Shown: positions 1 to 64,000 of the stretch, piece after piece | How the letters are laid out: every line of letters begins with the position of its first letter | Numbering within the stretch: position 1 is the first letter of the stretch | NCBI RefSeq assembly: GCF_002843425.1 | Contig: NZ_NKXO01000007.1 | Coordinates: 1 to 64,000 of the forward strand | DNA length: 64,000 nucleotides | Reading direction: 5' to 3' | DNA from: Raineya orbicola | Lineage (GTDB): Bacteria > Bacteroidota > Bacteroidia > Cytophagales > Thermonemataceae | The notes under the pieces: model-generated | What the model saw: the letters and a program-made list of their open reading frames with translations, nothing else | Told to the model about the DNA's origin: nothing | Database searches by the model: none | Translations under genes and position numbers: made by a program

Positions 1-67
1 GACCATTTTTCACTACCTTTGTACCTTGACAATGAGGGCAGTTTACTTTTGTTAATACTTTAGACAT
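1..67 (-). CDS. IS1-family-like transposase N-terminus (partial, runs off the left edge)
   Basis: Reading leftward from an ATG at 65-67, 22 codons are open to the edge. They begin MSKVLTKV and then give CPHC followed by QGTKVVKNG. The CPxC-x5-VVKNG pattern is the first half of the N-terminal zinc ribbon of IS1 InsA-type transposases, which normally continues to a second CxxC outside the window. The gene points out of the window, so one IS end should lie in the non-coding DNA between 68 and about 290. I could not identify a terminal inverted repeat there. The assignment rests on 22 residues; a related zinc-ribbon transposase family would also fit. Confidence 0.55.
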   Translation of the reverse strand, partial: MSKVLTKVNCPHCQGTKVVKNG

Positions 68-290
68 ATTACAAAAATACGCCCTCTTTGTCTTTTACAA
101 AAATATCATACAATCTTTACCACAACCAAATTGTTTTTGCAAATTTAACATTTTACTTGAAAAAAACAAAATGTTTCTCAAAAAAATCGAGTAAAGGCAG
201 CAGTGGGTACGATGTAGTATGTATTCAGCAATTTCTTTAAGCGGTTTTCCTTGCGAAAAATTTTTTGAAAATTTTTTAAATAAAATCAAT

Positions 291-671
291 ATGACCACTT
301 TTTTAGAAGCTAAATCCAAACTTTTGCAGGCTTTTCAGGACTCTCTGCGAGTGGCAGGTGTAGAAACGCAAAAGTATTTGCAGGCAAAAATAGATGCACA
401 AACCGATACAAAAGGAAACCCCTACAAGCCAAGAACATACGAAACCCGCTTGCAGAAAGGCAAAAAAATCCTCAAAGACCGAAACAACCTCTACGATAGC
501 ATTGAGGTTTTAGAAATTAACTATGCCGAAATGAGCGTAAGCGTAGGTATCAATACGCCAGGCATTGCCGACTACGCCACAATCCACAACGAAGGAGGCG
601 AAATAGTAGTTACCGAAAAAATGAAAGCCTTTTTTTGGGCGAAATACTACGAAGCCGAAGTACAGACATAA
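291..671 (+). CDS. Phage virion morphogenesis (Mu gpG-like) protein, probably C-terminally shortened
   Basis: A 126-residue protein resembling the phage virion morphogenesis family (Mu gpG type), a head/tail-completion protein. Visible features are an N-terminal helix rich in Gln/Lys/Ala, the stretch KGNPYKPRTYETRLQKGKK, LKDRNNLYDSI, and YATIHNEGGEI followed by VTEKMKAFFWAKYYEA. Relatives recalled from Bacteroidota prophages continue with a basic segment and a proline/arginine-rich end, which is absent here. I chose the ATG at 291 because the in-frame codons upstream from 219 look non-conserved. No other phage genes lie nearby, so with the adjacent transposase fragment this looks like a prophage remnant. 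The family call is moderately sure; the truncation is an inference from memory of the family. Confidence 0.6.
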   Translation: MTTFLEAKSKLLQAFQDSLRVAGVETQKYLQAKIDAQTDTKGNPYKPRTYETRLQKGKKILKDRNNLYDSIEVLEINYAEMSVSVGINTPGIADYATIHNEGGEIVVTEKMKAFFWAKYYEAEVQT

Positions 672-746
672 AAATCAAACATTCCAACCAAAAACGCAAA
701 ATTTACACTTTTTTGTTAATGTTTTGTATTTGTGGGTGGTAAATTC

Positions 747-1277
747 TCACCTTTTCCGATAAGGCTTCTGCCCAACTACGTTTCCTGCGGGTTCGTAGTT
801 GCACACCCAAATCTCTTCATCTCCACAATAAGCCACACCACAACCTACTTTTTTGGTGTTTTCCCAAATGAGTTGTGTATAATGCCCACATTTACTCCAA
901 TGTCCGTTACATTCCAATTTTTCAAAATTGAAGTATTGTTTTTCTGCCGCCCAAGCATCAACGGCTTCTTGTGGCGAAGAACGCTTTGAACCCTTGTACC
1001 AATAGATATTTTCGCCATATTTATTGGTACTATGCTCTAATTCACAGCCCCTTTTTTTAAGTTCATCTGCCCATTTTTGGGCTACTCGGGCAAGTTCATT
1101 AGACCATTTGAGCGGAGGCAAGCCTAACTCCCTTCGCCAATAATTATGCCTTTCTGTAATTCCTTTCATCACTTCGGGTTCTTTGTCATCTTGCGATATT
1201 GCAGGGAAGCGATAATTTGCCCAAAAAGAAAAGCAAAGCATTACAGAAAAAATCAAGGTTATCGGTGTTTTTTTCAT
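747..1277 (-). CDS. CAP-domain (SCP/PR-1) secreted protein
   Basis: A 176-residue protein with an N-terminal hydrophobic signal segment (residues 4-20), then a compact CAP domain of the cysteine-rich secretory/PR-1 superfamily filling the rest. The diagnostic motifs are visible: HNYWRRELGLPPLKWS near the start of the domain, YGENIYW in the middle, GHYTQLIWENTKKVGCG, and the closing CNYEPAGNV. His and Glu positions of the CAP cavity (H in the first motif, E in YGEN, H in GHYTQ) are retained. Several cysteines suggest disulfides, consistent with export. Bacterial CAP proteins are poorly characterised, so no substrate can be given. It stands alone between the phage fragment and a divergently oriented membrane protein gene. 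Confidence 0.85.
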   Translation of the reverse strand: MKKTPITLIFSVMLCFSFWANYRFPAISQDDKEPEVMKGITERHNYWRRELGLPPLKWSNELARVAQKWADELKKRGCELEHSTNKYGENIYWYKGSKRSSPQEAVDAWAAEKQYFNFEKLECNGHWSKCGHYTQLIWENTKKVGCGVAYCGDEEIWVCNYEPAGNVVGQKPYRKR

Positions 1278-1341
1278 AGAAATTTTAGTTTTTTGGAGAA
1301 AAAATCCCTTAATTGCTAAAAAAACAAAATTACTGCCAAAA

Positions 1342-2298
1342 ATGGAAAAAAATCTTTCTTTTTTTCAAAAACGAGATTTGGGTGAAGTTATTGGTTTTTC
1401 ATTCAAATTTATTGGTAAAAACTTTTTACATTTTTTTGCAACTATTCTTATTACTCATCTACCTATTTTTGCCCTTATTTACTGGTTTGTAAATTCACTC
1501 TTTACCACCAACTTGATAGTTAATTTCTTTTCCGTGGTTGTGGAAAGTCCTGCTCAATTTTTTACTACCGTATTTATCTTTGGCTTCATAGGATTGCTTG
1601 CTTATACGTATAGTGTAAGCATTTTTCTAAATTATTATCTTTTAAGCGAAAACGATAGAAGCAAAAGACCAAGTATCATAGAGGTATTACAAGCCACGTT
1701 CCGAAATTATTACAGCGTATTCGTAACCTATGCCGTTTATGGCTTGCTTTTTTTAGTTTTAATGATAATAACTACATTTCTCAATTTTGCTCTTGTTAAA
1801 TTAAGTGGTGTTCTTTCTATTTTGTTCAACTTGTTTTTTTATGTTTTTTCCATTTTTATCAGTAATAGTTTGGCTCTTGTGGGAGCAGTAACTATCAAAG
1901 AACAAGCAACAGGAACAACTGCTCTCAAAAAATCTTGGAATTTAGTAAAAGGCTATTGGTGGCAAACTTTCGGTATTCGTGTGGTCGTAGCGATTTTAGC
2001 GTATCTCATTTTTTATGTTCTGATGTACCTTATGGGCTTATTTTTTATTGGTAATTCTTGGGATATTTTATTTGATGCAATTCGTGGTATGAGTAGTATA
2101 GAACAGATGCGAATGCTTACAATATTTTTTACTTTTTTACTATTTATGGTTTATTTATTTTTTTCTACATTTATGGAAACGGCAATGTTTGCTCAGTATG
2201 GCAATCTTTCAGAGCAGAAATATGGCTCTAATACACTTGCCGAAAAAGCCTCTAAATTGGGGCATCAACAAAAAGAAAATGAGGAAGAGGATTTTTAA
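1342..2298 (+). CDS. Polytopic membrane protein of unknown function
   Basis: A 318-residue integral membrane protein with about six hydrophobic segments (roughly residues 28-50, 68-92, 122-148, 155-185, 215-240 and 265-290) and a charged cytoplasmic tail ending in acidic residues. The start LGEVIGFSFKFIGKNF and the central sequence GTTALKKSWNLVKGYWWQTFG resemble the glycerophosphoryl-diester phosphodiesterase membrane-domain-like proteins. In those a helix pair is followed by an amphipathic 'SW.L..G..W...G' motif. No catalytic residues are visible, so no reaction is assigned. It is convergent with the NAD synthetase gene, whose end lies 8 bp away. Confidence 0.75.
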   Translation: MEKNLSFFQKRDLGEVIGFSFKFIGKNFLHFFATILITHLPIFALIYWFVNSLFTTNLIVNFFSVVVESPAQFFTTVFIFGFIGLLAYTYSVSIFLNYYLLSENDRSKRPSIIEVLQATFRNYYSVFVTYAVYGLLFLVLMIITTFLNFALVKLSGVLSILFNLFFYVFSIFISNSLALVGAVTIKEQATGTTALKKSWNLVKGYWWQTFGIRVVVAILAYLIFYVLMYLMGLFFIGNSWDILFDAIRGMSSIEQMRMLTIFFTFLLFMVYLFFSTFMETAMFAQYGNLSEQKYGSNTLAEKASKLGHQQKENEEEDF

Positions 2299-2305
2299 TT
2301 ATACA

Positions 2306-4282
2306 TCAAAAATCCTTTAAATCTTGTAACTCTTTGGCAAATCCACCTGAAAGTATCGGGAAGCGGCACCAGGTTTTGGGGTCAAGGTTTTTGTCGTCCA
2401 AATGAAAGCTGGGGGCATAACGCTCTCTTTTCCATTGATTTCTGCACCAAAGTTTGAAAAATTTATCAATCCACGCTTTGAGTTGAGAGCGTTCTGTTTG
2501 TGGGTGCTTTTGCTCCAAAAACAATAAGCACTCCACAGGCGAACGCTTATCGCGAATAGCCAGCTCTTCAATATCGTCCAAGATATGATAAGGCATCAAG
2601 TCGCCCTCATCAGTTTGTTTATGCTCTTTGGGACGAAGTTCGGCGGTAGGTTGTTGTTCATTGACATATCGCAAAGCAGAAATTTTATATTTGCCTTCAA
2701 CCCCTTCTTTTTCAAGCCAACGAAGCCACTGACGTAAATAATCTTTATCAATCCCTGCAATGGGCGAAAGTCCTCCCGAAGTATCGCCGTCCATTGTAGC
2801 ATAACCTACGGCGGCTTCAGAACGATTGGAAGTGGCAAGGAGCAAAGCATTTTTCAAATTAGCAAAAAACCATATACCCGGAGCCCTTACACGTGCCTGA
2901 ATGTTTTGCAAAGCAACATCATCAGTTTGCCAAGAGAGCTTTCTGCCGATAGCCTCCTCTACAATTCGGTGGTACTCCTTAACGATTTTATCAATATTGA
3001 GGTGGTGAAATTCTACATTGAGAGCTTGGGCTAATTTTTGGGCGGCATTGAAGGTAACTTCACCGCTATTTTCAGTGGCTTGGTAAGCAGTAGTAATGAG
3101 CTTTTGAGCAATTTCATCAGCATTTTGGCAATTTTGAATTTCCTTAAAATAGAAGAGCTTTTGTAAAAAACCTTCTAAACCAAGCTCTTGAATACCAAAA
3201 TCAATTAGCATACGGCACAAACAAGTAATTGCTGATGAATCTGCCCCACCACTTAAAGAAATCACAAAACCACGGGAAAAACTTTTCCGCATATAATCAA
3301 ACAAACCAAGCATCATAGCACGCGTAAATTCCTCTTCTTTGATGTACTTGCTATGTTCCCAAGTAGCTTCTTGGGGGTGATTGGCTTCAGGTAAAATTTC
3401 GGGGTAATCAAAATCAATTTCTACGCAATTGCCGCCGTCTTCTACAACATCAAAGCTGTGCATCTGAATCTGCGAAAGACGCGTGAGGTTCAAATCAATA
3501 ATGGCAGAAGTTACATCAAAATCTTTGAAAGAAAGTCTTTCGCCAATAGCTAAAAGCGAGCCATTGTTGGCAATCAAAGCACCTCCATCATAGATAGCTC
3601 TACCTGCTTCATTTCCCAGTAGATTAGCATACACATAGCTCACCCCAAAGGCTCTTGAACCTTCCAAAACAAAACGCTTGCGAACTTCCAATTTACCAAA
3701 AGCAAAATGACTGGCACTCGGATTAAGAATAAGGTCAATGCCATAATGATACAACGCCCTCCCTGGACGATTAGCCACCCAAGCGTCTTCACAAATTTCA
3801 AAGCCAATTTTTACCCCGCCTACATTGAAATATAAATCTCCCACTTTATATTCTTTCCCTGCAATATTGATAAAAGCAAAGCCTTTTTGCGTCCAAGCTG
3901 TAAACCAACGTGGCTCGTAGTGGATACCATTACCTGCTAAAAACTTTTTAGCTACAAACCCCAAAATTTCGCCATTGGCAATCAAAGCGGCACAATTAAA
4001 TAGTTTATTCTGCACAAGCAAAGGCAAACCCACCGAAACTACCATATTTTTGGTGTAAGGCACTATTTTTTGCAAATACTCCATTGCTTTCTCGTGAGTA
4101 TTGTTGGCATAGAAAGCGTCCTCACAGCCGTAACCTGTTATGCAAAGTTCGGGCAGACACAGAATGCTTACTTTTTCTTTGCGAGCTTGCTCAATAGCTC
4201 CTATGATATGCTGAAAATTTTTTTCCCAGTCCAGAGGAGTTTGGTTCAAAACCGCCGCACCTACTCTGATAAGACGTAACAT
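2306..4282 (-). CDS. nadE: Glutamine-dependent NAD+ synthetase
   Basis: A 658-residue two-domain enzyme making NAD+ from nicotinic-acid adenine dinucleotide, ATP and glutamine, the last step of NAD synthesis. Residues 1-290 form a nitrilase-type glutaminase with the catalytic triad Glu45 (in LPELC), Lys112 or Lys113 (AKKF) and Cys164 (EICEDAW). Residues from about 310 form the ATP-pyrophosphatase synthetase with its P-loop SGGADSS at 344-350 and the later TSNRSE and GDLMPYH segments. Length and order match the long, glutamine-using form. The gene follows a nicotinamidase gene by 21 bp, so nicotinamide salvage and the final amidation are probably co-transcribed. Confidence 0.96.
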   Translation of the reverse strand: MLRLIRVGAAVLNQTPLDWEKNFQHIIGAIEQARKEKVSILCLPELCITGYGCEDAFYANNTHEKAMEYLQKIVPYTKNMVVSVGLPLLVQNKLFNCAALIANGEILGFVAKKFLAGNGIHYEPRWFTAWTQKGFAFINIAGKEYKVGDLYFNVGGVKIGFEICEDAWVANRPGRALYHYGIDLILNPSASHFAFGKLEVRKRFVLEGSRAFGVSYVYANLLGNEAGRAIYDGGALIANNGSLLAIGERLSFKDFDVTSAIIDLNLTRLSQIQMHSFDVVEDGGNCVEIDFDYPEILPEANHPQEATWEHSKYIKEEEFTRAMMLGLFDYMRKSFSRGFVISLSGGADSSAITCLCRMLIDFGIQELGLEGFLQKLFYFKEIQNCQNADEIAQKLITTAYQATENSGEVTFNAAQKLAQALNVEFHHLNIDKIVKEYHRIVEEAIGRKLSWQTDDVALQNIQARVRAPGIWFFANLKNALLLATSNRSEAAVGYATMDGDTSGGLSPIAGIDKDYLRQWLRWLEKEGVEGKYKISALRYVNEQQPTAELRPKEHKQTDEGDLMPYHILDDIEELAIRDKRSPVECLLFLEQKHPQTERSQLKAWIDKFFKLWCRNQWKRERYAPSFHLDDKNLDPKTWCRFPILSGGFAKELQDLKDF

Positions 4283-4303
4283 TGATTTGCGTTTTTAGAG
4301 TTA

Positions 4304-5089
4304 TTAAATCATTAGGTTGGATTTGGCAAACCCTAATCCCATTTCTTTTGCCTGTTTGTAAATAGGCTCTCCCAAATACCCAAGTCCTGTAACATCAGAC
4401 ATACAATCTTCTAAAATTACCATTTTACGAGCAACCTCAGGGGCAAATTCCATAGCCTGCAAAATACTTGTTGCCACACAATGCGATTTTGCTTCACCTG
4501 CTACGAAAATTTTATCAAATTTTGCTAATTTATCTAAAAGTTCCTGATTGAGTTGCGTTTCAGGGACATTTTCATCAGGAATTTGAGCGGCAAAAATGCC
4601 AAAATGTTCGCTATAAGGGTATGCTCCCTTATGAATAGTCTCATAATTTTTACCTGTGGCTTTGCACCAAGCCAGCACTACTTGCAGGATTTTCTCATCA
4701 ATTGATGCCCCCAAAGAACCTATGAGGCAATGTGGTGGCCATATAAAATGTGTAAATTTGCCTTGTGCTTCTAATTTTTCAAGGTATTCAAGGCTTTTTT
4801 CAGGCTGAAAGCGAGCTTTCCACTTGCCGTTTTTTACCTCTTCGGCTTTGATAGGTGTAAAAGGAGCAGGGTTTTTCTTTTGGGCATCTTCCCAAAAAGC
4901 GGGGTGAGCAATATCATTCCAAACGTGGTTGTCTATGCTCAAAAAAATCTGCTGAATTTGAAAAATATTGTTCTGAATAAACTTGGCAAGGCGTTCCATA
5001 TCTTTATCTGCTCCTTGCACGTATAAAGCCCCTTTGGGGTTGCAAAAATCATATTGAGCATCAATGATGAGCAGGGCGTTTTTGGGCAT
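4304..5089 (-). CDS. Isochorismatase-fold cysteine hydrolase, probable nicotinamidase
   Basis: A 261-residue member of the isochorismatase-like superfamily, probably nicotinamidase (nicotinamide to nicotinate plus ammonia, cytosolic). Visible residues fit the nicotinamidase active site: Asp10 in IDAQYDF, a metal-binding DxH (Asp53, His55), a further metal His120 in WPPHC, Lys154 in the HKG segment and the nucleophile Cys204 in GEAKSHCVATSI. The length is closer to the Pnc1-type enzymes than to the roughly 200-residue isochorismatases. Location directly upstream of the NAD synthetase gene (21 bp) supports a role in NAD salvage. Substrate specificity cannot be proved from sequence, so I give no gene symbol. 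Confidence 0.85.
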   Translation of the reverse strand: MPKNALLIIDAQYDFCNPKGALYVQGADKDMERLAKFIQNNIFQIQQIFLSIDNHVWNDIAHPAFWEDAQKKNPAPFTPIKAEEVKNGKWKARFQPEKSLEYLEKLEAQGKFTHFIWPPHCLIGSLGASIDEKILQVVLAWCKATGKNYETIHKGAYPYSEHFGIFAAQIPDENVPETQLNQELLDKLAKFDKIFVAGEAKSHCVATSILQAMEFAPEVARKMVILEDCMSDVTGLGYLGEPIYKQAKEMGLGFAKSNLMI

Positions 5090-5105
5090 ACTATCAGGTG
5101 TTTTT

Positions 5106-5137
5106 CAAAGGTAAAATTTTTACTAAAAAAAAGCAAT
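5106..5137 (-). promoter_or_regulatory. Predicted Bacteroidota-type promoter for the nicotinamidase-nadE operon
   Basis: On the minus strand the -7 element TACCTTTG lies at 5113-5106 and matches TAnnTTTG exactly. An ATTG (one mismatch to the -33 TTTG) lies at 5137-5134, with a 20-nt spacer. The -7 element ends about 16 bp before the start codon, giving a very short leader. Confidence 0.5.
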
Positions 5138-5190
5138 ATTTATCAAAGAACTTTTTATATTTGAAAAGTGTTTTGCGTTTGCCCAGTTGA

Positions 5191-5223
5191 GGATAAATAA
5201 AAAATTTTATCATTTTTTTATCC
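5191..5223. promoter_or_regulatory. Inverted GGATAAA/TTTATCC repeats, possible hicAB operator
   Basis: GGATAAA at 5191-5197 is mirrored by TTTATCC at 5217-5223, and a nested TTTATC at 5206-5211 makes a second, closer inverted pair. The block ends 9 bp before the hicA start codon, where a toxin-antitoxin autoregulator would be expected to bind. In this AT-rich context a chance match is possible, and the HicB here has no visible DNA-binding domain. Confidence 0.3.
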
Positions 5224-5232
5224 CAAATTATT

Positions 5233-5448
5233 ATGGCAAAAACCTTTAAGTTTAAAGAAATACTAAAAATTATAGAAAATGATGGTTGGTATCTTATAAG
5301 ACAGAAAGGAAGTCATCGGCAATACAAACATCCAAGTAAAAAAGGAATTGTAACATTGGCTGGAAAGCCGAATGACGATATACCACAAGGAACATTAAAC
5401 AGTATATTAAAACAAGCTCAAATAAATTTAGATGACATAAAAAGTTGA
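5233..5448 (+). CDS. hicA: HicA-family mRNA interferase toxin
   Basis: A 71-residue HicA toxin with a double-stranded-RNA-binding-like fold that cleaves mRNA when not neutralised. The family signature is complete: an N-terminal KFKEILKIIENDGW helix, then GSHRQYKHP at residues 26-34 with catalytic His28, then the strand VTLAGKPNDDIPQGTLNSILKQA ending in a helix. Length matches the family. hicB follows 28 bp downstream on the same strand, the usual toxin-first order. The catalytic His and the strand-loop motif are intact, so the toxin looks functional. Confidence 0.92.
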   Translation: MAKTFKFKEILKIIENDGWYLIRQKGSHRQYKHPSKKGIVTLAGKPNDDIPQGTLNSILKQAQINLDDIKS

Positions 5449-5476
5449 TATTTTTAATTTTATACTAATTAAAATT

Positions 5477-5695
5477 ATGAATAGCAAATATCTCGTAATT
5501 TTTGAAAAAAATCCTGATGGTGGTTACGGGGCTTACGTACCCGATTTGCCCGGTTGTGTCGCTGTTGGAGAAACCCATACAGAGGTATCACAACTTATTG
5601 AAGAGGCAATAAAATTTCATATTGAGGGGCTGTTGGAAGAGGGTCTAGAAATTCCCGAACCTACTTCTATTGAAAGCAAGTTGGTAGAAATATAA
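5477..5695 (+). CDS. hicB: HicB-family antitoxin (single-domain)
   Basis: A 72-residue HicB antitoxin that binds and inactivates HicA. It shows the partial RNase-H-like fold signature: YLVIFEKNPDGGYGAYVPDLPGC, then VAVGETHTEVSQLIEEAIKFHIEGL. It ends after that domain and carries no helix-turn-helix or ribbon-helix-helix, so repression of its own operon, if any, would need another mechanism. The stop codon overlaps the first base of a strong terminator hairpin, closing a two-gene operon. Confidence 0.92.
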   Translation: MNSKYLVIFEKNPDGGYGAYVPDLPGCVAVGETHTEVSQLIEEAIKFHIEGLLEEGLEIPEPTSIESKLVEI

Positions 5696-5720
5696 AAGAC
5701 GCCCTTTGTAAGGCGTCTTT
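5695..5720. terminator. Bidirectional intrinsic terminator between hicB and ompH
   Basis: A perfect 9-bp stem AAAGACGCC (5695-5703) / GGCGTCTTT (5712-5720) with an 8-base loop. The right arm runs into TTTATTTT for plus-strand transcripts. The A-rich left flank supplies U residues for the converging minus-strand transcript. It sits between two convergent genes. Confidence 0.85.
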
Positions 5721-5729
5721 ATTTTCAAA

Positions 5730-6341
5730 TTAACGAGGTTTTGTATTTGTATTAGGCTTAATATTTGGATTAGGGTTGGTATTATTATTAGTAGGTTTGA
5801 TGCTATTATTTTGTTGATTTGCAGGAGCAGGTGTGATTCCTAATTTTTTCAGTACAAGCCCCGAAACATCAAGAGAAGTATCTTCGGGTTCAAAAAGCAA
5901 AGCTTCTTTACGAATTACATAGGTAAAGCCATTTTCTTTGGCAACTTCTTTAAGTGTTTTTTCTAATTTCTCATTGATAGGAGCAAGCAATTTGTTTTGT
6001 TTTTGCATTATATCGCTTTCGGCTTTTTGCTGAAACTCTTGCAATTGTTGCTGACCCGTTTCAATTTCTTTAGCGAGAGCTTCGCGTGTAGGAGCCGCCA
6101 TTTTTTCACCTTCTTTTACATATCTTTCATATTTGGCTCGTAGTTCTGCTTCTTTGGCTTGAAGGTCTTTTTGAAGTTTTTCGGTATAGGCTTTTAAGTC
6201 GGCATCGGCGGCTTTGGCTTCGGGAAGTTGGGAAATAACGTAGGCGTAATCAAAATAACCAATTTTTACAGGGTTTTGAGCAAAGAGAGTAGAACCCCAA
6301 AATAGTGCAAATGCCAACACACCAATTCGTAAATGTTTCAT
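5730..6341 (-). CDS. OmpH/Skp-family periplasmic chaperone (second copy)
   Basis: A 203-residue Skp/OmpH-like protein. It has an N-terminal signal peptide (residues 1-21, ending LFAQ), then IGYFDYAYVISQLPEAKAADADL, a long charged coiled-coil region (about 45-115, many Gln/Lys/Glu), and the closing segment FTYVIRKEALLFEPEDTSLDVSGLVLKKLGI typical of Skp monomers. Skp chaperones carry unfolded outer-membrane proteins to the BAM complex. The last 30 residues are low complexity (Asn/Pro/Thr/Lys), an oddity compared with its neighbour. It is the last gene of the uppS-bamA-ompH-ompH string, 30 bp after the other copy. Confidence 0.93.
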   Translation of the reverse strand: MKHLRIGVLAFALFWGSTLFAQNPVKIGYFDYAYVISQLPEAKAADADLKAYTEKLQKDLQAKEAELRAKYERYVKEGEKMAAPTREALAKEIETGQQQLQEFQQKAESDIMQKQNKLLAPINEKLEKTLKEVAKENGFTYVIRKEALLFEPEDTSLDVSGLVLKKLGITPAPANQQNNSIKPTNNNTNPNPNIKPNTNTKPR

Positions 6342-6371
6342 TGTGATTTCAGTTTTTAGGTTTTTAGAAAA

Positions 6372-6923
6372 TTATTTGTTTCCTTTGTTTTTTTTCGGAT
6401 TATCTTCTTTATCTCCTAGCCCTAACTCCTCTAAAACGTAGTCGGTATAATCGTGAGTGGGGTCAAGATAAATAATGACAAAATCACTGGATTTATCAAA
6501 AATTGCTTGTAATTTCTGTTTTTTAGCTACTTTTTCCACAGCTTTATTAAGCTCTTCACGTACAGGATTGATAAGCTCTTGTTTTTTCAGAAAAATCAAT
6601 CCCTCGTAGCCGAAAGTACGTTGTTGTAATTCTTCTGCTTCTTTGCGTTTGGCTTCAATTTTCTTTTTGCGGTCGCGTTTCATATCGTCTGTGAGCAAAA
6701 GTTCTTCGGCAAGAAATTTTTGCTCCATATCACGCAATTCGGCGAACTTTTTATCTACTTCTTGTTGGGCTCTTTGAGCAAAATTATCCAATTCTTGCTG
6801 TGCCTTTTTGTACGAAGGCATTTTTTTCAGGATAAAGTTGGCATCAATAAAGCCATATTTTTGTGCAAAAATGCCAAAAGTATTTCCAAAAAGCAATAAA
6901 CTGACGAAAATAAGTTGTTTCAT
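6372..6923 (-). CDS. OmpH/Skp-family periplasmic chaperone (first copy)
   Basis: A 183-residue Skp/OmpH-like chaperone with signal peptide (about residues 1-20, ending FAQ). YGFIDANFILKKMPSYKKAQQEL follows, then a long amphipathic coiled coil of alternating Lys/Glu/Gln and a C-terminal strand region (LQAIFDKSSDFVIIYLDPTHDYTDYVLEELG). It lies 8 bp after bamA, which is the usual Bacteroidota arrangement and points to joint function in outer-membrane protein delivery. Two adjacent but diverged copies suggest distinct subunits or a mixed trimer, which is an inference. Confidence 0.94.
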   Translation of the reverse strand: MKQLIFVSLLLFGNTFGIFAQKYGFIDANFILKKMPSYKKAQQELDNFAQRAQQEVDKKFAELRDMEQKFLAEELLLTDDMKRDRKKKIEAKRKEAEELQQRTFGYEGLIFLKKQELINPVREELNKAVEKVAKKQKLQAIFDKSSDFVIIYLDPTHDYTDYVLEELGLGDKEDNPKKNKGNK

Positions 6924-6931
6924 TCCTTTGA

Positions 6932-9421
6932 CTATCTGATTTGCTGACCAATCGTAAAAGTAAAGTTTTGGAAACCTTGTCCTGCGGGTAACCCTTCTAT
7001 TTGGTCAAAACCTCGCCCCCAATCCAAGCCAATCATACCGAAAGCAGGCATTAAGAACCTTACACCAATACCAGCAGAACGATACATCTTGAAAGGATTA
7101 AACCTTTCAAAGCCGAGCCAGTTATTGCCCGCCTCATAAAAACCCAGTACAAAGACCGTGGCAGCAGGGTTCAAACTGATAGGGTAACGAAGTTCCAAGA
7201 CATATTTGGCAAATACCGTGCCATCTACAAAAGTACGACGACGAGGGTCTAAAGGGCGAACAGCATTGTCTTCATAACCTCTTAATCCTACCACCTCACG
7301 CCCAATGATGAAGTTCTGTCCTGCCAGCCCTCCGCCCCCAAGCGTAAATCTTTCGAAAGGCACAATTCCTTTGGCACTACGATAAGCATCTAAAAAACCA
7401 AAATGTATGCGAGAAGCGAGTACCAATTTTCCTACCAAAGGGGTGTAAAAAGATCCATCAAACATTAACTTGTAGTATTCCAACCACTTGAAACGCTCTG
7501 CGGGTGTTTGGCTTTGATAAAATTCATCGGGTTTATTGCTGAAAAGTGAATAAGGGGGCGTAAAGGATAAATTCAACGAAAGCATTGAGCCTGTACGTGG
7601 GAAGGTAGGGTTATCAATGCTATTACGGGAAAGATTGGTGCTTAATACCACAGAATTGGCATAACCCGATGCAAAGCCATCATCAATGGTATAATTCTGA
7701 AAATCATAATACTGAAATGAAAGCGAATGGCTCAAAGTGAAATAATCATCAGGAATGCGGAGGCGTTTGCCTAAACTCACACCTGTATTGAACATTTTCA
7801 AATAGCCCGTTCTTTCGTTAGATAGGTTAAAACGATTTACACCTATATTGAGATTAGAAAGCGTTGCAAATACTGTGAAGTTATTAGGTTTCTTGCCTCC
7901 GAGCCAAGGTTCGGTAAAAGAAACAGAATAGGTTTGAAAGCTACGTCCATTGGCTTGGGCACGAATGGAAAGTCTTTGGGCATCGCCAACGGGTACAGGT
8001 CGCCAATTAGAAAGTTTGCCTGCTTTTCGGATTGAAAAATTATTGAAAGAAACGCCCAAAGTTCCCACAAAACCAAATCCAGCTCCCCAACCGCCTGACA
8101 TTTCAAGCATATCACTGGGTTTTTCCTCCACATTATAGATAATATCTACCGTTCCCTCTTCTTGGTTGGGAATAGGGCGAGGGTCTATTTTTTCAGGGTC
8201 TAACATTCCAAGTTGCCCAAGAGCTTGTGTGGTACGGATAATATCCCTACGGCTGAATTTCATTCCCGGTTTGGTACGAATTTCACGCAAAATCACCTTA
8301 TCGCTAGTTTTGGTATTACCATTGATAATTACTTTACTAATAACAGCTTGTGGTCCCTCATAAATACGCATTTCTACATCAATGGAGTCTCCTTCTATGT
8401 TTTTTTCGATAGGGGTAATACGGAAAAATAGATGCCCATCGTCCATATACAACGAAGTAATATCTTCTTCGGTAAGGCTGAAATTAAGTTTTTTCTCCAA
8501 AGTTTCAGGGTCATAAACATCTCCCTTTTTAATATTTAGAATTTTAGAGAGTTGCTCATCAGTATATTTGATATTTCCCTCCCAAGTAATATTTCTGAAA
8601 TAATACTTTTTGCCCTCCTCAATTTGCATACGAATATTCATTCGGTTGTGCGAAACAAAATAGGCGGTATCAAATACGATACGGGCATCACGATAGCCGT
8701 TTTTATTGTACATTCGCAAGATGCGTTCTTTGTCTTCCTCAAACTTTTTCACAATGTATTTAGACGAATGGAAAATTCGGAAAGGGGTTCTTTCCTTGAT
8801 TTTCATTTTCTTGCGAATTTTCTTTTCCGAAAAAGCTACATTTCCTTCTGTAATAATGTCTTTCACTTTACTTTTTTTGCCTGTTTGCACTTTTGCGGTA
8901 ATGATAATAGCATTTTTGAGCAAAGTATCGGGCTTTTGAATAATTTCTACTTGGGTAGCGAAAAAGCCTTTTTCGGCAAAATGTTTGCGAATAGTTTCCT
9001 TGATATTTTTCAAAAGCACATCAGAGGCTACTTTGCCTTTGTATTCTTTGGTTTTATCCTCTAAATTGCTTTTTTGTCCTTTGCGTATTCCTTCAAAGAA
9101 AATTCGCGAAACCTTGGGACGCTCCTCCAAATGAATGTTCAGGAAAATAGTTTTACCTTCTATTTTCGTAACCGAAACATCAACATTTCCGAAAAGCCCT
9201 TGTTTCCAAAGTTTCTTAATGGCATACCCAATTTCAGTACCCGGAACACGTATTTTATCGCCTACACGCAATCCCGAAAGATTGATAATGGCATTTTGGT
9301 CTAAAAACTTAATTCCACTCGTGGTAATTCCTCCGATGATATACTCGTTTTCGTTTTGAGCTTGGGCAGGTTGTAAAGCCCATAAAGGCATTAGAATAAG
9401 GATAAAAAGCAATTTTTTCAT
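6932..9421 (-). CDS. bamA: Outer membrane protein assembly factor BamA
   Basis: An 829-residue Omp85 protein that folds and inserts beta-barrel proteins into the outer membrane. It begins with a signal peptide (about residues 1-21, ending AQAQ), followed by five POTRA-like repeats (about 25-430; YIIGGITTSGIKFLDQNAI starts the first, VISKVIINGNTKTSDKVILREIRT the last) and a C-terminal 16-strand barrel. The barrel contains the conserved lid-loop motif LRGY in GLRGYEDN and ends in alternating aromatic residues (FTFTIGQQIR). The start is 2 bp from the uppS stop, indicating translational coupling, and the two Skp genes follow directly. Length is normal for the family. Confidence 0.96.
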   Translation of the reverse strand: MKKLLFILILMPLWALQPAQAQNENEYIIGGITTSGIKFLDQNAIINLSGLRVGDKIRVPGTEIGYAIKKLWKQGLFGNVDVSVTKIEGKTIFLNIHLEERPKVSRIFFEGIRKGQKSNLEDKTKEYKGKVASDVLLKNIKETIRKHFAEKGFFATQVEIIQKPDTLLKNAIIITAKVQTGKKSKVKDIITEGNVAFSEKKIRKKMKIKERTPFRIFHSSKYIVKKFEEDKERILRMYNKNGYRDARIVFDTAYFVSHNRMNIRMQIEEGKKYYFRNITWEGNIKYTDEQLSKILNIKKGDVYDPETLEKKLNFSLTEEDITSLYMDDGHLFFRITPIEKNIEGDSIDVEMRIYEGPQAVISKVIINGNTKTSDKVILREIRTKPGMKFSRRDIIRTTQALGQLGMLDPEKIDPRPIPNQEEGTVDIIYNVEEKPSDMLEMSGGWGAGFGFVGTLGVSFNNFSIRKAGKLSNWRPVPVGDAQRLSIRAQANGRSFQTYSVSFTEPWLGGKKPNNFTVFATLSNLNIGVNRFNLSNERTGYLKMFNTGVSLGKRLRIPDDYFTLSHSLSFQYYDFQNYTIDDGFASGYANSVVLSTNLSRNSIDNPTFPRTGSMLSLNLSFTPPYSLFSNKPDEFYQSQTPAERFKWLEYYKLMFDGSFYTPLVGKLVLASRIHFGFLDAYRSAKGIVPFERFTLGGGGLAGQNFIIGREVVGLRGYEDNAVRPLDPRRRTFVDGTVFAKYVLELRYPISLNPAATVFVLGFYEAGNNWLGFERFNPFKMYRSAGIGVRFLMPAFGMIGLDWGRGFDQIEGLPAGQGFQNFTFTIGQQIR

Positions 9422-9423
9422 AG

Positions 9424-10191
9424 TTAAGCAAAAGTTTTGACTTTATTTTTCTTTTTTTCAGTTTGAATTTGCTCGCTTGTTTTCCCGAAACGTCTTTCCC
9501 TTTGCTGAAAGCTCACAATGGCATCGTAAAGATCTTTTTTGCGAAAATCGGGCCAAAGCGTTGGCGTGATGTAAATTTCGGTATAAGCAAGTTGCCAGAG
9601 CAAAAAATTACTAATTCTAAACTCTCCGCTTGTACGTATCATCAATTCAGGTTCAGGGATACCGCAAGTACTCAAATGAGCTTCAATCGTTTGGGTATTG
9701 ATTTCAGAGGCTTTTAGTTCTCCTTTTTCTACTTTTTGAGCAATTTTCTTAACAGCTTGCTCAATATCCCACCTGCCGCTGTAGCTTAAAGCTAAAATCA
9801 GTGTAAGACCAGTATTTGGGGCTGTTATTTCAATAGCTTCTTGCAATTCTTTTTGGCAAATCGGGGGCAATTGTTCGGTAGCACCAATGGTGAGCAAACG
9901 AATATTATTTTTCTGCAAAGTATCGGTTTCCTTTCTAATCGTAGAAACCAAAAGTTTCATCAAGGCATCAACTTCTTTTCGTGGGCGGTTCCAGTTTTCG
10001 GTAGAAAAAGCGTAAAGTGTAAGATATTTCACTCCCAATTCGGCACAGGCTTCAGTGGTTTCTCGCACCGATTGAATGGCGTTTTTATGCCCAAAAACTC
10101 GCATAGCTCCTTTTTGCTTTGCCCACCTGCCGTTGCCGTCCATAATGATAGCAATATGTTTGGGCAAGCCTTCTTTATCTATTTCTTGCAT
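9424..10191 (-). CDS. uppS: Isoprenyl transferase (undecaprenyl diphosphate synthase)
   Basis: A 255-residue cis-prenyltransferase that builds undecaprenyl diphosphate, the lipid carrier for peptidoglycan and glycans, from farnesyl and isopentenyl diphosphates. The catalytic Asp is in IMDGNGRWAKQKG. Downstream are GHKNAI, LTLYAFSTENWNRP, LSYSGRWDIEQA and the C-terminal ELMIRTSGEFRISNFLLWQLAYTE, which are the conserved regions I-V. It is followed by bamA at 2 bp, so carrier synthesis and outer-membrane assembly are coupled. A -7-like element CAAAGGTA (plus-strand reading) at 10237-10244 upstream could give it its own promoter. Confidence 0.96.
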   Translation of the reverse strand: MQEIDKEGLPKHIAIIMDGNGRWAKQKGAMRVFGHKNAIQSVRETTEACAELGVKYLTLYAFSTENWNRPRKEVDALMKLLVSTIRKETDTLQKNNIRLLTIGATEQLPPICQKELQEAIEITAPNTGLTLILALSYSGRWDIEQAVKKIAQKVEKGELKASEINTQTIEAHLSTCGIPEPELMIRTSGEFRISNFLLWQLAYTEIYITPTLWPDFRKKDLYDAIVSFQQRERRFGKTSEQIQTEKKKNKVKTFA

Positions 10192-10347
10192 AATCTTGCC
10201 TTACAAAAATCTGTTCCTACATAAGTTTCAAGGTTGCAAAGGTAAGAAAGATTTTTGGAAAAACATAGTTTTTATTTGCAGAGGAACATAACCAAAAACA
10301 GGTAGGACAAACCCTTAACCTTCACAGATACAATTTATCAAGAATGC

Positions 10348-11265
10348 CTAAACGCTGTTTTGCTGTTTTGCGAGCTGTTGAGCTAAAATTGCCAGCCCTT
10401 CTTGAAAAGAATGTGGCTCATAGCCCAATATTTTTCTTGCTTTTTCAATGATAAAGCCTGTGCGGGGCGGTCGGCGGGCAGGTTGCGTAAAAGTAGTAGA
10501 ATCGGCACGCTCTATGAGCGTTTTATCCAAGCCGAAAAAATCGGCGGTAGCCAGTGCCATTTGATAAGGTGTCAGTAAATCTTTTCCTGAAATATTGAAT
10601 ATGCCCGTAGCTTGTTTTTGAGCTATGAGGAAACAACCTTTTGCTAAATCTTCGGCAAGGGTAGGGGTTCGCCATTGGTCATCAACTACTTTTATTTTTT
10701 TGCCTTCCTCCAAAGATTTTTTCACCCATAAAACAATATTGCTACGGCTCATATCTTGGGCAATGCCATATACAAGTACCGTGCGGGCTATCGCCCATTG
10801 CAGAGAGCTATTTTGTATGATTTTTTCTGCTTCCCATTTGCTATTGCCATAAAAACTAATGGGGTTGGGTTGTGCTTCTTCGTCGTAGGGTCCTGCTGTG
10901 CCGTCAAAAATAAAATCAGTGGAAAGATGAATGAAAAAGGTGTTATACTTTTCAGCGGTCTGAACTAAATATTTTACTGCTGTTACATTTTGCAGAAGGC
11001 AGTTTTCGTGGTCTTTTTCGCAATCATCTACTTGCGTCATTGCGGCGGTATGAATGAGTATGTGGGGCTGATAGCGAGCAAAAACCTCCTGAATTTGCTC
11101 GGGATTGGTTATATCCATTGAAGCAAATTCAAAAGGTTTGTCTAAAATCACTCTATTTTGCCCACGAGCCGTTGCAACAAAACGAAACTCCTTCTGTGAG
11201 GCTAAAAGATGAATAAGTTTTTGCCCTAAAAGTCCATTTGAGCCTGTAATGAGAATAGTTTTCAA
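10348..11265 (-). CDS. SDR-family NAD(P)-dependent sugar reductase, RmlD-like
   Basis: A 305-residue extended short-chain dehydrogenase resembling dTDP-4-dehydrorhamnose reductase (RmlD). The Rossmann motif ITGSNGLLGQKLI is at the N-terminus, a catalytic YGNSK (Tyr-x3-Lys) lies near residue 140, and STDFIFDGTAGPYDEEAQPNP, a hallmark of RmlD, precedes it. No other dTDP-rhamnose genes (rmlABC) are in the window, so the substrate is uncertain; S-adenosylmethionine-synthetase beta-like or other sugar reductases are alternatives. It lies between thrS (29 bp upstream) and uppS (156 bp downstream) on the same strand. Confidence 0.85.
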   Translation of the reverse strand: MKTILITGSNGLLGQKLIHLLASQKEFRFVATARGQNRVILDKPFEFASMDITNPEQIQEVFARYQPHILIHTAAMTQVDDCEKDHENCLLQNVTAVKYLVQTAEKYNTFFIHLSTDFIFDGTAGPYDEEAQPNPISFYGNSKWEAEKIIQNSSLQWAIARTVLVYGIAQDMSRSNIVLWVKKSLEEGKKIKVVDDQWRTPTLAEDLAKGCFLIAQKQATGIFNISGKDLLTPYQMALATADFFGLDKTLIERADSTTFTQPARRPPRTGFIIEKARKILGYEPHSFQEGLAILAQQLAKQQNSV

Positions 11266-11294
11266 GTGGTATTTGATTTAATTTTAATCTACAC

Positions 11295-13235
11295 TTAGAT
11301 AAAAGCCTGTTGTATTTCTGCTTGAAATTCATCTATAAACTGCTCAACAGGTTTTGAGCCCAAATCGCCCTGCCCGTGCTTGCGAACCGCTACACTGAAA
11401 CTTTCTTGCTCCTTTTCACCCACAATGAGCATATAAGGAATTTTTTTCACTTCTGCATCACGGATTTTGCGTTGTACTTTTTCGTCTCTATCATCTACAA
11501 AGCCACGAATATCTTTTTCAGCTAAAATTTTTAGAAGATTATGAGCATACTCATTGAAACGCTCTGAAATAGGTAAAATAGCAATTTGTTCGGGAGCAAG
11601 CCACAAAGGGAAATTACCGCCGCAATGTTCGGTAAGTACCGCAATGAAACGTTCCAAAGAACCAAAAGGGGCTCGGTGAATCATTACAGGACGATGTTTT
11701 TGGTTATCAGCCCCGATGTATTCCAAATTGAAACGTTGAGGAAGTTGGTAATCTACTTGCACGGTTCCAAGTTGCCATTTTCTACCCAAAGCATCTTTTA
11801 CCATAAAATCCAGCTTTGGTCCGTAGAAAGCCGCTTCCCCATAGGCTACTACGGTTTGCAAGCCTTTTTCTTGGGCTACCGCCTGAATATCAGCTTCGGC
11901 TTTGTCCCAATCTTCTTCTCTACCGATATATTTTTCTCTTTCGGTTTGGTGGCGAAGCGAAATTTGGGCTGTATATTCGGTAAAACCCAAAGATTTGAAC
12001 ACGTACAACACTAAATCAATCACTTTGCCAAACTCTTCGCGTACTTGTTCGGGGGTGCAGAAAATATGAGCATCGTCTTGTGTAAAACCTCTTACGCGAG
12101 TGAGTCCGTGTAATTCACCACTTTGTTCGTAGCGATATACGGTGCCAAACTCGGCAAGGCGTAAGGGTAATTCTTTGTAAGAGCGAGGTTTAGATTTGTA
12201 AATTTCGCAATGATGAGGGCAGTTCATCGGTTTGAGCATAAATAACTCATCTTCTTCGGGGGTATGTATGGGCTGAAACGAATCGGCACCATATTTTTCC
12301 CAATGCCCTGAGGTTTCATACAACTTTTTACTGCCAATATGCGGCGTAACCACAGGTGAATATCCCGCTTTCATTTGAGCTTTACGCATAAATTGCTCTA
12401 AACGCTCACGTAAAAGTGTGCCTTTGGGAAGCCATAAAGGTAAGCCTTTACCCACATTATCCGAAAATGTAAAGAGTTCAAGTTCTTGTCCTAATTTGCG
12501 ATGGTCGCGTTTTTTGGCTTCTTCCAAAACCTGTAAATATTCTTTGAGTTCCTTTTCTTGCGGGAAAGTTATCGCATAGACGCGTGTAAGTTGCTTGCGG
12601 TCAGTTTTTCCGAGCCAATAAGCACCTGCTACATTCATTAGTTTTACAGCTTTGATAAAACCTGTATTTGGAATATGCGGACCACGACACAAATCCACAA
12701 AATTTCCTTGCTGATAGAAAGTTATTTCGCCGTCATTGAGGCGTTCCAAAAGCTCTAATTTATATTCATCTCCTTTTTTTGTAAAATACTCAATGGCATC
12801 GGCTTTTGAAATTTCCATACGCTTGTACTCATTTTTTTGCCGAGCCAGCTCCAACATTTTAGCTTCAATTTTGGCGAAATCGTCTTGGGAAAGTATTTTA
12901 TCGCCTGTATCAATATCGTAGTAAAAGCCATTTTCAATAGCAGGACCAATACCAAACTTGGTTCCAGGGTAAAGAGCCTCAATAGCTTCTGCCATTAAGT
13001 GAGCTGAAGAGTGCCAAAAAGTAGCTTTTCCTTCGGCATCTTTCCAAGTCAGCAGTTGCAGAGTGGCGTCTTCGTGAATAGGTAAAGTGGCATCTTGCAC
13101 TTTATCATTTACTTTGGCAGAAAGAACATTGCGAGCCAGCCCTTCGCTGATGCTTTGAGCAATTTCAAGAGCTGTTGTTCCTTTATTATACTCGCGAATA
13201 GCCCCATCGGGGAAAGTAATTTTGATTTTTTCCAT
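11295..13235 (-). CDS. thrS: Threonyl-tRNA synthetase
   Basis: A 646-residue class II synthetase that charges tRNA-Thr. In order it has an N-terminal TGS domain ([26 protein letters not shown]), the second editing domain ([24 protein letters not shown], with [14 protein letters not shown]), the catalytic core with the zinc-ligand motif [24 protein letters not shown] and [12 protein letters not shown], and the anticodon-binding domain (ending in [15 protein letters not shown]). I start at the ATG at 13235 because the 22 upstream in-frame residues are not part of the TGS domain and overlap the promoter. In many bacteria thrS precedes infC; here infC is 17 kb away. Confidence 0.97.
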
Positions 13236-13277
13236 AGTAAAAAAATTTTTTCCCAAACGTACAAATGTTTGGGTCTG

Positions 13278-13310
13278 CAAAGGTAGAAATTTTTTGTTCA
13301 ACTTTGCAAA
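13278..13310 (-). promoter_or_regulatory. Predicted Bacteroidota promoter for thrS
   Basis: Minus-strand -7 element TACCTTTG at 13285-13278 (exact TAnnTTTG) and -33 TTTG at 13310-13307, spacer 21 nt. The -7 element lies 42 bp before the thrS start codon, which also supports the shorter start for the protein. Confidence 0.6.
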
Positions 13311-13383
13311 ATTTCCTAATTCTCACAAGAAAACCCAAAATGAACGAACTTAAACTTTACTACTGCAAGGCAGACAATACTGA

Positions 13384-14340
13384 CTAATCAAGAATTTTTA
13401 CAAAACTCAATTTCAAAGCATTTTGCGAGCCAAGATTTTTCTTGAAACGTATCAGCCCTGTATTTGCTTTGCCGTTTTCGGTAGAAATGCCTAAATCTAA
13501 AATCTCAAAAGATTGTTCTTTGCAAAAATCTACCAAACCCTTTGTTAGTAGCACCATTGGGCTGTATGATAAAAATGACGGATTATCAGCAGGATAAAAA
13601 TTGTAAAAAACCTTTCTGCTCACTTTTACACCCACGGTAAGTGCGACAATTTCTGCATTTTTTTTTACCACAAAAACCGAATATTTTTCAGGAAAAGTCG
13701 CGACGGTTTCGTAAAAATCTGTTTCATTCATCGTAAGTGGGAAACTCCTACGTTTGCGGGCTTCGGCTACAAATGTAAAAACCTGCTTCCAATCGGGGTT
13801 TTGCCACCATTCTACCACAAAGCCCGCTTTTAGGGCTTTCTGCAAGCGTCTTTTTTCAGAAAGATGTAAATTTTCCTCAAAAGGCTGATTTACCTGAATG
13901 TACTGCGTTAGTTCTTGATTTTGCACAGAAAAACCATTTTGCAAAAGTATTTGCGTAAGCAGATGCGAGTTACTTTCTGTGTAGCTAAACGGATATTGCT
14001 TAATGTGTAATTTCTGTAATTGTAGCTCTTGTTTGCAAAAAGAGGTCAGAAAAACTACAAAGTTATGCAAAACTTCATAGGAAAGTTTTGGACAAAATTC
14101 TATCCCGCCAAAAGACATTCTCCAAGGGCTGTAGCCGACACTTTCATTCAGAAAAATATTGCAACGAGCAAGAATTTTCTGGTTTTGTTCAGCCCCAAAA
14201 ACCCAAACATTTGGATTTTTCTGCAACAATAAATGCCTGTTGGTGTTGAAAAGAAAAGACTCGTAAGTTTCCTGCAAAGCTAATTGAGCAAACTCTGCAA
14301 GGGGTAAAGCCCGAAAAGTAATGCTTTTATTCGCTTTCAT
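13384..14340 (-). CDS. GNAT/FemAB-like acyltransferase domain protein
   Basis: A 318-residue protein with the double-GNAT layout seen in FemAB-like or PF13480-type acetyltransferases. The C-terminal half has the sequence RRSFPLTMNETDFYETVATFPEKYSVFVVKKNAEIVALTVGVKVSRKVFYNFYPADNP, followed by LLTKGLVDFCKEQSFEILDLGISTENGKANTGLIRFKKNLG. The latter matches the pattern 'y.LGi......gLy.FK..fG' near the end of this fold. The substrate (cell-wall precursor, polysaccharide or other) cannot be named. Its start codon overlaps the last 14 bp of apt, so it is probably translated by coupling to apt. Confidence 0.7.
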   Translation of the reverse strand: MKANKSITFRALPLAEFAQLALQETYESFLFNTNRHLLLQKNPNVWVFGAEQNQKILARCNIFLNESVGYSPWRMSFGGIEFCPKLSYEVLHNFVVFLTSFCKQELQLQKLHIKQYPFSYTESNSHLLTQILLQNGFSVQNQELTQYIQVNQPFEENLHLSEKRRLQKALKAGFVVEWWQNPDWKQVFTFVAEARKRRSFPLTMNETDFYETVATFPEKYSVFVVKKNAEIVALTVGVKVSRKVFYNFYPADNPSFLSYSPMVLLTKGLVDFCKEQSFEILDLGISTENGKANTGLIRFKKNLGSQNALKLSFVKILD

Positions 14341-14848
14341 AACGCATTACTGAAACTACATCGTAACCTTTGAGCTTTTCTCTGCCATTCAGAAAAGCAA
14401 GTTCTATGAGAAAAGATACCTGAACTATTTTTCCTCCTGCCTTTTCAATCAGTGAGCAAGCGGCTTGGGCAGTGCCTCCTGTGGCGAGTAGGTCATCGTG
14501 GAGTAGTACCTTCTCTCCCTTTAATATTGCGTCCTGATGCATTTCAAGGGTATCTTCGCCATACTCCAAAGTGTAAGATGCCGAATACACTTGGGCGGGT
14601 AATTTCTTAGGTTTGCGAATAGGCACAAAACCCGCTTTTAGGCGTTGAGCCAGCAAAGAGCCAAATACAAAACCTCGCGACTCAATGCCTGCTACTTTCT
14701 GTACGCCTAAGTTTTTAGCAAAATTGTAGAGCATATCAGCTGCCGTGTTGAAGGCTTCGGGGTCTTTGAGCAAAGTAGTAATATCTTTGAAAATTATTCC
14801 CTTTTTGGGAAAATCAGGAATACTGCGAATAAAATCTTGTAGGTTCAT
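14327..14848 (-). CDS. apt: Adenine phosphoribosyltransferase
   Basis: A 173-residue purine salvage enzyme converting adenine and PRPP to AMP in the cytosol. The N-terminus DFIRSIPDFPKKGIIFKDITTLLKDP, GIESRGFVFG, the flexible loop with LEYGEDTLEMH, and the PRPP-binding motif VLLHDDLLATGGTA are all intact. Length is standard. Its 3' end overlaps the start of the GNAT-like gene by 14 bp. A 200-bp non-coding gap separates it from the divergently transcribed vWA gene. Confidence 0.96.
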   Translation of the reverse strand: MNLQDFIRSIPDFPKKGIIFKDITTLLKDPEAFNTAADMLYNFAKNLGVQKVAGIESRGFVFGSLLAQRLKAGFVPIRKPKKLPAQVYSASYTLEYGEDTLEMHQDAILKGEKVLLHDDLLATGGTAQAACSLIEKAGGKIVQVSFLIELAFLNGREKLKGYDVVSVMRYESE

Positions 14849-15049
14849 CTTTGAAATGCCGAATTAAGAGGCTTAAAACGTACAAATTTACAGCAAAAAA
14901 AATATTTTTAGCAAACTTTTGTTCAAAATGCTAAAAGGCTTATTTTATGCAAACAACTTTTCTCTTGCCATTTCGTTTTAGATAAAAATCGCTCGGTTTT
15001 GGATAGATTTTACTAAATTGCAAGTCTGATTGCAGAAAATTTGACCTGA

Positions 15050-17122
15050 ATGGAAAAAAGCACTTTTATTTTCCCTCATTCGCCTGCTTGGATACTGGTA
15101 TGCGTGCTTGCGGGGCTTGTGTATGCGGGGATTTTATACTACAAAGAAAGTTTTTTTGAGCCTAAAATTCGTTACTTTTTAGCGTTTCTGCGTTTTGGGG
15201 CAGTAGCAGTGATTGCTTTTTTACTTTTGGCTCCTGTTATTCGCACCGTTCGCAACGATAGAGAAAAGCCTATCATAGCCTTGGCTTTGGATAATTCGCT
15301 TTCGGTGGCTCTTGCCGAAGATAGCACCCAACGCCAAAAATGGCTTTCCACTTTGCAAAAATTACAAAAAAATTTAGAAAATGCAGGCTTTGAAACTTCT
15401 TTGCATACTTTTGATGAAAATACGGAATGGCAAAAATTGAAATTTAAGGCACAAAGCAGTAATTTGGGTAAATTGCTTGAAAACGTAGCCACTGCTTATG
15501 AAAATCGCAATTTGGATAAAGTCGTTTTGATTTCTGATGGCATACACAATCAAGGCACTTCACCTGAATTCTTAAATTTCCGCTTTCCTGTGTATGCAGT
15601 AGGAGTAGGAGATACCACGCCTCGCAAAGATATAGCGGTTCAGGCAGTTTTTTTCAATAAAATTGCCTATTTGGGTAATAAATTCCCGATTGTTGCAGAA
15701 ATTAAAAATAACGGCTTTGAGGAAAAAAATGTGTCAGTTTCTCTTTTGCAGAATGGAAATACCATTGCTTCGCAAAATATTCGCTTGCGAAAAGATAACA
15801 TCAACGAAGTAGATTTTTTAGTGCAGGCAAGCCAAAAAGGTATTCAGCGGTATACGGTTGCAGTGGAATTTTTAGAAGGCGAGTACAATCGCACCAACAA
15901 CCAACGCGATGCCCTCGTTGAAATAATAGACGGCAAAGAAAAAATTTTACTTCTTGCCGCCTCACCTCACCCCGATATCAAGGCTTTACGAAGCATCATT
16001 GAAAAAAACGAAAATTATACTTTTGAGGTAGCTGTGGCGGGTGTTCAGCAACCCAAAGAACCTAACTATGACCTCGTAATTGCCTATCAAGTACCCGACT
16101 ACTCGGGGGTTGTGAATAGCATTTTAGAAAATTATCAGAAAAAAGGCACTCCTATTTTTTACATTTTAGGGGCAAATTCAGATTTGAACAAGTTTTCGCA
16201 AAATAATCCTGTATTCACTTTGCGAGGGCGTTCGGCTGATGTAGATGATATTTTTCCTCACTTCAACGCAACCTTTGCCAAGTTTAATTTTGATAGCGAA
16301 AAACTGCGTCTGCTTGCCAAAATGCCCCCCTTGCAAGTGCCTTATGGTGAATACAGCATAAAAGCAGGAGCAGAGGTACTTTTGTTTCAAATGTTGGGAA
16401 GACTGCAAACACAAAAGCCTTTGCTAGCCCTGCAAATGAACAAGCAAAACAAATCAGCGGTATTGGCGGGTGAAGGATTATGGCAATGGCGTTTGGCTGA
16501 ATATGAACTCACCGACCGCAACGAAATCGTTGATGATATACTGCTGAAAGTAGTGCAATTTCTTTCGTCCAAAGAAGACAAACGCAAATTTCGCATTTAT
16601 ACCACTCAGAACGAATATTTAGACTACGAAACCGTCGTTTTTGAAGCAGAAGCCTACAATGAACTCTATGAAAAAATTTCTGATGTAAAAGTGAGTTTGA
16701 GCTTGCAAGATGAAAAAGGAAAGCTCTACAACTATACTTTCACTATTACGGGCGGAATTACTAAATTTGAAATCAACAATTTGCCCAAAGGCATTTACAA
16801 ATACACCGCTACCGCCGATGTATTAGGCAAAACAGAAAAAGCATCAGGTGAATTTGTTATCAAAGATTTACAATTAGAAACACTTTCTACAACCGCCGAT
16901 TTTGATTTGTTGCGAAAAGTTGCTCAAAATTCGCAAGGTAAATTTTTCAAAATCAATCAGTTGGAAACTTTGGAAAACGACATTTTACAAAACAAAAAAC
17001 CCGATTTACTGCATTCATCAGAAGAGTTGCTGGAAATTATACATCTGAAATGGCTCTTTTTCTTGATTTTAGCTCTTGTGAGTGTAGAGTGGTTCGTAAG
17101 AAAGTTTTTAGGTAGTTATTAG
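15050..17122 (+). CDS. Membrane-anchored von Willebrand factor A domain protein
   Basis: A 690-residue protein with two transmembrane helices at the N-terminus (about 12-31 and 42-64) and one near the C-terminus (about 666-683). A vWA-like domain begins at residue 74; its metal-binding site reads DNSLS at 81-85 (DxSxS) with VVLISDGIHNQG further on. The large middle part has Ig-like strands (VAVQAVFFNKIAYLGNKFPIVAEIKNNG). This layout is widespread and uncharacterised in Bacteroidota. A response regulator gene begins 31 bp downstream. A role in envelope sensing or assembly is only a guess. Confidence 0.82.
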   Translation: MEKSTFIFPHSPAWILVCVLAGLVYAGILYYKESFFEPKIRYFLAFLRFGAVAVIAFLLLAPVIRTVRNDREKPIIALALDNSLSVALAEDSTQRQKWLSTLQKLQKNLENAGFETSLHTFDENTEWQKLKFKAQSSNLGKLLENVATAYENRNLDKVVLISDGIHNQGTSPEFLNFRFPVYAVGVGDTTPRKDIAVQAVFFNKIAYLGNKFPIVAEIKNNGFEEKNVSVSLLQNGNTIASQNIRLRKDNINEVDFLVQASQKGIQRYTVAVEFLEGEYNRTNNQRDALVEIIDGKEKILLLAASPHPDIKALRSIIEKNENYTFEVAVAGVQQPKEPNYDLVIAYQVPDYSGVVNSILENYQKKGTPIFYILGANSDLNKFSQNNPVFTLRGRSADVDDIFPHFNATFAKFNFDSEKLRLLAKMPPLQVPYGEYSIKAGAEVLLFQMLGRLQTQKPLLALQMNKQNKSAVLAGEGLWQWRLAEYELTDRNEIVDDILLKVVQFLSSKEDKRKFRIYTTQNEYLDYETVVFEAEAYNELYEKISDVKVSLSLQDEKGKLYNYTFTITGGITKFEINNLPKGIYKYTATADVLGKTEKASGEFVIKDLQLETLSTTADFDLLRKVAQNSQGKFFKINQLETLENDILQNKKPDLLHSSEELLEIIHLKWLFFLILALVSVEWFVRKFLGSY

Positions 17123-17153
17123 TAAAAAATTCAGAACTCAAATCACCGAAAGT

Positions 17154-18518
17154 ATGCGGGTACTCATTGTAGATGATGATGAAGACATTTTGCTTGCGGC
17201 GAAAATGTTTCTTAAAAAGCATTGCAAGGAAGTTGTAATTGAAAGCAATCCCAAAAAAATCCCTTTCTTGCTCAATCAGGCAAGCTATGATGTGATACTT
17301 TTGGATATGAACTTCACCGAAGACACCACTTCGGGCAAAGAAGGTTTTTTTTGGTTGGAAAAAATCTTGGAACAAACCCCCAAAGCTGTTGTCGTGATGA
17401 TTACGGCATACGGAGACGTAGAAATGGCTGTAAAAGCTCTCAAATTAGGAGCTACGGACTTTGTGCTGAAACCTTGGCAAAATGAAAAACTGCTTGCTAC
17501 GGTACTTTCGGCGGCGAAATTGAGCAACTCTTACAAGGAAGTAGAAAGTTTGCAAAAAACCAATCAGCACCTTGTAGAAACATTGAGCGGGGGCGAAATT
17601 ATCGGCGAAAGCAAAGCCATTCAGCAGGTTTTGGCTATGATTGAAAAAGTTGCCAAAACAGATGCCAACGTGCTGATTTTGGGCGAAAACGGCACAGGCA
17701 AAGAACTTGTTGCCAAAGCTATTCACCGCTATTCTTTGCGAGCCAAAGAGGCTTTCGTAAGTGTAGATATGGGGGCTATCAGTGAAAATTTATTTGAAAG
17801 TGAACTCTTTGGACACAAAAAAGGGGCTTTTACTGATGCCAAAGAAGACCGCACAGGACGTTTTGAGCTTGCTCAAAAAGGTACGCTTTTTCTTGATGAA
17901 ATTGGTAATTTACCCCTCACCCATCAGGCGAAGTTGCTGGCGGTTCTGCAAAATCGTCAGATTACGCCCGTAGGAAGTAATAAAGTCATTCCTATTGATA
18001 TTCGCTTGATTTGTGCTACTAATCTTGATATTCACCAAGCCGTAGCCGAAGGGAATTTCAGGCAAGATTTGCTCTATCGTATCAATACCGTAGAAATTCA
18101 TCTGCCACCTTTACGTGAGCGTGCAGGTGATATTCCTATTTTAGCAAAACACTTTTTGCAAAAATATGCCAAAAAATATCATCGCCCTACGCCTAAACTT
18201 TCCGCAGAAACTATTGCCTTTTTGGAAAATTATCCTTTCCCCGGAAACGTCCGAGAACTGGAGCACGCTTTGGAAAGAGCCTTGATAATGAGCGATAGCG
18301 AAACACTCTCCCCCGATGACTTTTTCTTTCTGAAAGCTACCAAAACCAGTACCTTCAATAATTCCCTTGCTACTTCCACGCTCAATTTAGATGATGTTGA
18401 AAAAGAAATGATACAAAAGGCTTTGGATAAATACAACGGCAATATTTCCAAAGCCGCCAAAGAACTCGGTCTTACGCGTGCCTCGCTATATCGTAGGCTG
18501 GAAAAATACGGCTTATAG
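17154..18518 (+). CDS. Sigma-54-dependent response regulator (NtrC family)
   Basis: A 454-residue transcription activator. It has a receiver domain with acidic pocket VDDDED and phospho-acceptor Asp51 (LLDMNF), an AAA+ domain with Walker A GENGTGKE at 177-184 and LFLDEIGNL as Walker B, and a C-terminal Fis-type helix-turn-helix (NISKAAKELGLTRASLYRRLEKY). The sigma-54 contact loop reads GAFTDA (224-229) instead of the textbook GAFTGA; I believe this variant is common in Bacteroidota. No histidine kinase is encoded nearby, so its partner is elsewhere. It is probably co-transcribed with the upstream vWA gene (31 bp). Confidence 0.95.
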   Translation: MRVLIVDDDEDILLAAKMFLKKHCKEVVIESNPKKIPFLLNQASYDVILLDMNFTEDTTSGKEGFFWLEKILEQTPKAVVVMITAYGDVEMAVKALKLGATDFVLKPWQNEKLLATVLSAAKLSNSYKEVESLQKTNQHLVETLSGGEIIGESKAIQQVLAMIEKVAKTDANVLILGENGTGKELVAKAIHRYSLRAKEAFVSVDMGAISENLFESELFGHKKGAFTDAKEDRTGRFELAQKGTLFLDEIGNLPLTHQAKLLAVLQNRQITPVGSNKVIPIDIRLICATNLDIHQAVAEGNFRQDLLYRINTVEIHLPPLRERAGDIPILAKHFLQKYAKKYHRPTPKLSAETIAFLENYPFPGNVRELEHALERALIMSDSETLSPDDFFFLKATKTSTFNNSLATSTLNLDDVEKEMIQKALDKYNGNISKAAKELGLTRASLYRRLEKYGL

Positions 18519-18573
18519 ACATTTTTTCGCAAGAACTAATTAGAATTTTTTCTTGTTTTTCCTTAAAAAAACT

Positions 18574-19101
18574 ATGCAAGCTGAAGAAACTATCATCAAT
18601 CGCGTAGCCCAAAGTGGTATTATTACCATAGATTTAGCCGATTTTTACGAAAAAGGCGAAAGAGTAATCTTTGATGTAGCTTCCACTTTGTATCAGGGGC
18701 TTATTTTGAGAGAAAAAGAGTTTAGGCAATTTCTAAAAGAGCATAATTGGCAGAGTTATACGGGAAAAAATGTGGCTATTACTTGTTCTGCTGATGCCAT
18801 TGTGCCTATGTGGGCGTATATGCTTGTGGCTGTGCATTTAGAGGGACTTGCCAATCATTTTATTTTTGGCTCTTTGCAAGAATTAGAAATAGAACTTTTC
18901 CGAAAAAATCTTGCAAAACTCAACCTGAAAGAATTTGAAGGAAAAAGAGTAGTTATCAAAGGTTGTGGTGAAATTCCCATTCCTGCGTATGCGTATGTGG
19001 AAATTACTCGTTTGCTTAAACCTTTGGTACAAAGTTTGATGTTTGGAGAGCCGTGCAGTACCGTACCGATTTACAAGAAAAAGCAAGAAGTTAGATATTA
19101 G
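18574..19101 (+). CDS. DUF2480 family protein
   Basis: A 175-residue protein matching DUF2480, a family restricted largely to Bacteroidota. Recognisable parts are IINRVAQSGIITIDLADFY, LYQGLILREKEFRQFLKEHNW, CSADAIVPMWAYMLVA and VVIKGCGEIPIPAYAYVEITRLLKPLVQSLMFGEPCSTVPI. No function is known. Conserved cysteines in CSADAIVP, KGCGEIP and GEPCSTVP might bind metal, which is inference. I use the ATG at 18574, since the 7 upstream codons from 18553 are not conserved-looking. Confidence 0.88.
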   Translation: MQAEETIINRVAQSGIITIDLADFYEKGERVIFDVASTLYQGLILREKEFRQFLKEHNWQSYTGKNVAITCSADAIVPMWAYMLVAVHLEGLANHFIFGSLQELEIELFRKNLAKLNLKEFEGKRVVIKGCGEIPIPAYAYVEITRLLKPLVQSLMFGEPCSTVPIYKKKQEVRY

Positions 19102-19163
19102 ATGTTAGGGATATAATTTCAAACTTTCAACCTTGAGCCTTTTTGTATAAACATTTACAAAAA

Positions 19164-19919
19164 ATGATAAGTATTCAGCGTTGGAAATTTTTTTTATTCG
19201 CCTGCCTTTTAATTCCGAACTTGACGATTTCGCAGTTCAATCCCGCAGGCGAGGAATGGGTGTATAAAATAAGCAAAGACGGCAACGAAGCCGCCGAAAT
19301 CACTTTTCAAACAGACAGGCAACTACAAAATATTAGCAATACTAAATGCTATAAAATTACGACCAAAGCCCGCATTACGGCGTTTTTGGGCGTTGTAAAT
19401 GTGGATAATAAAATTACTTCTTGGATAGAAAGCCAGCGTTTCAAAGCTCAAAAGGTGCATATTTATTATGACGATGGCAAAAGCAAAAACAACTACATTG
19501 TAGAGTGCAAACCCCAACAAAAGCAAATAGAAGCATACAGCCTTGAAAAACCGCAAGAAAAGCGGCTTTTCCCTTGGCTTACTGATTGCGAAGATTTTTG
19601 GAGTGTATTTTTTCAAATCCGACAAAAAGATTTTTCCAAGCTCAAACCTAACGATACTTTCAGCTATTGCCTTTTAGCCGATGAAAATGGTAGCAAACAA
19701 ATTGTACTCAAATATTTAGGCAAAAAAGAAATGTCTTTTGGTAATAAAACCCAAGAATGTTACATTCTTTCGTGGGTTTCGCCTGCCATTGATGAAGTTG
19801 AAACGAATTCCATTCGCATTGCCGTTACTGCCGATAAAAATCAAATGCCTGCCAAAATCTACGCTAAAAGCAAAAAAGGTTTTTTTCTTGGCGAACTTAA
19901 AAGTTTTAGTAAAAAATAG
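19164..19919 (+). CDS. DUF3108-like secreted protein
   Basis: A 251-residue exported protein with signal peptide (residues 1-23, ending LTISQ). The remainder resembles DUF3108: it opens FNPAGEEWVYKISKDGNEAAEITFQTD and contains ARITAFLGVVNVDNKITSWIES, VHIYYDDGKSKNNYIVECKPQ and a late CYILSWVSP. The family is a beta-rich periplasmic or lipid-layer protein of unknown role. The ATG at 19164 was chosen because it starts a proper signal peptide; the earlier in-frame start at 19143 only adds 7 residues. Confidence 0.7.
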   Translation: MISIQRWKFFLFACLLIPNLTISQFNPAGEEWVYKISKDGNEAAEITFQTDRQLQNISNTKCYKITTKARITAFLGVVNVDNKITSWIESQRFKAQKVHIYYDDGKSKNNYIVECKPQQKQIEAYSLEKPQEKRLFPWLTDCEDFWSVFFQIRQKDFSKLKPNDTFSYCLLADENGSKQIVLKYLGKKEMSFGNKTQECYILSWVSPAIDEVETNSIRIAVTADKNQMPAKIYAKSKKGFFLGELKSFSKK

Positions 19920-20185
19920 GTTTGAACTTTCAACTCTTAAAATTTTATTGTGGAGATTTCATCTATTGAAAATCAGAAATTAAGTCTCGCTTATTGAAAG
20001 AGAAGTTGTTTCTTACTTGCAATTTCACTTTTTTATGCTTTTTTGTACAGGGCAAATTCCTTTCAAAATGTCATTTGCTAATATGAAAATTTATGCTAAA
20101 TTTGTATGTCCTAATAGCTAAAAATTTTTTGGCAAGTATATTAAAATCAAACACTCATTCATAACTCACGTTAAATTTAAGACTT

Positions 20186-20617
20186 ATGAAAGGACTACCA
20201 GGATTTAATTTACCACAGCACCAAGAGGTTATTTCAAACTTCATTTATTACATTAGACTTCATCTGGATAATTCAGGGCGAGAATATGAATTTTCTGTAG
20301 CACCAGAACTAAGAATTAAACATAGCAGTTTCAATAAGGGTTCATTAATTCCAGACATCGTTATAAAAAAAGACGAGAAAACGTGGAGTCAGCCCGAGAT
20401 AATTATTGAAGTTAGTAGGAATCGTGGTTATAAGGCAGATATTAGAAAAGTAAAAAAGGCAGTTAAAAATATTCGTTCTTTGAAAGAAGGTTTCGTTTTC
20501 AATTACGAAACGGGTGAAGGTTGTAGAATTACAAAACCAGATCTTGATGAAGAAGACGGAGAAAGCTATTCAGAAGTGCTTGACTTTGACTTAAAAGAAT
20601 GTTTAAGAAGTGCTTGA
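20186..20617 (+). CDS. Uma2-like / PD-(D/E)XK nuclease-fold protein
   Basis: A 143-residue protein with the layout of Uma2-type restriction-endonuclease-like proteins. An N-terminal HQEVISNFIYYIRLHL helix is followed by PELRI, then PDIVI (Asp57), EIIIEVS (Glu75) and GYKADIRKVK with candidate catalytic lysines. Together these form the Px(D)...ExE...K pattern of the PD-(D/E)XK fold. DNase activity is not demonstrated for most of this family. The codons at the 3' end are part of a 34-bp tandem repeat, in which the second copy has lost one base (see the repeat entry). It is a solitary gene with about 200-270 bp of empty DNA on each side. Confidence 0.6.
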   Translation: MKGLPGFNLPQHQEVISNFIYYIRLHLDNSGREYEFSVAPELRIKHSSFNKGSLIPDIVIKKDEKTWSQPEIIIEVSRNRGYKADIRKVKKAVKNIRSLKEGFVFNYETGEGCRITKPDLDEEDGESYSEVLDFDLKECLRSA

Positions 20618-20639
20618 TTTGACTTAAAAAAATGTTTAA
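20573..20639 (+). repeat. Imperfect tandem duplication of about 34 bp at the end of the Uma2-like gene
   Basis: Copy 1 is 20573-20606 and copy 2 is 20607-20639. They are identical apart from one deleted C after GTGCTTGA and one G-to-A change in the A-run. Copy 2 carries two stop codons in the gene's frame (at the TGA 20615-20617 and again just after the repeat), so the duplication moved the true end of the protein. Confidence 0.85.
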
Positions 20640-20842
20640 GATGAGAAAAAAACGCCCATATGTACATTACCCAAATGTTGAAATTTTTTTATACTGAAAC
20701 AAAATTTTTTCTTGGAAAAACAGCCTAAAAGATTATATCTACTTGAAAAGAAACAAATAATTTAATTTTCTTGGCGAGCTTAAAAAAAGATACTTTTTGA
20801 CCTTTCTGCCAAATTTTCTTATCTTGCATAAAATCTTTTGCT

Positions 20843-21865
20843 ATGTACTCACCTTTGATTTTCTTTTTGTTGATGTTGCTTTCAGGAAAAGAGGTGAAAG
20901 TCAATGCCATTTTTGAGCGTTTGAGCGAGGAAGAGAAAGTTGCTCAAATGATAGCTACTGCCACAGGAAAGCTCGGAAAGCCCAAAAAAGAGGTTTTGGA
21001 AATTGTAAGAAAGCATCAGATTGGAGGAGTTTTACTATTAAATGGCAGTAAAGAAGAGTTTAAGCAGTATGTAAAAGAGTTTAATGCAGTAGCTAAAATC
21101 CCTATTTTGTTTAGTGCCGATGCCGAACCGAGCCTCATCAATGCTAAAATTAAAGGTACGAAAAAAATCAAACCTACGGCTCAAATCAAAGATAGTGCCG
21201 AGCTTGTGCAAATCACTAACGATATTTGTGATGAGCTTTTAGAAATTGGTATTTATCATAACTTTGCCCCCGTTTGTGATGTTTCTACACAAAATGAAGC
21301 TATTGGTAACAGGAGTTTCGGTAGCGATTCGGCTCGCATTATGAAAATGAGCGAAATTTTTATCAATACTTCTCGCAACAAAGGTATTATGGCTACTGCC
21401 AAACATTTCCCTGGACACGGCTTCGTAAAAGGCGACACCCACAAAAAATTAGTTTATATTGATGGGGAAATGAAAGAAATAGGCATTTACAAACATCTTA
21501 TCGCCCAAGATGTGCCTTGTATTATGGTAGGGCATATTGCTGTAAAAAATAATTCGCCTTACGATACCCAAGATTTGCCCGCTACTTGCTCTCGTAAAAT
21601 TGTAACCGATTTGCTCCGCAAAGAATTAGGCTTTCAGGGCATAATTATCACCGATGCAATGAATATGGGGGGAGTAAAAAATGTAAAAAATGCCTCTTTG
21701 GAAGCTATCAGAGCGGGTTGTGATATGGTACTTATGCCTGAAAATGAAGCAGAACTTATCAGAGATGTTCTCAAACTAATGCAAGAAGATGCTCAATTCA
21801 GAGAACAGGTGTATGAATCAATAAAACGAATTTTACGCTACAAAGTCGCTTTGGGGATTTTGTGA
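20843..21865 (+). CDS. Glycoside hydrolase family 3 beta-N-acetylhexosaminidase (NagZ-like)
   Basis: A 340-residue single-domain GH3 enzyme that removes N-acetylglucosamine from muropeptides or related glycans. The GH3 N-acetylglucosaminidase signature KHFPGHG is at 187-193 and the catalytic-loop Asp-Thr-His of the NagZ subfamily is at 198-200. The nucleophile Asp271 is in ITDAMNMGGV. A hydrophobic N-terminus (residues 3-14) may serve as a short signal or membrane segment, suggesting export, though it is weak. It lacks the C-terminal (alpha/beta)6 or beta-lactamase domains found in larger Bacteroidota GH3 proteins. It is convergent with the DUF5686 gene 5 bp away. Confidence 0.88.
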   Translation: MYSPLIFFLLMLLSGKEVKVNAIFERLSEEEKVAQMIATATGKLGKPKKEVLEIVRKHQIGGVLLLNGSKEEFKQYVKEFNAVAKIPILFSADAEPSLINAKIKGTKKIKPTAQIKDSAELVQITNDICDELLEIGIYHNFAPVCDVSTQNEAIGNRSFGSDSARIMKMSEIFINTSRNKGIMATAKHFPGHGFVKGDTHKKLVYIDGEMKEIGIYKHLIAQDVPCIMVGHIAVKNNSPYDTQDLPATCSRKIVTDLLRKELGFQGIIITDAMNMGGVKNVKNASLEAIRAGCDMVLMPENEAELIRDVLKLMQEDAQFREQVYESIKRILRYKVALGIL

Positions 21866-21870
21866 GAGTA

Positions 21871-24306
21871 TCAGAAGCCTATCCCGAACCGCAAACCATT
21901 GTTAAAAGATTTTCCGTCCAAGAAACTCCAAAAGTAATCTACTCGTAAAACCTTGAAAATGTGTTCTATACCTGCTCCTATTTCTAAATAGTTGCCATTG
22001 GTTTCAGTGAAAAGATAATTACAAGTAAAAACCTCTTGAATACGAGTTTTTTTCAGCAAGGGGATACGATTCAAGAAAAATCCGTTGAAATGATGTTCAA
22101 AATACACCCCCGCATACCTGCGAGCTGTACTGAATAAGTAATAATCCAAAAGCTGATATGCCCGAAAACTCGGAAAAGCGAACATTACGCGACTGCCATC
22201 AAAATGCTGGAAATCTACGAAAGTAAGCGATTTTTTATTTAAGAAATCCCCCGCAAAAAGTTTGAAATAACCACTGCCTAAAAGTCCTTTTCGGTAAGTA
22301 TCCGTAATGCCAAACTCCAGTTGGTCAAAATCCACTTGGCTACCCAAAGCAGAAAGCCCTTTACGATAAGTAAGCAAAAAAGTCGGAAAAGGAGAACGCA
22401 GACGCAAGCGAGCATCAGGGCGATTGATATAACGCTGTTTGGGCGTGTAACGTAGTTCCATATTCCATAGGAAAGCTGTGTTTTCGCCAAAATCTGTATC
22501 AATCATTTCACTATTCAGGGGAGTATTTGGGGTGTAATCTCTTTGCACACGTCTTGTCCAACTGAAATCAGAAGTGTTTTGAAGCATTTTTCTTTGAGCA
22601 TATTCGGCAGAGGTATTCAGCAAAACTCCATTCAATACTTCCTTCTGATAAGCAATTTTGCCATAAGTTTTTTCGTAAAGTTTCATAAAATTGAGCTTTT
22701 GCCAAAGCGTAGTGGTAGTATTGATAGAAGGCGAAATTGCATCAGGATTGAACTGCTCTACAAATTTTCCGCCTTCTACGCTCCAACGCTCAAAACGCTT
22801 GGCATTAGCCCCATAACTCACGTTTAATTTTCCATAAAAAGACTGACTGCTGAATCCATAACGCAAAGTAGGCGTAACCGAAAGACTACGATTTTCTTCA
22901 AACTCTTTGTTGTAGCCAATTTTTAGATTGGTAACCCAGCCTTCTACGGTGTTGAAAGAAATATCATTGAGCGGTGAGCCAAAGGAAAGGCTGTATTTCT
23001 TGTAGGAATTGCGATAAGTATAACCAAAAAGCAAAGCATTGATTTTGAAACGATTAGCGATTTTGTCAATAGAATCTTTGTAAGGTTTGCTGTTGCGGAT
23101 AACCTCTAAGCTATCTTTTTTGCGATAATCTTCGGCTTCTTTGAGTAGCAAGGGAATAGGACGAATGGCTTTCCAAAAAAGGCTATCTTTTTGATTGGAC
23201 TCTTTTTCTACGATTATCCAGTCGTTGCCAAAATGTTTTTCAGGAAATTTCGGGTTGAGCGTGTAATTTCTGTAAATTTTATTTGTGTAGCCACTACCCA
23301 AAAAACCAAAAAGTTTGAAAGTAAAATTGAAATTTTGTGAGAAAAGCACCCAATCACTATTTTTTTCGGGTTGTGTGTAAATGATTTTCACGTTTCCTGT
23401 TTTCACAAAATCGGTGGGGCGGCTTTCGTCAAAACTCAAATCTACGCTGTGAATACGCCAAGTGTTTTCGGTAATGTAAATATATCCTTCCCAAACGGGG
23501 TCTGTTTTGCGTTTAGGAATTACCTTGATTTTGTTGATTACGTTGCCATTTTCTTCAAATTGTCCTTCCCATTTGTATTCGTAATACAAAAAAGCAACAT
23601 TGGAGATGGGCGAAACAAAACCTCTTTCGTAAATTCCTTGCCCTACGAGATTTTGATAAAAATTAAAATTCCAAGTGCCTGCAAGATTGAACGTATAGGC
23701 TTTGCTATCGCCGCTTACTTTGGAGGCAACGACTACCTCTTTATAGCGTCTTGGGTTTTTCTGATAGCTTACTTCGGAAACGCTTTCCGAAAGATAAACC
23801 ACTCCCGTATCCAGTCCTGCGGTACTTTCGCCGAGAATACTTTCAGGTTTTTTATCCAAACGAAATAAAGTTTTTACATAAACTTCGCATTGAAAATCAG
23901 GGCGTTCCTCTAAATATTTTTTTCTATTTCTTTGTGCGTTGCGTATAACCTCATCAGCATAATTTACAAACTTCCCCTGAACCGTAATAGCTTCAATTTC
24001 TTGGCTTTCTAATTCCAAGAAAAAATCAAGGGTATAGGTTTTGGCTTCGGTAAAAGTGATTTTTTGAGTTTTGCTTTGATAACTCGGAAATTGAACAATT
24101 ACTTCATACTCGCCCAAAGGAACAGCAAAACTATAAAAACCTGCAACATTGCTGGTTGTGCCAATAGTTGTATTTTTTAGATAAATACTTGCAAAAGCGA
24201 GAGGCTCATTTTTTTCGCCCAAAATTTTACCTTGTAAAGTAGCTTTATTTTGGGCATTTGCCACAAGTACCCAAAAAAAGCCAATCATAAAACTGATTGC
24301 TCTCAT
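21871..24306 (-). CDS. DUF5686 outer-membrane protein with N-terminal CarboxypepD_reg domain
   Basis: An 811-residue outer-membrane protein common in Bacteroidota. After the signal peptide (ending ANAQ) comes a CarboxypepD_reg-like domain of about 80 residues (KATLQGKILGEKNEPLAFASIYLKNTTIGTTSNVAGFYSF). The DUF5686 body follows and ends in barrel-like alternating strands (LEIGAGIEHIFKVLRVDYFWSF). The role is unknown, but the N-terminal domain also occurs in TonB-dependent receptors, which suggests a large surface barrel. No SusC/D partner lies nearby. A 287-bp empty gap precedes the next divergent gene. Confidence 0.87.
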   Translation of the reverse strand: MRAISFMIGFFWVLVANAQNKATLQGKILGEKNEPLAFASIYLKNTTIGTTSNVAGFYSFAVPLGEYEVIVQFPSYQSKTQKITFTEAKTYTLDFFLELESQEIEAITVQGKFVNYADEVIRNAQRNRKKYLEERPDFQCEVYVKTLFRLDKKPESILGESTAGLDTGVVYLSESVSEVSYQKNPRRYKEVVVASKVSGDSKAYTFNLAGTWNFNFYQNLVGQGIYERGFVSPISNVAFLYYEYKWEGQFEENGNVINKIKVIPKRKTDPVWEGYIYITENTWRIHSVDLSFDESRPTDFVKTGNVKIIYTQPEKNSDWVLFSQNFNFTFKLFGFLGSGYTNKIYRNYTLNPKFPEKHFGNDWIIVEKESNQKDSLFWKAIRPIPLLLKEAEDYRKKDSLEVIRNSKPYKDSIDKIANRFKINALLFGYTYRNSYKKYSLSFGSPLNDISFNTVEGWVTNLKIGYNKEFEENRSLSVTPTLRYGFSSQSFYGKLNVSYGANAKRFERWSVEGGKFVEQFNPDAISPSINTTTTLWQKLNFMKLYEKTYGKIAYQKEVLNGVLLNTSAEYAQRKMLQNTSDFSWTRRVQRDYTPNTPLNSEMIDTDFGENTAFLWNMELRYTPKQRYINRPDARLRLRSPFPTFLLTYRKGLSALGSQVDFDQLEFGITDTYRKGLLGSGYFKLFAGDFLNKKSLTFVDFQHFDGSRVMFAFPSFRAYQLLDYYLFSTARRYAGVYFEHHFNGFFLNRIPLLKKTRIQEVFTCNYLFTETNGNYLEIGAGIEHIFKVLRVDYFWSFLDGKSFNNGLRFGIGF

Positions 24307-24593
24307 AAAAACGCATTTTACTCAAAAACGTAAAAATGGTAAAATAGTTGCATAAATACGTATTTTCTTACGTGAAGTTGTTTCTATCTCCTTGCCGCAT
24401 TTCCATAGCTTGGCATAAATTTTGTTTGCGATTAAAAAAGTTTATCATTTGAAGCATCTCTACTCTAAATTGTTTTACAAAGCACTATTCTGTAAATTCT
24501 ATTTTGAGGCAATAGCAGGCAAGAACCTGTAAGTATTGTTATTCATTACATTTACTTTCTATAAAATAGTTTTCTAACAAAAATTGAACGTTT

Positions 24594-25316
24594 ATGAAAA
24601 AGTGTTTTGCAATTCTATTGCTGACTGCAATAGGTTTTTGTGCCTCTGCTCAAGCTCCTCGTATTCATTTCAAGTATCCGTTGCGTGTTTTTAAGGCAGG
24701 AGAACACGAAATTTCTTGGAAAGTGGAAGGTTCTAAAATTAAGCGAGTGTATTTGGAAAGGTTTGTTCCACCCAACCAAACCGAAATGGTAGAAGATAAT
24801 TTACCCTTTGAAGGAAGCCGTAAGGTATTTTTCAATAAAGGGGTTAAGTATAAAATTGTTGCTGAAACCAAAAAAGAGGTAAGACACATTATTTCACAAA
24901 CCCGCTTTGAAGAGTTACAAATCCGAAAGTTTCAAGCTAATACAAAAACGATAAAAGAAGGCGAAGACGTAGAACTTTCTTGGGAAATCAGCCCTACTAT
25001 TTTTTCAGAAGCTAATATTGTGAATGGAGATAAAGTAGTTGGTAAAAATTTGCCCGATAGTTACACCTTGAAAGTTCGTCCTGATACCAGTGGATATTAC
25101 ACACTTATTGCCTCTATCAAAAATACCGATATCAAACTTCGCGATAGTATTTGGATAGAAGTAAAACCTATTTTTTATTTTTCTGTACAACCTTTCGTAA
25201 CCTCGCAAGATAGCTTACGATTGGAGTGGAAAATGAATAATTTGAAAAATATTCAAATTTATAGCACTAATACTTTGCTCAGCGAAGATGACCTGCAGAA
25301 AGCCTCTTTCCCCTAA
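24594..25316 (+). CDS. N-terminal part of a vWA-OmpA protein, ending at an in-frame TAA
   Basis: A 240-residue open stretch with a clear signal peptide (residues 1-20, ending SAQA) and repeated Ig-like or PKD-like segments of the pattern 'FKAGEHEISWKVEGSKIKRVYLE' and 'IKEGEDVELSWEISPTIFSEANI'. It stops at TAA 25314-25316. The same reading frame is open immediately afterwards without further stops to 27143, and the Ig-like segments continue there (SMVNFSWKVLGAEQVKILDNRGK). Both halves therefore almost surely derive from one gene of 849 sense codons, interrupted at codon 241 by a nonsense change. This piece alone would be a secreted fragment without an anchor. Confidence 0.75.
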   Translation: MKKCFAILLLTAIGFCASAQAPRIHFKYPLRVFKAGEHEISWKVEGSKIKRVYLERFVPPNQTEMVEDNLPFEGSRKVFFNKGVKYKIVAETKKEVRHIISQTRFEELQIRKFQANTKTIKEGEDVELSWEISPTIFSEANIVNGDKVVGKNLPDSYTLKVRPDTSGYYTLIASIKNTDIKLRDSIWIEVKPIFYFSVQPFVTSQDSLRLEWKMNNLKNIQIYSTNTLLSEDDLQKASFP

Positions 25317-25334
25317 AACTTTAAGAAAACCCTT

Positions 25335-27143
25335 TTGTTAGCGAATGTTCCTTCGCAAGGAGAAAAAATGCTCAAACCTCTCCAAAAGGGGCAAAAAGAA
25401 GCCTATTTTTTGCTAACTGCCGAAGATGCTAGTGGCAAGTTGTTCTTTTATCAAGTTAAAACTAGTTTGTTTGATATGACTTCTGAACCACTAGTAAGCA
25501 AGTCAGAAAATATTAACATCTCCTGCGAAGTAAATGGCAGACCTATCAAAGTTTATTACACCAAGTTTATTTTAGCCGAAGGCAGTATGGTAAATTTTTC
25601 TTGGAAGGTTCTGGGAGCAGAACAAGTAAAAATTTTGGATAATAGAGGAAAAGTCATTCGCTCTACTGATGAGGGTACGTTTCGTTTTACACTTTTAGCG
25701 TCTCAACAATTTGTAATCAAAGCTGAAAATGAAAATAACAAACAAATAAGAGTTCTAGATTTTCTTGTCAAATCTCGTAGTGCTTACATCAAAAATATCA
25801 AAGACATCAGCCAACTTTCTGCCAAAGATAAATTTAAAGTGGAAGTTATTGAAGTAAATCGGAAAAATTACCCTAGTGAAATAAAGCTCAAAGTAATCGC
25901 TTACGACAATGAAGGTAATTTTATTACGGGGCTGACCAAAAGCAAAAACAAATATTTCAAAAAACTTATTGAAAACGTTGAAGGCAAAAAGACAGAAATT
26001 AGCGGGTGGCAAGTACAAGAAATTTCAGAAGAATTGGGAAACGGATTGGCTTTAGGACTTTGCTCGGATTATAGTGGCTCTATGAGTGGTAAGCCCATTG
26101 AAACTATGGAAAAAGCCCTGAAAATCTTTCTTAATAGTAAATTCAAAATTGAAAAAGATTTGATTAGTATGACTAAATTTGATGATAATCTCAAAATAGT
26201 TGTTCCACCAACAGCAGATAATAGCAAAATTTTGCAAACCTATAAATTTGTAGGACTTGACAACTTTGGCGGTAGCACTGCTCTTTATGCGGGTATTGAT
26301 GAAGCTATGAAAAGTTTGGATGGCATAAAAGACAAAGAAAAATACATTATTGTTTGCACCGATGGCTACGAAAACGCATCTTTTCAATATTTTGAAACGC
26401 ACGCCTTCAATGCCCAACAAGTAGCCTTAAAGGCACGAGAAAAAGGTATCAAAATTATTACTATTGCTTTTGGAGAAGGTGCTAATGAACCTGCTCTAAG
26501 AGCTTTGGCATACTTAACAGATGGCTATTTTTACAACGTGTATGAGCCCGAAGACCTTATCGGAATATATCAAGAAATTCCTCGTTTATTCAGACACTAT
26601 TATCTGATTACTTACAAGCCTGTACAGAAAGATGGTTTAAGAGAACTGAATCTGCAATATTTTAATAACGAAGAGGAAAAAACTACTACCAGACAAATTC
26701 AAATCGGAAATCGTTTCAATATTATAGATTTGGATACAGATGGTGGTATTTTTGTACGGGCAGGAGGAAATGCAGGGTCTTTATTCCCAGGTAAAAGAAT
26801 GATTGTTAGCCCTCAGACCGTAGTAAATTTTGATTTCAACAAAGCAAACGTAGAAATCAAATATAGAGCAAATCTACAAAATTATTTGAATTACTTACGC
26901 AAAAATCCGAATGCTTGTTTTGCAATCTATGGGCATACCGACCTTGTAGGCGAAGCCAATAGCCAAGAAAAATTAGGCAATGATAGAGCCGAAGTCGTAA
27001 AAGCCTTTTTCATACAGAATGGAATCAGCGAAAACCGCCTGAAAGTTAAATCTTATGGAAAAACAATGCCTATTTGGGGCGTAGAAGATCACGCTTGGCA
27101 GGCTCGCGAAAACCGAAGGGTAGAAATAGCAATTTTTGAATAA
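25335..27143 (+). CDS. C-terminal part of the same protein: Ig-like, von Willebrand A and OmpA domains
   Basis: About 590-602 residues in the same frame as the preceding piece. It holds Ig-like segments, a complete vWA domain from about residue 235 with the metal site DYSGS in CSDYSGSMSG, Thr in GGSTALYAGID and CTDGYENA. A C-terminal OmpA peptidoglycan-binding domain (VNFDFNKANVEI, YGHTDLVGEANSQEKLGNDRAEVV, ENRRVEI) would tether it to the cell wall. Translation might restart at ATG 25368, which has AAGGAG at 25357-25362 with a 5-base gap, otherwise at TTG 25335. Without the upstream piece it has no signal peptide, so as annotated it would not be exported. Nonsense mutation, sequencing error or real read-through/restart remain possible. 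Confidence 0.72.
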   Translation: MLANVPSQGEKMLKPLQKGQKEAYFLLTAEDASGKLFFYQVKTSLFDMTSEPLVSKSENINISCEVNGRPIKVYYTKFILAEGSMVNFSWKVLGAEQVKILDNRGKVIRSTDEGTFRFTLLASQQFVIKAENENNKQIRVLDFLVKSRSAYIKNIKDISQLSAKDKFKVEVIEVNRKNYPSEIKLKVIAYDNEGNFITGLTKSKNKYFKKLIENVEGKKTEISGWQVQEISEELGNGLALGLCSDYSGSMSGKPIETMEKALKIFLNSKFKIEKDLISMTKFDDNLKIVVPPTADNSKILQTYKFVGLDNFGGSTALYAGIDEAMKSLDGIKDKEKYIIVCTDGYENASFQYFETHAFNAQQVALKAREKGIKIITIAFGEGANEPALRALAYLTDGYFYNVYEPEDLIGIYQEIPRLFRHYYLITYKPVQKDGLRELNLQYFNNEEEKTTTRQIQIGNRFNIIDLDTDGGIFVRAGGNAGSLFPGKRMIVSPQTVVNFDFNKANVEIKYRANLQNYLNYLRKNPNACFAIYGHTDLVGEANSQEKLGNDRAEVVKAFFIQNGISENRLKVKSYGKTMPIWGVEDHAWQARENRRVEIAIFE

Positions 27144-27149
27144 AGTATC

Positions 27150-27176
27150 AAGGGCAATGCAAAATTGCCCTTTTTT
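27150..27176 (+). terminator. Intrinsic terminator after the vWA-OmpA gene
   Basis: Stem AAGGGCAAT (27150-27158) / ATTGCCCTT (27164-27172) with a 5-base loop and a run of T residues (27171-27176). It starts 7 bp after the stop codon. Confidence 0.85.
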
Positions 27177-27189
27177 ATGGTTCAGTGCT

Positions 27190-27221
27190 TTTGCGAAAAT
27201 CTTAACAAAAACCTATTTTTG
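27190..27221 (+). promoter_or_regulatory. Predicted Bacteroidota promoter for the orphan binding-protein gene
   Basis: -33 TTTG at 27190-27193 and exact -7 TATTTTTG at 27214-27221 with a 20-nt spacer; the start codon is 30 bp downstream of the -7 element. Confidence 0.65.
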
Positions 27222-27251
27222 TGGTTTTATTAGCCTAAAATCACAAAAACA

Positions 27252-28109
27252 ATGATTGAGCTCAGAATCGGGGGAGTGCCTGAACATTTTAATTTGCCTT
27301 GGCGACTGGCGATTGAAGCGGGATTATTTGAAAAAGAAAACATCTTTTTGCGATGGATAGACCACGCAGGCGGCACAGGCTCAATGACCAAAGCCCTGCG
27401 AGAAAAAGAATTAGACTTAGCCATTTGCCTTACCGAGGGAATTGTAGCAGATATTGTGGCGGGCAATGGAGCAAAAATTGTTAAAATTTATGTCAAATCT
27501 CCGCTTACTTGGGGATTGTATGTAAAAAATCACAGCCTTTTTAGAAAAATTGCAGATTTAGAAAATAAACGCATTGGTATCAGTCGTTTGGGGTCGGGTT
27601 CACACCTGATGGCTTACGTAAAAGCCCGTGATTTGGGCTGGGATACAGAAAAAATGCAGTTCGTTGCCCTCAAAAATTTAGAGGGTATCCGAGCAGGTAT
27701 TGCCCAAAACCAAGCCGATTGGTTTATGTGGGAAAAAGTAATGACACAACCTTATGTGGATAGCGGCGAATTGCGACTGATTGATACTTGTGTTACCCCT
27801 TGGTCTTGCTTTGTGTTGGTTGTCCGAAATGATATTTTACAAAAATGTTTGCCTTGTATTCAGAAAATTGCTCAAATCATCAATAATTATGTTCAGGATT
27901 TCAAACAACGCCCTCACATCATAGAACTGCTTGCAGAACGCTATCAGATAGATTTGGAAGATACAGCTCACTGGCTTCATCAAACGCATTGGGCTACGGA
28001 TAATTTTGTTTCCCCCGAAATGATACAACAAGTCCAGCAAACACTTTTGGAATTGAAAATTATTCAGCAGATAAAACCTTACGAGCAAATTGTACAAGTT
28101 TTAGACTAA
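27252..28109 (+). CDS. Cytosolic type-2 periplasmic-binding-protein homologue (SsuA/NMT1/THI5-like)
   Basis: A 285-residue protein with the fold signature of NitT/TauT or THI5-type substrate-binding proteins. IGGVPEHFNLPWRLAIEAGLFEKENI opens it, GTGSMTKALREKELDLAICLTEGIVADIV follows, and ADLENKRIGISRLGSGSHLMAYVKARDLGW and GIRAGIAQNQADWFMWEK complete both lobes. It has no signal peptide or lipobox and no permease or ATPase gene next to it. It is therefore probably a cytoplasmic ligand-binding protein or enzyme and not a transporter part. The ligand is unknown. Two small downstream genes on the same strand may share its transcript. Confidence 0.8.
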   Translation: MIELRIGGVPEHFNLPWRLAIEAGLFEKENIFLRWIDHAGGTGSMTKALREKELDLAICLTEGIVADIVAGNGAKIVKIYVKSPLTWGLYVKNHSLFRKIADLENKRIGISRLGSGSHLMAYVKARDLGWDTEKMQFVALKNLEGIRAGIAQNQADWFMWEKVMTQPYVDSGELRLIDTCVTPWSCFVLVVRNDILQKCLPCIQKIAQIINNYVQDFKQRPHIIELLAERYQIDLEDTAHWLHQTHWATDNFVSPEMIQQVQQTLLELKIIQQIKPYEQIVQVLD

Positions 28110-28160
28110 AAGCACTTGTTTTTGATTGATTTTTCTGTATTTTTGTCAAAAATCACAAAT

Positions 28161-28583
28161 ATGCCCAGCCTTACCCAACTCAATCAGGATTTAGCCGAAC
28201 TGGTAGCCAAACGCATAGAGCTTTCGCAAATTAGCTACGATGATACCCGTTATGATAACATTGAAGAAGCTGTTCACCGATTAGAAGATACATTTCTTGC
28301 CAAATATGATGATTTTTTAGAAGATGTATTTTTGGATATTCACGATGAATATTGCCCTGAAACCGAAGTACTTTCGCCGCTTGCCTACATTGCTCGCAAA
28401 TATGTGAAGACCCACAAAGGTTTTGATGTTGCAGAAAATCAAGGGGTTTGGGTAGAAATAGAAGAAGCTCCCGAAAAGGAAGCTCACTTGGTGCTATTAC
28501 CCAACCCTTTGAGAGTAGAGCTAAACATTGGTAACTATAAAAAAATTGTTTGGCAAGCCGAAGCAGATACAACTAAACTATAA
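28161..28583 (+). CDS. Small acidic protein of unknown function
   Basis: A 140-residue acidic protein I do not recognise. It opens with a helical stretch (TQLNQDLAELVAKRIELSQ). A region then reads DTRYDNIEEAVHRLEDTFLAKYDDFLEDVFLDIHDEYCPETEVLSPLAYIARKY, rich in Asp/Glu and aromatics, and it ends in two beta strands (LVLLPNPLRVELNI, YKKIVWQAE). No signal or membrane segment. ATG 28161 is chosen because the preceding in-frame start (TTG 28116) is weak and lies upstream of a -7-like TATTTTTG at 28138-28145. It lies 6 bp before the HAMP-GAF gene and is likely co-transcribed with it. Confidence 0.72.
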   Translation: MPSLTQLNQDLAELVAKRIELSQISYDDTRYDNIEEAVHRLEDTFLAKYDDFLEDVFLDIHDEYCPETEVLSPLAYIARKYVKTHKGFDVAENQGVWVEIEEAPEKEAHLVLLPNPLRVELNIGNYKKIVWQAEADTTKL

Positions 28584-28589
28584 GGCTGT

Positions 28590-30071
28590 ATGCTTAAAAA
28601 TATTAAAATTCGTTACATAGCCTATTTTTTCGGAGCGGTGCTACTCTTGCTTGCTTTGATAAACTATTTAGTAGTAAGCACTTTTGCTATCAAACCTCAA
28701 CAAACACAAATTATTGGCTATACCTTGCAAATTCGCGAAATAGCCAACCAAATGAAACTCACTTTGAGCATACTTTCTAATTTGGAGTTTTACAACGAAA
28801 AACTTGCTGATGACATTCGCCGATTGGAAGCCGCTTACAGCATACGCTTTGCAGTACTTGAAAACGGCGGGCAAGTAGAGCATAACAACCAAAAACTCAA
28901 TATCCCCAAGCCCGACGAAAAAACTAAAATAATTCTGCAAAAAATCAGAACGCAATGGCAGGGCTACAGCAAAGATGTTACACTAATTTCTGATAAACTT
29001 ACAGGAGGTAAAAGTACCGATACACTTAAATTAGACCAACAATTTGTAGCCGAAAAATATGCTCTTTTTGTTAATGCACACGACCAACTTACAGCTATCT
29101 ATCAAGAAGGCTTGGAAACTCAATACAACCAACTACAATGGGCGTTTATTATTTTAGGACTGCTTAATTTTCTGACCGTAGCAGGAATTTATTACGTAGT
29201 ACGAAACCTGATTTTAGTACCTATTCACGTAATTTCACAAAGTTCTCGCCAATTGGCTCGTGGTAATTTGGCAGAAAAAATCCCCTACGATGCCCGAAAC
29301 GAAATTGGCTACATTGCCCGAAATATCAACGAACTCGCCGATATTTTACAAAGTGCTACGGAGTTTTCTCGTCAGATTGGTCAGGGTAATTTAAATGTAG
29401 AGTATAAAGGAGATTTGAGTATCTTGGAAAATAAAGAAAGTATTGTTTCGGCTTTGGAGCTAATGCGTAATCAATTGCGAGAAGTTGCTCAAAGAGAGTA
29501 TCAAGACCGCTGGACAAGCGAAGGAGTAGCTCAATTTTCAGAGCTTTTGCGTAACTTGGACTACCGCCAAATAGACGAAATGTGCTATGAAGTTATTAAA
29601 TTTGCTGTTACTTACATACAAGCTCATCAAGGTATTTTATTTGTACTTAATGATGATATTCCCAATATCAACGAACACTTTTTAGAACCCAAAGCCGCTT
29701 TTGCCGCCAACAAACGTAAAATTTTCAAAGAAAGACTTAAAATTGGCGAAACACTTATCGGGCAGGCTTTTGCAGATAAAGAAACCATTTTCCTTGACCA
29801 AGTACCTGATACGTACGAAAAAATTATGTCTGCCCTTGGCAATAGTACACCTCGCAATGTTCTTATTGTACCCATCATTTATCAAGAGCAAGCCGTAGGA
29901 GTTATGGAAATTCTATCTTTGGGTGAAATACCTCCTTACCGAGTTCGGTTTGCGGAACGTCTCGCTGAAATTTTTGCCTCAGCCCTTTCCAATGCCAAAA
30001 CCTACGAAAAGAGCCAAAAACTTTTTGTGGAATCGCAAGAAGTAGAAAAACGTACAGCACGGCGAGGATAA
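28590..30071 (+). CDS. Membrane sensor-like protein with HAMP and GAF domains, no visible output domain
   Basis: A 493-residue protein: transmembrane helix at about 10-30, a roughly 150-residue extracytoplasmic helical region, a second helix at about 185-205, and a HAMP domain (RQLARGNLAEKIPYDARNEIGYIARNINELADIL). A second HAMP-like stretch follows, then a GAF domain (about 320-470; GILFVLNDD, IGQAFADKETIFLDQVP, NVLIVPIIYQEQAVGVMEIL). It ends with ESQEVEKRTARRG, exactly where related proteins usually begin a coiled coil and kinase or phosphatase output. A 3' truncation is therefore possible, or it passes the signal to a partner. It follows the small acidic gene by 6 bp. Confidence 0.8.
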   Translation: MLKNIKIRYIAYFFGAVLLLLALINYLVVSTFAIKPQQTQIIGYTLQIREIANQMKLTLSILSNLEFYNEKLADDIRRLEAAYSIRFAVLENGGQVEHNNQKLNIPKPDEKTKIILQKIRTQWQGYSKDVTLISDKLTGGKSTDTLKLDQQFVAEKYALFVNAHDQLTAIYQEGLETQYNQLQWAFIILGLLNFLTVAGIYYVVRNLILVPIHVISQSSRQLARGNLAEKIPYDARNEIGYIARNINELADILQSATEFSRQIGQGNLNVEYKGDLSILENKESIVSALELMRNQLREVAQREYQDRWTSEGVAQFSELLRNLDYRQIDEMCYEVIKFAVTYIQAHQGILFVLNDDIPNINEHFLEPKAAFAANKRKIFKERLKIGETLIGQAFADKETIFLDQVPDTYEKIMSALGNSTPRNVLIVPIIYQEQAVGVMEILSLGEIPPYRVRFAERLAEIFASALSNAKTYEKSQKLFVESQEVEKRTARRG

Positions 30072-30135
30072 TAGATTGGGGGTCTCTATAATTTTCTCCT
30101 TATAGAAAGTCTTACTTAAAAATGTTTGAAGCGTA

Positions 30136-30519
30136 ATGTATCAAGTATCTGTAATAAAGCAATTAGCTATAATTTCTTTGGAAGAAATGGAATTTTTTGC
30201 CTATCACGGGTTTTATGAAGAAGAGCAAAAAATTGGTAACAAATACAGCGTTGATGTGTATATTGAAGCAGATGTCAGCAAAGCAGTATATTCTGATAAA
30301 CTTGCCGATACATTAAACTACGAAGCTGTTTATCAGATTGTTGCAGAAGAAATGCAGAAGCCTACCCGACTTTTAGAACATATCGCCCAGAGAATTATTG
30401 ATAGCATTCTGCAACATTTTTCAATGGCTACGAAAGTGAGTGTTGCCGTTTCTAAATTCAACCCTCCCGTAGGAGGCGTATGCCGAAAAGCTAAAGTTTT
30501 TTTGCAAAAAAATAGATAA
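30136..30519 (+). CDS. folB: Dihydroneopterin aldolase
   Basis: A 127-residue enzyme of folate synthesis cleaving 7,8-dihydroneopterin to 6-hydroxymethyl-dihydropterin and glycolaldehyde. The family signature is clear: MEFFAYHGFYEEEQKIGNKYSVDVYIEAD (substrate-binding Glu and Tyr), then LADTLNYEAVYQIV, TRLLEHIAQRIIDSI, and a C-terminal VSKFNPPVGGVCRKAKVFL. I see no other folate gene nearby. An ATG at 30136 leaves a few extra residues before ISLEEMEF, which is normal. Confidence 0.93.
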   Translation: MYQVSVIKQLAIISLEEMEFFAYHGFYEEEQKIGNKYSVDVYIEADVSKAVYSDKLADTLNYEAVYQIVAEEMQKPTRLLEHIAQRIIDSILQHFSMATKVSVAVSKFNPPVGGVCRKAKVFLQKNR

Positions 30520-30564
30520 TAAGCAGAGAAAATTAACTTAAACGACATTTTTGAAATACAACTT

Positions 30565-30595
30565 TTTGAAGCAGTTAGTTTTTTTCTTACATTTG
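30565..30595 (+). promoter_or_regulatory. Predicted Bacteroidota promoter for infC
   Basis: -33 TTTG at 30565-30568, 19-nt spacer, -7 TACATTTG at 30588-30595; both elements match the consensus exactly. It lies 40 bp upstream of the ATT start codon. Confidence 0.75.
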
Positions 30596-30624
30596 TGCAA
30601 TGTTTTTATGGTTTCACTAAAAAA

Positions 30625-30638
30625 AGGAGGTTACTATT
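30625..30638 (+). promoter_or_regulatory. Strong Shine-Dalgarno and ATT start codon of infC
   Basis: AGGAGG (30625-30630) precedes an ATT at 30636-30638 by 5 bases. The ATT is in frame with the IF-3 coding sequence. Bacteroidota genes rarely use a Shine-Dalgarno, so a strong one here stands out. It parallels the known AUU start of infC in Enterobacteria, where IF-3 rejects its own non-canonical start codon and so limits its own synthesis. Confidence 0.8.
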
Positions 30639-31181
30639 AACAACAATGTACGCACACGGCAGGGTAAAGAGGAAGATACTCACCGTGTAAATGAGAAAAT
30701 TCGGGTTCCCCAAGTACGTTTGGTGGGAGATAATGTAGAACAAGGCGTTTACGAAACCAAAGAAGCCTTGCGAATTGCCCAAGAATTGGGTCTGGATTTA
30801 GTAGAAATCAATGCAAAAGCCAATCCCCCTGTTTGTAAAGTCATTGATTATTCCAAATTCAAATACGAGCAGAAAAAGAAACAAAAAGAAATGAAAGCCA
30901 AAGCCCAAAAGACAGTAGTCAAGGAAATACGCTTTGGTCCTAATACAGATGAACACGATTTCAATTTCAAAGTAAAACACGCCGAAAATTTCCTGAAAGA
31001 AGGTTGTAAAGTACGAGCTTATGTGCAATTTGTAGGCAGAGCTATTGTGTTCAAAGAGCGAGGGGAGGAGATTTTGAAAAAATTTATAGAACTGCTCGAC
31101 GAAGTAGGCAAAGTAGAACAGCCCTTACAAATGGAAGGCAAAAAAATGACCGTTTCACTGGTGCCTAAGCCTAAAAAATAA
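30636..31181 (+). CDS. infC: Translation initiation factor IF-3
   Basis: A 181-residue factor that binds the 30S subunit and checks start codons. From the ATT at 30636 it has an N-domain (ERRINEKI-like HRVNEKIRVPQVRLVGDN), a Lys-rich linker (KFKYEQKKKQKEMKAKAQ) and a C-domain (VVKEIRFGPNTDEHDFNFKVKHAENFL, then GEEILKKFIELLDEVGKVEQPLQMEGKKMTVSLVPK). Starting at the later in-frame TTG 30720 would remove most of the N-domain, so ATT is preferred. rpmI and rplT, its usual followers, are absent; a terminator comes next. Confidence 0.96.
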   Translation: MNNNVRTRQGKEEDTHRVNEKIRVPQVRLVGDNVEQGVYETKEALRIAQELGLDLVEINAKANPPVCKVIDYSKFKYEQKKKQKEMKAKAQKTVVKEIRFGPNTDEHDFNFKVKHAENFLKEGCKVRAYVQFVGRAIVFKERGEEILKKFIELLDEVGKVEQPLQMEGKKMTVSLVPKPKK

Positions 31182-31206
31182 ATTTTCTAATACAAATTGG
31201 TATTAC

Positions 31207-31245
31207 ACCTTGCAGAATAGCGAAAAGTACTGCAAGGTTCTTTTC
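31207..31245 (+). terminator. Intrinsic terminator after infC
   Basis: Stem ACCTTGCAG (31207-31215) / CTGCAAGGT (31230-31238), 14-base loop, followed by a T-rich tail (TCTTTTCTGTTTTTTT). Makes infC a single-gene transcript. Confidence 0.8.
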
Positions 31246-31251
31246 TGTTTT

Positions 31252-31283
31252 TTTGGCAAAAATTCTGTAAAAACTTATTTTTA
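31252..31283 (+). promoter_or_regulatory. Possible promoter for the Glu/Leu dehydrogenase gene
   Basis: TTTG at 31252-31255 and TATTTTTA at 31276-31283 (one mismatch to TAnnTTTG), spacer 20 nt, 26 bp before the start codon. Weaker than the infC promoter. Confidence 0.45.
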
Positions 31284-31309
31284 AGCCCTCACTAAACAAC
31301 GCAAAAATT

Positions 31310-32542
31310 ATGAAAGAGTTGCTCACCAAGTTTGAAAACAAACCTGCTGAAATTGTTTTTGAGTGGCACGATTCGGAAACGGAAGCCAAAGGCTGGATAG
31401 TGATAAATTCTTTGCGAGGCGGTGCCGCTGGCGGTGGTACGCGTATGCGTAAAGGACTTGACCGCCGCGAGGTAGAATCGCTTGCCAAAACAATGGAAAT
31501 TAAATTCACCGTTTCGGGTCCGCCTATTGGCGGAGCAAAATCGGGTATAGATTTTGACCCCCAAGACCCCCGAAAGCACGAAGTCCTGAAACGTTGGTAC
31601 AAAGTAGCCTTCGCTTTACTCAAAAATTATTATGGCACGGGTGGAGATTTGAATGTTGATGAGATTCACGAAGTAATACCTATTACTGAAGAATATGGCT
31701 TATGGCACCCCCAAGAAGGCATTGTGAATGGGCATTACAACCCCAGCAAACCTGAAAAAATCCGTAAAATAGGACAACTTCGGCAGGGTGTTTCTAAAAT
31801 CATTGAAGATGCCCGCTACATTCCCGATGGGGCAAAACGCAAATACACCGTCGCCGATATGATTACCGGCTACGGCGTTGCCGAAGCTATCAGACATTTC
31901 TACACCCTTTGGGGCGGAGAGTTGAAAGGCAAAAGAGCCATTATACAGGGTTGGGGCAATGTTGGGGCTACTGCCGCCTTGTACCTTGCCAAAGAAGGAG
32001 CTAAAATCGTGGGGATTATTGATAGAGTAGGCGGACTGCTCAACCCCAACGGCTTTACCCTTGATGAAATCAAGAAACTTTTCGCAGATAGAAGCAGTAA
32101 TTTTTTGGTTGCTGAAAAACTACTACCCTTTGAAGAAGTCAATCAACAAATTTGGTCAGTAGGAGCTGAGGTTTTCGTGCCTGCTGCCGCCTCGCGTCTG
32201 GTTACCCAGCAACAAGCCGAGCTACTTATTCAAAATGGCTTGGAAGTGGTTTCTTGTGGGGCAAATGTCCCTTTTGCCGACCCTGAAATTTTCTATGGGA
32301 AAATAGCCCAATTTGTAGATAGTAAGGTAGCTCTTATCCCCGATTTTGTCGCAAATTGTGGTATGGCTCGCACTTTTGCCTACCTAATGAGCGAAAAAGG
32401 CTCTAATATTACAGACCAAGCCATTTTCTCGGATATCTCAGAAACAATTTTTAACGCCTTGCAAAAAGTGCATCAGAGCAATACAGCCAAAACTTTGCTT
32501 TCTGAAAAAGCCTTTGAAATAGCTCTCAAACAATTGGTATAA
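31310..32542 (+). CDS. Glu/Leu/Phe/Val dehydrogenase family protein
   Basis: A 410-residue amino-acid dehydrogenase that interconverts an amino acid and its 2-oxo acid with NAD(P). The dimerisation domain has RGGAAGGGTRMRKGLDRREV, the catalytic Lys in PIGGAKSGIDFDP, and GTGGDLNVDE. The NAD-binding domain has the nucleotide motif IIQGWGNVGATAA (GxGxxG) and PAAASRLVTQ. Glutamate versus leucine/valine cannot be settled here. A terminator (infC) lies upstream and citrate synthase follows after 98 bp; a link to 2-oxo acid metabolism is plausible. Confidence 0.92.
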   Translation: MKELLTKFENKPAEIVFEWHDSETEAKGWIVINSLRGGAAGGGTRMRKGLDRREVESLAKTMEIKFTVSGPPIGGAKSGIDFDPQDPRKHEVLKRWYKVAFALLKNYYGTGGDLNVDEIHEVIPITEEYGLWHPQEGIVNGHYNPSKPEKIRKIGQLRQGVSKIIEDARYIPDGAKRKYTVADMITGYGVAEAIRHFYTLWGGELKGKRAIIQGWGNVGATAALYLAKEGAKIVGIIDRVGGLLNPNGFTLDEIKKLFADRSSNFLVAEKLLPFEEVNQQIWSVGAEVFVPAAASRLVTQQQAELLIQNGLEVVSCGANVPFADPEIFYGKIAQFVDSKVALIPDFVANCGMARTFAYLMSEKGSNITDQAIFSDISETIFNALQKVHQSNTAKTLLSEKAFEIALKQLV

Positions 32543-32571
32543 AGTTTTTTTCACAAAAACACAAAACATTT

Positions 32572-32603
32572 TTTGCCAAATTGCATTTTATTTAATAGTA
32601 TTG
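32572..32603 (+). promoter_or_regulatory. Possible promoter for citrate synthase
   Basis: TTTG at 32572-32575, 20-nt spacer, TAGTATTG at 32596-32603 (one mismatch to TAnnTTTG), 37 bp before the start codon. Confidence 0.45.
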
Positions 32604-32640
32604 TTTGCCAAATTTTTTTTAACCTTTAACCAACAGTCGT

Positions 32641-33936
32641 ATGTCCCAAGAGTTTGCAGAATTACACGTAGAAGGCAAAGTGTACAAATTGCCTGTGGTC
32701 AGAGGCACAGAAGGCGAAAAAGCCATTGATATTGCCAAATTACGCGACGAAAGTGGCTTTATTACCTTAGATACTGGTTACAAAAATACAGGTGCCACCA
32801 AAAGTGCCATTACCTTTTTAGACGGAGAAAATGGAATTTTACGCTACCGAGGCTATCCCATAGAGCAACTTGCCGAACATTCTACATTTTTGGAAGTTGC
32901 TTTTTTATTGATTTATGGCTATCTACCCAAAAAAGCAGAGCTAGATAAATTCATTCACGAAGTACGTACCCATACGATGGTGAATGAAGATATGCGTAAA
33001 ATTTTTGATGGCTTCCCTGTCAATGCTCACCCAATGGGGGTTCTTTCAGCATTAGTTACCTCCCTTTCTGCCTTCTATCCGAAAGCTGTTGGCTTAGATA
33101 TAGATAAAGAAAAGGAATATTTAGATTTAACCATCATTCGCATCATTGCTAAATTACCTACAATTGCCGCTTGGTCTTACAAAAATTCGCAGGGACACCC
33201 GCTCAACTATCCCAAAAATAGCCTCGACTATTGCTCCAATTTCTTGCATATGATGTTCAGCTTGCCTGTAGAACCTTACGAGGTAAATCCCGTAGTTGCG
33301 AGAGCTTTGGATAAACTGCTCATTCTACACGCCGACCACGAACAGAACTGCTCCGCTTCTACGGTACGTTTGGTAGGCTCTTCTCACGCAGGTTTGTACT
33401 CTTCTATTGCCGCAGGAATTGACGCTCTATGGGGTCCTTTGCACGGCGGAGCTAACCAAGAAGTAATTGAAATGTTGCAAGAAATTCACGATGCAGGAGG
33501 CAATGTGAAGCAATTTGTAGAAAAAGCCAAAGATAAAAATAGCGGTTTCAGACTAATGGGTTTTGGACATAGGGTGTATAAAAACTTTGACCCTCGTGCC
33601 AAAATCATCAAAAAAGCCGCTGATGATGTACTGAAAGCTCTCAACATCAACGACCCTCTCTTAGATATCGCCAAAGAACTTGAACACGCCGCTCTCAACG
33701 ACCAATATTTCATTGATAGAAAACTCTACCCAAATGTAGATTTCTACTCAGGCATTATCTACAAAGCGATAGGTATTCCTATCAATATGTTTACGGTAAT
33801 GTTCGCCTTGGGACGCCTACCCGGCTGGATTGCCCAATGGCTTGAAATGCGTAGAACCAAAGAACCTATCGGCAGACCTCGCCAAATTTACATCGGCGAA
33901 ACGGCTCGCGATTATGTGCCCGTTGATAAGCGATAG
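32641..33936 (+). CDS. gltA: Citrate synthase
   Basis: A 431-residue hexameric-type citrate synthase joining acetyl-CoA and oxaloacetate, the first TCA-cycle step. The catalytic His, His and Asp sit in SSHAGLYSS followed by GPLHGGANQEVIEML, then FRLMGFGHRVYKNFDPRA, and PNVDFYSGIIY. The N-terminal region (LDTGYKNTGATKSAITFLDGENGILRYRGYPIEQLAEHSTFLEV) matches the long bacterial form. A strong hairpin terminator follows. Confidence 0.96.
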   Translation: MSQEFAELHVEGKVYKLPVVRGTEGEKAIDIAKLRDESGFITLDTGYKNTGATKSAITFLDGENGILRYRGYPIEQLAEHSTFLEVAFLLIYGYLPKKAELDKFIHEVRTHTMVNEDMRKIFDGFPVNAHPMGVLSALVTSLSAFYPKAVGLDIDKEKEYLDLTIIRIIAKLPTIAAWSYKNSQGHPLNYPKNSLDYCSNFLHMMFSLPVEPYEVNPVVARALDKLLILHADHEQNCSASTVRLVGSSHAGLYSSIAAGIDALWGPLHGGANQEVIEMLQEIHDAGGNVKQFVEKAKDKNSGFRLMGFGHRVYKNFDPRAKIIKKAADDVLKALNINDPLLDIAKELEHAALNDQYFIDRKLYPNVDFYSGIIYKAIGIPINMFTVMFALGRLPGWIAQWLEMRRTKEPIGRPRQIYIGETARDYVPVDKR

Positions 33937-33946
33937 AATTTTTCTT

Positions 33947-33983
33947 AAAAACCTTATGGGCGAAGCAAGCCTATAAGGTTTTT
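33947..33983 (+). terminator. Intrinsic terminator after gltA
   Basis: Long stem AAAAACCTTATGGGC (33947-33961) / GCCTATAAGGTTTTT (33969-33983), one G-U pair, 7-base loop, then TCTTTTC. Begins 10 bp after the gltA stop. Confidence 0.85.
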
Positions 33984-34016
33984 CTTTTCAAAAACTTCAA
34001 ACCTCTTTTCTCTAAT

Positions 34017-34817
34017 ATGCCACTTGAATTTCCTGAAAAACTCAAACCTTTTGAGGATAAGCTCTTGCAAAGCCAAACCACTGCTATACAAATTATTATG
34101 AAAAATGGCTCTCAATTAGAGCCTTGGCAAAGCAAAATCGGAGGTATGCCGTTCTTACCTTTGGGGGTAGAATATCCCAAAGATACGCAAGGAAAATATA
34201 TGTATTTGCTTGCTCAAATTAACTTTGAGGAAGTTCCTTCTGCCATTGAATTTTTGCCCCCAAAAGGCATTTTACAATTCTACATCGCCGATGAAGAGAT
34301 GTATGGATTTAATTATCATAATCCAACTGCACAAGAAAATTTCAAAGTGCTATTCTTTCCTGATGTAGATTACCACAACTACCAAAGAGATTTGCCTCGT
34401 TTAGAAAAACCAGAATATTTGCCCATTTTTGAGCCTTTTAGTGCTGTGGCTCTCAATTTTCAGCCCCGCAAAGAATATATTGGTTTTTCAGATTACAGGA
34501 TAATACAAACCTTGGGAGAAGCGTATGAGCAGTTTGAAAACATCTTGTACGAATATGGAGATGAATATTTGTGGTTTTCAAGAGAGTTTGATGCCCCTTT
34601 GGAAACAGAAAAAATAGGAGGATATGCCTCTTTTACCCAAGAAGACCCTCGCAAAACCAACGAAAACCTACAAAAATATGATTTCTTGCTCTTGCAACTT
34701 GGTAGCAACGATATTATGCAATGGGGCGATATGGGCGTAGCTAACTTTTTTATCAACTCTGAAAAACTGAAACAAAAGGATTTCTCCGACATTCTTTATA
34801 CTTGGGATTGTGCTTAA
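34017..34817 (+). CDS. DUF1963 (YwqG-like) protein
   Basis: A 266-residue protein of the DUF1963/YwqG type, cytosolic and of unknown role. Matching features are SKIGGMPFLPLGVEYPKDTQGKYMYLLAQINFEEVP, GILQFYIADEEMYG, VLFFPDVDY, KIGGYASFTQEDPR and the closing LLQLGSNDIMQWGDMGVANFFINSEKLKQKDFSDILYTWDCA, in which the ending 'f......L...df.d..y.wdc' is the family hallmark. dapB follows at 24 bp on the same strand. Confidence 0.88.
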   Translation: MPLEFPEKLKPFEDKLLQSQTTAIQIIMKNGSQLEPWQSKIGGMPFLPLGVEYPKDTQGKYMYLLAQINFEEVPSAIEFLPPKGILQFYIADEEMYGFNYHNPTAQENFKVLFFPDVDYHNYQRDLPRLEKPEYLPIFEPFSAVALNFQPRKEYIGFSDYRIIQTLGEAYEQFENILYEYGDEYLWFSREFDAPLETEKIGGYASFTQEDPRKTNENLQKYDFLLLQLGSNDIMQWGDMGVANFFINSEKLKQKDFSDILYTWDCA

Positions 34818-34841
34818 AAACAAAACTTTTCTGCTGATTTT

Positions 34842-35561
34842 ATGAGAATCGCTCTAATAGGTTATGGTAAAATGGGCAAGGAAATAGAAAAAATTGCCCT
34901 TGAACGTAGTCATAGTATATCTTTTAGAATTAACAAAGAAAACGCAAACGAAATTTTACAAATTTCACCCGAAAATACTGATGTAGCCATAGAATTTACA
35001 AGCCCCGAAAGTGCTTTTGAAAACCTTAAAAATTTGCTAACGCAAAGAGTTTCAGTAGTTTGTGGCACAACGGGTTGGCTTGCCAAGCAGAAAGAAATAG
35101 AAAATTTAGCCTTGCAAAATCAAGTTGCCTTTTTGTATGCTTCTAATTTCAGCTTGGGGGTAAATCTTTTTTTCAGGCTGAATGAATTGCTTGCCCAAAT
35201 GATGAACAAGTATCCTAACTACAAATTGCTTTTAGAGGAAATTCACCATACAGAAAAGAAAGATGCTCCCAGCGGTACCTCTATAACATTAGCACAGGGC
35301 ATTATGGAAAATTACCCTGCTAAAACTGCTTGGGTAAATGAGTTTTCAGAGAAAGACAATTTGGTGAGCATTGTTTCCAAAAGAGAACCTAACGTACCAG
35401 GGACGCATATCATTCGCTATCAGAATGAGATAGATTGCATAGAAATTCGCCACGAAGCCTATTCACGTAAAGGCTTTGCCTTAGGAGCAGTACTTGCGGC
35501 AGAGTTTATTACAGGCAAGAAAGGTATTTTTTCAATGAAAGACGTTTTGCAATTAGGTTAG
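34842..35561 (+). CDS. dapB: 4-Hydroxy-tetrahydrodipicolinate reductase
   Basis: A 239-residue enzyme of lysine/diaminopimelate synthesis, reducing 4-hydroxy-tetrahydrodipicolinate with NAD(P)H. The N-terminal Rossmann motif is GYGKMGKEIEKIA. The catalytic centre is EIHHTEKKDAPSGTSI with the active His-His and Lys. VVCGTTGW and NFSLGVNLFF are also conserved. Slightly short but typical of Bacteroidota. Its last 9 bp overlap the convergent phosphate-transporter gene. Confidence 0.95.
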   Translation: MRIALIGYGKMGKEIEKIALERSHSISFRINKENANEILQISPENTDVAIEFTSPESAFENLKNLLTQRVSVVCGTTGWLAKQKEIENLALQNQVAFLYASNFSLGVNLFFRLNELLAQMMNKYPNYKLLLEEIHHTEKKDAPSGTSITLAQGIMENYPAKTAWVNEFSEKDNLVSIVSKREPNVPGTHIIRYQNEIDCIEIRHEAYSRKGFALGAVLAAEFITGKKGIFSMKDVLQLG

Positions 35562-36911
35562 CACAAAACGAAAAATATTAAAAAATATCATAGAAAGCCC
35601 AATAGATACGGGAAGCGTCAATAGCCACGCCAAAGCAATGCTTCTTACGGTAGCGGGTTGCAGATTCTTTACACCATTGGTAGAAATCATTGTACCTGCT
35701 ACTCCTGATGATAGTATGTGGGTAGTGCTTACAGGCAAGCTGTAAATGAAAGAAGAAAAGCCAATAGTCATTGTGGCAATTAGTTCTGCTGAAGCCCCTT
35801 GGGCGTATGTAAGATGTTGCTTTCCTATTTTCTCGCCGATAGTTACCACTATTCTACGCCAGCCGACCATTGTGCCAATACCCAAACTCAATGCTATGGC
35901 TACAATTACCCAAGTAGGAGCAAAATCGGTAGTTTCCTTCTTGAAACTGGCAAGAACAGGCTTTACTTTTTTTTCCAAAGTAGGCTCTTTTTTGTAGCTC
36001 TCTTTCAATTTCTTTTCAATCTTAATGACGCTTTTGCGGATTTCTTTGCGTTCAGAGAGTTCTAATTTTTCTTTGGCAAGCAAAGTGTTCAATTTTTTTC
36101 GTTCTTCGGCTATGGGTTCAAAAGTGGCTTTGGGATAATCGCGAGCGATGATTTCTATTTTTTCCTCAAAAGTAGCGAATGCTTTTTGGTAATCTTGCAC
36201 CGAATTAGCAGGATTGAGGGCATAATGAGCAGGCAGAATACCAATTAGCACGAGCATTAGTAAGCCAACTCCTTTTTGCCCATCATTGGAGCCGTGCGAA
36301 AAACTCACCCCCGAACAAGTCAGAATAAGTATGGCTCTTATCCAAGCAGGCGGAGGATTATCGCCATCGGGAGCTTCAAAAATTTTCTGATTTCTGACGG
36401 TTTTACGAAGTAAAGTCATCAGTATTGCGGCTAAACTCAGCCCTATCAAAGGAGAAAGCAAAAGCGAAAGACCCACTTCGGAGGCTTTACTCCAATTCAC
36501 TCCGCCAACTCCCGAATAGGCAATACCCACTCCTAAAATAGCCCCAATGAGCGTATGCGAGCTTGATGAGGGAATGCCCAAATACCAAGTTCCAAAATTC
36601 CAAACAATTGCAGAGCAGAGCATAGCCAGCACCATTGCCATTCCGAGCCAAACATCATCTTGTAATAGAGCATCAGTAGGCAAAAGGTTGATAATACCTA
36701 TCGCAACGCCTATGCCTCCAAAAAATACGCCTGCAAAGTTCAAGACACCCGAAAGCACAACTGCGGTGCGAGGAGGCAAGGTTTTTGTGTAAATTACCGT
36801 AGCTACGGCATTGGCGGTATCGTGAAAGCCATTGATAAACTCAAAGAAAAGCACCAACACTACACTGATAATAAGCAACACCAGTAAAGAAGTGGATAAA
36901 GTTTCCAGCAT
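35553..36911 (-). CDS. PiT-family inorganic phosphate transporter
   Basis: A 452-residue symporter with the duplicated PiT signature. The first copy reads FEFINGFHDTANAVATVIYTKTL (with GFHDxANA) and the second SFSHGSNDGQKGVGLLMLVL (with GSNDxQK). About ten transmembrane segments flank a long charged cytoplasmic loop (about residues 235-325, rich in Lys/Glu), typical of the Pit/PHO-4 group. It moves phosphate with protons or sodium. No PhoU-like partner gene is adjacent. A -7-like element is visible just upstream (CAAAGCTA, plus-strand reading, 36937-36944). Confidence 0.94.
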   Translation of the reverse strand: MLETLSTSLLVLLIISVVLVLFFEFINGFHDTANAVATVIYTKTLPPRTAVVLSGVLNFAGVFFGGIGVAIGIINLLPTDALLQDDVWLGMAMVLAMLCSAIVWNFGTWYLGIPSSSSHTLIGAILGVGIAYSGVGGVNWSKASEVGLSLLLSPLIGLSLAAILMTLLRKTVRNQKIFEAPDGDNPPPAWIRAILILTCSGVSFSHGSNDGQKGVGLLMLVLIGILPAHYALNPANSVQDYQKAFATFEEKIEIIARDYPKATFEPIAEERKKLNTLLAKEKLELSERKEIRKSVIKIEKKLKESYKKEPTLEKKVKPVLASFKKETTDFAPTWVIVAIALSLGIGTMVGWRRIVVTIGEKIGKQHLTYAQGASAELIATMTIGFSSFIYSLPVSTTHILSSGVAGTMISTNGVKNLQPATVRSIALAWLLTLPVSIGLSMIFFNIFRFVLT

Positions 36912-37003
36912 AGGGCTCGCATTTTGAATTTAGCCCCAAAGCTAACAAAAGATTTTGGCTTTTTTGAGTTAGAAAATAAGATAAATGAATTTTTAATGAA
37001 AAT

Positions 37004-40000
37004 TTAATTTTCAGGTGCATTTTGGGTAAAATTTTGATAAGGTACAAGCACCTTGCTAAAGCCTTTTCCCGTTTTTTCTACGCTAATTTTTGTAAAAATT
37101 CGCTCTTTGATTTCAGCCAAATGCGAAATAAGAACAATTGTTTTGCCTGAGCTTTGCAATGTTTCCAAAACACTAATAGCTGTATCCAAGGTATTGGCGT
37201 CCAATGTTCCAAAGCCTTCGTCAATGAAAAGCATACCAATTTCTACATTTCGGCTTGCCATATCTGCCAGCCCCAACGAAAGAGCTAAACTTACTAAGAA
37301 AGTTTCGCCTCCTGAAAGCGTACTTACTTCCCGAATAGTATCTGCCTGAAACCTATCTACAATACACAAACTTAACTCTTTTTCTCTATCATCTTTTTGC
37401 AGTGCGTAACGCTCCGAAAGATTTTGCAAATGCCTGTTGGCTCTTTGAATGAGTTGCTCCAAAGTAATATTTTGGGCAATACGGGCAAATTTATCTTGGG
37501 GGTTGGCAATTAAATCCGACAACTTTTTCCATTTATTTACAATAACCTCCTGATTTTCAATATTTTTTTGTAATTCCTGATATTTTTTTAAGTCTTTTTC
37601 GTTGCTCTCCAATTTTTCTCTGATACTCCCTAACCTTTGCTGATTTTCGCTTCTTTTTTGTTCAAGAGCCTGTTTTTTACCCTCCAGCTCTTGCCAACTT
37701 ACCTTAGCAGGTACTTTCTCACGCAAATTTTCTTGTTCTTTAATTTTTTCAGCAAGTAAAGATTGATTTTCTGTACATTTTTTCTTGTAATTTTCTATTT
37801 CGGTTTTATAGTTTTTGATAGTTTTTTCATCTAAAATTTTACTTTGCAGTTCGTCTATGTTTTGCAAACCTATTTCTTGTATAGCCTTTTCCAAAACTAA
37901 CTGCTCACTGCTTATTTTTTTGCTCAAATTTTCCAAATCTGTCTCTATTTGCTTTTTTTGAGCTTCAAAAGCTGTTAGCAGGTTCAGATGTTGTTGGAGT
38001 ATTTCTTGGGTTTTGCTCAATTCTTGCTCCAAATGCTCTTGATGTCTTTTAAGCTCTTCTTGAAATTCCTGATAGCTTCTGAACTGAATTTCAGGTACGA
38101 TTTGCCTACACTCATTTTCTGCATTTTGGTATTTTAGTTCAGCTTCTTGCAAGCGTTTGTTCAAATTTTCAAGCTCCAAGTTTTTTTGCAAAAGCTTATT
38201 TTCAATTCCTAAAATATGTTGCTCCGTTTTCAGGTGACTGTATTCAGTTTGCAATGCTCGCAATTTCTGCCTCTCTTTTTTTTGATTTTCAACTTTTTCT
38301 TCCTTCGTTATGATAAGTTCTGTGATATTTTGCTGATTGATGTTTTCGTTTTCTAAATTTTTGCTTTTCTGTTGAATTTCTGTTTGAAGTTCTTTCAAAT
38401 CTTTTTTCAAACGTTCTACGAGCGTACTTAAAGTTTGAGCTTGGTTTTGAAGTATCTTTTCTTGTAGCTCTTTAAGCAATCGTTCGCTTTCTTTCAAGTT
38501 TTTTTCAGTTTCTGATTCTGAAAGCTCAAAAGTTATATTTTGAGCAAAAGGGTGATGTGTAGAGCCACACAAAGGACATTCTTTACCTTCTTGAAGTTCC
38601 TTTCGCAATTCTGAAAGTTCTTTTTTTTGTTTTTCAAATATTACTTTTTCCTGATAAAGTGCTTTTTTTTCTTCTGAAAATTGAATTTGGGTTTGTAGCT
38701 CTATAAGCTCCTTTTGGGCGTTTTGAAGTTCTTTCTTCTTTACTTGCAATTCTTGCAAAAGAGAACTTTCTTTTTCTTGTAGTTTTTTTAGGCTTTCTAG
38801 TTCGTTGATTATCTTTTGTTCTTTTTCAATTTTCTGATTCAATTCATTTTCTGAAGCCTTTTCCAAAATTTGCTCCAATTCATTTATTCTTTGCTCAACT
38901 ATCTGGCTTTTTTCTTGATTTTCGGTAACATTTTGGCTTTCTTGCCACTTTATTTTTGCCCGATAAATAGCCATTTTAATGTCTTGTTCAAGTCTTTGCA
39001 GATACTCTTGCTCTCGCTCTTTTTCTTCGCTTAAACTCTGAATTTGGCTTTGGGCAGGAATAATTTCCTCTTGGATAATTTCAATTACTTTTTCTTTTAT
39101 CGAACTAAAATTTTTCAGCTCAGCTTCTTTTTGTTCCAAATTAGCTTTTTCTTGGTCTATGATTTTCTGCTTTTTTTGAATATCCTCATCAATTTTAGTA
39201 ATTTCTGATTTCTTGCATTCAAAATCAGTTTGATAGCCCTCCAATAGCCCAAATTGATGATGCAAAGGCAAAGTTTTTTCGTGCCAGTTGCAAAGTTCCT
39301 CTAATTTTTGGATAGAAACCTTTTTGGCTTGTAACTGCTCTTCTTGCTTTTGTAAATCTGAAATCTGATTAGAAACTTGCTCTAATTGCTTGCAAAGCTG
39401 TATTTTTTCAGCTATTTCTTTTATTTCTACCTCTAAATTTCTGTTTTCAGTTTCAAGTTCTTTTTGCTGATTTTGATAGCCTTGAACTTCTGTTTCATTC
39501 AAAAAATTGATATGCTGACGCTGTGTCTGCAAATTTTCTAATGTCTGCCTCTCATTTTTATGCCGTTCAAAGGTTTCCATTGAAATTTGCCTATAAATTT
39601 GAGTATTGGTAATTTTTTCTAAAATAGCGGCTTTATCTTTGGGGGCAGATTTCAGAAATTTAGCAAATTCGCCTTGAGCAAGCATCACAGAGCGAGTAAA
39701 TTGCTCAAAATCTAATTTCAGAACCTTCTGGATTGCCTCTTGGGCTTTTTCTTTCGAATTTTTTTGCTTAATGCTTTGGGATTCGTCCTGATGGTCAGTA
39801 AACCACATTTCCGTTTCATATTTATCTTTTTTCCTCTTCACATTCCATTGTGCAGTATAGATTTTTTCATTCACTTCAAATTTCACGGAAACATAAGCCT
39901 CTTTTTCATCTGTGGAAATGACTTTTTCAGCAATTTTTTGGGCTCCGTGTCGGTTGGTTCTTTCAAATAAAGCCAAAGTAATAGCATCAAGAATGGTAGT

Positions 40001-40129
40001 TTTTCCTGCTCCTGTATCACCTGTAAGCAGTATTAGCCCTGCACTTTTAAGCGGCTCTTGGGTAAAATCTATGAAATGCTTGCCTCGCAAAGACTGAATA
40101 TTGTAGATTTCCACAGAAAGAATTTTCAT
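37004..40129 (-). CDS. sbcC: SbcC/Rad50-type exonuclease subunit
   Basis: A 1041-residue SMC-like ATPase. The Walker A motif GDTGAGKTT is at 37-45. Long coiled-coil arms (hundreds of Lys/Glu/Gln/Leu residues) flank a central zinc hook CPLCGSTHH (near residue 520), and the arms return to LSGGETFLVSLALSLGLAD with Walker B MLFIDEGFGTLD. In the SbcCD complex it partners the nuclease SbcD to process hairpins and DNA ends. No sbcD gene is in this window; instead a membrane-anchored nuclease-like gene starts 6 bp upstream. Length is normal for the family. Confidence 0.92.
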   Translation of the reverse strand: MKILSVEIYNIQSLRGKHFIDFTQEPLKSAGLILLTGDTGAGKTTILDAITLALFERTNRHGAQKIAEKVISTDEKEAYVSVKFEVNEKIYTAQWNVKRKKDKYETEMWFTDHQDESQSIKQKNSKEKAQEAIQKVLKLDFEQFTRSVMLAQGEFAKFLKSAPKDKAAILEKITNTQIYRQISMETFERHKNERQTLENLQTQRQHINFLNETEVQGYQNQQKELETENRNLEVEIKEIAEKIQLCKQLEQVSNQISDLQKQEEQLQAKKVSIQKLEELCNWHEKTLPLHHQFGLLEGYQTDFECKKSEITKIDEDIQKKQKIIDQEKANLEQKEAELKNFSSIKEKVIEIIQEEIIPAQSQIQSLSEEKEREQEYLQRLEQDIKMAIYRAKIKWQESQNVTENQEKSQIVEQRINELEQILEKASENELNQKIEKEQKIINELESLKKLQEKESSLLQELQVKKKELQNAQKELIELQTQIQFSEEKKALYQEKVIFEKQKKELSELRKELQEGKECPLCGSTHHPFAQNITFELSESETEKNLKESERLLKELQEKILQNQAQTLSTLVERLKKDLKELQTEIQQKSKNLENENINQQNITELIITKEEKVENQKKERQKLRALQTEYSHLKTEQHILGIENKLLQKNLELENLNKRLQEAELKYQNAENECRQIVPEIQFRSYQEFQEELKRHQEHLEQELSKTQEILQQHLNLLTAFEAQKKQIETDLENLSKKISSEQLVLEKAIQEIGLQNIDELQSKILDEKTIKNYKTEIENYKKKCTENQSLLAEKIKEQENLREKVPAKVSWQELEGKKQALEQKRSENQQRLGSIREKLESNEKDLKKYQELQKNIENQEVIVNKWKKLSDLIANPQDKFARIAQNITLEQLIQRANRHLQNLSERYALQKDDREKELSLCIVDRFQADTIREVSTLSGGETFLVSLALSLGLADMASRNVEIGMLFIDEGFGTLDANTLDTAISVLETLQSSGKTIVLISHLAEIKERIFTKISVEKTGKGFSKVLVPYQNFTQNAPEN

Positions 40130-40135
40130 ATTTTT

Positions 40136-40759
40136 TCAGTTTAGCTCGTTTAGGTATGTATCTCGGTATCGGTTTTCAAACATTTTTTGGGCTTCTCGGC
40201 TATTCCACATTTTGGGAAACAAAGTAAGATGAGGCAAATTTTTAGCAATTTCATTCAAATTTTCATCTTTTACAAGTTTAGCAAGCGTTTGGGCAATAAA
40301 TCCGCAACATTGCAAAGGTTCTCGGATAACTTGCTCTTCGGCAAAACGAATTACAATCCAGCCTTTTTCTACAAAAAAGGCATTTCGGGGTTCATCAGAG
40401 CCAATGGTATGAATAGACTTTCCACGAAAGCCGTAGGGTTCATCAATTTCAATATCTACAAAAAGATTATGCTTCCGGTTAATGAGAGCAAAATCAGGAA
40501 AATAAAAATTTTCCCCAATACGCAAAGCTACATCAGTGTAAATTTGCTTGGGGAAATATTTTTGCAAATATTTTTGAAAGTACGCTTCGCTTTTGCCTTT
40601 ATTTTCATTTTTCGCCTCCTCGGGCAGTTGAGGATTAGAAAAATTGCCTACATATACCAACGGGTAGCTTCTTGAAGCAGAGGAAGGCTTCTTTTCCGAA
40701 ATATTTTTAGAAAAGAATAATGCTACAAGAAGCAACCCGACTATGATAGCTATAAGCAT
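40136..40759 (-). CDS. Membrane-anchored nuclease-fold (Vsr/DUF559-like) protein
   Basis: A 207-residue protein with one N-terminal transmembrane helix (residues 2-16), a linker, and a PD-(D/E)XK-like domain. YFPDFALIN (Asp89) is followed by LFVDIEIDEPYG (IEID 103-106), EPRNAFFVEKGWIVIRFAEEQVI and a C-terminal helical part. The order 'DF...lxIEID....R..FF...GW.VIRF' is that of DUF559/Vsr-type endonucleases. The lysine expected in motif III is replaced by Glu, so catalysis is uncertain. The start codon ATG directly follows the TAA of the upstream lipoprotein gene, and sbcC starts 6 bp downstream; all three are surely co-translated. Confidence 0.68.
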   Translation of the reverse strand: MLIAIIVGLLLVALFFSKNISEKKPSSASRSYPLVYVGNFSNPQLPEEAKNENKGKSEAYFQKYLQKYFPKQIYTDVALRIGENFYFPDFALINRKHNLFVDIEIDEPYGFRGKSIHTIGSDEPRNAFFVEKGWIVIRFAEEQVIREPLQCCGFIAQTLAKLVKDENLNEIAKNLPHLTLFPKMWNSREAQKMFENRYRDTYLNELN

Positions 40760-41284
40760 TTACTCTATTAGAATACGAGCTTGCGAAGTTTTATTACTCT
40801 TAATAAGTTTAATTTTGTATCCCTTCTGCGATTGCCAAACTTGCATTGTATCATTACTTTGTTTGGCATTGCCATAACGCAAATTGTAATAAGTTGTAAA
40901 GTCTTGAATAAAACTTTCCACACCATTTACAATTGCAAGCACTTCAAAAGATTTTACTTTTTGTTTCTCATCATAACGATAGGTTACATCAACCATATCC
41001 TCATCTACATCAAAGCTGTAAGTAATATAGCGTTGAGCGGTATTTTCCTCCAAGAGCTTGGTTTTCTCTTTCGCTTTGATAGTATCCAGCGGTGTTCCAA
41101 GCTCAAAACCTCGCAAAACGCCATCTTTCTTTTTGTTCATTACAATTTTTACCCACTCGCCCAAAGTATCCAGAGGTACATTCGTTTCTTGGAATTCTAC
41201 TTTGGCTTCGGTGGTCTTTTCTTTTTTTTCACAAGCAAATAAAGAAATCATCACCAAAAAGAATGAAGCGATTTTTAAGTACAT
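40760..41284 (-). CDS. Small lipoprotein of unknown function
   Basis: A 174-residue lipoprotein: hydrophobic signal with lipobox SLFAC and Cys18 as the lipidated residue. After that come Lys/Glu-rich residues, then a domain with GEWVKIVMNKKKDGVLRGFELGTPLDTIKAKEKTKLLEENTAQRYITYSFDVDEDMVDVTYRYD and a C-terminal half rich in Tyr/Lys strands. No family is recognised. It follows the cystathionine beta-synthase gene by 14 bp and abuts the nuclease-like gene, so it is an internal member of a four-gene operon. Confidence 0.75.
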   Translation of the reverse strand: MYLKIASFFLVMISLFACEKKEKTTEAKVEFQETNVPLDTLGEWVKIVMNKKKDGVLRGFELGTPLDTIKAKEKTKLLEENTAQRYITYSFDVDEDMVDVTYRYDEKQKVKSFEVLAIVNGVESFIQDFTTYYNLRYGNAKQSNDTMQVWQSQKGYKIKLIKSNKTSQARILIE

Positions 41285-41298
41285 AATTTTAGAAAAAT

Positions 41299-42672
41299 TT
41301 ATGCTGTTGTCATAGCTGCCAGTAAATCCGCTTGGGTAATGATATGCACTTTATTCTCCTCATCACGAACTAAAAGAGCCTTGTTATCTTTATCAATCAG
41401 TGAAGCAAGTACATCGAGCGAATTATCTAGCCCTACAAATTTGAATGGTGGATTCATTACATCTCTCACAGGAGCATCTTTGATATCGGGCTTTTCAATG
41501 AGTTGCTCTAAAATTTTAGAATCCACCAAACTGCCTACAATATGTTCGCCTTCGGTTACGGGTACTTGCGAAATGCCCTCTTTGGTAAGAATACGAATAG
41601 CTTGGGCTACGGTTTGGTTTGCCTCAATGGTAAGCAGTTTATCTTTGCCATTGCGACTTTTGATAATATCGCGAGCCGTGGCAAATTCAGCTTCCAAAAA
41701 GCCGTGATTTTTCATCCATTCATCGTTGTAGATTTTATTGAGGTAACGCGTACCGTGGTCGGGTAAGATAATTACCATTACATCATTATCTTTCAGATGC
41801 TCGCGAGCATATTCCAAAGCCCCATACACAGCCGCACCACAAGACCAACCCACAAAAAGCCCTTCTTCGCGTGCCAAACGGCGAGTCATCAGAGCGGCAT
41901 CCTTATCTGTTACTTTAATGAAAAGGTCAATTAAATTAAAATCAACATTTTTCGGCAAAATATCCTCTCCAATACCTTCGGTAAGATAGGGGTAAATCTC
42001 ATTTTCATCAAAAATGCCTGTTTCTTTGTATTTCTTGAAAACCGAGCCATAGGTATCAATGCCCAAAGTAAAAACATTAGGCTTGCGTTCTTTCAGATAT
42101 TTAGAAACGCCACAGATAGTTCCGCCCGTACCAACACCTGCGGCGTAATGCGTAATTTTGCCTTCGGTTTGTTTCCAAATTTCGGGTCCTGTGGTTTCGT
42201 AATGAGCGGCAGTATTGGAAAGATTATCGTACTGATTGGGATAAAAGGAGTTCGGGATTTCTTTGTTGAGACGTTTAGCCACTGAATAATAAGAGCGAGG
42301 ATCATCGGGTTCTACATTAGTAGGGCAAACTACTACTTCTGCCCCTAAAGCCTTCAAGATATTGATTTTTTCTTGCGATTGCTTATCCGACATTGTAAAA
42401 ATACATTTGTAGCCTTTGGCAATAGCCGTAAGAGCAAGCCCCATACCTGTATTACCCGAAGTGCCTTCAATGATAGTGCCACCCGGCTTCAAAATTCCTG
42501 CTTTTTCAGCATCTTCAATCATTTTTATTCCGATGCGGTCTTTTACCGAGTTTCCTGGGTTAAAATACTCCACTTTTACCAAAATAGTTCCTTTGATGTT
42601 TTTGGTAACCTTGTTGAGCTTTACAAGGGGCGTATTGCCAATGGTTTCAACAATAGAGTTGTAATATTGCAT
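41299..42672 (-). CDS. Cystathionine beta-synthase (PLP enzyme with tandem CBS domains)
   Basis: A 457-residue enzyme joining serine and homocysteine, or acting as a cysteine synthase. PLP-binding Lys44 sits in NPGNSVKDRIG, and GTSGNTG (70-76) and GTGGTICGVSKYLK bind the cofactor phosphate and substrate. The second half ends in two CBS repeats (RDIIKSRNGKDKLLTIEANQTVAQAIRIL... ISQVPV; DVMNPPFKFVGLDNSLDVLASLIDK). No haem-binding N-terminal extension is present, as is usual in bacteria. It heads the operon with the lipoprotein, nuclease-like and sbcC genes and has a near-perfect promoter upstream. Confidence 0.93.
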   Translation of the reverse strand: MQYYNSIVETIGNTPLVKLNKVTKNIKGTILVKVEYFNPGNSVKDRIGIKMIEDAEKAGILKPGGTIIEGTSGNTGMGLALTAIAKGYKCIFTMSDKQSQEKINILKALGAEVVVCPTNVEPDDPRSYYSVAKRLNKEIPNSFYPNQYDNLSNTAAHYETTGPEIWKQTEGKITHYAAGVGTGGTICGVSKYLKERKPNVFTLGIDTYGSVFKKYKETGIFDENEIYPYLTEGIGEDILPKNVDFNLIDLFIKVTDKDAALMTRRLAREEGLFVGWSCGAAVYGALEYAREHLKDNDVMVIILPDHGTRYLNKIYNDEWMKNHGFLEAEFATARDIIKSRNGKDKLLTIEANQTVAQAIRILTKEGISQVPVTEGEHIVGSLVDSKILEQLIEKPDIKDAPVRDVMNPPFKFVGLDNSLDVLASLIDKDNKALLVRDEENKVHIITQADLLAAMTTA

Positions 42673-42701
42673 AACAAAAAAATTTGCGTTGATAAGTTAA
42701 G

Positions 42702-42732
42702 CAAAGGTACGAATAAAAACAAAATTTTCAAA
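42702..42732 (-). promoter_or_regulatory. Predicted Bacteroidota promoter for the cystathionine beta-synthase operon
   Basis: On the minus strand -33 TTTG at 42732-42729, 19-nt spacer, -7 TACCTTTG at 42709-42702. Both elements are exact and lie 30 bp before the start codon. Confidence 0.75.
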
Positions 42733-42743
42733 ATACAGCCCAA

Positions 42744-44171
42744 TTAGTTGTTTTGAATATCACTGATGGCTTTTTCACATTGAGCGTACAGGTTTTGTAA
42801 ATCTTGAATGTAAGGGTAATGCTTTTGTAAAAGGACTTCCTCGTACTGCTTTTGTAGAGCTCTGATGCTTCTTTGTAAAATTTTGAACACACGGATAAGT
42901 TGCTCTTGCGTGTATACGCGTGATATGCTTTCGTTGCGGTACTGATGATGGAAATCATTGCCAATTTCTAAAATTTCTTCGGTAAGAACATCTAAATGCT
43001 CTTTTTTTAGTGCAAAACTTACTACTTGCGAGATAGTATTGATAAGCCGAGCCGTAACGGCAAAATCATTTCTGCCGTAATGATAGATTTGGTCAAAGGC
43101 TTGATTGATGATGCGGTCAAAACTTGCTTCGTTGAGATACACGTTAGCAGTTTTCCATTTCGTAAAGCCTACCGAAGGCATATTGGCTTGTAAAATTTCA
43201 CGTACAATCTCGCCAAGGTAGTCTATGCAATTGATAGCCGTTGTGGGGTCATTGACGGCAGGAGAAATAGCTTTCAAAGCAATATCAACTAACTGCCTTA
43301 CTCCAAAATGGATATCTTGATGATAGCTTCGGAACTTGCCAATTTCAAATTGCTTGGCTATTTTGCTGACAATATTTGCTTGATTAGCACTATTTTCTCT
43401 GAAAGCTACCAGTGCCATAGGTGTATTTCTTGAAATATAACTGCCTACATCATTGACCTGCTCAATGAATTCTATTTCATTGTGCATTTTAGAGATATTG
43501 ATAAGTTTTTCAATATTTACAGAACGCAAGTAGCCAAAGTTGTTGCTTATTACAGCAATTTTGTTGGGGTGAGAAGGTCTTTTGCCTATCTCTTCCTGAT
43601 GCACCCAGTATTTTTTAGCATTATGCACTTCTGAAATGGTGTGTAAAGCAATTTTTCGGGTAATGGAAGCCGCATTGATGCTTTCGGCAATCGTGATAAT
43701 AAAATGAGGAAGCAGACCCCCTATCAAAAAAATACAGCCATAGATGGCTAAATTCAGGATAGGCTTCATTGAATTAGGCACCTCATTTTGCTCGGCAGGA
43801 ATAGCATCAATGAGCCAAAACTTCAAAAGCAAACAAAAAACCACCCAACCCAAAAAAATACCCAAAGTGATTTGATTATAGAGGTTATGAGATAGAAAAT
43901 AGCGTAAAATTCTTGGTGAAAATTGCGTAGAAGCAAGTTGCAGAGCTACAATCGTAATAGAATATACAGTAGCAACGATGCTTGCAAGTAAGCTGGAAAG
44001 TAGGTTGATAGCGTCTATGTAACCTGCTTTATCTGTTTTGATAAGAAAATTAGATTTCGTGGTAAAAGTTAGAATGATAACAAACAATACGATACCACCA
44101 ATTACAGCAAAAGAATGGCTACGCAAGAGCCGCAGAGCATCTTTCAACTCTTCTTTATGTTTTACTTGCAT
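42744..44171 (-). CDS. DUF2254 membrane protein
   Basis: A 475-residue protein with four transmembrane segments in the first third (about 20-35, 50-75, 100-120 and 135-160) and a long cytoplasmic part. The stretches LLSSLLASIVATVYSITIVALQLASTQFSPRILRYFLSHNLYNQITLGIFLGWVVFCLL and ALKAISPAVNDPTTAINCIDYLGEIVREIL identify DUF2254, a widely spread family of unknown role (a channel-like core has been suggested; I cannot confirm). It stands 28 bp after sixA on the same strand. Confidence 0.9.
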   Translation of the reverse strand: MQVKHKEELKDALRLLRSHSFAVIGGIVLFVIILTFTTKSNFLIKTDKAGYIDAINLLSSLLASIVATVYSITIVALQLASTQFSPRILRYFLSHNLYNQITLGIFLGWVVFCLLLKFWLIDAIPAEQNEVPNSMKPILNLAIYGCIFLIGGLLPHFIITIAESINAASITRKIALHTISEVHNAKKYWVHQEEIGKRPSHPNKIAVISNNFGYLRSVNIEKLINISKMHNEIEFIEQVNDVGSYISRNTPMALVAFRENSANQANIVSKIAKQFEIGKFRSYHQDIHFGVRQLVDIALKAISPAVNDPTTAINCIDYLGEIVREILQANMPSVGFTKWKTANVYLNEASFDRIINQAFDQIYHYGRNDFAVTARLINTISQVVSFALKKEHLDVLTEEILEIGNDFHHQYRNESISRVYTQEQLIRVFKILQRSIRALQKQYEEVLLQKHYPYIQDLQNLYAQCEKAISDIQNN

Positions 44172-44199
44172 AGTGAGTGCTTTTAGCTACTATGCAAAG

Positions 44200-44742
44200 C
44201 TATAAATAATTTTCTGAACTTAAAACTTGGTTTTGCTTGGTATTTGGAAATAATTTTTTGGGATATTCAAAAAATAGCAGTTTGCCTGTATTTTCTTCAA
44301 TTTCTTGCCAAGAATTTACTGCAAAAGAAATAGCAACAATGCCTGCGGTAGGTATGTTTTCAATAGGGTTTTCGGGCAAAAGTAGGTTGGCAAAATCGTT
44401 GAGGCTCGGATTATGACCCACAAGCATCAAGGAATGAATTTCATTGGGCGTTTCTTGTACTACGCTAAACAAATCGGCAATGTTGGCTTCGTAAATTTCT
44501 TTTTTATACAAAATTTTCTGCTTCGGATAGAAAATCTCTTTGGCAACTTTTTTAGCCGTTTTGCGAGTTCTTTTGGCAGGACTGCACACAATTAAATCTA
44601 TCTGCACTTTTTGAAATTTCAGAAATTTACCCATAGCGGGGGCATCTTTCTTGCCCCTGCGATTGAGAGGACGTTCAAAATCTGCAAGTTCAGGATTTTT
44701 CCAACTAGATTTGGCGTGGCGAAGTAAATAAAGCGTTTTCAT
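44200..44742 (-). CDS. SixA-type histidine phosphatase
   Basis: A 180-residue member of the histidine phosphatase superfamily. The catalytic RHAKSSW motif (RHxK/RHxG type) is right at the start (MKTLYLLRHAKSSW); then come ERPLNRRGKKDAPAMG, VCSPAKRTRKTA with the second Arg, and SLMLVGHNPSLNDFANLL with the second His. In the SixA family this removes phosphate from phospho-His proteins. I take the ATG at 44742; the in-frame extension to 44856 overlaps the hslV start and the promoter. It is divergent from hslV. Confidence 0.88.
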   Translation of the reverse strand: MKTLYLLRHAKSSWKNPELADFERPLNRRGKKDAPAMGKFLKFQKVQIDLIVCSPAKRTRKTAKKVAKEIFYPKQKILYKKEIYEANIADLFSVVQETPNEIHSLMLVGHNPSLNDFANLLLPENPIENIPTAGIVAISFAVNSWQEIEENTGKLLFFEYPKKLFPNTKQNQVLSSENYL

Positions 44743-44778
44743 TGCCGTAAAAGAGAAGTATTTTTCGTAATTTGCAAA

Positions 44779-44809
44779 CAAAATTACGTGAAGCCTTTGT
44801 AAATTCAAA
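44779..44809 (-). promoter_or_regulatory. Predicted Bacteroidota promoter for sixA
   Basis: Minus-strand -33 TTTG at 44809-44806 and -7 TAATTTTG at 44786-44779, spacer 19 nt, both exact. It lies 37 bp upstream of the ATG at 44742, supporting that start. Confidence 0.7.
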
Positions 44810-44835
44810 GTTAAAAAATAAAAAATCATTAACGT

Positions 44836-45381
44836 ATGAAAATGCCTAAAATACACTCAACCACTGTGATTGCCGTTTTGCACAACGGAAAAGTAGCTAT
44901 TGGTGCTGATGGACAAGCAACCTTGGGAAATACCGTTGCCAAAAGCAATGTCCGTAAAATACGCAAACTCAAAGATGGCAAAGCGGTAGTGGGTTTTGCG
45001 GGTTCTACCGCCGATGCTTTCGCTTTGATGGATAAGTTTGAAGAGAAACTTTCTGCTTACGGAGGCATTGTGGAGCGTGCCGCTATTGAACTTGCCAAAG
45101 AATGGCGAACCGACCGATACCTTCGCCGTTTGGAGGCAATGATGATTGTCGTAGCAAAAAATGAAATTTTTATCATATCAGGAAGTGGAGATGTTATCAA
45201 ACCCGATAATGATGTAGCGGCGATTGGTTCAGGAGCAATGTATGCCCAAGCGGCGGCTTTGGCTCTGAAAAAACACGCCCCGCATCTTTCTGCCAAGCAA
45301 ATGGTTGAAGAGGCTCTGCATATTGCTGCCGATATTTGCATTTATACCAACCATAATCTCCTCATAGAAGAAATTGAGTAA
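44836..45381 (+). CDS. hslV: ATP-dependent protease proteolytic subunit HslV
   Basis: A 181-residue peptidase subunit of the HslUV complex, related to the proteasome beta subunit. The N-terminal Thr nucleophile is the first Thr of [28 protein letters not shown], exposed after removal of the short leader. The lysine of [24 protein letters not shown] and the [30 protein letters not shown] region are typical. hslU, the ATPase partner, is not adjacent and not in this window, unlike in most bacteria. It is 20 bp upstream of the S41 protease gene. Confidence 0.94.
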
Positions 45382-45401
45382 GTGAGAGTTCTAAAAGGGC
45401 T

Positions 45402-46976
45402 ATGGAAGTCAAGCAGAGAAATACTTCGGAGCGAATTTTTTTACTGATGCCTTTTTTCTTTGGATTGGCTTTGGGGGTTGGCATTGCTTTGGGCGTAAGC
45501 ATTATGTATGTACGCGAAGCAGGCTTGGGCAAGCAAGCCCAACAAACCGCCGAAGTACTCAAACTTATCCGAGAAAATTATGTGGAAGATGTTAATTTAG
45601 ACTCGCTCCACACACTTGGCTTGCAAAGTTTGCTTTCAAACCTTGACCCTCATAGTACTTTTATTCCTGCCGAAGAGGTTGCACTCGCCCAAAGCCAACT
45701 GGAAACTGATTTTGAAGGCATTGGTATTGAGTATGAGTGGCTCAATGATACGCTTTTTGTAAATTATCCTTTGCCACAAAGCCCCGCCGAAAAAGCAGGC
45801 ATTCTTGCAGGAGATAAAATTCTTGCCATTGATAACGAGCCAATTGCATATAACGAAGGCGAAAGTATTAGCGATATTTTCCAAAAATTACGTGGGAAAA
45901 AAGGAACGAATGTAAAACTGAAAATTTTACGGGGAGCTGATACAAAAGAAGTAAGCGTAGAAAGAGATAAAATTGTCAGTAGGTCGGTGGAAGGGTATTT
46001 GGCAAAGCCTGCCATAGGCTATCTTCGCATTTTGCGTTTTGCTGAAAAAACCGATCAAGAGTTTTCGGAAATTTTACAGAAATTCGTTGAAAAAGATAGC
46101 ATAGAGGCGGTCATTATAGATTTACGCGAAAATGGCGGCGGCTATATGGATAAAGCCAATAAAATCGCAGACGAGTTCTTAGAGGCAGGGCTTCTGATTG
46201 TTTCCACCAAAGGCAAACAAAAACGTTACAACCAAGAGTACAAAGCTACCGCAGGCGGACTTTGCGAAAAAGGCAGAGTAGTAGTTTTGTTAGATGAAGG
46301 TTCTGCCTCTGCTTCCGAAATTTTGGCAGGAGCTTTGCAAGATAACGACAAAGCCACAATTATCGGTAGAAAATCTTACGGAAAAGGTTTGGTGCAAGTG
46401 CCTTTTACGCTTTCCGATGGCTCGGAACTTCGGCTGACGGTTTCAAAATACTACACCCCTACGGGCAGATGCATACAACGTCCTTACCACAACGCCCAAA
46501 AATATACGAAAAGTCTGGAAGAACGCTACAAATCGGGGTTTCTGCTTAAAGATACACTTACAGACGAAAAAGAAACTTTTTTTACACGTAAAGGCAAAAA
46601 AGTTTTCGGCGGAGGTGGCATCGTACCTGATATACTTTTGCCCTTAGATAGCACCAAATACGAAGAAAAAATCAAGGATTTTTTGCAAAAAACCTCTCTG
46701 AAACCTTGGATAGCTGAATATGCTCATCAAAATCGTAAAATTTTGCAAGAAAAAGGCTTTTCAGATTTTTTGGCACACTGGCAAGTACCCGATATGATGC
46801 TTGCTAAAGCCTTTGCGGGTTCAGATTTTAACGAAAATGAAAAAAAATTCATCAAAAAAGAATTGAAAGCCTTTTTGGCTAAAATTATTTGGGGGAAAAC
46901 AGCTTATTTCCAAACGCTCAACGCCGAAGATGAATTTTTACAAAAGGCTTTAGAAGTTTTGAAATCAGTTCGGTAA
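45402..46976 (+). CDS. S41-family carboxy-terminal processing protease
   Basis: A 524-residue CtpA/Prc-like protease in the periplasm: signal/membrane helix (about 10-30), an N-terminal helical arm, a PDZ domain (FEGIGIEYEWLNDTLFVNYPLPQSPAEKAGILAGDKILAIDNEPI), and the catalytic domain. The Ser/Lys pair is in DEGSASASEILAGAL and GRKSYGKGLVQVPF. YYTPTGRCIQRPYHNAQ is typical of Bacteroidota members. The C-terminal domain (about 400-524) is helical. Its end overlaps the convergent HD-CoaD gene by 12 bp. Confidence 0.92.
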   Translation: MEVKQRNTSERIFLLMPFFFGLALGVGIALGVSIMYVREAGLGKQAQQTAEVLKLIRENYVEDVNLDSLHTLGLQSLLSNLDPHSTFIPAEEVALAQSQLETDFEGIGIEYEWLNDTLFVNYPLPQSPAEKAGILAGDKILAIDNEPIAYNEGESISDIFQKLRGKKGTNVKLKILRGADTKEVSVERDKIVSRSVEGYLAKPAIGYLRILRFAEKTDQEFSEILQKFVEKDSIEAVIIDLRENGGGYMDKANKIADEFLEAGLLIVSTKGKQKRYNQEYKATAGGLCEKGRVVVLLDEGSASASEILAGALQDNDKATIIGRKSYGKGLVQVPFTLSDGSELRLTVSKYYTPTGRCIQRPYHNAQKYTKSLEERYKSGFLLKDTLTDEKETFFTRKGKKVFGGGGIVPDILLPLDSTKYEEKIKDFLQKTSLKPWIAEYAHQNRKILQEKGFSDFLAHWQVPDMMLAKAFAGSDFNENEKKFIKKELKAFLAKIIWGKTAYFQTLNAEDEFLQKALEVLKSVR

Positions 46977-47963
46977 GTATCTTTCTCCGTAACCTTTGCC
47001 GATTTTTTCCAAATTGCGGATAGCCGAAGAACTGATATGCTCAAATTCGCGGTCGCAGTGGAAAAAAACTACTTTTAGGTCGGGTTTCATATCTTTCATA
47101 AAACTGATTTGGTTCATTTCGTAGGCAAGGTCATCGCCATTGCGTAAGCCCCTGATAAGCGTGATTTCAGCATCTTTCTCTTTACTGCTCAAATAGTCTG
47201 TGAGCAAACCTGAAAAACTTTCCTTCTGCCGATAATACAAAACAGGGCTAATTTCATCATCTTGGGCAAATTCATTTTTTTCAGGATTTATGCCACGAGC
47301 GATGATAACTTTATCGAACACCTTTTCAGCTTTCTGCAAAATATTGTAATGCCCATTATGAAACGGATTAAATGAACCCGGATAAACGCCAATCTTGGGT
47401 TTGTGGGTTTGTAGATATTCTATCAAATACTGCAAATTTTGGGCATTTTGAGGTACTTTCTTTTTCAAATTTTCTAAAACACTTATACGGGCAGGTTTGT
47501 AGAGGCTGTAATCAAAAACTTGATATTCCTTAAAAATTTTTTGTTCCCACTCTAAAAGTTGAATAAAGTTACTTTCGCTTACGATAACTAAATCTATCTC
47601 ACAGAAAAATGCCGAAAGCGTATGCGAAGGTGTATGCGTATGCGTATCTAAAATAGCTCTTGCAACAAGATTTTTGATATTTTCATCTGCCCCACACATT
47701 TGCCAAAATTTTTCAGCAGATTTTTGCTCATTATCTTGGCGGGTAGGCTGATAGACAATATCGTGAAAAAAAGCTATCAGATACAAAATGTCTTTTTCCT
47801 TTTCGTTGAAAGAACTTTTTTGTATCCGTTCCAAAAGAAAGGCAAGATGTTCCTCATTATGATAAAAACGATGAGGCTCTCGCCAAGCCTTTTGTATCGG
47901 TGCGAAATCTGCAATTTGATACTCAGCAAAAAGGGTTTCAAAACTTTCGTAACGAACAGCCAT
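46965..47963 (-). CDS. HD-phosphohydrolase domain fused to phosphopantetheine adenylyltransferase (CoaD-like)
   Basis: A 332-residue fusion. Residues 1-about 185 match the predicted metal-dependent HD-superfamily phosphohydrolases (COG4339 type): HRFYHNEEHL (His35, His39), FFHDIVY (His67-Asp68), DNEQKSAEKF and DTHTHTPSH. Residues about 189-332 are a complete phosphopantetheine adenylyltransferase, which makes dephospho-CoA from 4'-phosphopantetheine and ATP: IGVYPGSFNPFHNGH (HNGH 202-205), LIRGLRNGDDLAYEMNQ, SSSAIR 311-316. CoaD is normally a stand-alone protein of about 160 residues. The HD part could hydrolyse a related nucleotide or regulate the pathway, which is unproven. No separate coaD is visible in the window. 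Confidence 0.85.
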   Translation of the reverse strand: MAVRYESFETLFAEYQIADFAPIQKAWREPHRFYHNEEHLAFLLERIQKSSFNEKEKDILYLIAFFHDIVYQPTRQDNEQKSAEKFWQMCGADENIKNLVARAILDTHTHTPSHTLSAFFCEIDLVIVSESNFIQLLEWEQKIFKEYQVFDYSLYKPARISVLENLKKKVPQNAQNLQYLIEYLQTHKPKIGVYPGSFNPFHNGHYNILQKAEKVFDKVIIARGINPEKNEFAQDDEISPVLYYRQKESFSGLLTDYLSSKEKDAEITLIRGLRNGDDLAYEMNQISFMKDMKPDLKVVFFHCDREFEHISSSAIRNLEKIGKGYGERYLPN

Positions 47964-48114
47964 ACAATGCCTACTTAATGAACTTGAAAAGCAAAGTTAA
48001 ACTATTTGAGAGTTTTACGTGTTTTGGGGTTAAAAATTTTTTTGTATTATTGCTTGCACTCTGATGCCTTTGCTAGCTGCTATGTGAATTTTGGCTCACT
48101 AAATTTTTTCAACT

Positions 48115-49536
48115 ATGAAAAGATACTTTTTGCTCTGTTTTTTGGTTTTTGGGACTTATGAGATTTCGGCTCGAAAGTTGGATACAAATTTTCTCAAAAA
48201 ACGTATTCCCGAAATGATGGATAGTGCAGGCGTACCAGGGCTTTCGTTGGGGGTAGTAAAGAATGGAAAAATTATTTGGACAAAAAACTTTGGTAAAGCC
48301 AGTTTGGCTACCAAAAAGCCCGTCAATGATAAAACCATTTTTGAAGCCGCATCGCTTAGCAAGCCACTTTTTGGTTACATTTGTTTGCGTTTGGTTGATG
48401 AAGGCAAATTAGATTTAGATAAACCCCTTGTAGAATACGTTCCGCTGGATAGCATAGAACGATTTTTCTTGATGCACAAAGTGCAAGATAAGCGTTTTTT
48501 GAAAATTACGGCACGTATGTGCCTTTCGCACTCGGCGGGCTTTCCCAATGGGCGAGCAGGCATAGTGCCGATTGTATTTGAACCCACAACAGATATGCAC
48601 TACTCGGGAGTAGGCATTTCGTATTTGCAGTTTGTGGTAGAAAGAATTACAGGTAAAAATTTAGAACTACTTGCCCAAGAATACGTTTTCAAACCTTTGG
48701 GAATGACGAGCAGTAGTTATATTTGGCAAAGCAGTTTCACAGATAGAGTAGCCAACGGACACGGCAGTTTGGGGCAGGCGGTAGGGTTTGGAATGTATAA
48801 TACCCCTTCTGCCTCTTACACCTTGCTCACCAATGCCGAAGACTACAGCAAATTTTTAGCCCATTTGCTTAATCGGGAGGGGTTAAAGCCCGAAACTTAT
48901 CAGGAAATGTGGAAAGTGCAAAGCACTGCAAAAACAAATTTTCTTGCATCTATGAGTTGGGGATTAGGTTTTGGACTTTATGAAACCGATTTGGGGCGAG
49001 CCTTTTGGCATTGGGGCGATTTGGGAACTGCAAAGGCGTATGTAGTAGGCATTCCTAATAAAAAAGATGGCTTGGTACTTTTTGCAAATAGTGCTAATGG
49101 CTTGAATATGGCTTATTCACTTATCAATATGTGTATTGGTGGCGGTACGCATCAATTTTTTCACGTCCTCAATGTAGCTCAATACGATGACCCTACGAAT
49201 ATTCTGATGCAAGAATTTTCAAAAAACGGCTTGGACGGAATGCTTGCCAGTTACAATTATTTCAAAGTTCACCAAAAATACAAGCTCAATCAGGCTCTTT
49301 TGATTGCTATTTCACAGAAGCTATTAGCCTTGGGTAGAGCCAACGAAGCTCTTTCTATCGCCAAAGTTAGTGTTTTAGAATTCCCCGAAAATAGTGCCGC
49401 TCATAATGTACTTGGTGATGCTTTTTTGCGTTTGGGAAAAACACAAAACGCCGTAGGTTGTTACAAAAGAGCTTACCAACTCAACCCCAACAATGCCTAT
49501 GCACGCAAGCAACTTATTAGCTTAAAAGCCTTTTAA
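48115..49536 (+). CDS. Serine hydrolase (class C beta-lactamase fold) with C-terminal repeats
   Basis: A 473-residue secreted protein: signal peptide (about 1-19), then a beta-lactamase/D-Ala-D-Ala-carboxypeptidase S12-type domain. SxxK is SLSK (Ser80-Lys83), the Tyr box reads YSGVGISYLQ (the usual Y-x-N is Y-x-G here), and the HxG box is FWHWGDLG. From about residue 360 a TPR-like tail follows (ALGRANEALSIAKVSVLEFPENSAAHNVLGDAFLRLGKTQNAVGCYKRAYQLNPNN), suggesting protein binding. It is probably an esterase or peptidase; the substrate is unknown. Upstream, TTTG 48023-48026 and TATTATTG 48045-48052 may form a promoter. Confidence 0.85.
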   Translation: MKRYFLLCFLVFGTYEISARKLDTNFLKKRIPEMMDSAGVPGLSLGVVKNGKIIWTKNFGKASLATKKPVNDKTIFEAASLSKPLFGYICLRLVDEGKLDLDKPLVEYVPLDSIERFFLMHKVQDKRFLKITARMCLSHSAGFPNGRAGIVPIVFEPTTDMHYSGVGISYLQFVVERITGKNLELLAQEYVFKPLGMTSSSYIWQSSFTDRVANGHGSLGQAVGFGMYNTPSASYTLLTNAEDYSKFLAHLLNREGLKPETYQEMWKVQSTAKTNFLASMSWGLGFGLYETDLGRAFWHWGDLGTAKAYVVGIPNKKDGLVLFANSANGLNMAYSLINMCIGGGTHQFFHVLNVAQYDDPTNILMQEFSKNGLDGMLASYNYFKVHQKYKLNQALLIAISQKLLALGRANEALSIAKVSVLEFPENSAAHNVLGDAFLRLGKTQNAVGCYKRAYQLNPNNAYARKQLISLKAF

Positions 49537-49559
49537 CTATCTTTTGAACTCACCCTAAA

Positions 49560-50450
49560 ATGCGATTACTTACTCCTACTCATTGGCAAGAATATCAACT
49601 CATTGATACGGGTAATTTTGAAAAATTAGAACGCTTTGGTAAATACGTGGTAGCTCGCCCCGAACCGCAAGCTGTTTGGGATAAAAGCCTTTCAGAAAAC
49701 GAGTGGCAAAAAATGGCTCACGCTACTTTCGCAAGAGCCAAAAATACCGAAAAAAACAGCGAAAAAGGCGAATGGAAGCTCAAGTATGGCGTAAAAGAGC
49801 CTTGGTGGATAGAATACGCCTACAAGAGCGTAAAGCTCAAAATGAAATTAGGATTTACGTCATTTAAGCACGTAGGTATTTTTCCCGAACAAGCCGAAAA
49901 TTGGAATTTTATCATAGATTTTCTTGAGAAAAAGCCATTAGAAAAACCACAAGTACTGAATCTTTTTGCCTACACAGGCGGGGCATCACTTGCGGCAAAA
50001 GCAATGGGTGCAGAAGTTACTCACGTAGATTCTGTGAAGCAGGTGCTTACGTGGTCGCGTGAGAATATGGAAGCAAGTAATTTAAGCAATATCCGCTGGA
50101 TTTGTGAAGATGCTCTTAAATTTGTTCGCCGTGAAGTAAAACGTGGCAAAAAATACAATGGAATTATTTTAGACCCACCTGCTTATGGCAGAGGCGCCGA
50201 AGGTGAAAAATGGGTTTTAGAAGATAATATCAATGAAATGTTGAAACTTTGCCGAGAGCTTTTAGCCGAAAAAAATAGCTTTCTTATCCTGAATCTCTAT
50301 TCAATGGGTTTTTCGGCTCTTATTGCCGAAACACTTATGCAAAGCATTTTCAAAGACACTTTTTTTTCCTATGAAATAGGCGAACTTTATTTGCAAGACC
50401 TACACGAAAAAAAATTACCCCTTGGGGTATTTTGGCGTGGGGTGAGATAA
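49560..50450 (+). CDS. Class I SAM-dependent RNA methyltransferase (RlmI-like)
   Basis: A 296-residue methyltransferase resembling the catalytic part of RlmI-type 23S rRNA cytosine-5 methyltransferases, without the N-terminal PUA domain. The SAM site is VLNLFAYTGGASLAAKAMGAEVTHVDSVKQ. Later come NIRWICEDALKFVRREVKRGKKYNGIILDPPAYGRG with the catalytic DPPxYG motif. The start contains a conserved LIDTGNFEKLERFGKYVVARPEPQAVW. It lies 23 bp after the serine hydrolase gene. The target nucleotide is not certain. Confidence 0.85.
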   Translation: MRLLTPTHWQEYQLIDTGNFEKLERFGKYVVARPEPQAVWDKSLSENEWQKMAHATFARAKNTEKNSEKGEWKLKYGVKEPWWIEYAYKSVKLKMKLGFTSFKHVGIFPEQAENWNFIIDFLEKKPLEKPQVLNLFAYTGGASLAAKAMGAEVTHVDSVKQVLTWSRENMEASNLSNIRWICEDALKFVRREVKRGKKYNGIILDPPAYGRGAEGEKWVLEDNINEMLKLCRELLAEKNSFLILNLYSMGFSALIAETLMQSIFKDTFFSYEIGELYLQDLHEKKLPLGVFWRGVR

Positions 50451-50458
50451 ATTTTCAT

Positions 50459-50490
50459 CTTGCATTTTTTACTTCTCTTTTGTAGGTTTG
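50459..50490 (+). promoter_or_regulatory. Predicted promoter for thymidine kinase
   Basis: Exact -7 TAGGTTTG at 50483-50490, with CTTG (one mismatch to TTTG) at 50459-50462, spacer 20 nt. It lies 23 bp before the TTG start at 50514. Confidence 0.55.
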
Positions 50491-50513
50491 CGTTTCATTA
50501 AAATTGCAAGAAT

Positions 50514-51095
50514 TTGTTTGTAGAACCGCATCACAAGGCTACAGGCTGGATAGAAGTTATTTGTGGCTCAATGTTTTCAGGGAAAACCGAAGAACTTATA
50601 CGCCGCCTAAACCGAGCCATTATTGCCAAGCAAAAAGTAGAAATTTTCAAACCAGCTCTTGATGTTCGTTATCACGAAAGTCAGGTAGTTTCGCACAACG
50701 CTACTGCTATTCGCTCCACGCCTGTGCATACTGCCGAAGAGATTTTTTTGTATGTAAGCGAATGCGATGTTATTGGCATAGATGAAGTACAATTTTTTGA
50801 TAGCCAAATTGTAGAAGTTTGTAATCGCTTGGCAAATGCAGGCAAAAGAGTAATCGTCGCAGGACTGGATATGGATTATTTGGGAAGACCTTTCGGAGCT
50901 ATGCCTACTCTGATGGCTATTGCAGAGTTTGTAACCAAAGTTCACGCTATTTGTGTAAAGTGTGGGGCAGTAGCTCATTATTCGTATCGTCTTGCCCCCT
51001 CAGCCGAAAAAGTGCTTTTGGGCGAAAAAGATGCGTATGAAGCAAGATGTAGGCGATGTTTTACAGAGGGTATGCAGTTTGAAAAAAATCATTGA
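50514..51095 (+). CDS. tdk: Thymidine kinase
   Basis: A 193-residue type-II thymidine kinase salvaging thymidine to dTMP. P-loop GSMFSGKT at 18-25, the GIDEVQFFD switch, and two zinc Cys pairs ([12 protein letters not shown]) near the C-terminus. The start is a TTG: from it the protein begins [18 protein letters not shown], which agrees with the N-terminus of other Bacteroidota enzymes (MF.EP..), while no ATG lies upstream in frame. It is followed by the P-type ATPase gene 77 bp later. Confidence 0.95.
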
Positions 51096-51172
51096 AAAAG
51101 CCTTTATTAGTCATTGGGTAATTTTGCTTTTCTAATTTTCTTTTCCTACTTTCACCCAAAAAACTTTGATAT

Positions 51173-53719
51173 ATGCAGTGGCACATTCAGCCTTTGGAAG
51201 AGGTTTTTACCCAAACCAAAAGTCGTAAAGAAGGCTTAAATCACAAAGAGGCACAAGAAAAATTAGCCTCTCACGGCAGAAATGAGCTTATCAGCAAGCC
51301 ACCACGCCCTATTTGGCTGATGTTTTTGGGGCAGTTCAAAGATGTGATGATTATTATTTTGCTACTTGCGGCGGTAATTTCAGGCTTAATTGGCGACCTG
51401 AAAGATACCTTGCTCATTGCCTTGATAGTTTTTTTGAATGCTGTGATTGGCTTTTTTCAAGAATACCGAGCCGAAAAAGCTATGGAGGCTCTCAAAAAAA
51501 TGGCAACTACCACTGCCAAAGTGCTTCGGAACGAAAAAATAGAGCATCTCAATTCGGCTGAAATAGTACAAGGCGATATTGTTCATATAGAAGCAGGCGA
51601 TATGGTACCTGCGGACTTACGTCTGATAGAAACCCACAATTTACGCATAGAGGAAGCCTCTCTTACGGGCGAATCCGAAGCCGTAGAAAAACATCATCAG
51701 GTTTTAGCAGAGCAAAATATTCCTCTCGGCGACAGGCTCAATATGGCTTACAAAAGCACATTGGTTACCTATGGCAGAGGAGTAGGGGTGGTAGTAGCGA
51801 CAGGTATGAAAACTGAAATAGGCAATATTGCCCAAATGCTTCAAGAAAGCGAAACACAAACGCCCCTTCAAAAACGATTAGCAGAATTTGGAAAAAGGCT
51901 TTCTTTCGTAATTTTTGCGATTTGTGCCATTATTTATGTAGCAGGATTTATTCGGGGCGAAGAGCCTACACAATTATTGCTGACAGCCATTTCGGTGGCG
52001 GTTGCCGCTATTCCTGAAACTTTACCTGCGGTAATTACGGTTTCTTTGGCTTTGGGAGCAAGCAAATTGGTAAAGCAAAATGCTCTTATTCGCAAATTGC
52101 CTGCTATTGAAACGCTCGGGTCGGTTACTTACATTGGAAGCGACAAAACAGGCACGCTCACCCAAAACAAAATGACTGTACAAGAGCATTGGCTTAATCC
52201 GCAACTGCCCCAAGAAGCAGAAAATCTGTTTTGGCAGGCAATGCTTTGCAATCAGGACACGCAAAGGCAAGAAAACGGAGAAATCAAAGGCGATGCCACA
52301 GAAATAGCGGCACTCTTGTATGCCCAAAAACAAGCTCCTGATTGTCAAGTTCTACTTCGTACAGATGAAATTCCTTTCAGTTCTGAAAGAAAAATGATGA
52401 CCACACTACACGAGAAAGATGGGAAAATATTGGTTTTCAGTAAAGGAGCTTTGGAAGCTATAGCAGAAAAATGTGATAGCTTACCCCTTGAAGTGTGGCA
52501 AGTTGCAGAAGCTATGACCAAAAAAGGACAACGCGTGCTGGCTTATGCCTATAAGGTTTTGGAGAAAAACCCTCAGATAGAAAAAATAACTGCGGAACAA
52601 AAATTACAATTTTTAGGGCTAATTGCAATGATAGACCCGCCTCGCCCCGAAGTACGCCAAGCCGTAGCAGAATGTATTACCGCAGGCATCATTCCCGTGA
52701 TGATTACAGGCGACCACCCTCTCACCGCCGAAGCCATTGCCAAAGATTTGGGAATTTTGCAAAGCGAAAAGCACGAAGTAATTACAGGTAAGGAAATGGC
52801 TTTGCTTTCAGAGGAAGAGCTGGAATTTCGTATGGATAAAATTCGCGTGTTTGCACGTGTTTCTCCTGAACAAAAATTACAGATTGTCAAGATTTTACAG
52901 CGTAAAGGGCATTTTGTAGCAATGACAGGCGATGGCGTAAATGATGCCCCCGCCCTCAAAAGAGCCGATATAGGCGTAGCTATGGGGATTTCAGGAACAG
53001 ATGTTTCCAAAGAAGCCTCTGATATGATATTGCTTGATGATAATTTCGCTACTATTGTAAAGGCAGTACGCGAGGGCAGGAGAATTTTTGATAACATTCG
53101 CAAGTTTATCAAATACACAATGACGGGCAATGCAGGTAAAATTTGGGTGATTTTCCTTGCCCCGATTATTGGTTTGCCTGTGCCTTTATTGCCTGCTCAG
53201 ATTTTGTGGCTCAATTTAGTAACTGATGGTTTGCCTGGGCTTGCCCTTGCAGGTGAGCCTGCCGAAAAAAGTGTAATGCAACGTCCTCCTCGCCACCCAA
53301 AGGAAAGCATTTTTGCTCACGGCTTGGGCTGGCATATTCTTTGGGCAGGTCTGCTGATTGGAGCTTTGGTACTTGGTTTGCAGGCTTGGAGCTATGCGAG
53401 TGGCAGTTCGCATTGGCAAACAATTGTTTTTACAAGCCTTTGTTTTGCCCAGATTGGGCAAATTTTAGCAGTTCGTAGCGAAAAACATCTGTTTTTCAGT
53501 TTGGGATTTTTTACGAATTTGCCTTTACTTGGCACTGCCTTTCTGAATTTTGCTTTGCAAATGCTTTTAATTTATCATCCTTTTTTCCAAGAAATTTTTG
53601 TTACTAAACCACTTACTTTTACAGAATTGCTTTTGTGTATGGCTGTGGCAGTAATAGTTTTTCACGTGATTGAGCTAGAAAAAATCATCAGAAGAAGGTT
53701 GGAAAAAAGAGCTATTTAA
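51173..53719 (+). CDS. Calcium-type (P2) cation-transporting P-type ATPase
   Basis: An 848-residue P-type ATPase that likely exports Ca2+ or Mn2+. The phosphorylation site DKTGT (Asp324) is preceded by the transmembrane motif PETLP (281-285; PEGLP in textbook calcium pumps). LTGES is in the actuator domain, TGDGVNDAPALK is the hinge, and NLVTDGLPGLALAGEPAE is the M6 motif with Asn/Thr/Asp ligands. Ten membrane segments are predicted. The N-terminal cation-ATPase domain (EEVFTQTKSRKEGLNHKEAQEKL) is complete. The C-terminus overlaps the convergent mutS2 gene by 8 bp. Confidence 0.92.
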   Translation: MQWHIQPLEEVFTQTKSRKEGLNHKEAQEKLASHGRNELISKPPRPIWLMFLGQFKDVMIIILLLAAVISGLIGDLKDTLLIALIVFLNAVIGFFQEYRAEKAMEALKKMATTTAKVLRNEKIEHLNSAEIVQGDIVHIEAGDMVPADLRLIETHNLRIEEASLTGESEAVEKHHQVLAEQNIPLGDRLNMAYKSTLVTYGRGVGVVVATGMKTEIGNIAQMLQESETQTPLQKRLAEFGKRLSFVIFAICAIIYVAGFIRGEEPTQLLLTAISVAVAAIPETLPAVITVSLALGASKLVKQNALIRKLPAIETLGSVTYIGSDKTGTLTQNKMTVQEHWLNPQLPQEAENLFWQAMLCNQDTQRQENGEIKGDATEIAALLYAQKQAPDCQVLLRTDEIPFSSERKMMTTLHEKDGKILVFSKGALEAIAEKCDSLPLEVWQVAEAMTKKGQRVLAYAYKVLEKNPQIEKITAEQKLQFLGLIAMIDPPRPEVRQAVAECITAGIIPVMITGDHPLTAEAIAKDLGILQSEKHEVITGKEMALLSEEELEFRMDKIRVFARVSPEQKLQIVKILQRKGHFVAMTGDGVNDAPALKRADIGVAMGISGTDVSKEASDMILLDDNFATIVKAVREGRRIFDNIRKFIKYTMTGNAGKIWVIFLAPIIGLPVPLLPAQILWLNLVTDGLPGLALAGEPAEKSVMQRPPRHPKESIFAHGLGWHILWAGLLIGALVLGLQAWSYASGSSHWQTIVFTSLCFAQIGQILAVRSEKHLFFSLGFFTNLPLLGTAFLNFALQMLLIYHPFFQEIFVTKPLTFTELLLCMAVAVIVFHVIELEKIIRRRLEKRAI

Positions 53720-56105
53720 TCTTCACAATAGTGTAACCATCGCCTCCTCGGTCGGCGTGTTCGCTGGCAAAAGATGCCACGAAATCATACTTTTTCAGAT
53801 GTTCGCGTATCATTTTACGTAAAATTCCATCGCCCTTGCCGTGTAAAATGCGAACTTCGTTAAAGCCTGCCAGTAAAGCATCATCTAATAGCTTATCAAC
53901 TTCTTGCAAAGCTACTTCGGTACTTTTGCCACGTACATCAATCTGACTGCTGAAATTTGCCAGTTTTTCTGTCAGATTGATGCCAATGCTTTTCTTGGCA
54001 AATTTTTTTTGTTCATTTTTTGCCTCTTTTCTGCTGATTTTTTCCAAACGATTGAGCTTCACCACAGAACGCAACTCTCCCATAGCAATTTCGGCATCTT
54101 TTCCCTGAATTTGCAAAACCTCGCCAAGCGTATTTTGCCCTTTTATACGAACCCAATCACCTACCTGTATCTCTCCACTTATTACTTCAATATCCTGATT
54201 CTCATTTTCTTCTATAACTTCCTCTACTTGCAAATTTTGCCGAAATTCCTCTAAATTTTTACGCAAATCTTTTGTTATGTTCTTTTCAGCTTTTTGCTCG
54301 CGTATCTGACGAATAGTTTGTTCTATTTTCTGATTTGCTTCCTGCAAGAGTTTTTTAGCTTCTATTTTGGCTTCATTCAGCAGTTTTTTTCTTTCTTTTT
54401 CCAGAAAAGCAGTTTGCTCTTGATATTTTTTCAGCAAGACCTGATATTCTTGTTCTTTTCGGGCAATTTCTTGAATTTTATCTTTCAAAATTTTGCGTTC
54501 TTGTTCCAATTCTTTGAGCAGTTTATCATAATTTATTTCAGCACTACTCAATTTTTCTTGGGCTTTGGCAAGAATTTTTTTGGGCAAACCGATTTTTTTA
54601 GCAATTTCAAAGGCAAAAGAACTTCCTGCCTGCCCGATTTCCAATTCGTACAAAGGCTCTAAATTTTGCATATCAAAACGCATAGCGGCGTTGGTAATGC
54701 CTTTCTTATTTTGAGCAAAAGTTTTCAGATTTCCGTAATGTGTGTTAATCATACCGAAAGCCTTTTTTTCGCACAAATCCTCTAAAATAGCTTCGGCGAT
54801 TGCCCCTCCTAAACGAGGTTCTGTACCTGTGCCAAATTCATCTATCAGAAAAAGTGTTTTTTCAGAAGCCAAATTAACAAACTGACGCATAGCCGTCAGA
54901 TGAGAGCTGTACGTGCTTAAATCATTTTCAAGGCTTTGCTCGTCTCCAATATCTATGAAAATATCCTGAAAAACTCCCATTACAGAGCCTTCTACCATAG
55001 GAACAAGCAAGCCACATTGCCACATATATTGCAAAAGCCCTACGGTTTTCAGAGCAACAGATTTTCCTCCTGCATTAGGTCCCGAGACTACAATGATACG
55101 CTGATTTTCAGAAAGTTCTATATTGAGTGGTACAATGGGTTTATTTTCTCTGCTATGCAAAAGCCAAAGCAAAGGGTGAATGGCATTTTTCCAAAGAATT
55201 TTTGTTTTTTTTTCAAAAATAGGAGCATTGGCGTTGATTTTTATAGCAAACTTTGCCTTTGCCATAATGAAATCTATCAGCCCCAAAAATTGATAGGCTT
55301 TTTGCAAATTAGGTAAAAAAGGACGTAAAAAATCTGTTATTTCTGTAAGAATGCGAATAATTTCTCGGCGTTCTTGGGCTTGTAACTCTTTGAGCGTATT
55401 ATTGAGGTCTAAAATCTCGGCAGGCTCAATAAAAATCGTCTGACCTGTGGCAGATTCATCGTGGATAAAGCCTTTTAGCTTTCGTTTATGCTCGGCGGCA
55501 ATAGGGATTACAATTCTGCCCCCTCGTATAGTAAGCGATGCTTCCTCATTTGCCCAGCCAGCTTGTTTGGCTTGTCGCAGAATTTTATCGGTAGTTTTCT
55601 GTAATAGTTGTTCTTCGCTAATTATTTTCCTGCGAATATCCTGCAAAGTCGCAGAAGCTGAATCTCTAATATTACCTCTATCATCAACGATTTGCTCCAA
55701 ACGCTGAAAAATTTTTTTATCAATTTCTACGAGCTTGAGCAATTCGGCAAGTTGTAAGTAACGTTCTTTGCGACTTTGTAAAAAGGAATAACATTCCCGA
55801 ATAGTAGAAAGTGAAATTTTGAGTTGAAAGAGTTCATTTTCGGAAAGAAAAGCCCCCTGAATAGGAATTTTTTGCAAAGATTCTTGTACATTGAGAAAAT
55901 TCTGGTTGGGAAAAGGCTCATCAAAGAGTAGTATTTCTTTCATTTCTTGGGTTTGGGCTGTAAGTTTGCAAATATGCTCATAATCATCAGAAAAACGCAT
56001 TTTTTCTAAATACTGCAAACCCCAGTTACTCAAACAATTTTCAGCAATTAGCTCTCTGATTTTATCAAAACCTAATTTTTGTTCAATATTTTTCGGATAA
56101 AGCAT
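53712..56105 (-). CDS. mutS2: Endonuclease MutS2
   Basis: A 797-residue MutS-family ATPase without the mismatch-recognition domain. It has Walker A VSGPNAGGKSVALKT, LIDEFGTGTEPRLGGAIAEAIL, a long coiled coil (KILAKAQEKLSS onward), and a C-terminal Smr nuclease domain (IDVRGKSTEVALQEVDKLLDDALLAGFNEVRILHGKGDGILRKMIREHL). MutS2 suppresses recombination or splits collided ribosomes, depending on the species. I chose the ATG at 56105, as the 20 residues upstream are not conserved-looking and run into the next gene. It lies in a minus-strand row leading away from the proposed origin. Confidence 0.95.
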   Translation of the reverse strand: MLYPKNIEQKLGFDKIRELIAENCLSNWGLQYLEKMRFSDDYEHICKLTAQTQEMKEILLFDEPFPNQNFLNVQESLQKIPIQGAFLSENELFQLKISLSTIRECYSFLQSRKERYLQLAELLKLVEIDKKIFQRLEQIVDDRGNIRDSASATLQDIRRKIISEEQLLQKTTDKILRQAKQAGWANEEASLTIRGGRIVIPIAAEHKRKLKGFIHDESATGQTIFIEPAEILDLNNTLKELQAQERREIIRILTEITDFLRPFLPNLQKAYQFLGLIDFIMAKAKFAIKINANAPIFEKKTKILWKNAIHPLLWLLHSRENKPIVPLNIELSENQRIIVVSGPNAGGKSVALKTVGLLQYMWQCGLLVPMVEGSVMGVFQDIFIDIGDEQSLENDLSTYSSHLTAMRQFVNLASEKTLFLIDEFGTGTEPRLGGAIAEAILEDLCEKKAFGMINTHYGNLKTFAQNKKGITNAAMRFDMQNLEPLYELEIGQAGSSFAFEIAKKIGLPKKILAKAQEKLSSAEINYDKLLKELEQERKILKDKIQEIARKEQEYQVLLKKYQEQTAFLEKERKKLLNEAKIEAKKLLQEANQKIEQTIRQIREQKAEKNITKDLRKNLEEFRQNLQVEEVIEENENQDIEVISGEIQVGDWVRIKGQNTLGEVLQIQGKDAEIAMGELRSVVKLNRLEKISRKEAKNEQKKFAKKSIGINLTEKLANFSSQIDVRGKSTEVALQEVDKLLDDALLAGFNEVRILHGKGDGILRKMIREHLKKYDFVASFASEHADRGGDGYTIVKIK

Positions 56106-56140
56106 TGGTAAATTTTTTGCAAATTTAGCTGAAAAATTGT

Positions 56141-56587
56141 TTAATGCCACCAATGTGCAATCCATTCGCTACCGAGTGTCATCAGAAAAGCCCAAAACAA
56201 GGCACTGATAGCCATTGCAAGCAAGATTTTTGGACGAGGTACGCCAAAAGAAACCGCAATCGCACAACCTACAATAGGACTAAATAAAACTGGTGTCAGA
56301 AAGGCTATTCCCCAAATACTGAATTTTTGCCAAATTTTTACAATCATTCGTTTGCGAGGTGAAAAAATTTTGATTTTTTTACCTTTTTGCAAACGTTTTT
56401 TTCGTAAGTAGGCAAAAAGTTTTTCTCCAAGCAATGGTATCAAAAAGGCGGTTGTACTCATTCCTGCTACGGTACAAAGGATAATTTCCCATTCCGAAAG
56501 TCCCAAAGCTACCCCCGTAGGCGGAGCAAGGGCAAATTTTACACTCGCAAACAAATACACCGTAAAATAACTGCTCAACTTTTGCAT
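56141..56587 (-). CDS. Small multidrug-export-like membrane protein
   Basis: A 148-residue hydrophobic protein with four predicted transmembrane helices (about 5-28, 33-55, 88-112, 120-142) and a basic cytosolic loop (KKRLQKGKKIKIFSPRKRM). The layout, with VYLFASVKFALAPPTGVALGLSEWEIILCTVAGMSTTAFLIPLLGEKL at the start, recalls the 'small multi-drug export' family; no transport has been shown. It lies 9 bp after the TPR gene and 35 bp before mutS2, so it is probably co-transcribed with them. Confidence 0.68.
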   Translation of the reverse strand: MQKLSSYFTVYLFASVKFALAPPTGVALGLSEWEIILCTVAGMSTTAFLIPLLGEKLFAYLRKKRLQKGKKIKIFSPRKRMIVKIWQKFSIWGIAFLTPVLFSPIVGCAIAVSFGVPRPKILLAMAISALFWAFLMTLGSEWIAHWWH

Positions 56588-56596
56588 TTTGGATAT

Positions 56597-58417
56597 TTAT
56601 TTGAGCTTATCGCCACGCAAGATACGAAATCTTTTGCGAGCCTCTGCAACGTATCTACTTCCTGGGAATTTGGTCAGATGTTCCTGATACAAATCTTTGG
56701 CTTTTTCTTTGTTCTGTAAAAGTTCCTCATAAGTTTTGGCAAGGGCAAAATGTGCGTCATCAGCCAAAATATCAAAGGCATAATTTTTCAAAATAAGCTC
56801 ATACATTTCTATGGCATTTTGTGGCTTTCCCATACGAATAAAAATATTTGCCTTTGCCCAGTAAATATCATCAGTAAGGCTATGGTTAGGAAATTTTTTT
56901 AGCATTGCTTCCAACTCTTTGAGAGCCTCATCAAGTTTGTTTTGGAAAATCTGAAGGTCAATACGAGCAAACTCACGCATAGCTGTTTCAGTGCTATCCA
57001 TTCCTGTATTATCCTGAATAAACACGCTCATATCAATGGCATCGTTAGAGATTTCGCGAGAAGTAGCATTTTTCAGAATATCCAAATGATTCTGGGCAGT
57101 TTCAAATTCTCCTTTGTAATAGCTAAGTTTAGCATTTTTGAGTTTGGCTTCGTGCCCGATAGGGGAGTCTTTTTGCTCACGCTCCGCTTGGTAGTAAAGC
57201 AGAGCCGCTTCACCAAATTCACCTTTTAACACATAAATATCTCCCAATGTTATTTTGCATTGAGCTACTAATTTGTTATTGTATCTGGCTTCGTTAATGG
57301 CATCTTGTAGCAGTTCTATTGCTTTTTCTTTTTCATCAAGAAAAAAAGCATACAGATGTGCCATATCTTTCAGAGCCTCTACGGTTTTAGCCTTTCCTTG
57401 TGAATTGATAAGTTCCTGATAATCTTGAATAACAGCTTTTACCTTTTCCTTATCAATCGGAAACGTATTTTTAATAACTTCCTCACGAGCCTTTATCAAA
57501 TACCTACGAGCAGGAATAAAATAAAGAGCATCGTTGGGGTACTGCTCTACAAAATAGCTTAAAATTTTTTCAGTAGCAGGGTAATCTTTATTTTCGAAGG
57601 CTATACGTCCTATTTCAAAGAGCTGAGAACCTTGCTTTTTGAAGCGTTTGTCGATAGCCTTTGCTTGCACAAAAGCCTTCAAAAAATTTTTTTGTTGCAT
57701 ATAAAGCCACAAAAGTAACTCATTGGCGGCTCTGTGGTTTGGCTCATCTTGCACTTTGGTAAGCAGTGTTTCCTCTACAAAGTTTAGCTCTTCTTCGGTT
57801 CGGAATTCATCTTGTAAAGTGCCTTTTACATACTCGCTATAATCTTCGCTTTTGTTGTAAAGTTTAATAGCCTCCTGAAGCAATTCTTTTTTCTTACCAA
57901 GTTTGGCATACACTTCGGTAAGTTGCAGAGCATATTTATCAGAGGAGTTGTCGTACTTGCGAGCTTCTAAAAATAATTTTTCTGCCCATTCATATTTATC
58001 GTATTTTTCAAGGGCTTCGTAAGCTATGGTTGCTCTCTCTCTATCTTTTCTACCTGTTTCAATCAGAGCTAAATATTCTTTTTCTGCTTCTTTCATTTTG
58101 CCCTGCATTTCTAAAATAACTGCAAAATCTACCTTGTAGAACATATTTTCAGGCTCTTGCTTGATTTGCTTTCGCAAAAAGTCTTCTGCGGTTTTGTAAT
58201 CTTTCAAATTGATGAGTGTAAGCAGATAGTTTTGGTGTATGCTTCGCCAATTGTAAGAATGACGAGCGAGCTTTTCGTAAATATCTTTGGCTTTTTCATA
58301 CTTACCCTGTACGAAATATTCTTCGGCAAGTTGAAAATCTTGTGCTGCCGCAGAAGTGTGTAGTAAGAAAATGAAAAATACAAATTGTAGTATTTTTCCA
58401 AGACGATTTGTTTTCAT
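56597..58417 (-). CDS. Secreted tetratricopeptide-repeat protein
   Basis: A 606-residue exported protein: signal peptide (about 1-26, ending SAAAQ), then at least a dozen TPR-like helical pairs over the whole length (AEEYFVQGKYEKAKDIYEKLA; AEDFLRKQIKQEPENMFYKVDFAVILEMQGKMKEAEKEY; ... AKANIFIRMGKPQNAIEMYELILKNYAFDILADDAHFALAKTYEELLQNKEKAKDLYQEHLTKFPGS). Its role is unknown; such proteins act as periplasmic scaffolds. I start at ATG 58417, which begins a signal peptide; the longer in-frame start at 58480 is inside an origin-like sequence. It is the first gene left of the proposed origin and is transcribed away from it. Confidence 0.88.
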   Translation of the reverse strand: MKTNRLGKILQFVFFIFLLHTSAAAQDFQLAEEYFVQGKYEKAKDIYEKLARHSYNWRSIHQNYLLTLINLKDYKTAEDFLRKQIKQEPENMFYKVDFAVILEMQGKMKEAEKEYLALIETGRKDRERATIAYEALEKYDKYEWAEKLFLEARKYDNSSDKYALQLTEVYAKLGKKKELLQEAIKLYNKSEDYSEYVKGTLQDEFRTEEELNFVEETLLTKVQDEPNHRAANELLLWLYMQQKNFLKAFVQAKAIDKRFKKQGSQLFEIGRIAFENKDYPATEKILSYFVEQYPNDALYFIPARRYLIKAREEVIKNTFPIDKEKVKAVIQDYQELINSQGKAKTVEALKDMAHLYAFFLDEKEKAIELLQDAINEARYNNKLVAQCKITLGDIYVLKGEFGEAALLYYQAEREQKDSPIGHEAKLKNAKLSYYKGEFETAQNHLDILKNATSREISNDAIDMSVFIQDNTGMDSTETAMREFARIDLQIFQNKLDEALKELEAMLKKFPNHSLTDDIYWAKANIFIRMGKPQNAIEMYELILKNYAFDILADDAHFALAKTYEELLQNKEKAKDLYQEHLTKFPGSRYVAEARKRFRILRGDKLK

Positions 58418-58472
58418 AAAAAACGATTTTTTCTGAAAATAAGAAATTTTTTTGACTTTCGCAAGCGAAAAT

Positions 58473-59005
58473 TTTTCCACAACTTTTTCTTTATGTAATA
58501 ATAATACTTTTTTTTATTTTTTATTGTTATTACTATTAGGGGCTGTGGAAAACTACTTTCGTATGAAATAATATTATTATCAACAGAAAAATGTGGATTG
58601 TGGAAAACTTTTTCAACATTCATAAAATATTAAAAATCAGTTTTTTACAAAAAGTTATCCACAGAATTTTTTGTAAAATGTGGAAAAGTGTGTGGATAAC
58701 TTTATCCACATTTCGCCTCAAAATTCTGTGGATAAGCTGTGGAAACCTGTGGAAAAATGACCAATTTTTGTGGATAACCTGACCTTACTCAGTGGAAAAC
58801 CGCTTAAAAATAGATGTAAGTTTTTTTGCAAATTTTAACATATTTGTGGAAAAAAAGTGCTTTTTCCACAGGTTTCCACAGGCTAAAAAGTGGAAAATTT
58901 TTCCTATCAAAAATTATGCCAAAAATAAATTTCCACAAGGTTTTCCACAGGTTTTCCACAAAAAAACACTACTTTTCCACAAAATTTTTGATACAATGTG
59001 GATAG
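58473..59005. other. Probable chromosomal replication origin (oriC): DnaA-box cluster
   Basis: About 22 nonamers with a TCCAC core lie in 533 bp of non-coding DNA. Perfect TTATCCACA boxes: 58655-58663 (+), 58691-58699 (-), 58702-58710 (+), 58727-58735 (-), 58769-58777 (-). TTTTCCACA boxes: 58473-58481 (+), 58544-58552 (-), 58599-58607 (-), 58679-58687 (-), 58748-58756 (-), 58845-58853 (-), 58862-58870 (+), 58941-58949 (+), 58952-58960 (+), 58973-58981 (+). Variants (GTTTCCACA, ATTTCCACA, TTTTCCACT, CTATCCACA, CAATCCACA) fill gaps. Flanking DNA is AT-rich on both sides. Genes on either side are transcribed away from it. dnaA is not in this window, as is often the case in this phylum. Confidence 0.85.
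58481..58552 (-). other. Candidate DNA-unwinding element with DnaA-trio repeat next to a DnaA box
   Basis: Reading the minus strand from 58552 there is a DnaA box TTTTCCACA (58552-58544), then GCCCC (58543-58539), then in-phase triplets TAA TAG TAA TAA CAA TAA (58538-58521), then an A/T-only tract. This is the order box, GC-rich gap, DnaA-trio (3'-[A/G]AT repeats), AT-rich DUE described for the basal origin-unwinding system of Bacillus subtilis and other bacteria. The A-rich continuation extends to about 58510 and a second TTA-type run to 58491. Functional assignment is by pattern only. Confidence 0.65.
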
Positions 59006-59154
59006 TGAATTTTCCAAGCCATTCGGCAAAAAAATTTTTTCTCAAAGAACTTAAATTGTACTTTTTTTATATTTTAATAACGAATTTTTACGCTTTTTTG
59101 TTTTACAAATCAATATTTTTGATAAATTTGTGATAGAATAAAATTTCTGTAATT

Positions 59155-59838
59155 ATGAGAAAAGTCATCTTTACTTTCGTTTTTTCTTTATTTTTATCTT
59201 TGTATTTGAATGCACAAGGATTTCTTTTAGCTGATGTATTAGACCCCCAAGGAGCAAATCCAGCTCTACAGCAAGGCGGTACTTTCAATGTTGATGTAGG
59301 TACTCCTTTTGTCATAGATTGGGCAGAAGGATACATTTTTTATGGGAGCAAAAAGGATACCTACAAACTTCGTTACAATGCACTTACCGACCAAATTCAT
59401 ATTCTAAAAGAAGGCAAAGAAATTGTATTGCCACAAGGACAAGTAGAAAAATTCCACATTATTTATCAGGACAAAGAATACAAATTTACTTTCCTGACCA
59501 ACCTACCTGAAATTTCTTATGGCTACGTCCAAATCATTTATGAAAAAGATGTAAAGGTATATTACAGGCATCATCGTAAGCCTCGCAAACCTACTGATAC
59601 TGATAGTTATGCTAATAATTTAAAAATAGAAGCATTAGAAAAAGATGATAGTTTTGTTTTAATATTGCCTAATGGTAGAGCCTATTTCACGCAGGGAAGG
59701 CGAAAAGAAGTTTTAAGTATCTTTTCTGATAAAAAGAAGGAGTTAGAAGAGTTTATCAAAAAAGAAAAAATAAATACAGAAAAACTCAATGGCTTAATGC
59801 AGGTAGTGCTAAAATATGAAGAATTGACAAAATCATAA
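59155..59838 (+). CDS. Secreted protein of unknown function
   Basis: A 227-residue exported protein: signal peptide (about 1-20, ending LNAQ), then a beta-rich middle (FLLADVLDPQGANPALQQGGTFNVDVGTPFVIDWAEGYIFYGSKKDTYKLRYNALTDQIHI) and a basic C-terminal half (VKVYYRHHRKPRKPTDTDSY, then a Lys/Glu-rich helical tail). I do not recognise the family; the tail (FSDKKKELEEFIKKEKINTEKL) is probably a helix. A -7-like TAAATTTG is at 59123-59130. It is transcribed away from the proposed origin. Confidence 0.78.
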   Translation: MRKVIFTFVFSLFLSLYLNAQGFLLADVLDPQGANPALQQGGTFNVDVGTPFVIDWAEGYIFYGSKKDTYKLRYNALTDQIHILKEGKEIVLPQGQVEKFHIIYQDKEYKFTFLTNLPEISYGYVQIIYEKDVKVYYRHHRKPRKPTDTDSYANNLKIEALEKDDSFVLILPNGRAYFTQGRRKEVLSIFSDKKKELEEFIKKEKINTEKLNGLMQVVLKYEELTKS

Positions 59839-59913
59839 TTTTGCTAAAATATTATTGGGGTCTGACTTTATGTTTAGACATTCATAAAATACAGATACCA
59901 GATGTTTTGAATA

Positions 59914-59950
59914 TAATGCTGAAAAAATCTTTACTTTTTTTCCAGCATTA
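59914..59950. terminator. Convergent terminator between the secreted protein and the following gene
   Basis: Imperfect inverted repeat: TAATGCTGAAAAAA (59914-59927) against TTTTTTCCAGCATTA (59936-59950), one unpaired base, 8-base loop, followed by TTTTTTCT. It overlaps the last codons of the minus-strand gene. Confidence 0.6.
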
Positions 59951-61661
59951 TTTTTTCTATTTCGGCGGCACGCTCTTCAGAAATTTTGAAACGTTGGCGG
60001 CGGCGTTCTAATACTTTACGCACATCTTCAGAAATGTAACCATCTTGATAGGCATGTTGTAACATTTCATAATAGAAACGTTCGTCTTTGGTAAAGCCAT
60101 CGTCATCTCTTTCTTCTGTTTTAGGTTCAGAGCTTGGTTTTTCTTGTATTTTTTCGGGTTGCGTTTGAATTTCTTCTTCGGCAAACTCCTCATCACGTCT
60201 ATTTTTACTTAACTCTTTCTCTTTTTCGCTAATTTCTATTTTTTGCTCTTTTTGTGTTTCTGCAACCATTTTTTTCCACTTATCGTAAGCAGTTTCCTCT
60301 TCGGCGGGTGTAGTAAGGCGGGTTTCTTGGGCAGAAATAGTTTTTTGCATTTCGGGGGTTACCTGTATTTTTTCAACTACTTCGGTTACAATTTTAGAAA
60401 CATCAACTGCTTTCATCTTACGACTTTCTGTGGAGGGTTTGGGCAAATCAATATCTACCAGTGGCAAATTTTGTAAATTGATTTCTTGTTTAAGCTCTTC
60501 TAATGGAGCAAAAACCACTTTTATCTTACATTCTATCGTTGCCCAAGCATTTTGTAAGGAAATTCCTACTATATTTTCAGTAATGCGAGAAATGCGTTTA
60601 TTGCGACGCTTTTTTACACTTTCTACTTTTCCAGCACTTTGAAAAGCATTCACGAGTTCGTTTAGTTCTTCTTGCACTTCCTCTAATTCTATTTCTGAAA
60701 TTTGTAAGAGATTTTTAGAGCTAAAAATTGTTTCAAAAGAAGTAAGAGAGCCTTGTGTGCGTTCGGCAATGAGATTTTGCCATTCGCTTTGCTCTGCAAG
60801 CCAAACTAAATGTGTAGGTATATGAGCCTTTTGTGAAGGACTGAATTGATGAGTAATGCTTTTAACAGATACTTTCCGCGAGGTTTGGCTTACATCATCA
60901 GGTAGTTTTTCGGCGGCGGGGTCTAAAATGCCTTCCTGCTGTCTTTCGTTGATGTATTCCAATGTAATTTCTTTTGCTCCTAAATGTTGTATAAGTTGGA
61001 TAAATTCTTGCAAATAATCGTTAAAAACTAATTGTTCGGCATCTGAAAAATGATAATATACTCGCTTACGGTATGGGTGAGCTACCCAAAAAGAGCCTTT
61101 CCGTACTGCTCCACCTATAAGGGTGATATTTCCTGTGTCTTGCGTGAGCAGTGGGGTAATCCAGAAGGGTTCTTGTGAGGGTAGTTCTTCTTCAATATAA
61201 GCAAATTTTTTCAAAGAACTATGGCTATGCACCAAATCCAGATAGGCTTGGTATCGTTTTTGTTTCAGTTCGTAACGTTGTTCGGGTTCTTTGGTGAGTT
61301 GGTAAGCCTCATTGTAAAGCCAGAGACTTTTGGCGGGTTGTGTCAGAGAGCGTTTGGCTTGTTCAGTTAAGATTTTTAAGTACAATTCGGTTACATCTTT
61401 GTTCCAAGAATGAGCTTGCTCTACGGTGCCGTAATTTTCAGTAAAAATTTCTTGGGCAATCTGCAATACTTTCATACCTTCTTCTTCTTTGCCCAAACCA
61501 AATAGAGCTTGTGCCTTTCGGAAATAAATGAAAGGATTTATATCGCTATTGAGGCTTTTGAGTTCATCACAAAGGCGAATGATAGTTTCTAACTCTTTGA
61601 TACGCATTGCCTCTTGAAAGGCTTGGCTATCGCGATATTTTGAAAACTCCAAATATTCCAT
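59931..61661 (-). CDS. Unrecognised protein with N-terminal TPR-like part and charged coiled-coil C-terminus
   Basis: A 576-residue soluble protein with no signal peptide. Residues 1-about 160 look like helical repeats (YFRKAQALFGLGKEEEGMKVLQIAQEIF). Residues about 180-330 are beta-rich (ITLIGGAVRKGSFWVAHPYRKRVYYHFSD) and contain EIELEEVQEELNELVNAF. A long Glu/Lys/Gln-rich region follows (about 430-525). The last 50 residues form a compact helical module (DERFYYEMLQHAYQDGYISEDVRKVLERRRQRFKISEERAAEIEKIML). I see no catalytic motif. The end module resembles short motifs found at the end of other bacterial regulatory proteins. Its function is unknown; a scaffold role is a guess. Confidence 0.78.
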   Translation of the reverse strand: MEYLEFSKYRDSQAFQEAMRIKELETIIRLCDELKSLNSDINPFIYFRKAQALFGLGKEEEGMKVLQIAQEIFTENYGTVEQAHSWNKDVTELYLKILTEQAKRSLTQPAKSLWLYNEAYQLTKEPEQRYELKQKRYQAYLDLVHSHSSLKKFAYIEEELPSQEPFWITPLLTQDTGNITLIGGAVRKGSFWVAHPYRKRVYYHFSDAEQLVFNDYLQEFIQLIQHLGAKEITLEYINERQQEGILDPAAEKLPDDVSQTSRKVSVKSITHQFSPSQKAHIPTHLVWLAEQSEWQNLIAERTQGSLTSFETIFSSKNLLQISEIELEEVQEELNELVNAFQSAGKVESVKKRRNKRISRITENIVGISLQNAWATIECKIKVVFAPLEELKQEINLQNLPLVDIDLPKPSTESRKMKAVDVSKIVTEVVEKIQVTPEMQKTISAQETRLTTPAEEETAYDKWKKMVAETQKEQKIEISEKEKELSKNRRDEEFAEEEIQTQPEKIQEKPSSEPKTEERDDDGFTKDERFYYEMLQHAYQDGYISEDVRKVLERRRQRFKISEERAAEIEKIMLEKK

Positions 61662-61766
61662 AAAAAATTGAGCATAAATTTTGCGGTAACAATTTCAAAA
61701 AAAATCAATAAAAAAACAACAATTCGCTTACAATTTGTTGTAAATTTGCATAAATTTTTAAGCCAA

Positions 61767-64000
61767 ATGATAAAATTAGAAAAAGGAAAATATCGCCGTG
61801 CAATTCGTTGGGTGTGGTATGGTTTTTTTTTGGTAATAACTTTTATTGTTTTGTTTATATGGGCAATTGCGATAAATTTTATGGGTCTTTTTGGTGAAAT
61901 GCCCAGCCTCAAAGCTCTTGAAAACCCTAAAAGCGAGCAAGCCTCCGAAGTGTATAGTGCTGATGGAAAATTGATGGGGAAGTTTTTTACCGTAGATAGG
62001 CAACCCTTAGATTTTGAAGAAATTTCCCCCTATGTTATCAATGCTTTGATAGCCACTGAGGATATACGTTTTGAACAGCACGCAGGCATTGATGCCAAAG
62101 CTCTAGCGAGGGTACTTACCAAAATGGGTGGTGCAGGCGGAGGCAGTACGCTTACACAGCAACTTGCCAAAAATCTTTTCGATACGCGTGCCAAAGAAAA
62201 TCGCGGTCCCCTTGCAAAAATACCTTATTTGGGTTTGGTTATTATCAAGTTCAAAGAATGGATTACGGCGGTTCGTTTGGAAAAAAATTATACTAAAAAA
62301 GAAATTATCACAATGTACTTGAATGAGTGTGCCTTTGGTAGAAATGCTTTTGGCATACAATCTGCGGCAAAAACTTATTTCAATAAAAATGCATCAGACC
62401 TCACACTGACCGAAGCCGCTATGCTAGTAGGTATGCTGCAAGCACCTACTAAATACGACCCTGTAAATCCTCAAAAACAGCAGGCTTGTATTGAACGCCG
62501 AAACGTAGTACTTGGGCAGATGAAACTCTATAATTTTATCACAGATGAGGATTTTCAGAAAGCTAAAAGCGAGCCTATTCGTTTAGATTACCACCCGCAA
62601 GATAATTCCGAAGGAATAGCTCCTTATTTTAGAAATGAAGTATTCAAAGAGATTATTAAGTGGGCAATAGACAAAGGCTATGCCAACAATGAAAAAGAAG
62701 CCAAAGAGTTCATTTATACCGCAGGATTAAAAATTTATACCACTATTGATAGCCGTTTGCAGGCTCTTGCCGAAGAGGCTGCCGCCGAGCATATGAAAGA
62801 AAAGCAACAACGCTTTTATGCTCACTGGAAAGCGATTGGTAGAAACCCTTGGGTAGATGAATACGGCAGAGAGAAAATTGGTTATATTGAGCAAAATGCT
62901 AAAAAGTCTTATACCTACAAAATTTTACAAGCCAAATATGGCAATGATGAAAAGGCTATATGGAATGAAATGAACAAACCTCGCCAAATGCGAATTTTCA
63001 CTTGGCAAGGTGAAAAAGATACAATTATGTCGCCGATGGATTCCATTCGGCACTACAAGAAATTCTTGCAAATTGGAATGATGAGTATTGAACCCAAAAC
63101 AGGACATATCAAGGCTTGGGTAGGGAACATCAGTTATCGTCATTTTCAGTATGACCAAGTTCGTCAGGCTCGTCATCAGCCTGGATCCACTTTCAAGCCT
63201 ATTGTGTATGCCGCCGCCGTAAATCTGGGCTATACACCTTGCCACGAAATGCCTGATGTGCCTGTGGTTTTTCCCGGTTGGATACCCAAGCAGGAGGGAG
63301 GCTATACGGGAGGAATGTATCCACTTCGCCGAGCTATGGGGCTTTCTATCAATACCATTGCCGCAGGACTTACCAAAGAAATTGGAGTTGATGAAATTCG
63401 CAAATATGCTAAAGAGCTGGGTGTAGAAAGTGAGTTACCTCGTGTAGCTTCTATCTGTCTTGGCTCTCACGCTATGTCTATGTACGAATTGCTTTCAGCT
63501 TATACGGTATTTGCTAACAAAGGCTACCACATCAGACCTGTAATGATAACCAAAATTACCGACAGAAACGGAAAGGTATTGGAAGAGTTTGTACCTGAAA
63601 TTCGTGAGGTTATGAGCGAGAAAAAGGCATATATGATGTTAGATATGCTAATGGCAGGTACAGAAAAAGGGGGAACTTCAGCTTTTCTGCGAGCTTATCC
63701 TGCTTTGTGGAAAAACAATGCTCAAATTGGTGGTAAAACAGGTACAACTCAGCATCAGGCTGATGCCTTATATGTAGGGGTAACACAAGACCTTATCACA
63801 GGCGTTTGGGTAGGTGGTGATGACAAAGCCGTAAGATTTTTGAGTATGTACGAAGGGCAAGGAGCTATACTCGCTTTGCCTGCTTTTGCTCGTTTTATGA
63901 CAAAAGTGTATGATGATAATTCACTTCCCTACAAACCACGCCCTTTTGAAAAACCAGCCGATTTAGATTTAGATGAGTTAGATTGTGCAAAGATGAAATC
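61767..64000 (+). CDS. Class A penicillin-binding protein (PBP1A type), partial at the right edge
   Basis: At least 744 residues, open to the window edge. It has an N-terminal basic segment, transmembrane helix (about 15-38), then a glycosyltransferase-51 domain with catalytic Glu98 in ATEDIRFEQHAGID and STLTQQLAKNLF. A transpeptidase domain follows with SxxK in PGSTFKP (Ser474), SxN SIN (527-529) and KTG in GGKTGTT (Lys657). It polymerises and cross-links peptidoglycan in the periplasm. The start ATG 61767 begins MIKLEKGKYRRAIRW. Its C-terminal tail, where PBP1A proteins vary, lies beyond the window. Confidence 0.96.
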   Translation, partial: MIKLEKGKYRRAIRWVWYGFFLVITFIVLFIWAIAINFMGLFGEMPSLKALENPKSEQASEVYSADGKLMGKFFTVDRQPLDFEEISPYVINALIATEDIRFEQHAGIDAKALARVLTKMGGAGGGSTLTQQLAKNLFDTRAKENRGPLAKIPYLGLVIIKFKEWITAVRLEKNYTKKEIITMYLNECAFGRNAFGIQSAAKTYFNKNASDLTLTEAAMLVGMLQAPTKYDPVNPQKQQACIERRNVVLGQMKLYNFITDEDFQKAKSEPIRLDYHPQDNSEGIAPYFRNEVFKEIIKWAIDKGYANNEKEAKEFIYTAGLKIYTTIDSRLQALAEEAAAEHMKEKQQRFYAHWKAIGRNPWVDEYGREKIGYIEQNAKKSYTYKILQAKYGNDEKAIWNEMNKPRQMRIFTWQGEKDTIMSPMDSIRHYKKFLQIGMMSIEPKTGHIKAWVGNISYRHFQYDQVRQARHQPGSTFKPIVYAAAVNLGYTPCHEMPDVPVVFPGWIPKQEGGYTGGMYPLRRAMGLSINTIAAGLTKEIGVDEIRKYAKELGVESELPRVASICLGSHAMSMYELLSAYTVFANKGYHIRPVMITKITDRNGKVLEEFVPEIREVMSEKKAYMMLDMLMAGTEKGGTSAFLRAYPALWKNNAQIGGKTGTTQHQADALYVGVTQDLITGVWVGGDDKAVRFLSMYEGQGAILALPAFARFMTKVYDDNSLPYKPRPFEKPADLDLDELDCAKMK

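Follow-up and report, generated by a model that had tools for sequence, protein, structure and literature searches.

The window analysed here, 64 kb long, is the first part of contig C7 (83 kb) of the genome of the hot-spring bacterium Raineya orbicola (G000; assembly of 3.07 Mb in 104 contigs). It contains a pair of divergently transcribed genes, one encoding a TPR-repeat protein and the other a probable secreted protein with a signal-peptide-like start, and the region between them is densely occupied by DnaA boxes (Table 1). The earlier note had taken this region for a probable chromosomal replication origin lying away from dnaA. The divergent flanks, the five TTATCCACA and ten TTTTCCACA nonamers and the AT-richness beside them that it described are all found where it placed them; its count of about seven one-base variants was slightly low, as such variants are present but number eight.

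Table 1. Features of the candidate origin locus, in positions of the window.
Feature	Position	Strand	Basis or remark
TPR-repeat gene, conserved flank, 606 aa	56597..58417	-	start 58417 as in relatives
Candidate oriC: 15 exact DnaA boxes (TTWTCCACA) and 8 one-mismatch boxes, both strands	58473..59005		counts and conservation in relatives
DnaA box TTTTCCACA facing the mirror array, 14-bp spacer	58473..58481	+	exact in R. orbicola
Putative AT-rich DNA unwinding element, bounded by two DnaA boxes that point inwards	58482..58543		AT content, box positions
Opposing (mirror) DnaA-trio array TAA TAA TAA TAC	58496..58507	+	conserved in 7/8 family genomes
DnaA-trio array TAA TAG TAA TAA CAA TAA, towards the TPR gene	58521..58538	-	motif layout
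GC-rich spacer GCCCC between box and trios	58539..58543	-	motif layout
DnaA box TTTTCCACA, start of the candidate basal unwinding system (BUS)	58544..58552	-	same place in 7/8 family genomes, one mismatch in G001 and G004
Putative DnaA-oligomerisation part, remaining 13 exact boxes	58553..59005		box positions
Probable secreted-protein gene, right flank	59155..59838	+	flank common to two close relatives; dxs instead in G002

The TTATCCACA boxes start at 58655 (+), 58691 (-), 58702 (+), 58727 (-) and 58769 (-). The TTTTCCACA boxes start at 58473 (+), 58544 (-), 58599 (-), 58679 (-) and 58748 (-), and further to the right at 58845 (-), 58862 (+), 58941 (+), 58952 (+) and 58973 (+). The AT content in 60-bp segments reaches 0.88 at the left edge of the cluster, which is among the highest values in the window. 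No tRNA genes and no Rfam families were found within the 64 kb. The 2-kb bin at 38001-40000 has an AT skew of -0.34 and is off-trend against the rest of the window. The secreted protein has no Pfam match; distant paralogs are encoded once in R. orbicola (G000:C45:6450-6803), once in a close relative (G001:C32:35006-35566), and twice in a more distant one (G002:C1:3610348-3611001 and 2833575-2834252).

The density of the boxes is far above the background. The window contains 18 exact matches to TTWTCCACA, compared to a mean of 2.16 and a maximum of seven in 100 dinucleotide shuffles. There are 147 matches in the whole 3.07-Mb genome, and the 15 of the cluster, lying within 509 bp, make up a tenth of them. 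The expectation for 519 bp is 0.025 boxes, and the Poisson probability of observing 15 is about 6e-37. A genome-wide count, which had been suggested as a check, revealed no equally dense second cluster among the complete genome lists of TTATCCACA and TTTTCCACA occurrences. The runner-up (C10:20307-20474, L022) has three exact boxes in 168 bp and one NNNTCCACA variant.

Close relatives were retrieved via the mutS2 gene. The same intergenic region with the same two flanking genes was found in G001 and G003, where it contains ten and twelve boxes, respectively. In the more distant G002, 13 TTATCCACA boxes were observed at C1:261595-262041, among the matches listed for its 4.11-Mb contig, upstream of a gene orthologous to the TPR gene, at 72% identity. 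The other flank there is what we take from the sequence to be a dxs-like gene, with a presumable mnmG/gidA-like gene three genes further. Since G002 retains the TPR gene and has the other flank replaced, it is the TPR gene that is linked to the cluster. The clusters of relatives contain up to 22 boxes, compared to 15 in R. orbicola. No second cluster was found in G006, and none in G002 among the matches listed (100 of 115).

The dnaA gene of R. orbicola is located on another contig (C8:59695-60651), consistent with its absence from this region in the earlier note. The encoded protein has the box-binding domain (PF08299, 119.8 bits; PF00308, 227 bits). For three relatives whose contigs are very long, the position of dnaA is 2.05 Mb (G002), 1.60 Mb (G114) and 0.88 Mb (G011), at distances of 1.8, 1.2 and 2.8 Mb from the cluster. 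The arrangement of Bacillus subtilis, with the cluster beside dnaA, is found neither in R. orbicola nor in these three genomes, and none of 12 dnaA-locus stretches, some of them overlapping, contains a box cluster, each having at most two exact boxes. Origins distant from dnaA are common in Bacteroidetes (PMC4755523), as the earlier note had maintained, and in this respect the present case follows a situation that has already been reported.

Strand composition was sampled in the same three relatives, the assembly of R. orbicola itself being in 104 contigs. The total GC skew follows gene orientation in these genomes, and therefore we adopted a strand-neutral measure, in which the GC3 skew is taken separately for the genes of each strand and the two values are averaged, in sampled 20-kb windows. 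The values to the right and left of the cluster are +0.046 and -0.037 in G002 (40 samples, Mann-Whitney p 2e-5), +0.024 and -0.021 in G114 (20 samples, p 0.003), and +0.034 and -0.031 in G011 (20 samples, p 0.002), where the p values take the samples as independent. The skew is weak and resolves the axis to about 0.25 Mb only, and at this resolution the best axis of a free scan lies at 0.2-0.35 Mb in G002 (cluster at 0.262), 2.85-3.05 Mb in G114 (cluster at 2.786) and 3.55-3.8 Mb in G011 (cluster at 3.670). In G114, an axis at the position of the cluster, 2.8 Mb, scores 0.039, compared to 0.042 for the best one, and the total and intergenic skews peak at 2.55-2.8 Mb. The skew check proposed in the earlier note, as far as it could be run in relatives, supports the origin: the strand-neutral axis passes through the orthologous cluster in all three. 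Against this, the total and intergenic skews of G002, which take no account of gene orientation, are highest at 0.5-0.75 Mb and not at 0.26 Mb. On the R. orbicola contig, the mean GC3 skew changes sign at the cluster, from about -0.03 on the left to about +0.04 on the right, in weak agreement with the above. On a 224-kb contig of G001, the local skew is positive to the right of the cluster and near zero to the left.

The TPR-proximal edge of the cluster has the layout of a basal unwinding system. The BUS has been defined as a DnaA box followed, on one strand, by a spacer no longer than 16 bp and then by three or more NAN trios (PMC8287927). Here, the minus strand has TTTTCCACA, GCCCC and six trios in succession. 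This arrangement recurs, with strand and edge unchanged, in G001, G002, G003, G004, G006 and G007; it is also seen in members of families f5, f15 and f9, where the arrays are shorter. The forward array exceeds those in all 300 shuffles in G000, G001, G002, G003, G006 and G103; in G004, G007, G021, G052 and G116 fewer than one shuffle in 40 reaches it. Significance against shuffles is lacking in most genomes of f5, f9 and f18, and no clear trio array was seen in G114, G035 and G005.

Clustered DnaA boxes also occur in loci that titrate or reactivate DnaA, such as datA and DARS of E. coli, and smaller groups of two or three boxes do exist elsewhere in these genomes, for example the runner-up on C10 and three mini-groups in G114. 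However, the cluster is by far the densest one, it coincides with the skew axis of three relatives and contains an unwinding module with trios, and no second oriC candidate was found, at dnaA or elsewhere. It is thus very improbable that the region is such a locus and not an origin. The mini-groups of G114, each consisting of three TTATCCACA boxes (C1:2404424-2404541, 2757842-2757892 and 2970023-2970064), flank its origin cluster within about 0.4 Mb of a 5.58-Mb contig, and may possibly be DnaA-titration sites.

The linkage to the TPR gene was followed across the order Cytophagales, with a cluster defined as at least four exact boxes within 600 bp, upstream of the TPR ortholog. Such clusters were found in all eight genomes of the R. 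orbicola family, in 6/6 of family f5, 5/9 of f15, 1/2 of f11, and in the single genomes of f18 and f9. In two loci (G005 and G128) the flank was shortened, which displaces the positions by about 210 bp. In f2, f4, f10, f13, f16 and f19, none of the 23 genomes has a cluster upstream of the TPR ortholog. The TPR ortholog is present without a cluster in f2, f4, f13, f16 and f19, so the origins of these families lie elsewhere or have moved. Among 29 class-level loci, of which 28 belong to other orders, none has an exact box in the 1.5 kb upstream of the TPR gene. Therefore the boxes are not a general promoter feature of this gene. The same 29 loci rule out the TPR gene as an origin marker for the whole class.

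Iteron-like box arrays occur on plasmids too, and the region could in principle be the origin, or what is left, of a plasmid or another mobile element that has integrated. This is hardly conceivable, as the boxes are located on both strands and are not evenly spaced direct iterons, the neighbours of the cluster are chromosomal genes (mutS2, the TPR gene), its place is unchanged in several families, the contigs that contain it in relatives measure 4-9 Mb, and there is no plasmid-initiator-like protein among the flanking genes checked. An equally slight chance is left to a DnaA-controlled promoter region serving the two divergent genes, between which the cluster does lie: DnaA-regulated promoters carry far fewer than the 15-22 boxes observed here, the right-hand gene varies (secreted protein or dxs) while the cluster persists, and the TPR gene occurs without it in other families and in the 29 class-level genomes.

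We conclude that the region at 58473-59005 is almost certainly the single DnaA-dependent chromosomal origin, oriC, of R. orbicola. A box cluster, an adjoining AT-rich element and, in three relatives, a strand-composition switch are found at a single locus, the genome encodes DnaA, and the origin assignment of the earlier note is supported by the unique density of the boxes, their conservation, the skew axis of the relatives and the unwinding module. The likely course of initiation can be outlined from the motif layout. DnaA, expressed from its gene elsewhere on the chromosome, would fill the boxes at 58553-59005. A filament of ATP-DnaA would then extend from the edge box at 58544-58552 (minus strand) across the GCCCC spacer onto the minus-strand trios, from 58538 to 58521, and melt the AT-rich element at 58482-58543, where helicases would be loaded and bidirectional replication would begin.

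Other Bacteroidetes origins, predicted by Ori-Finder/DoriC, are similar in that a box cluster lies at the skew switch and far from dnaA, as in Prevotella intermedia OMA14 (PMC4755523). Compared to origins of that type, the R. orbicola region is flanked by a conserved Cytophagales TPR gene, has a high number of boxes (15, and up to 22 in relatives), and its unwinding module is readable. An oriC is also listed for replicative complementation plasmids of Cytophaga hutchinsonii, from the same order (PMC5288383). The edge of the cluster shares with the BUS of the B. subtilis and Helicobacter pylori origins the box, the spacer of at most 16 bp and the run of at least three NAN trios on one strand (PMC8287927). 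As dnaA-distant origins of Bacteroidetes are already in print (PMC4755523), what the present case adds is a useful conserved flank and one unusual detail, a second trio array. The linkage of oriC to the TPR gene appears to be new, no description of it having been found in the literature searched.

The second array faces the first one from the opposite strand. Facing arrays of at least three trios each, right behind the edge box, were observed in 7/8 family genomes and in G021 (f15). In 1.1 Mb of sequence from R. orbicola and two related genomes, facing arrays with at least four trios each occur only at the origin of G002; the looser pattern, with at least three, gives 16 counts in the same 1.1 Mb on both strands, the origins included, where the pattern, being an inverted repeat, is counted once per strand. 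The box behind the mirror array (58473-58481) differs by one base in G001 and G003 and can no longer be recognised in more distant members of the family. In B. subtilis, the strand opposite the trios carries instead a DnaD recognition element (PMC10201434). One possibility, on the doubtful side, is that the inward-facing boxes and opposite-strand trio arrays form a two-sided device, in which DnaA filaments would assemble on both strands of one bubble and two helicases would be placed by sequence alone, without a DnaD recognition element. We consider this a lead rather than a result, because the second box is lost to recognition further away. An inverted repeat whose role is to facilitate melting or to fold into a hairpin would look the same as the mirror array. 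No description of facing trio arrays was found in the literature searched, most subscription journals lying outside its scope.

These observations pin down where replication starts in a family of thermophilic Bacteroidota. They also provide a simple marker of oriC, the TPR gene, in several families of Cytophagales, where dnaA misleads and the skew is weak. If the mirror arrays act as proposed, the placement of the second helicase (PMC10201434) could be addressed by mutating one short sequence.
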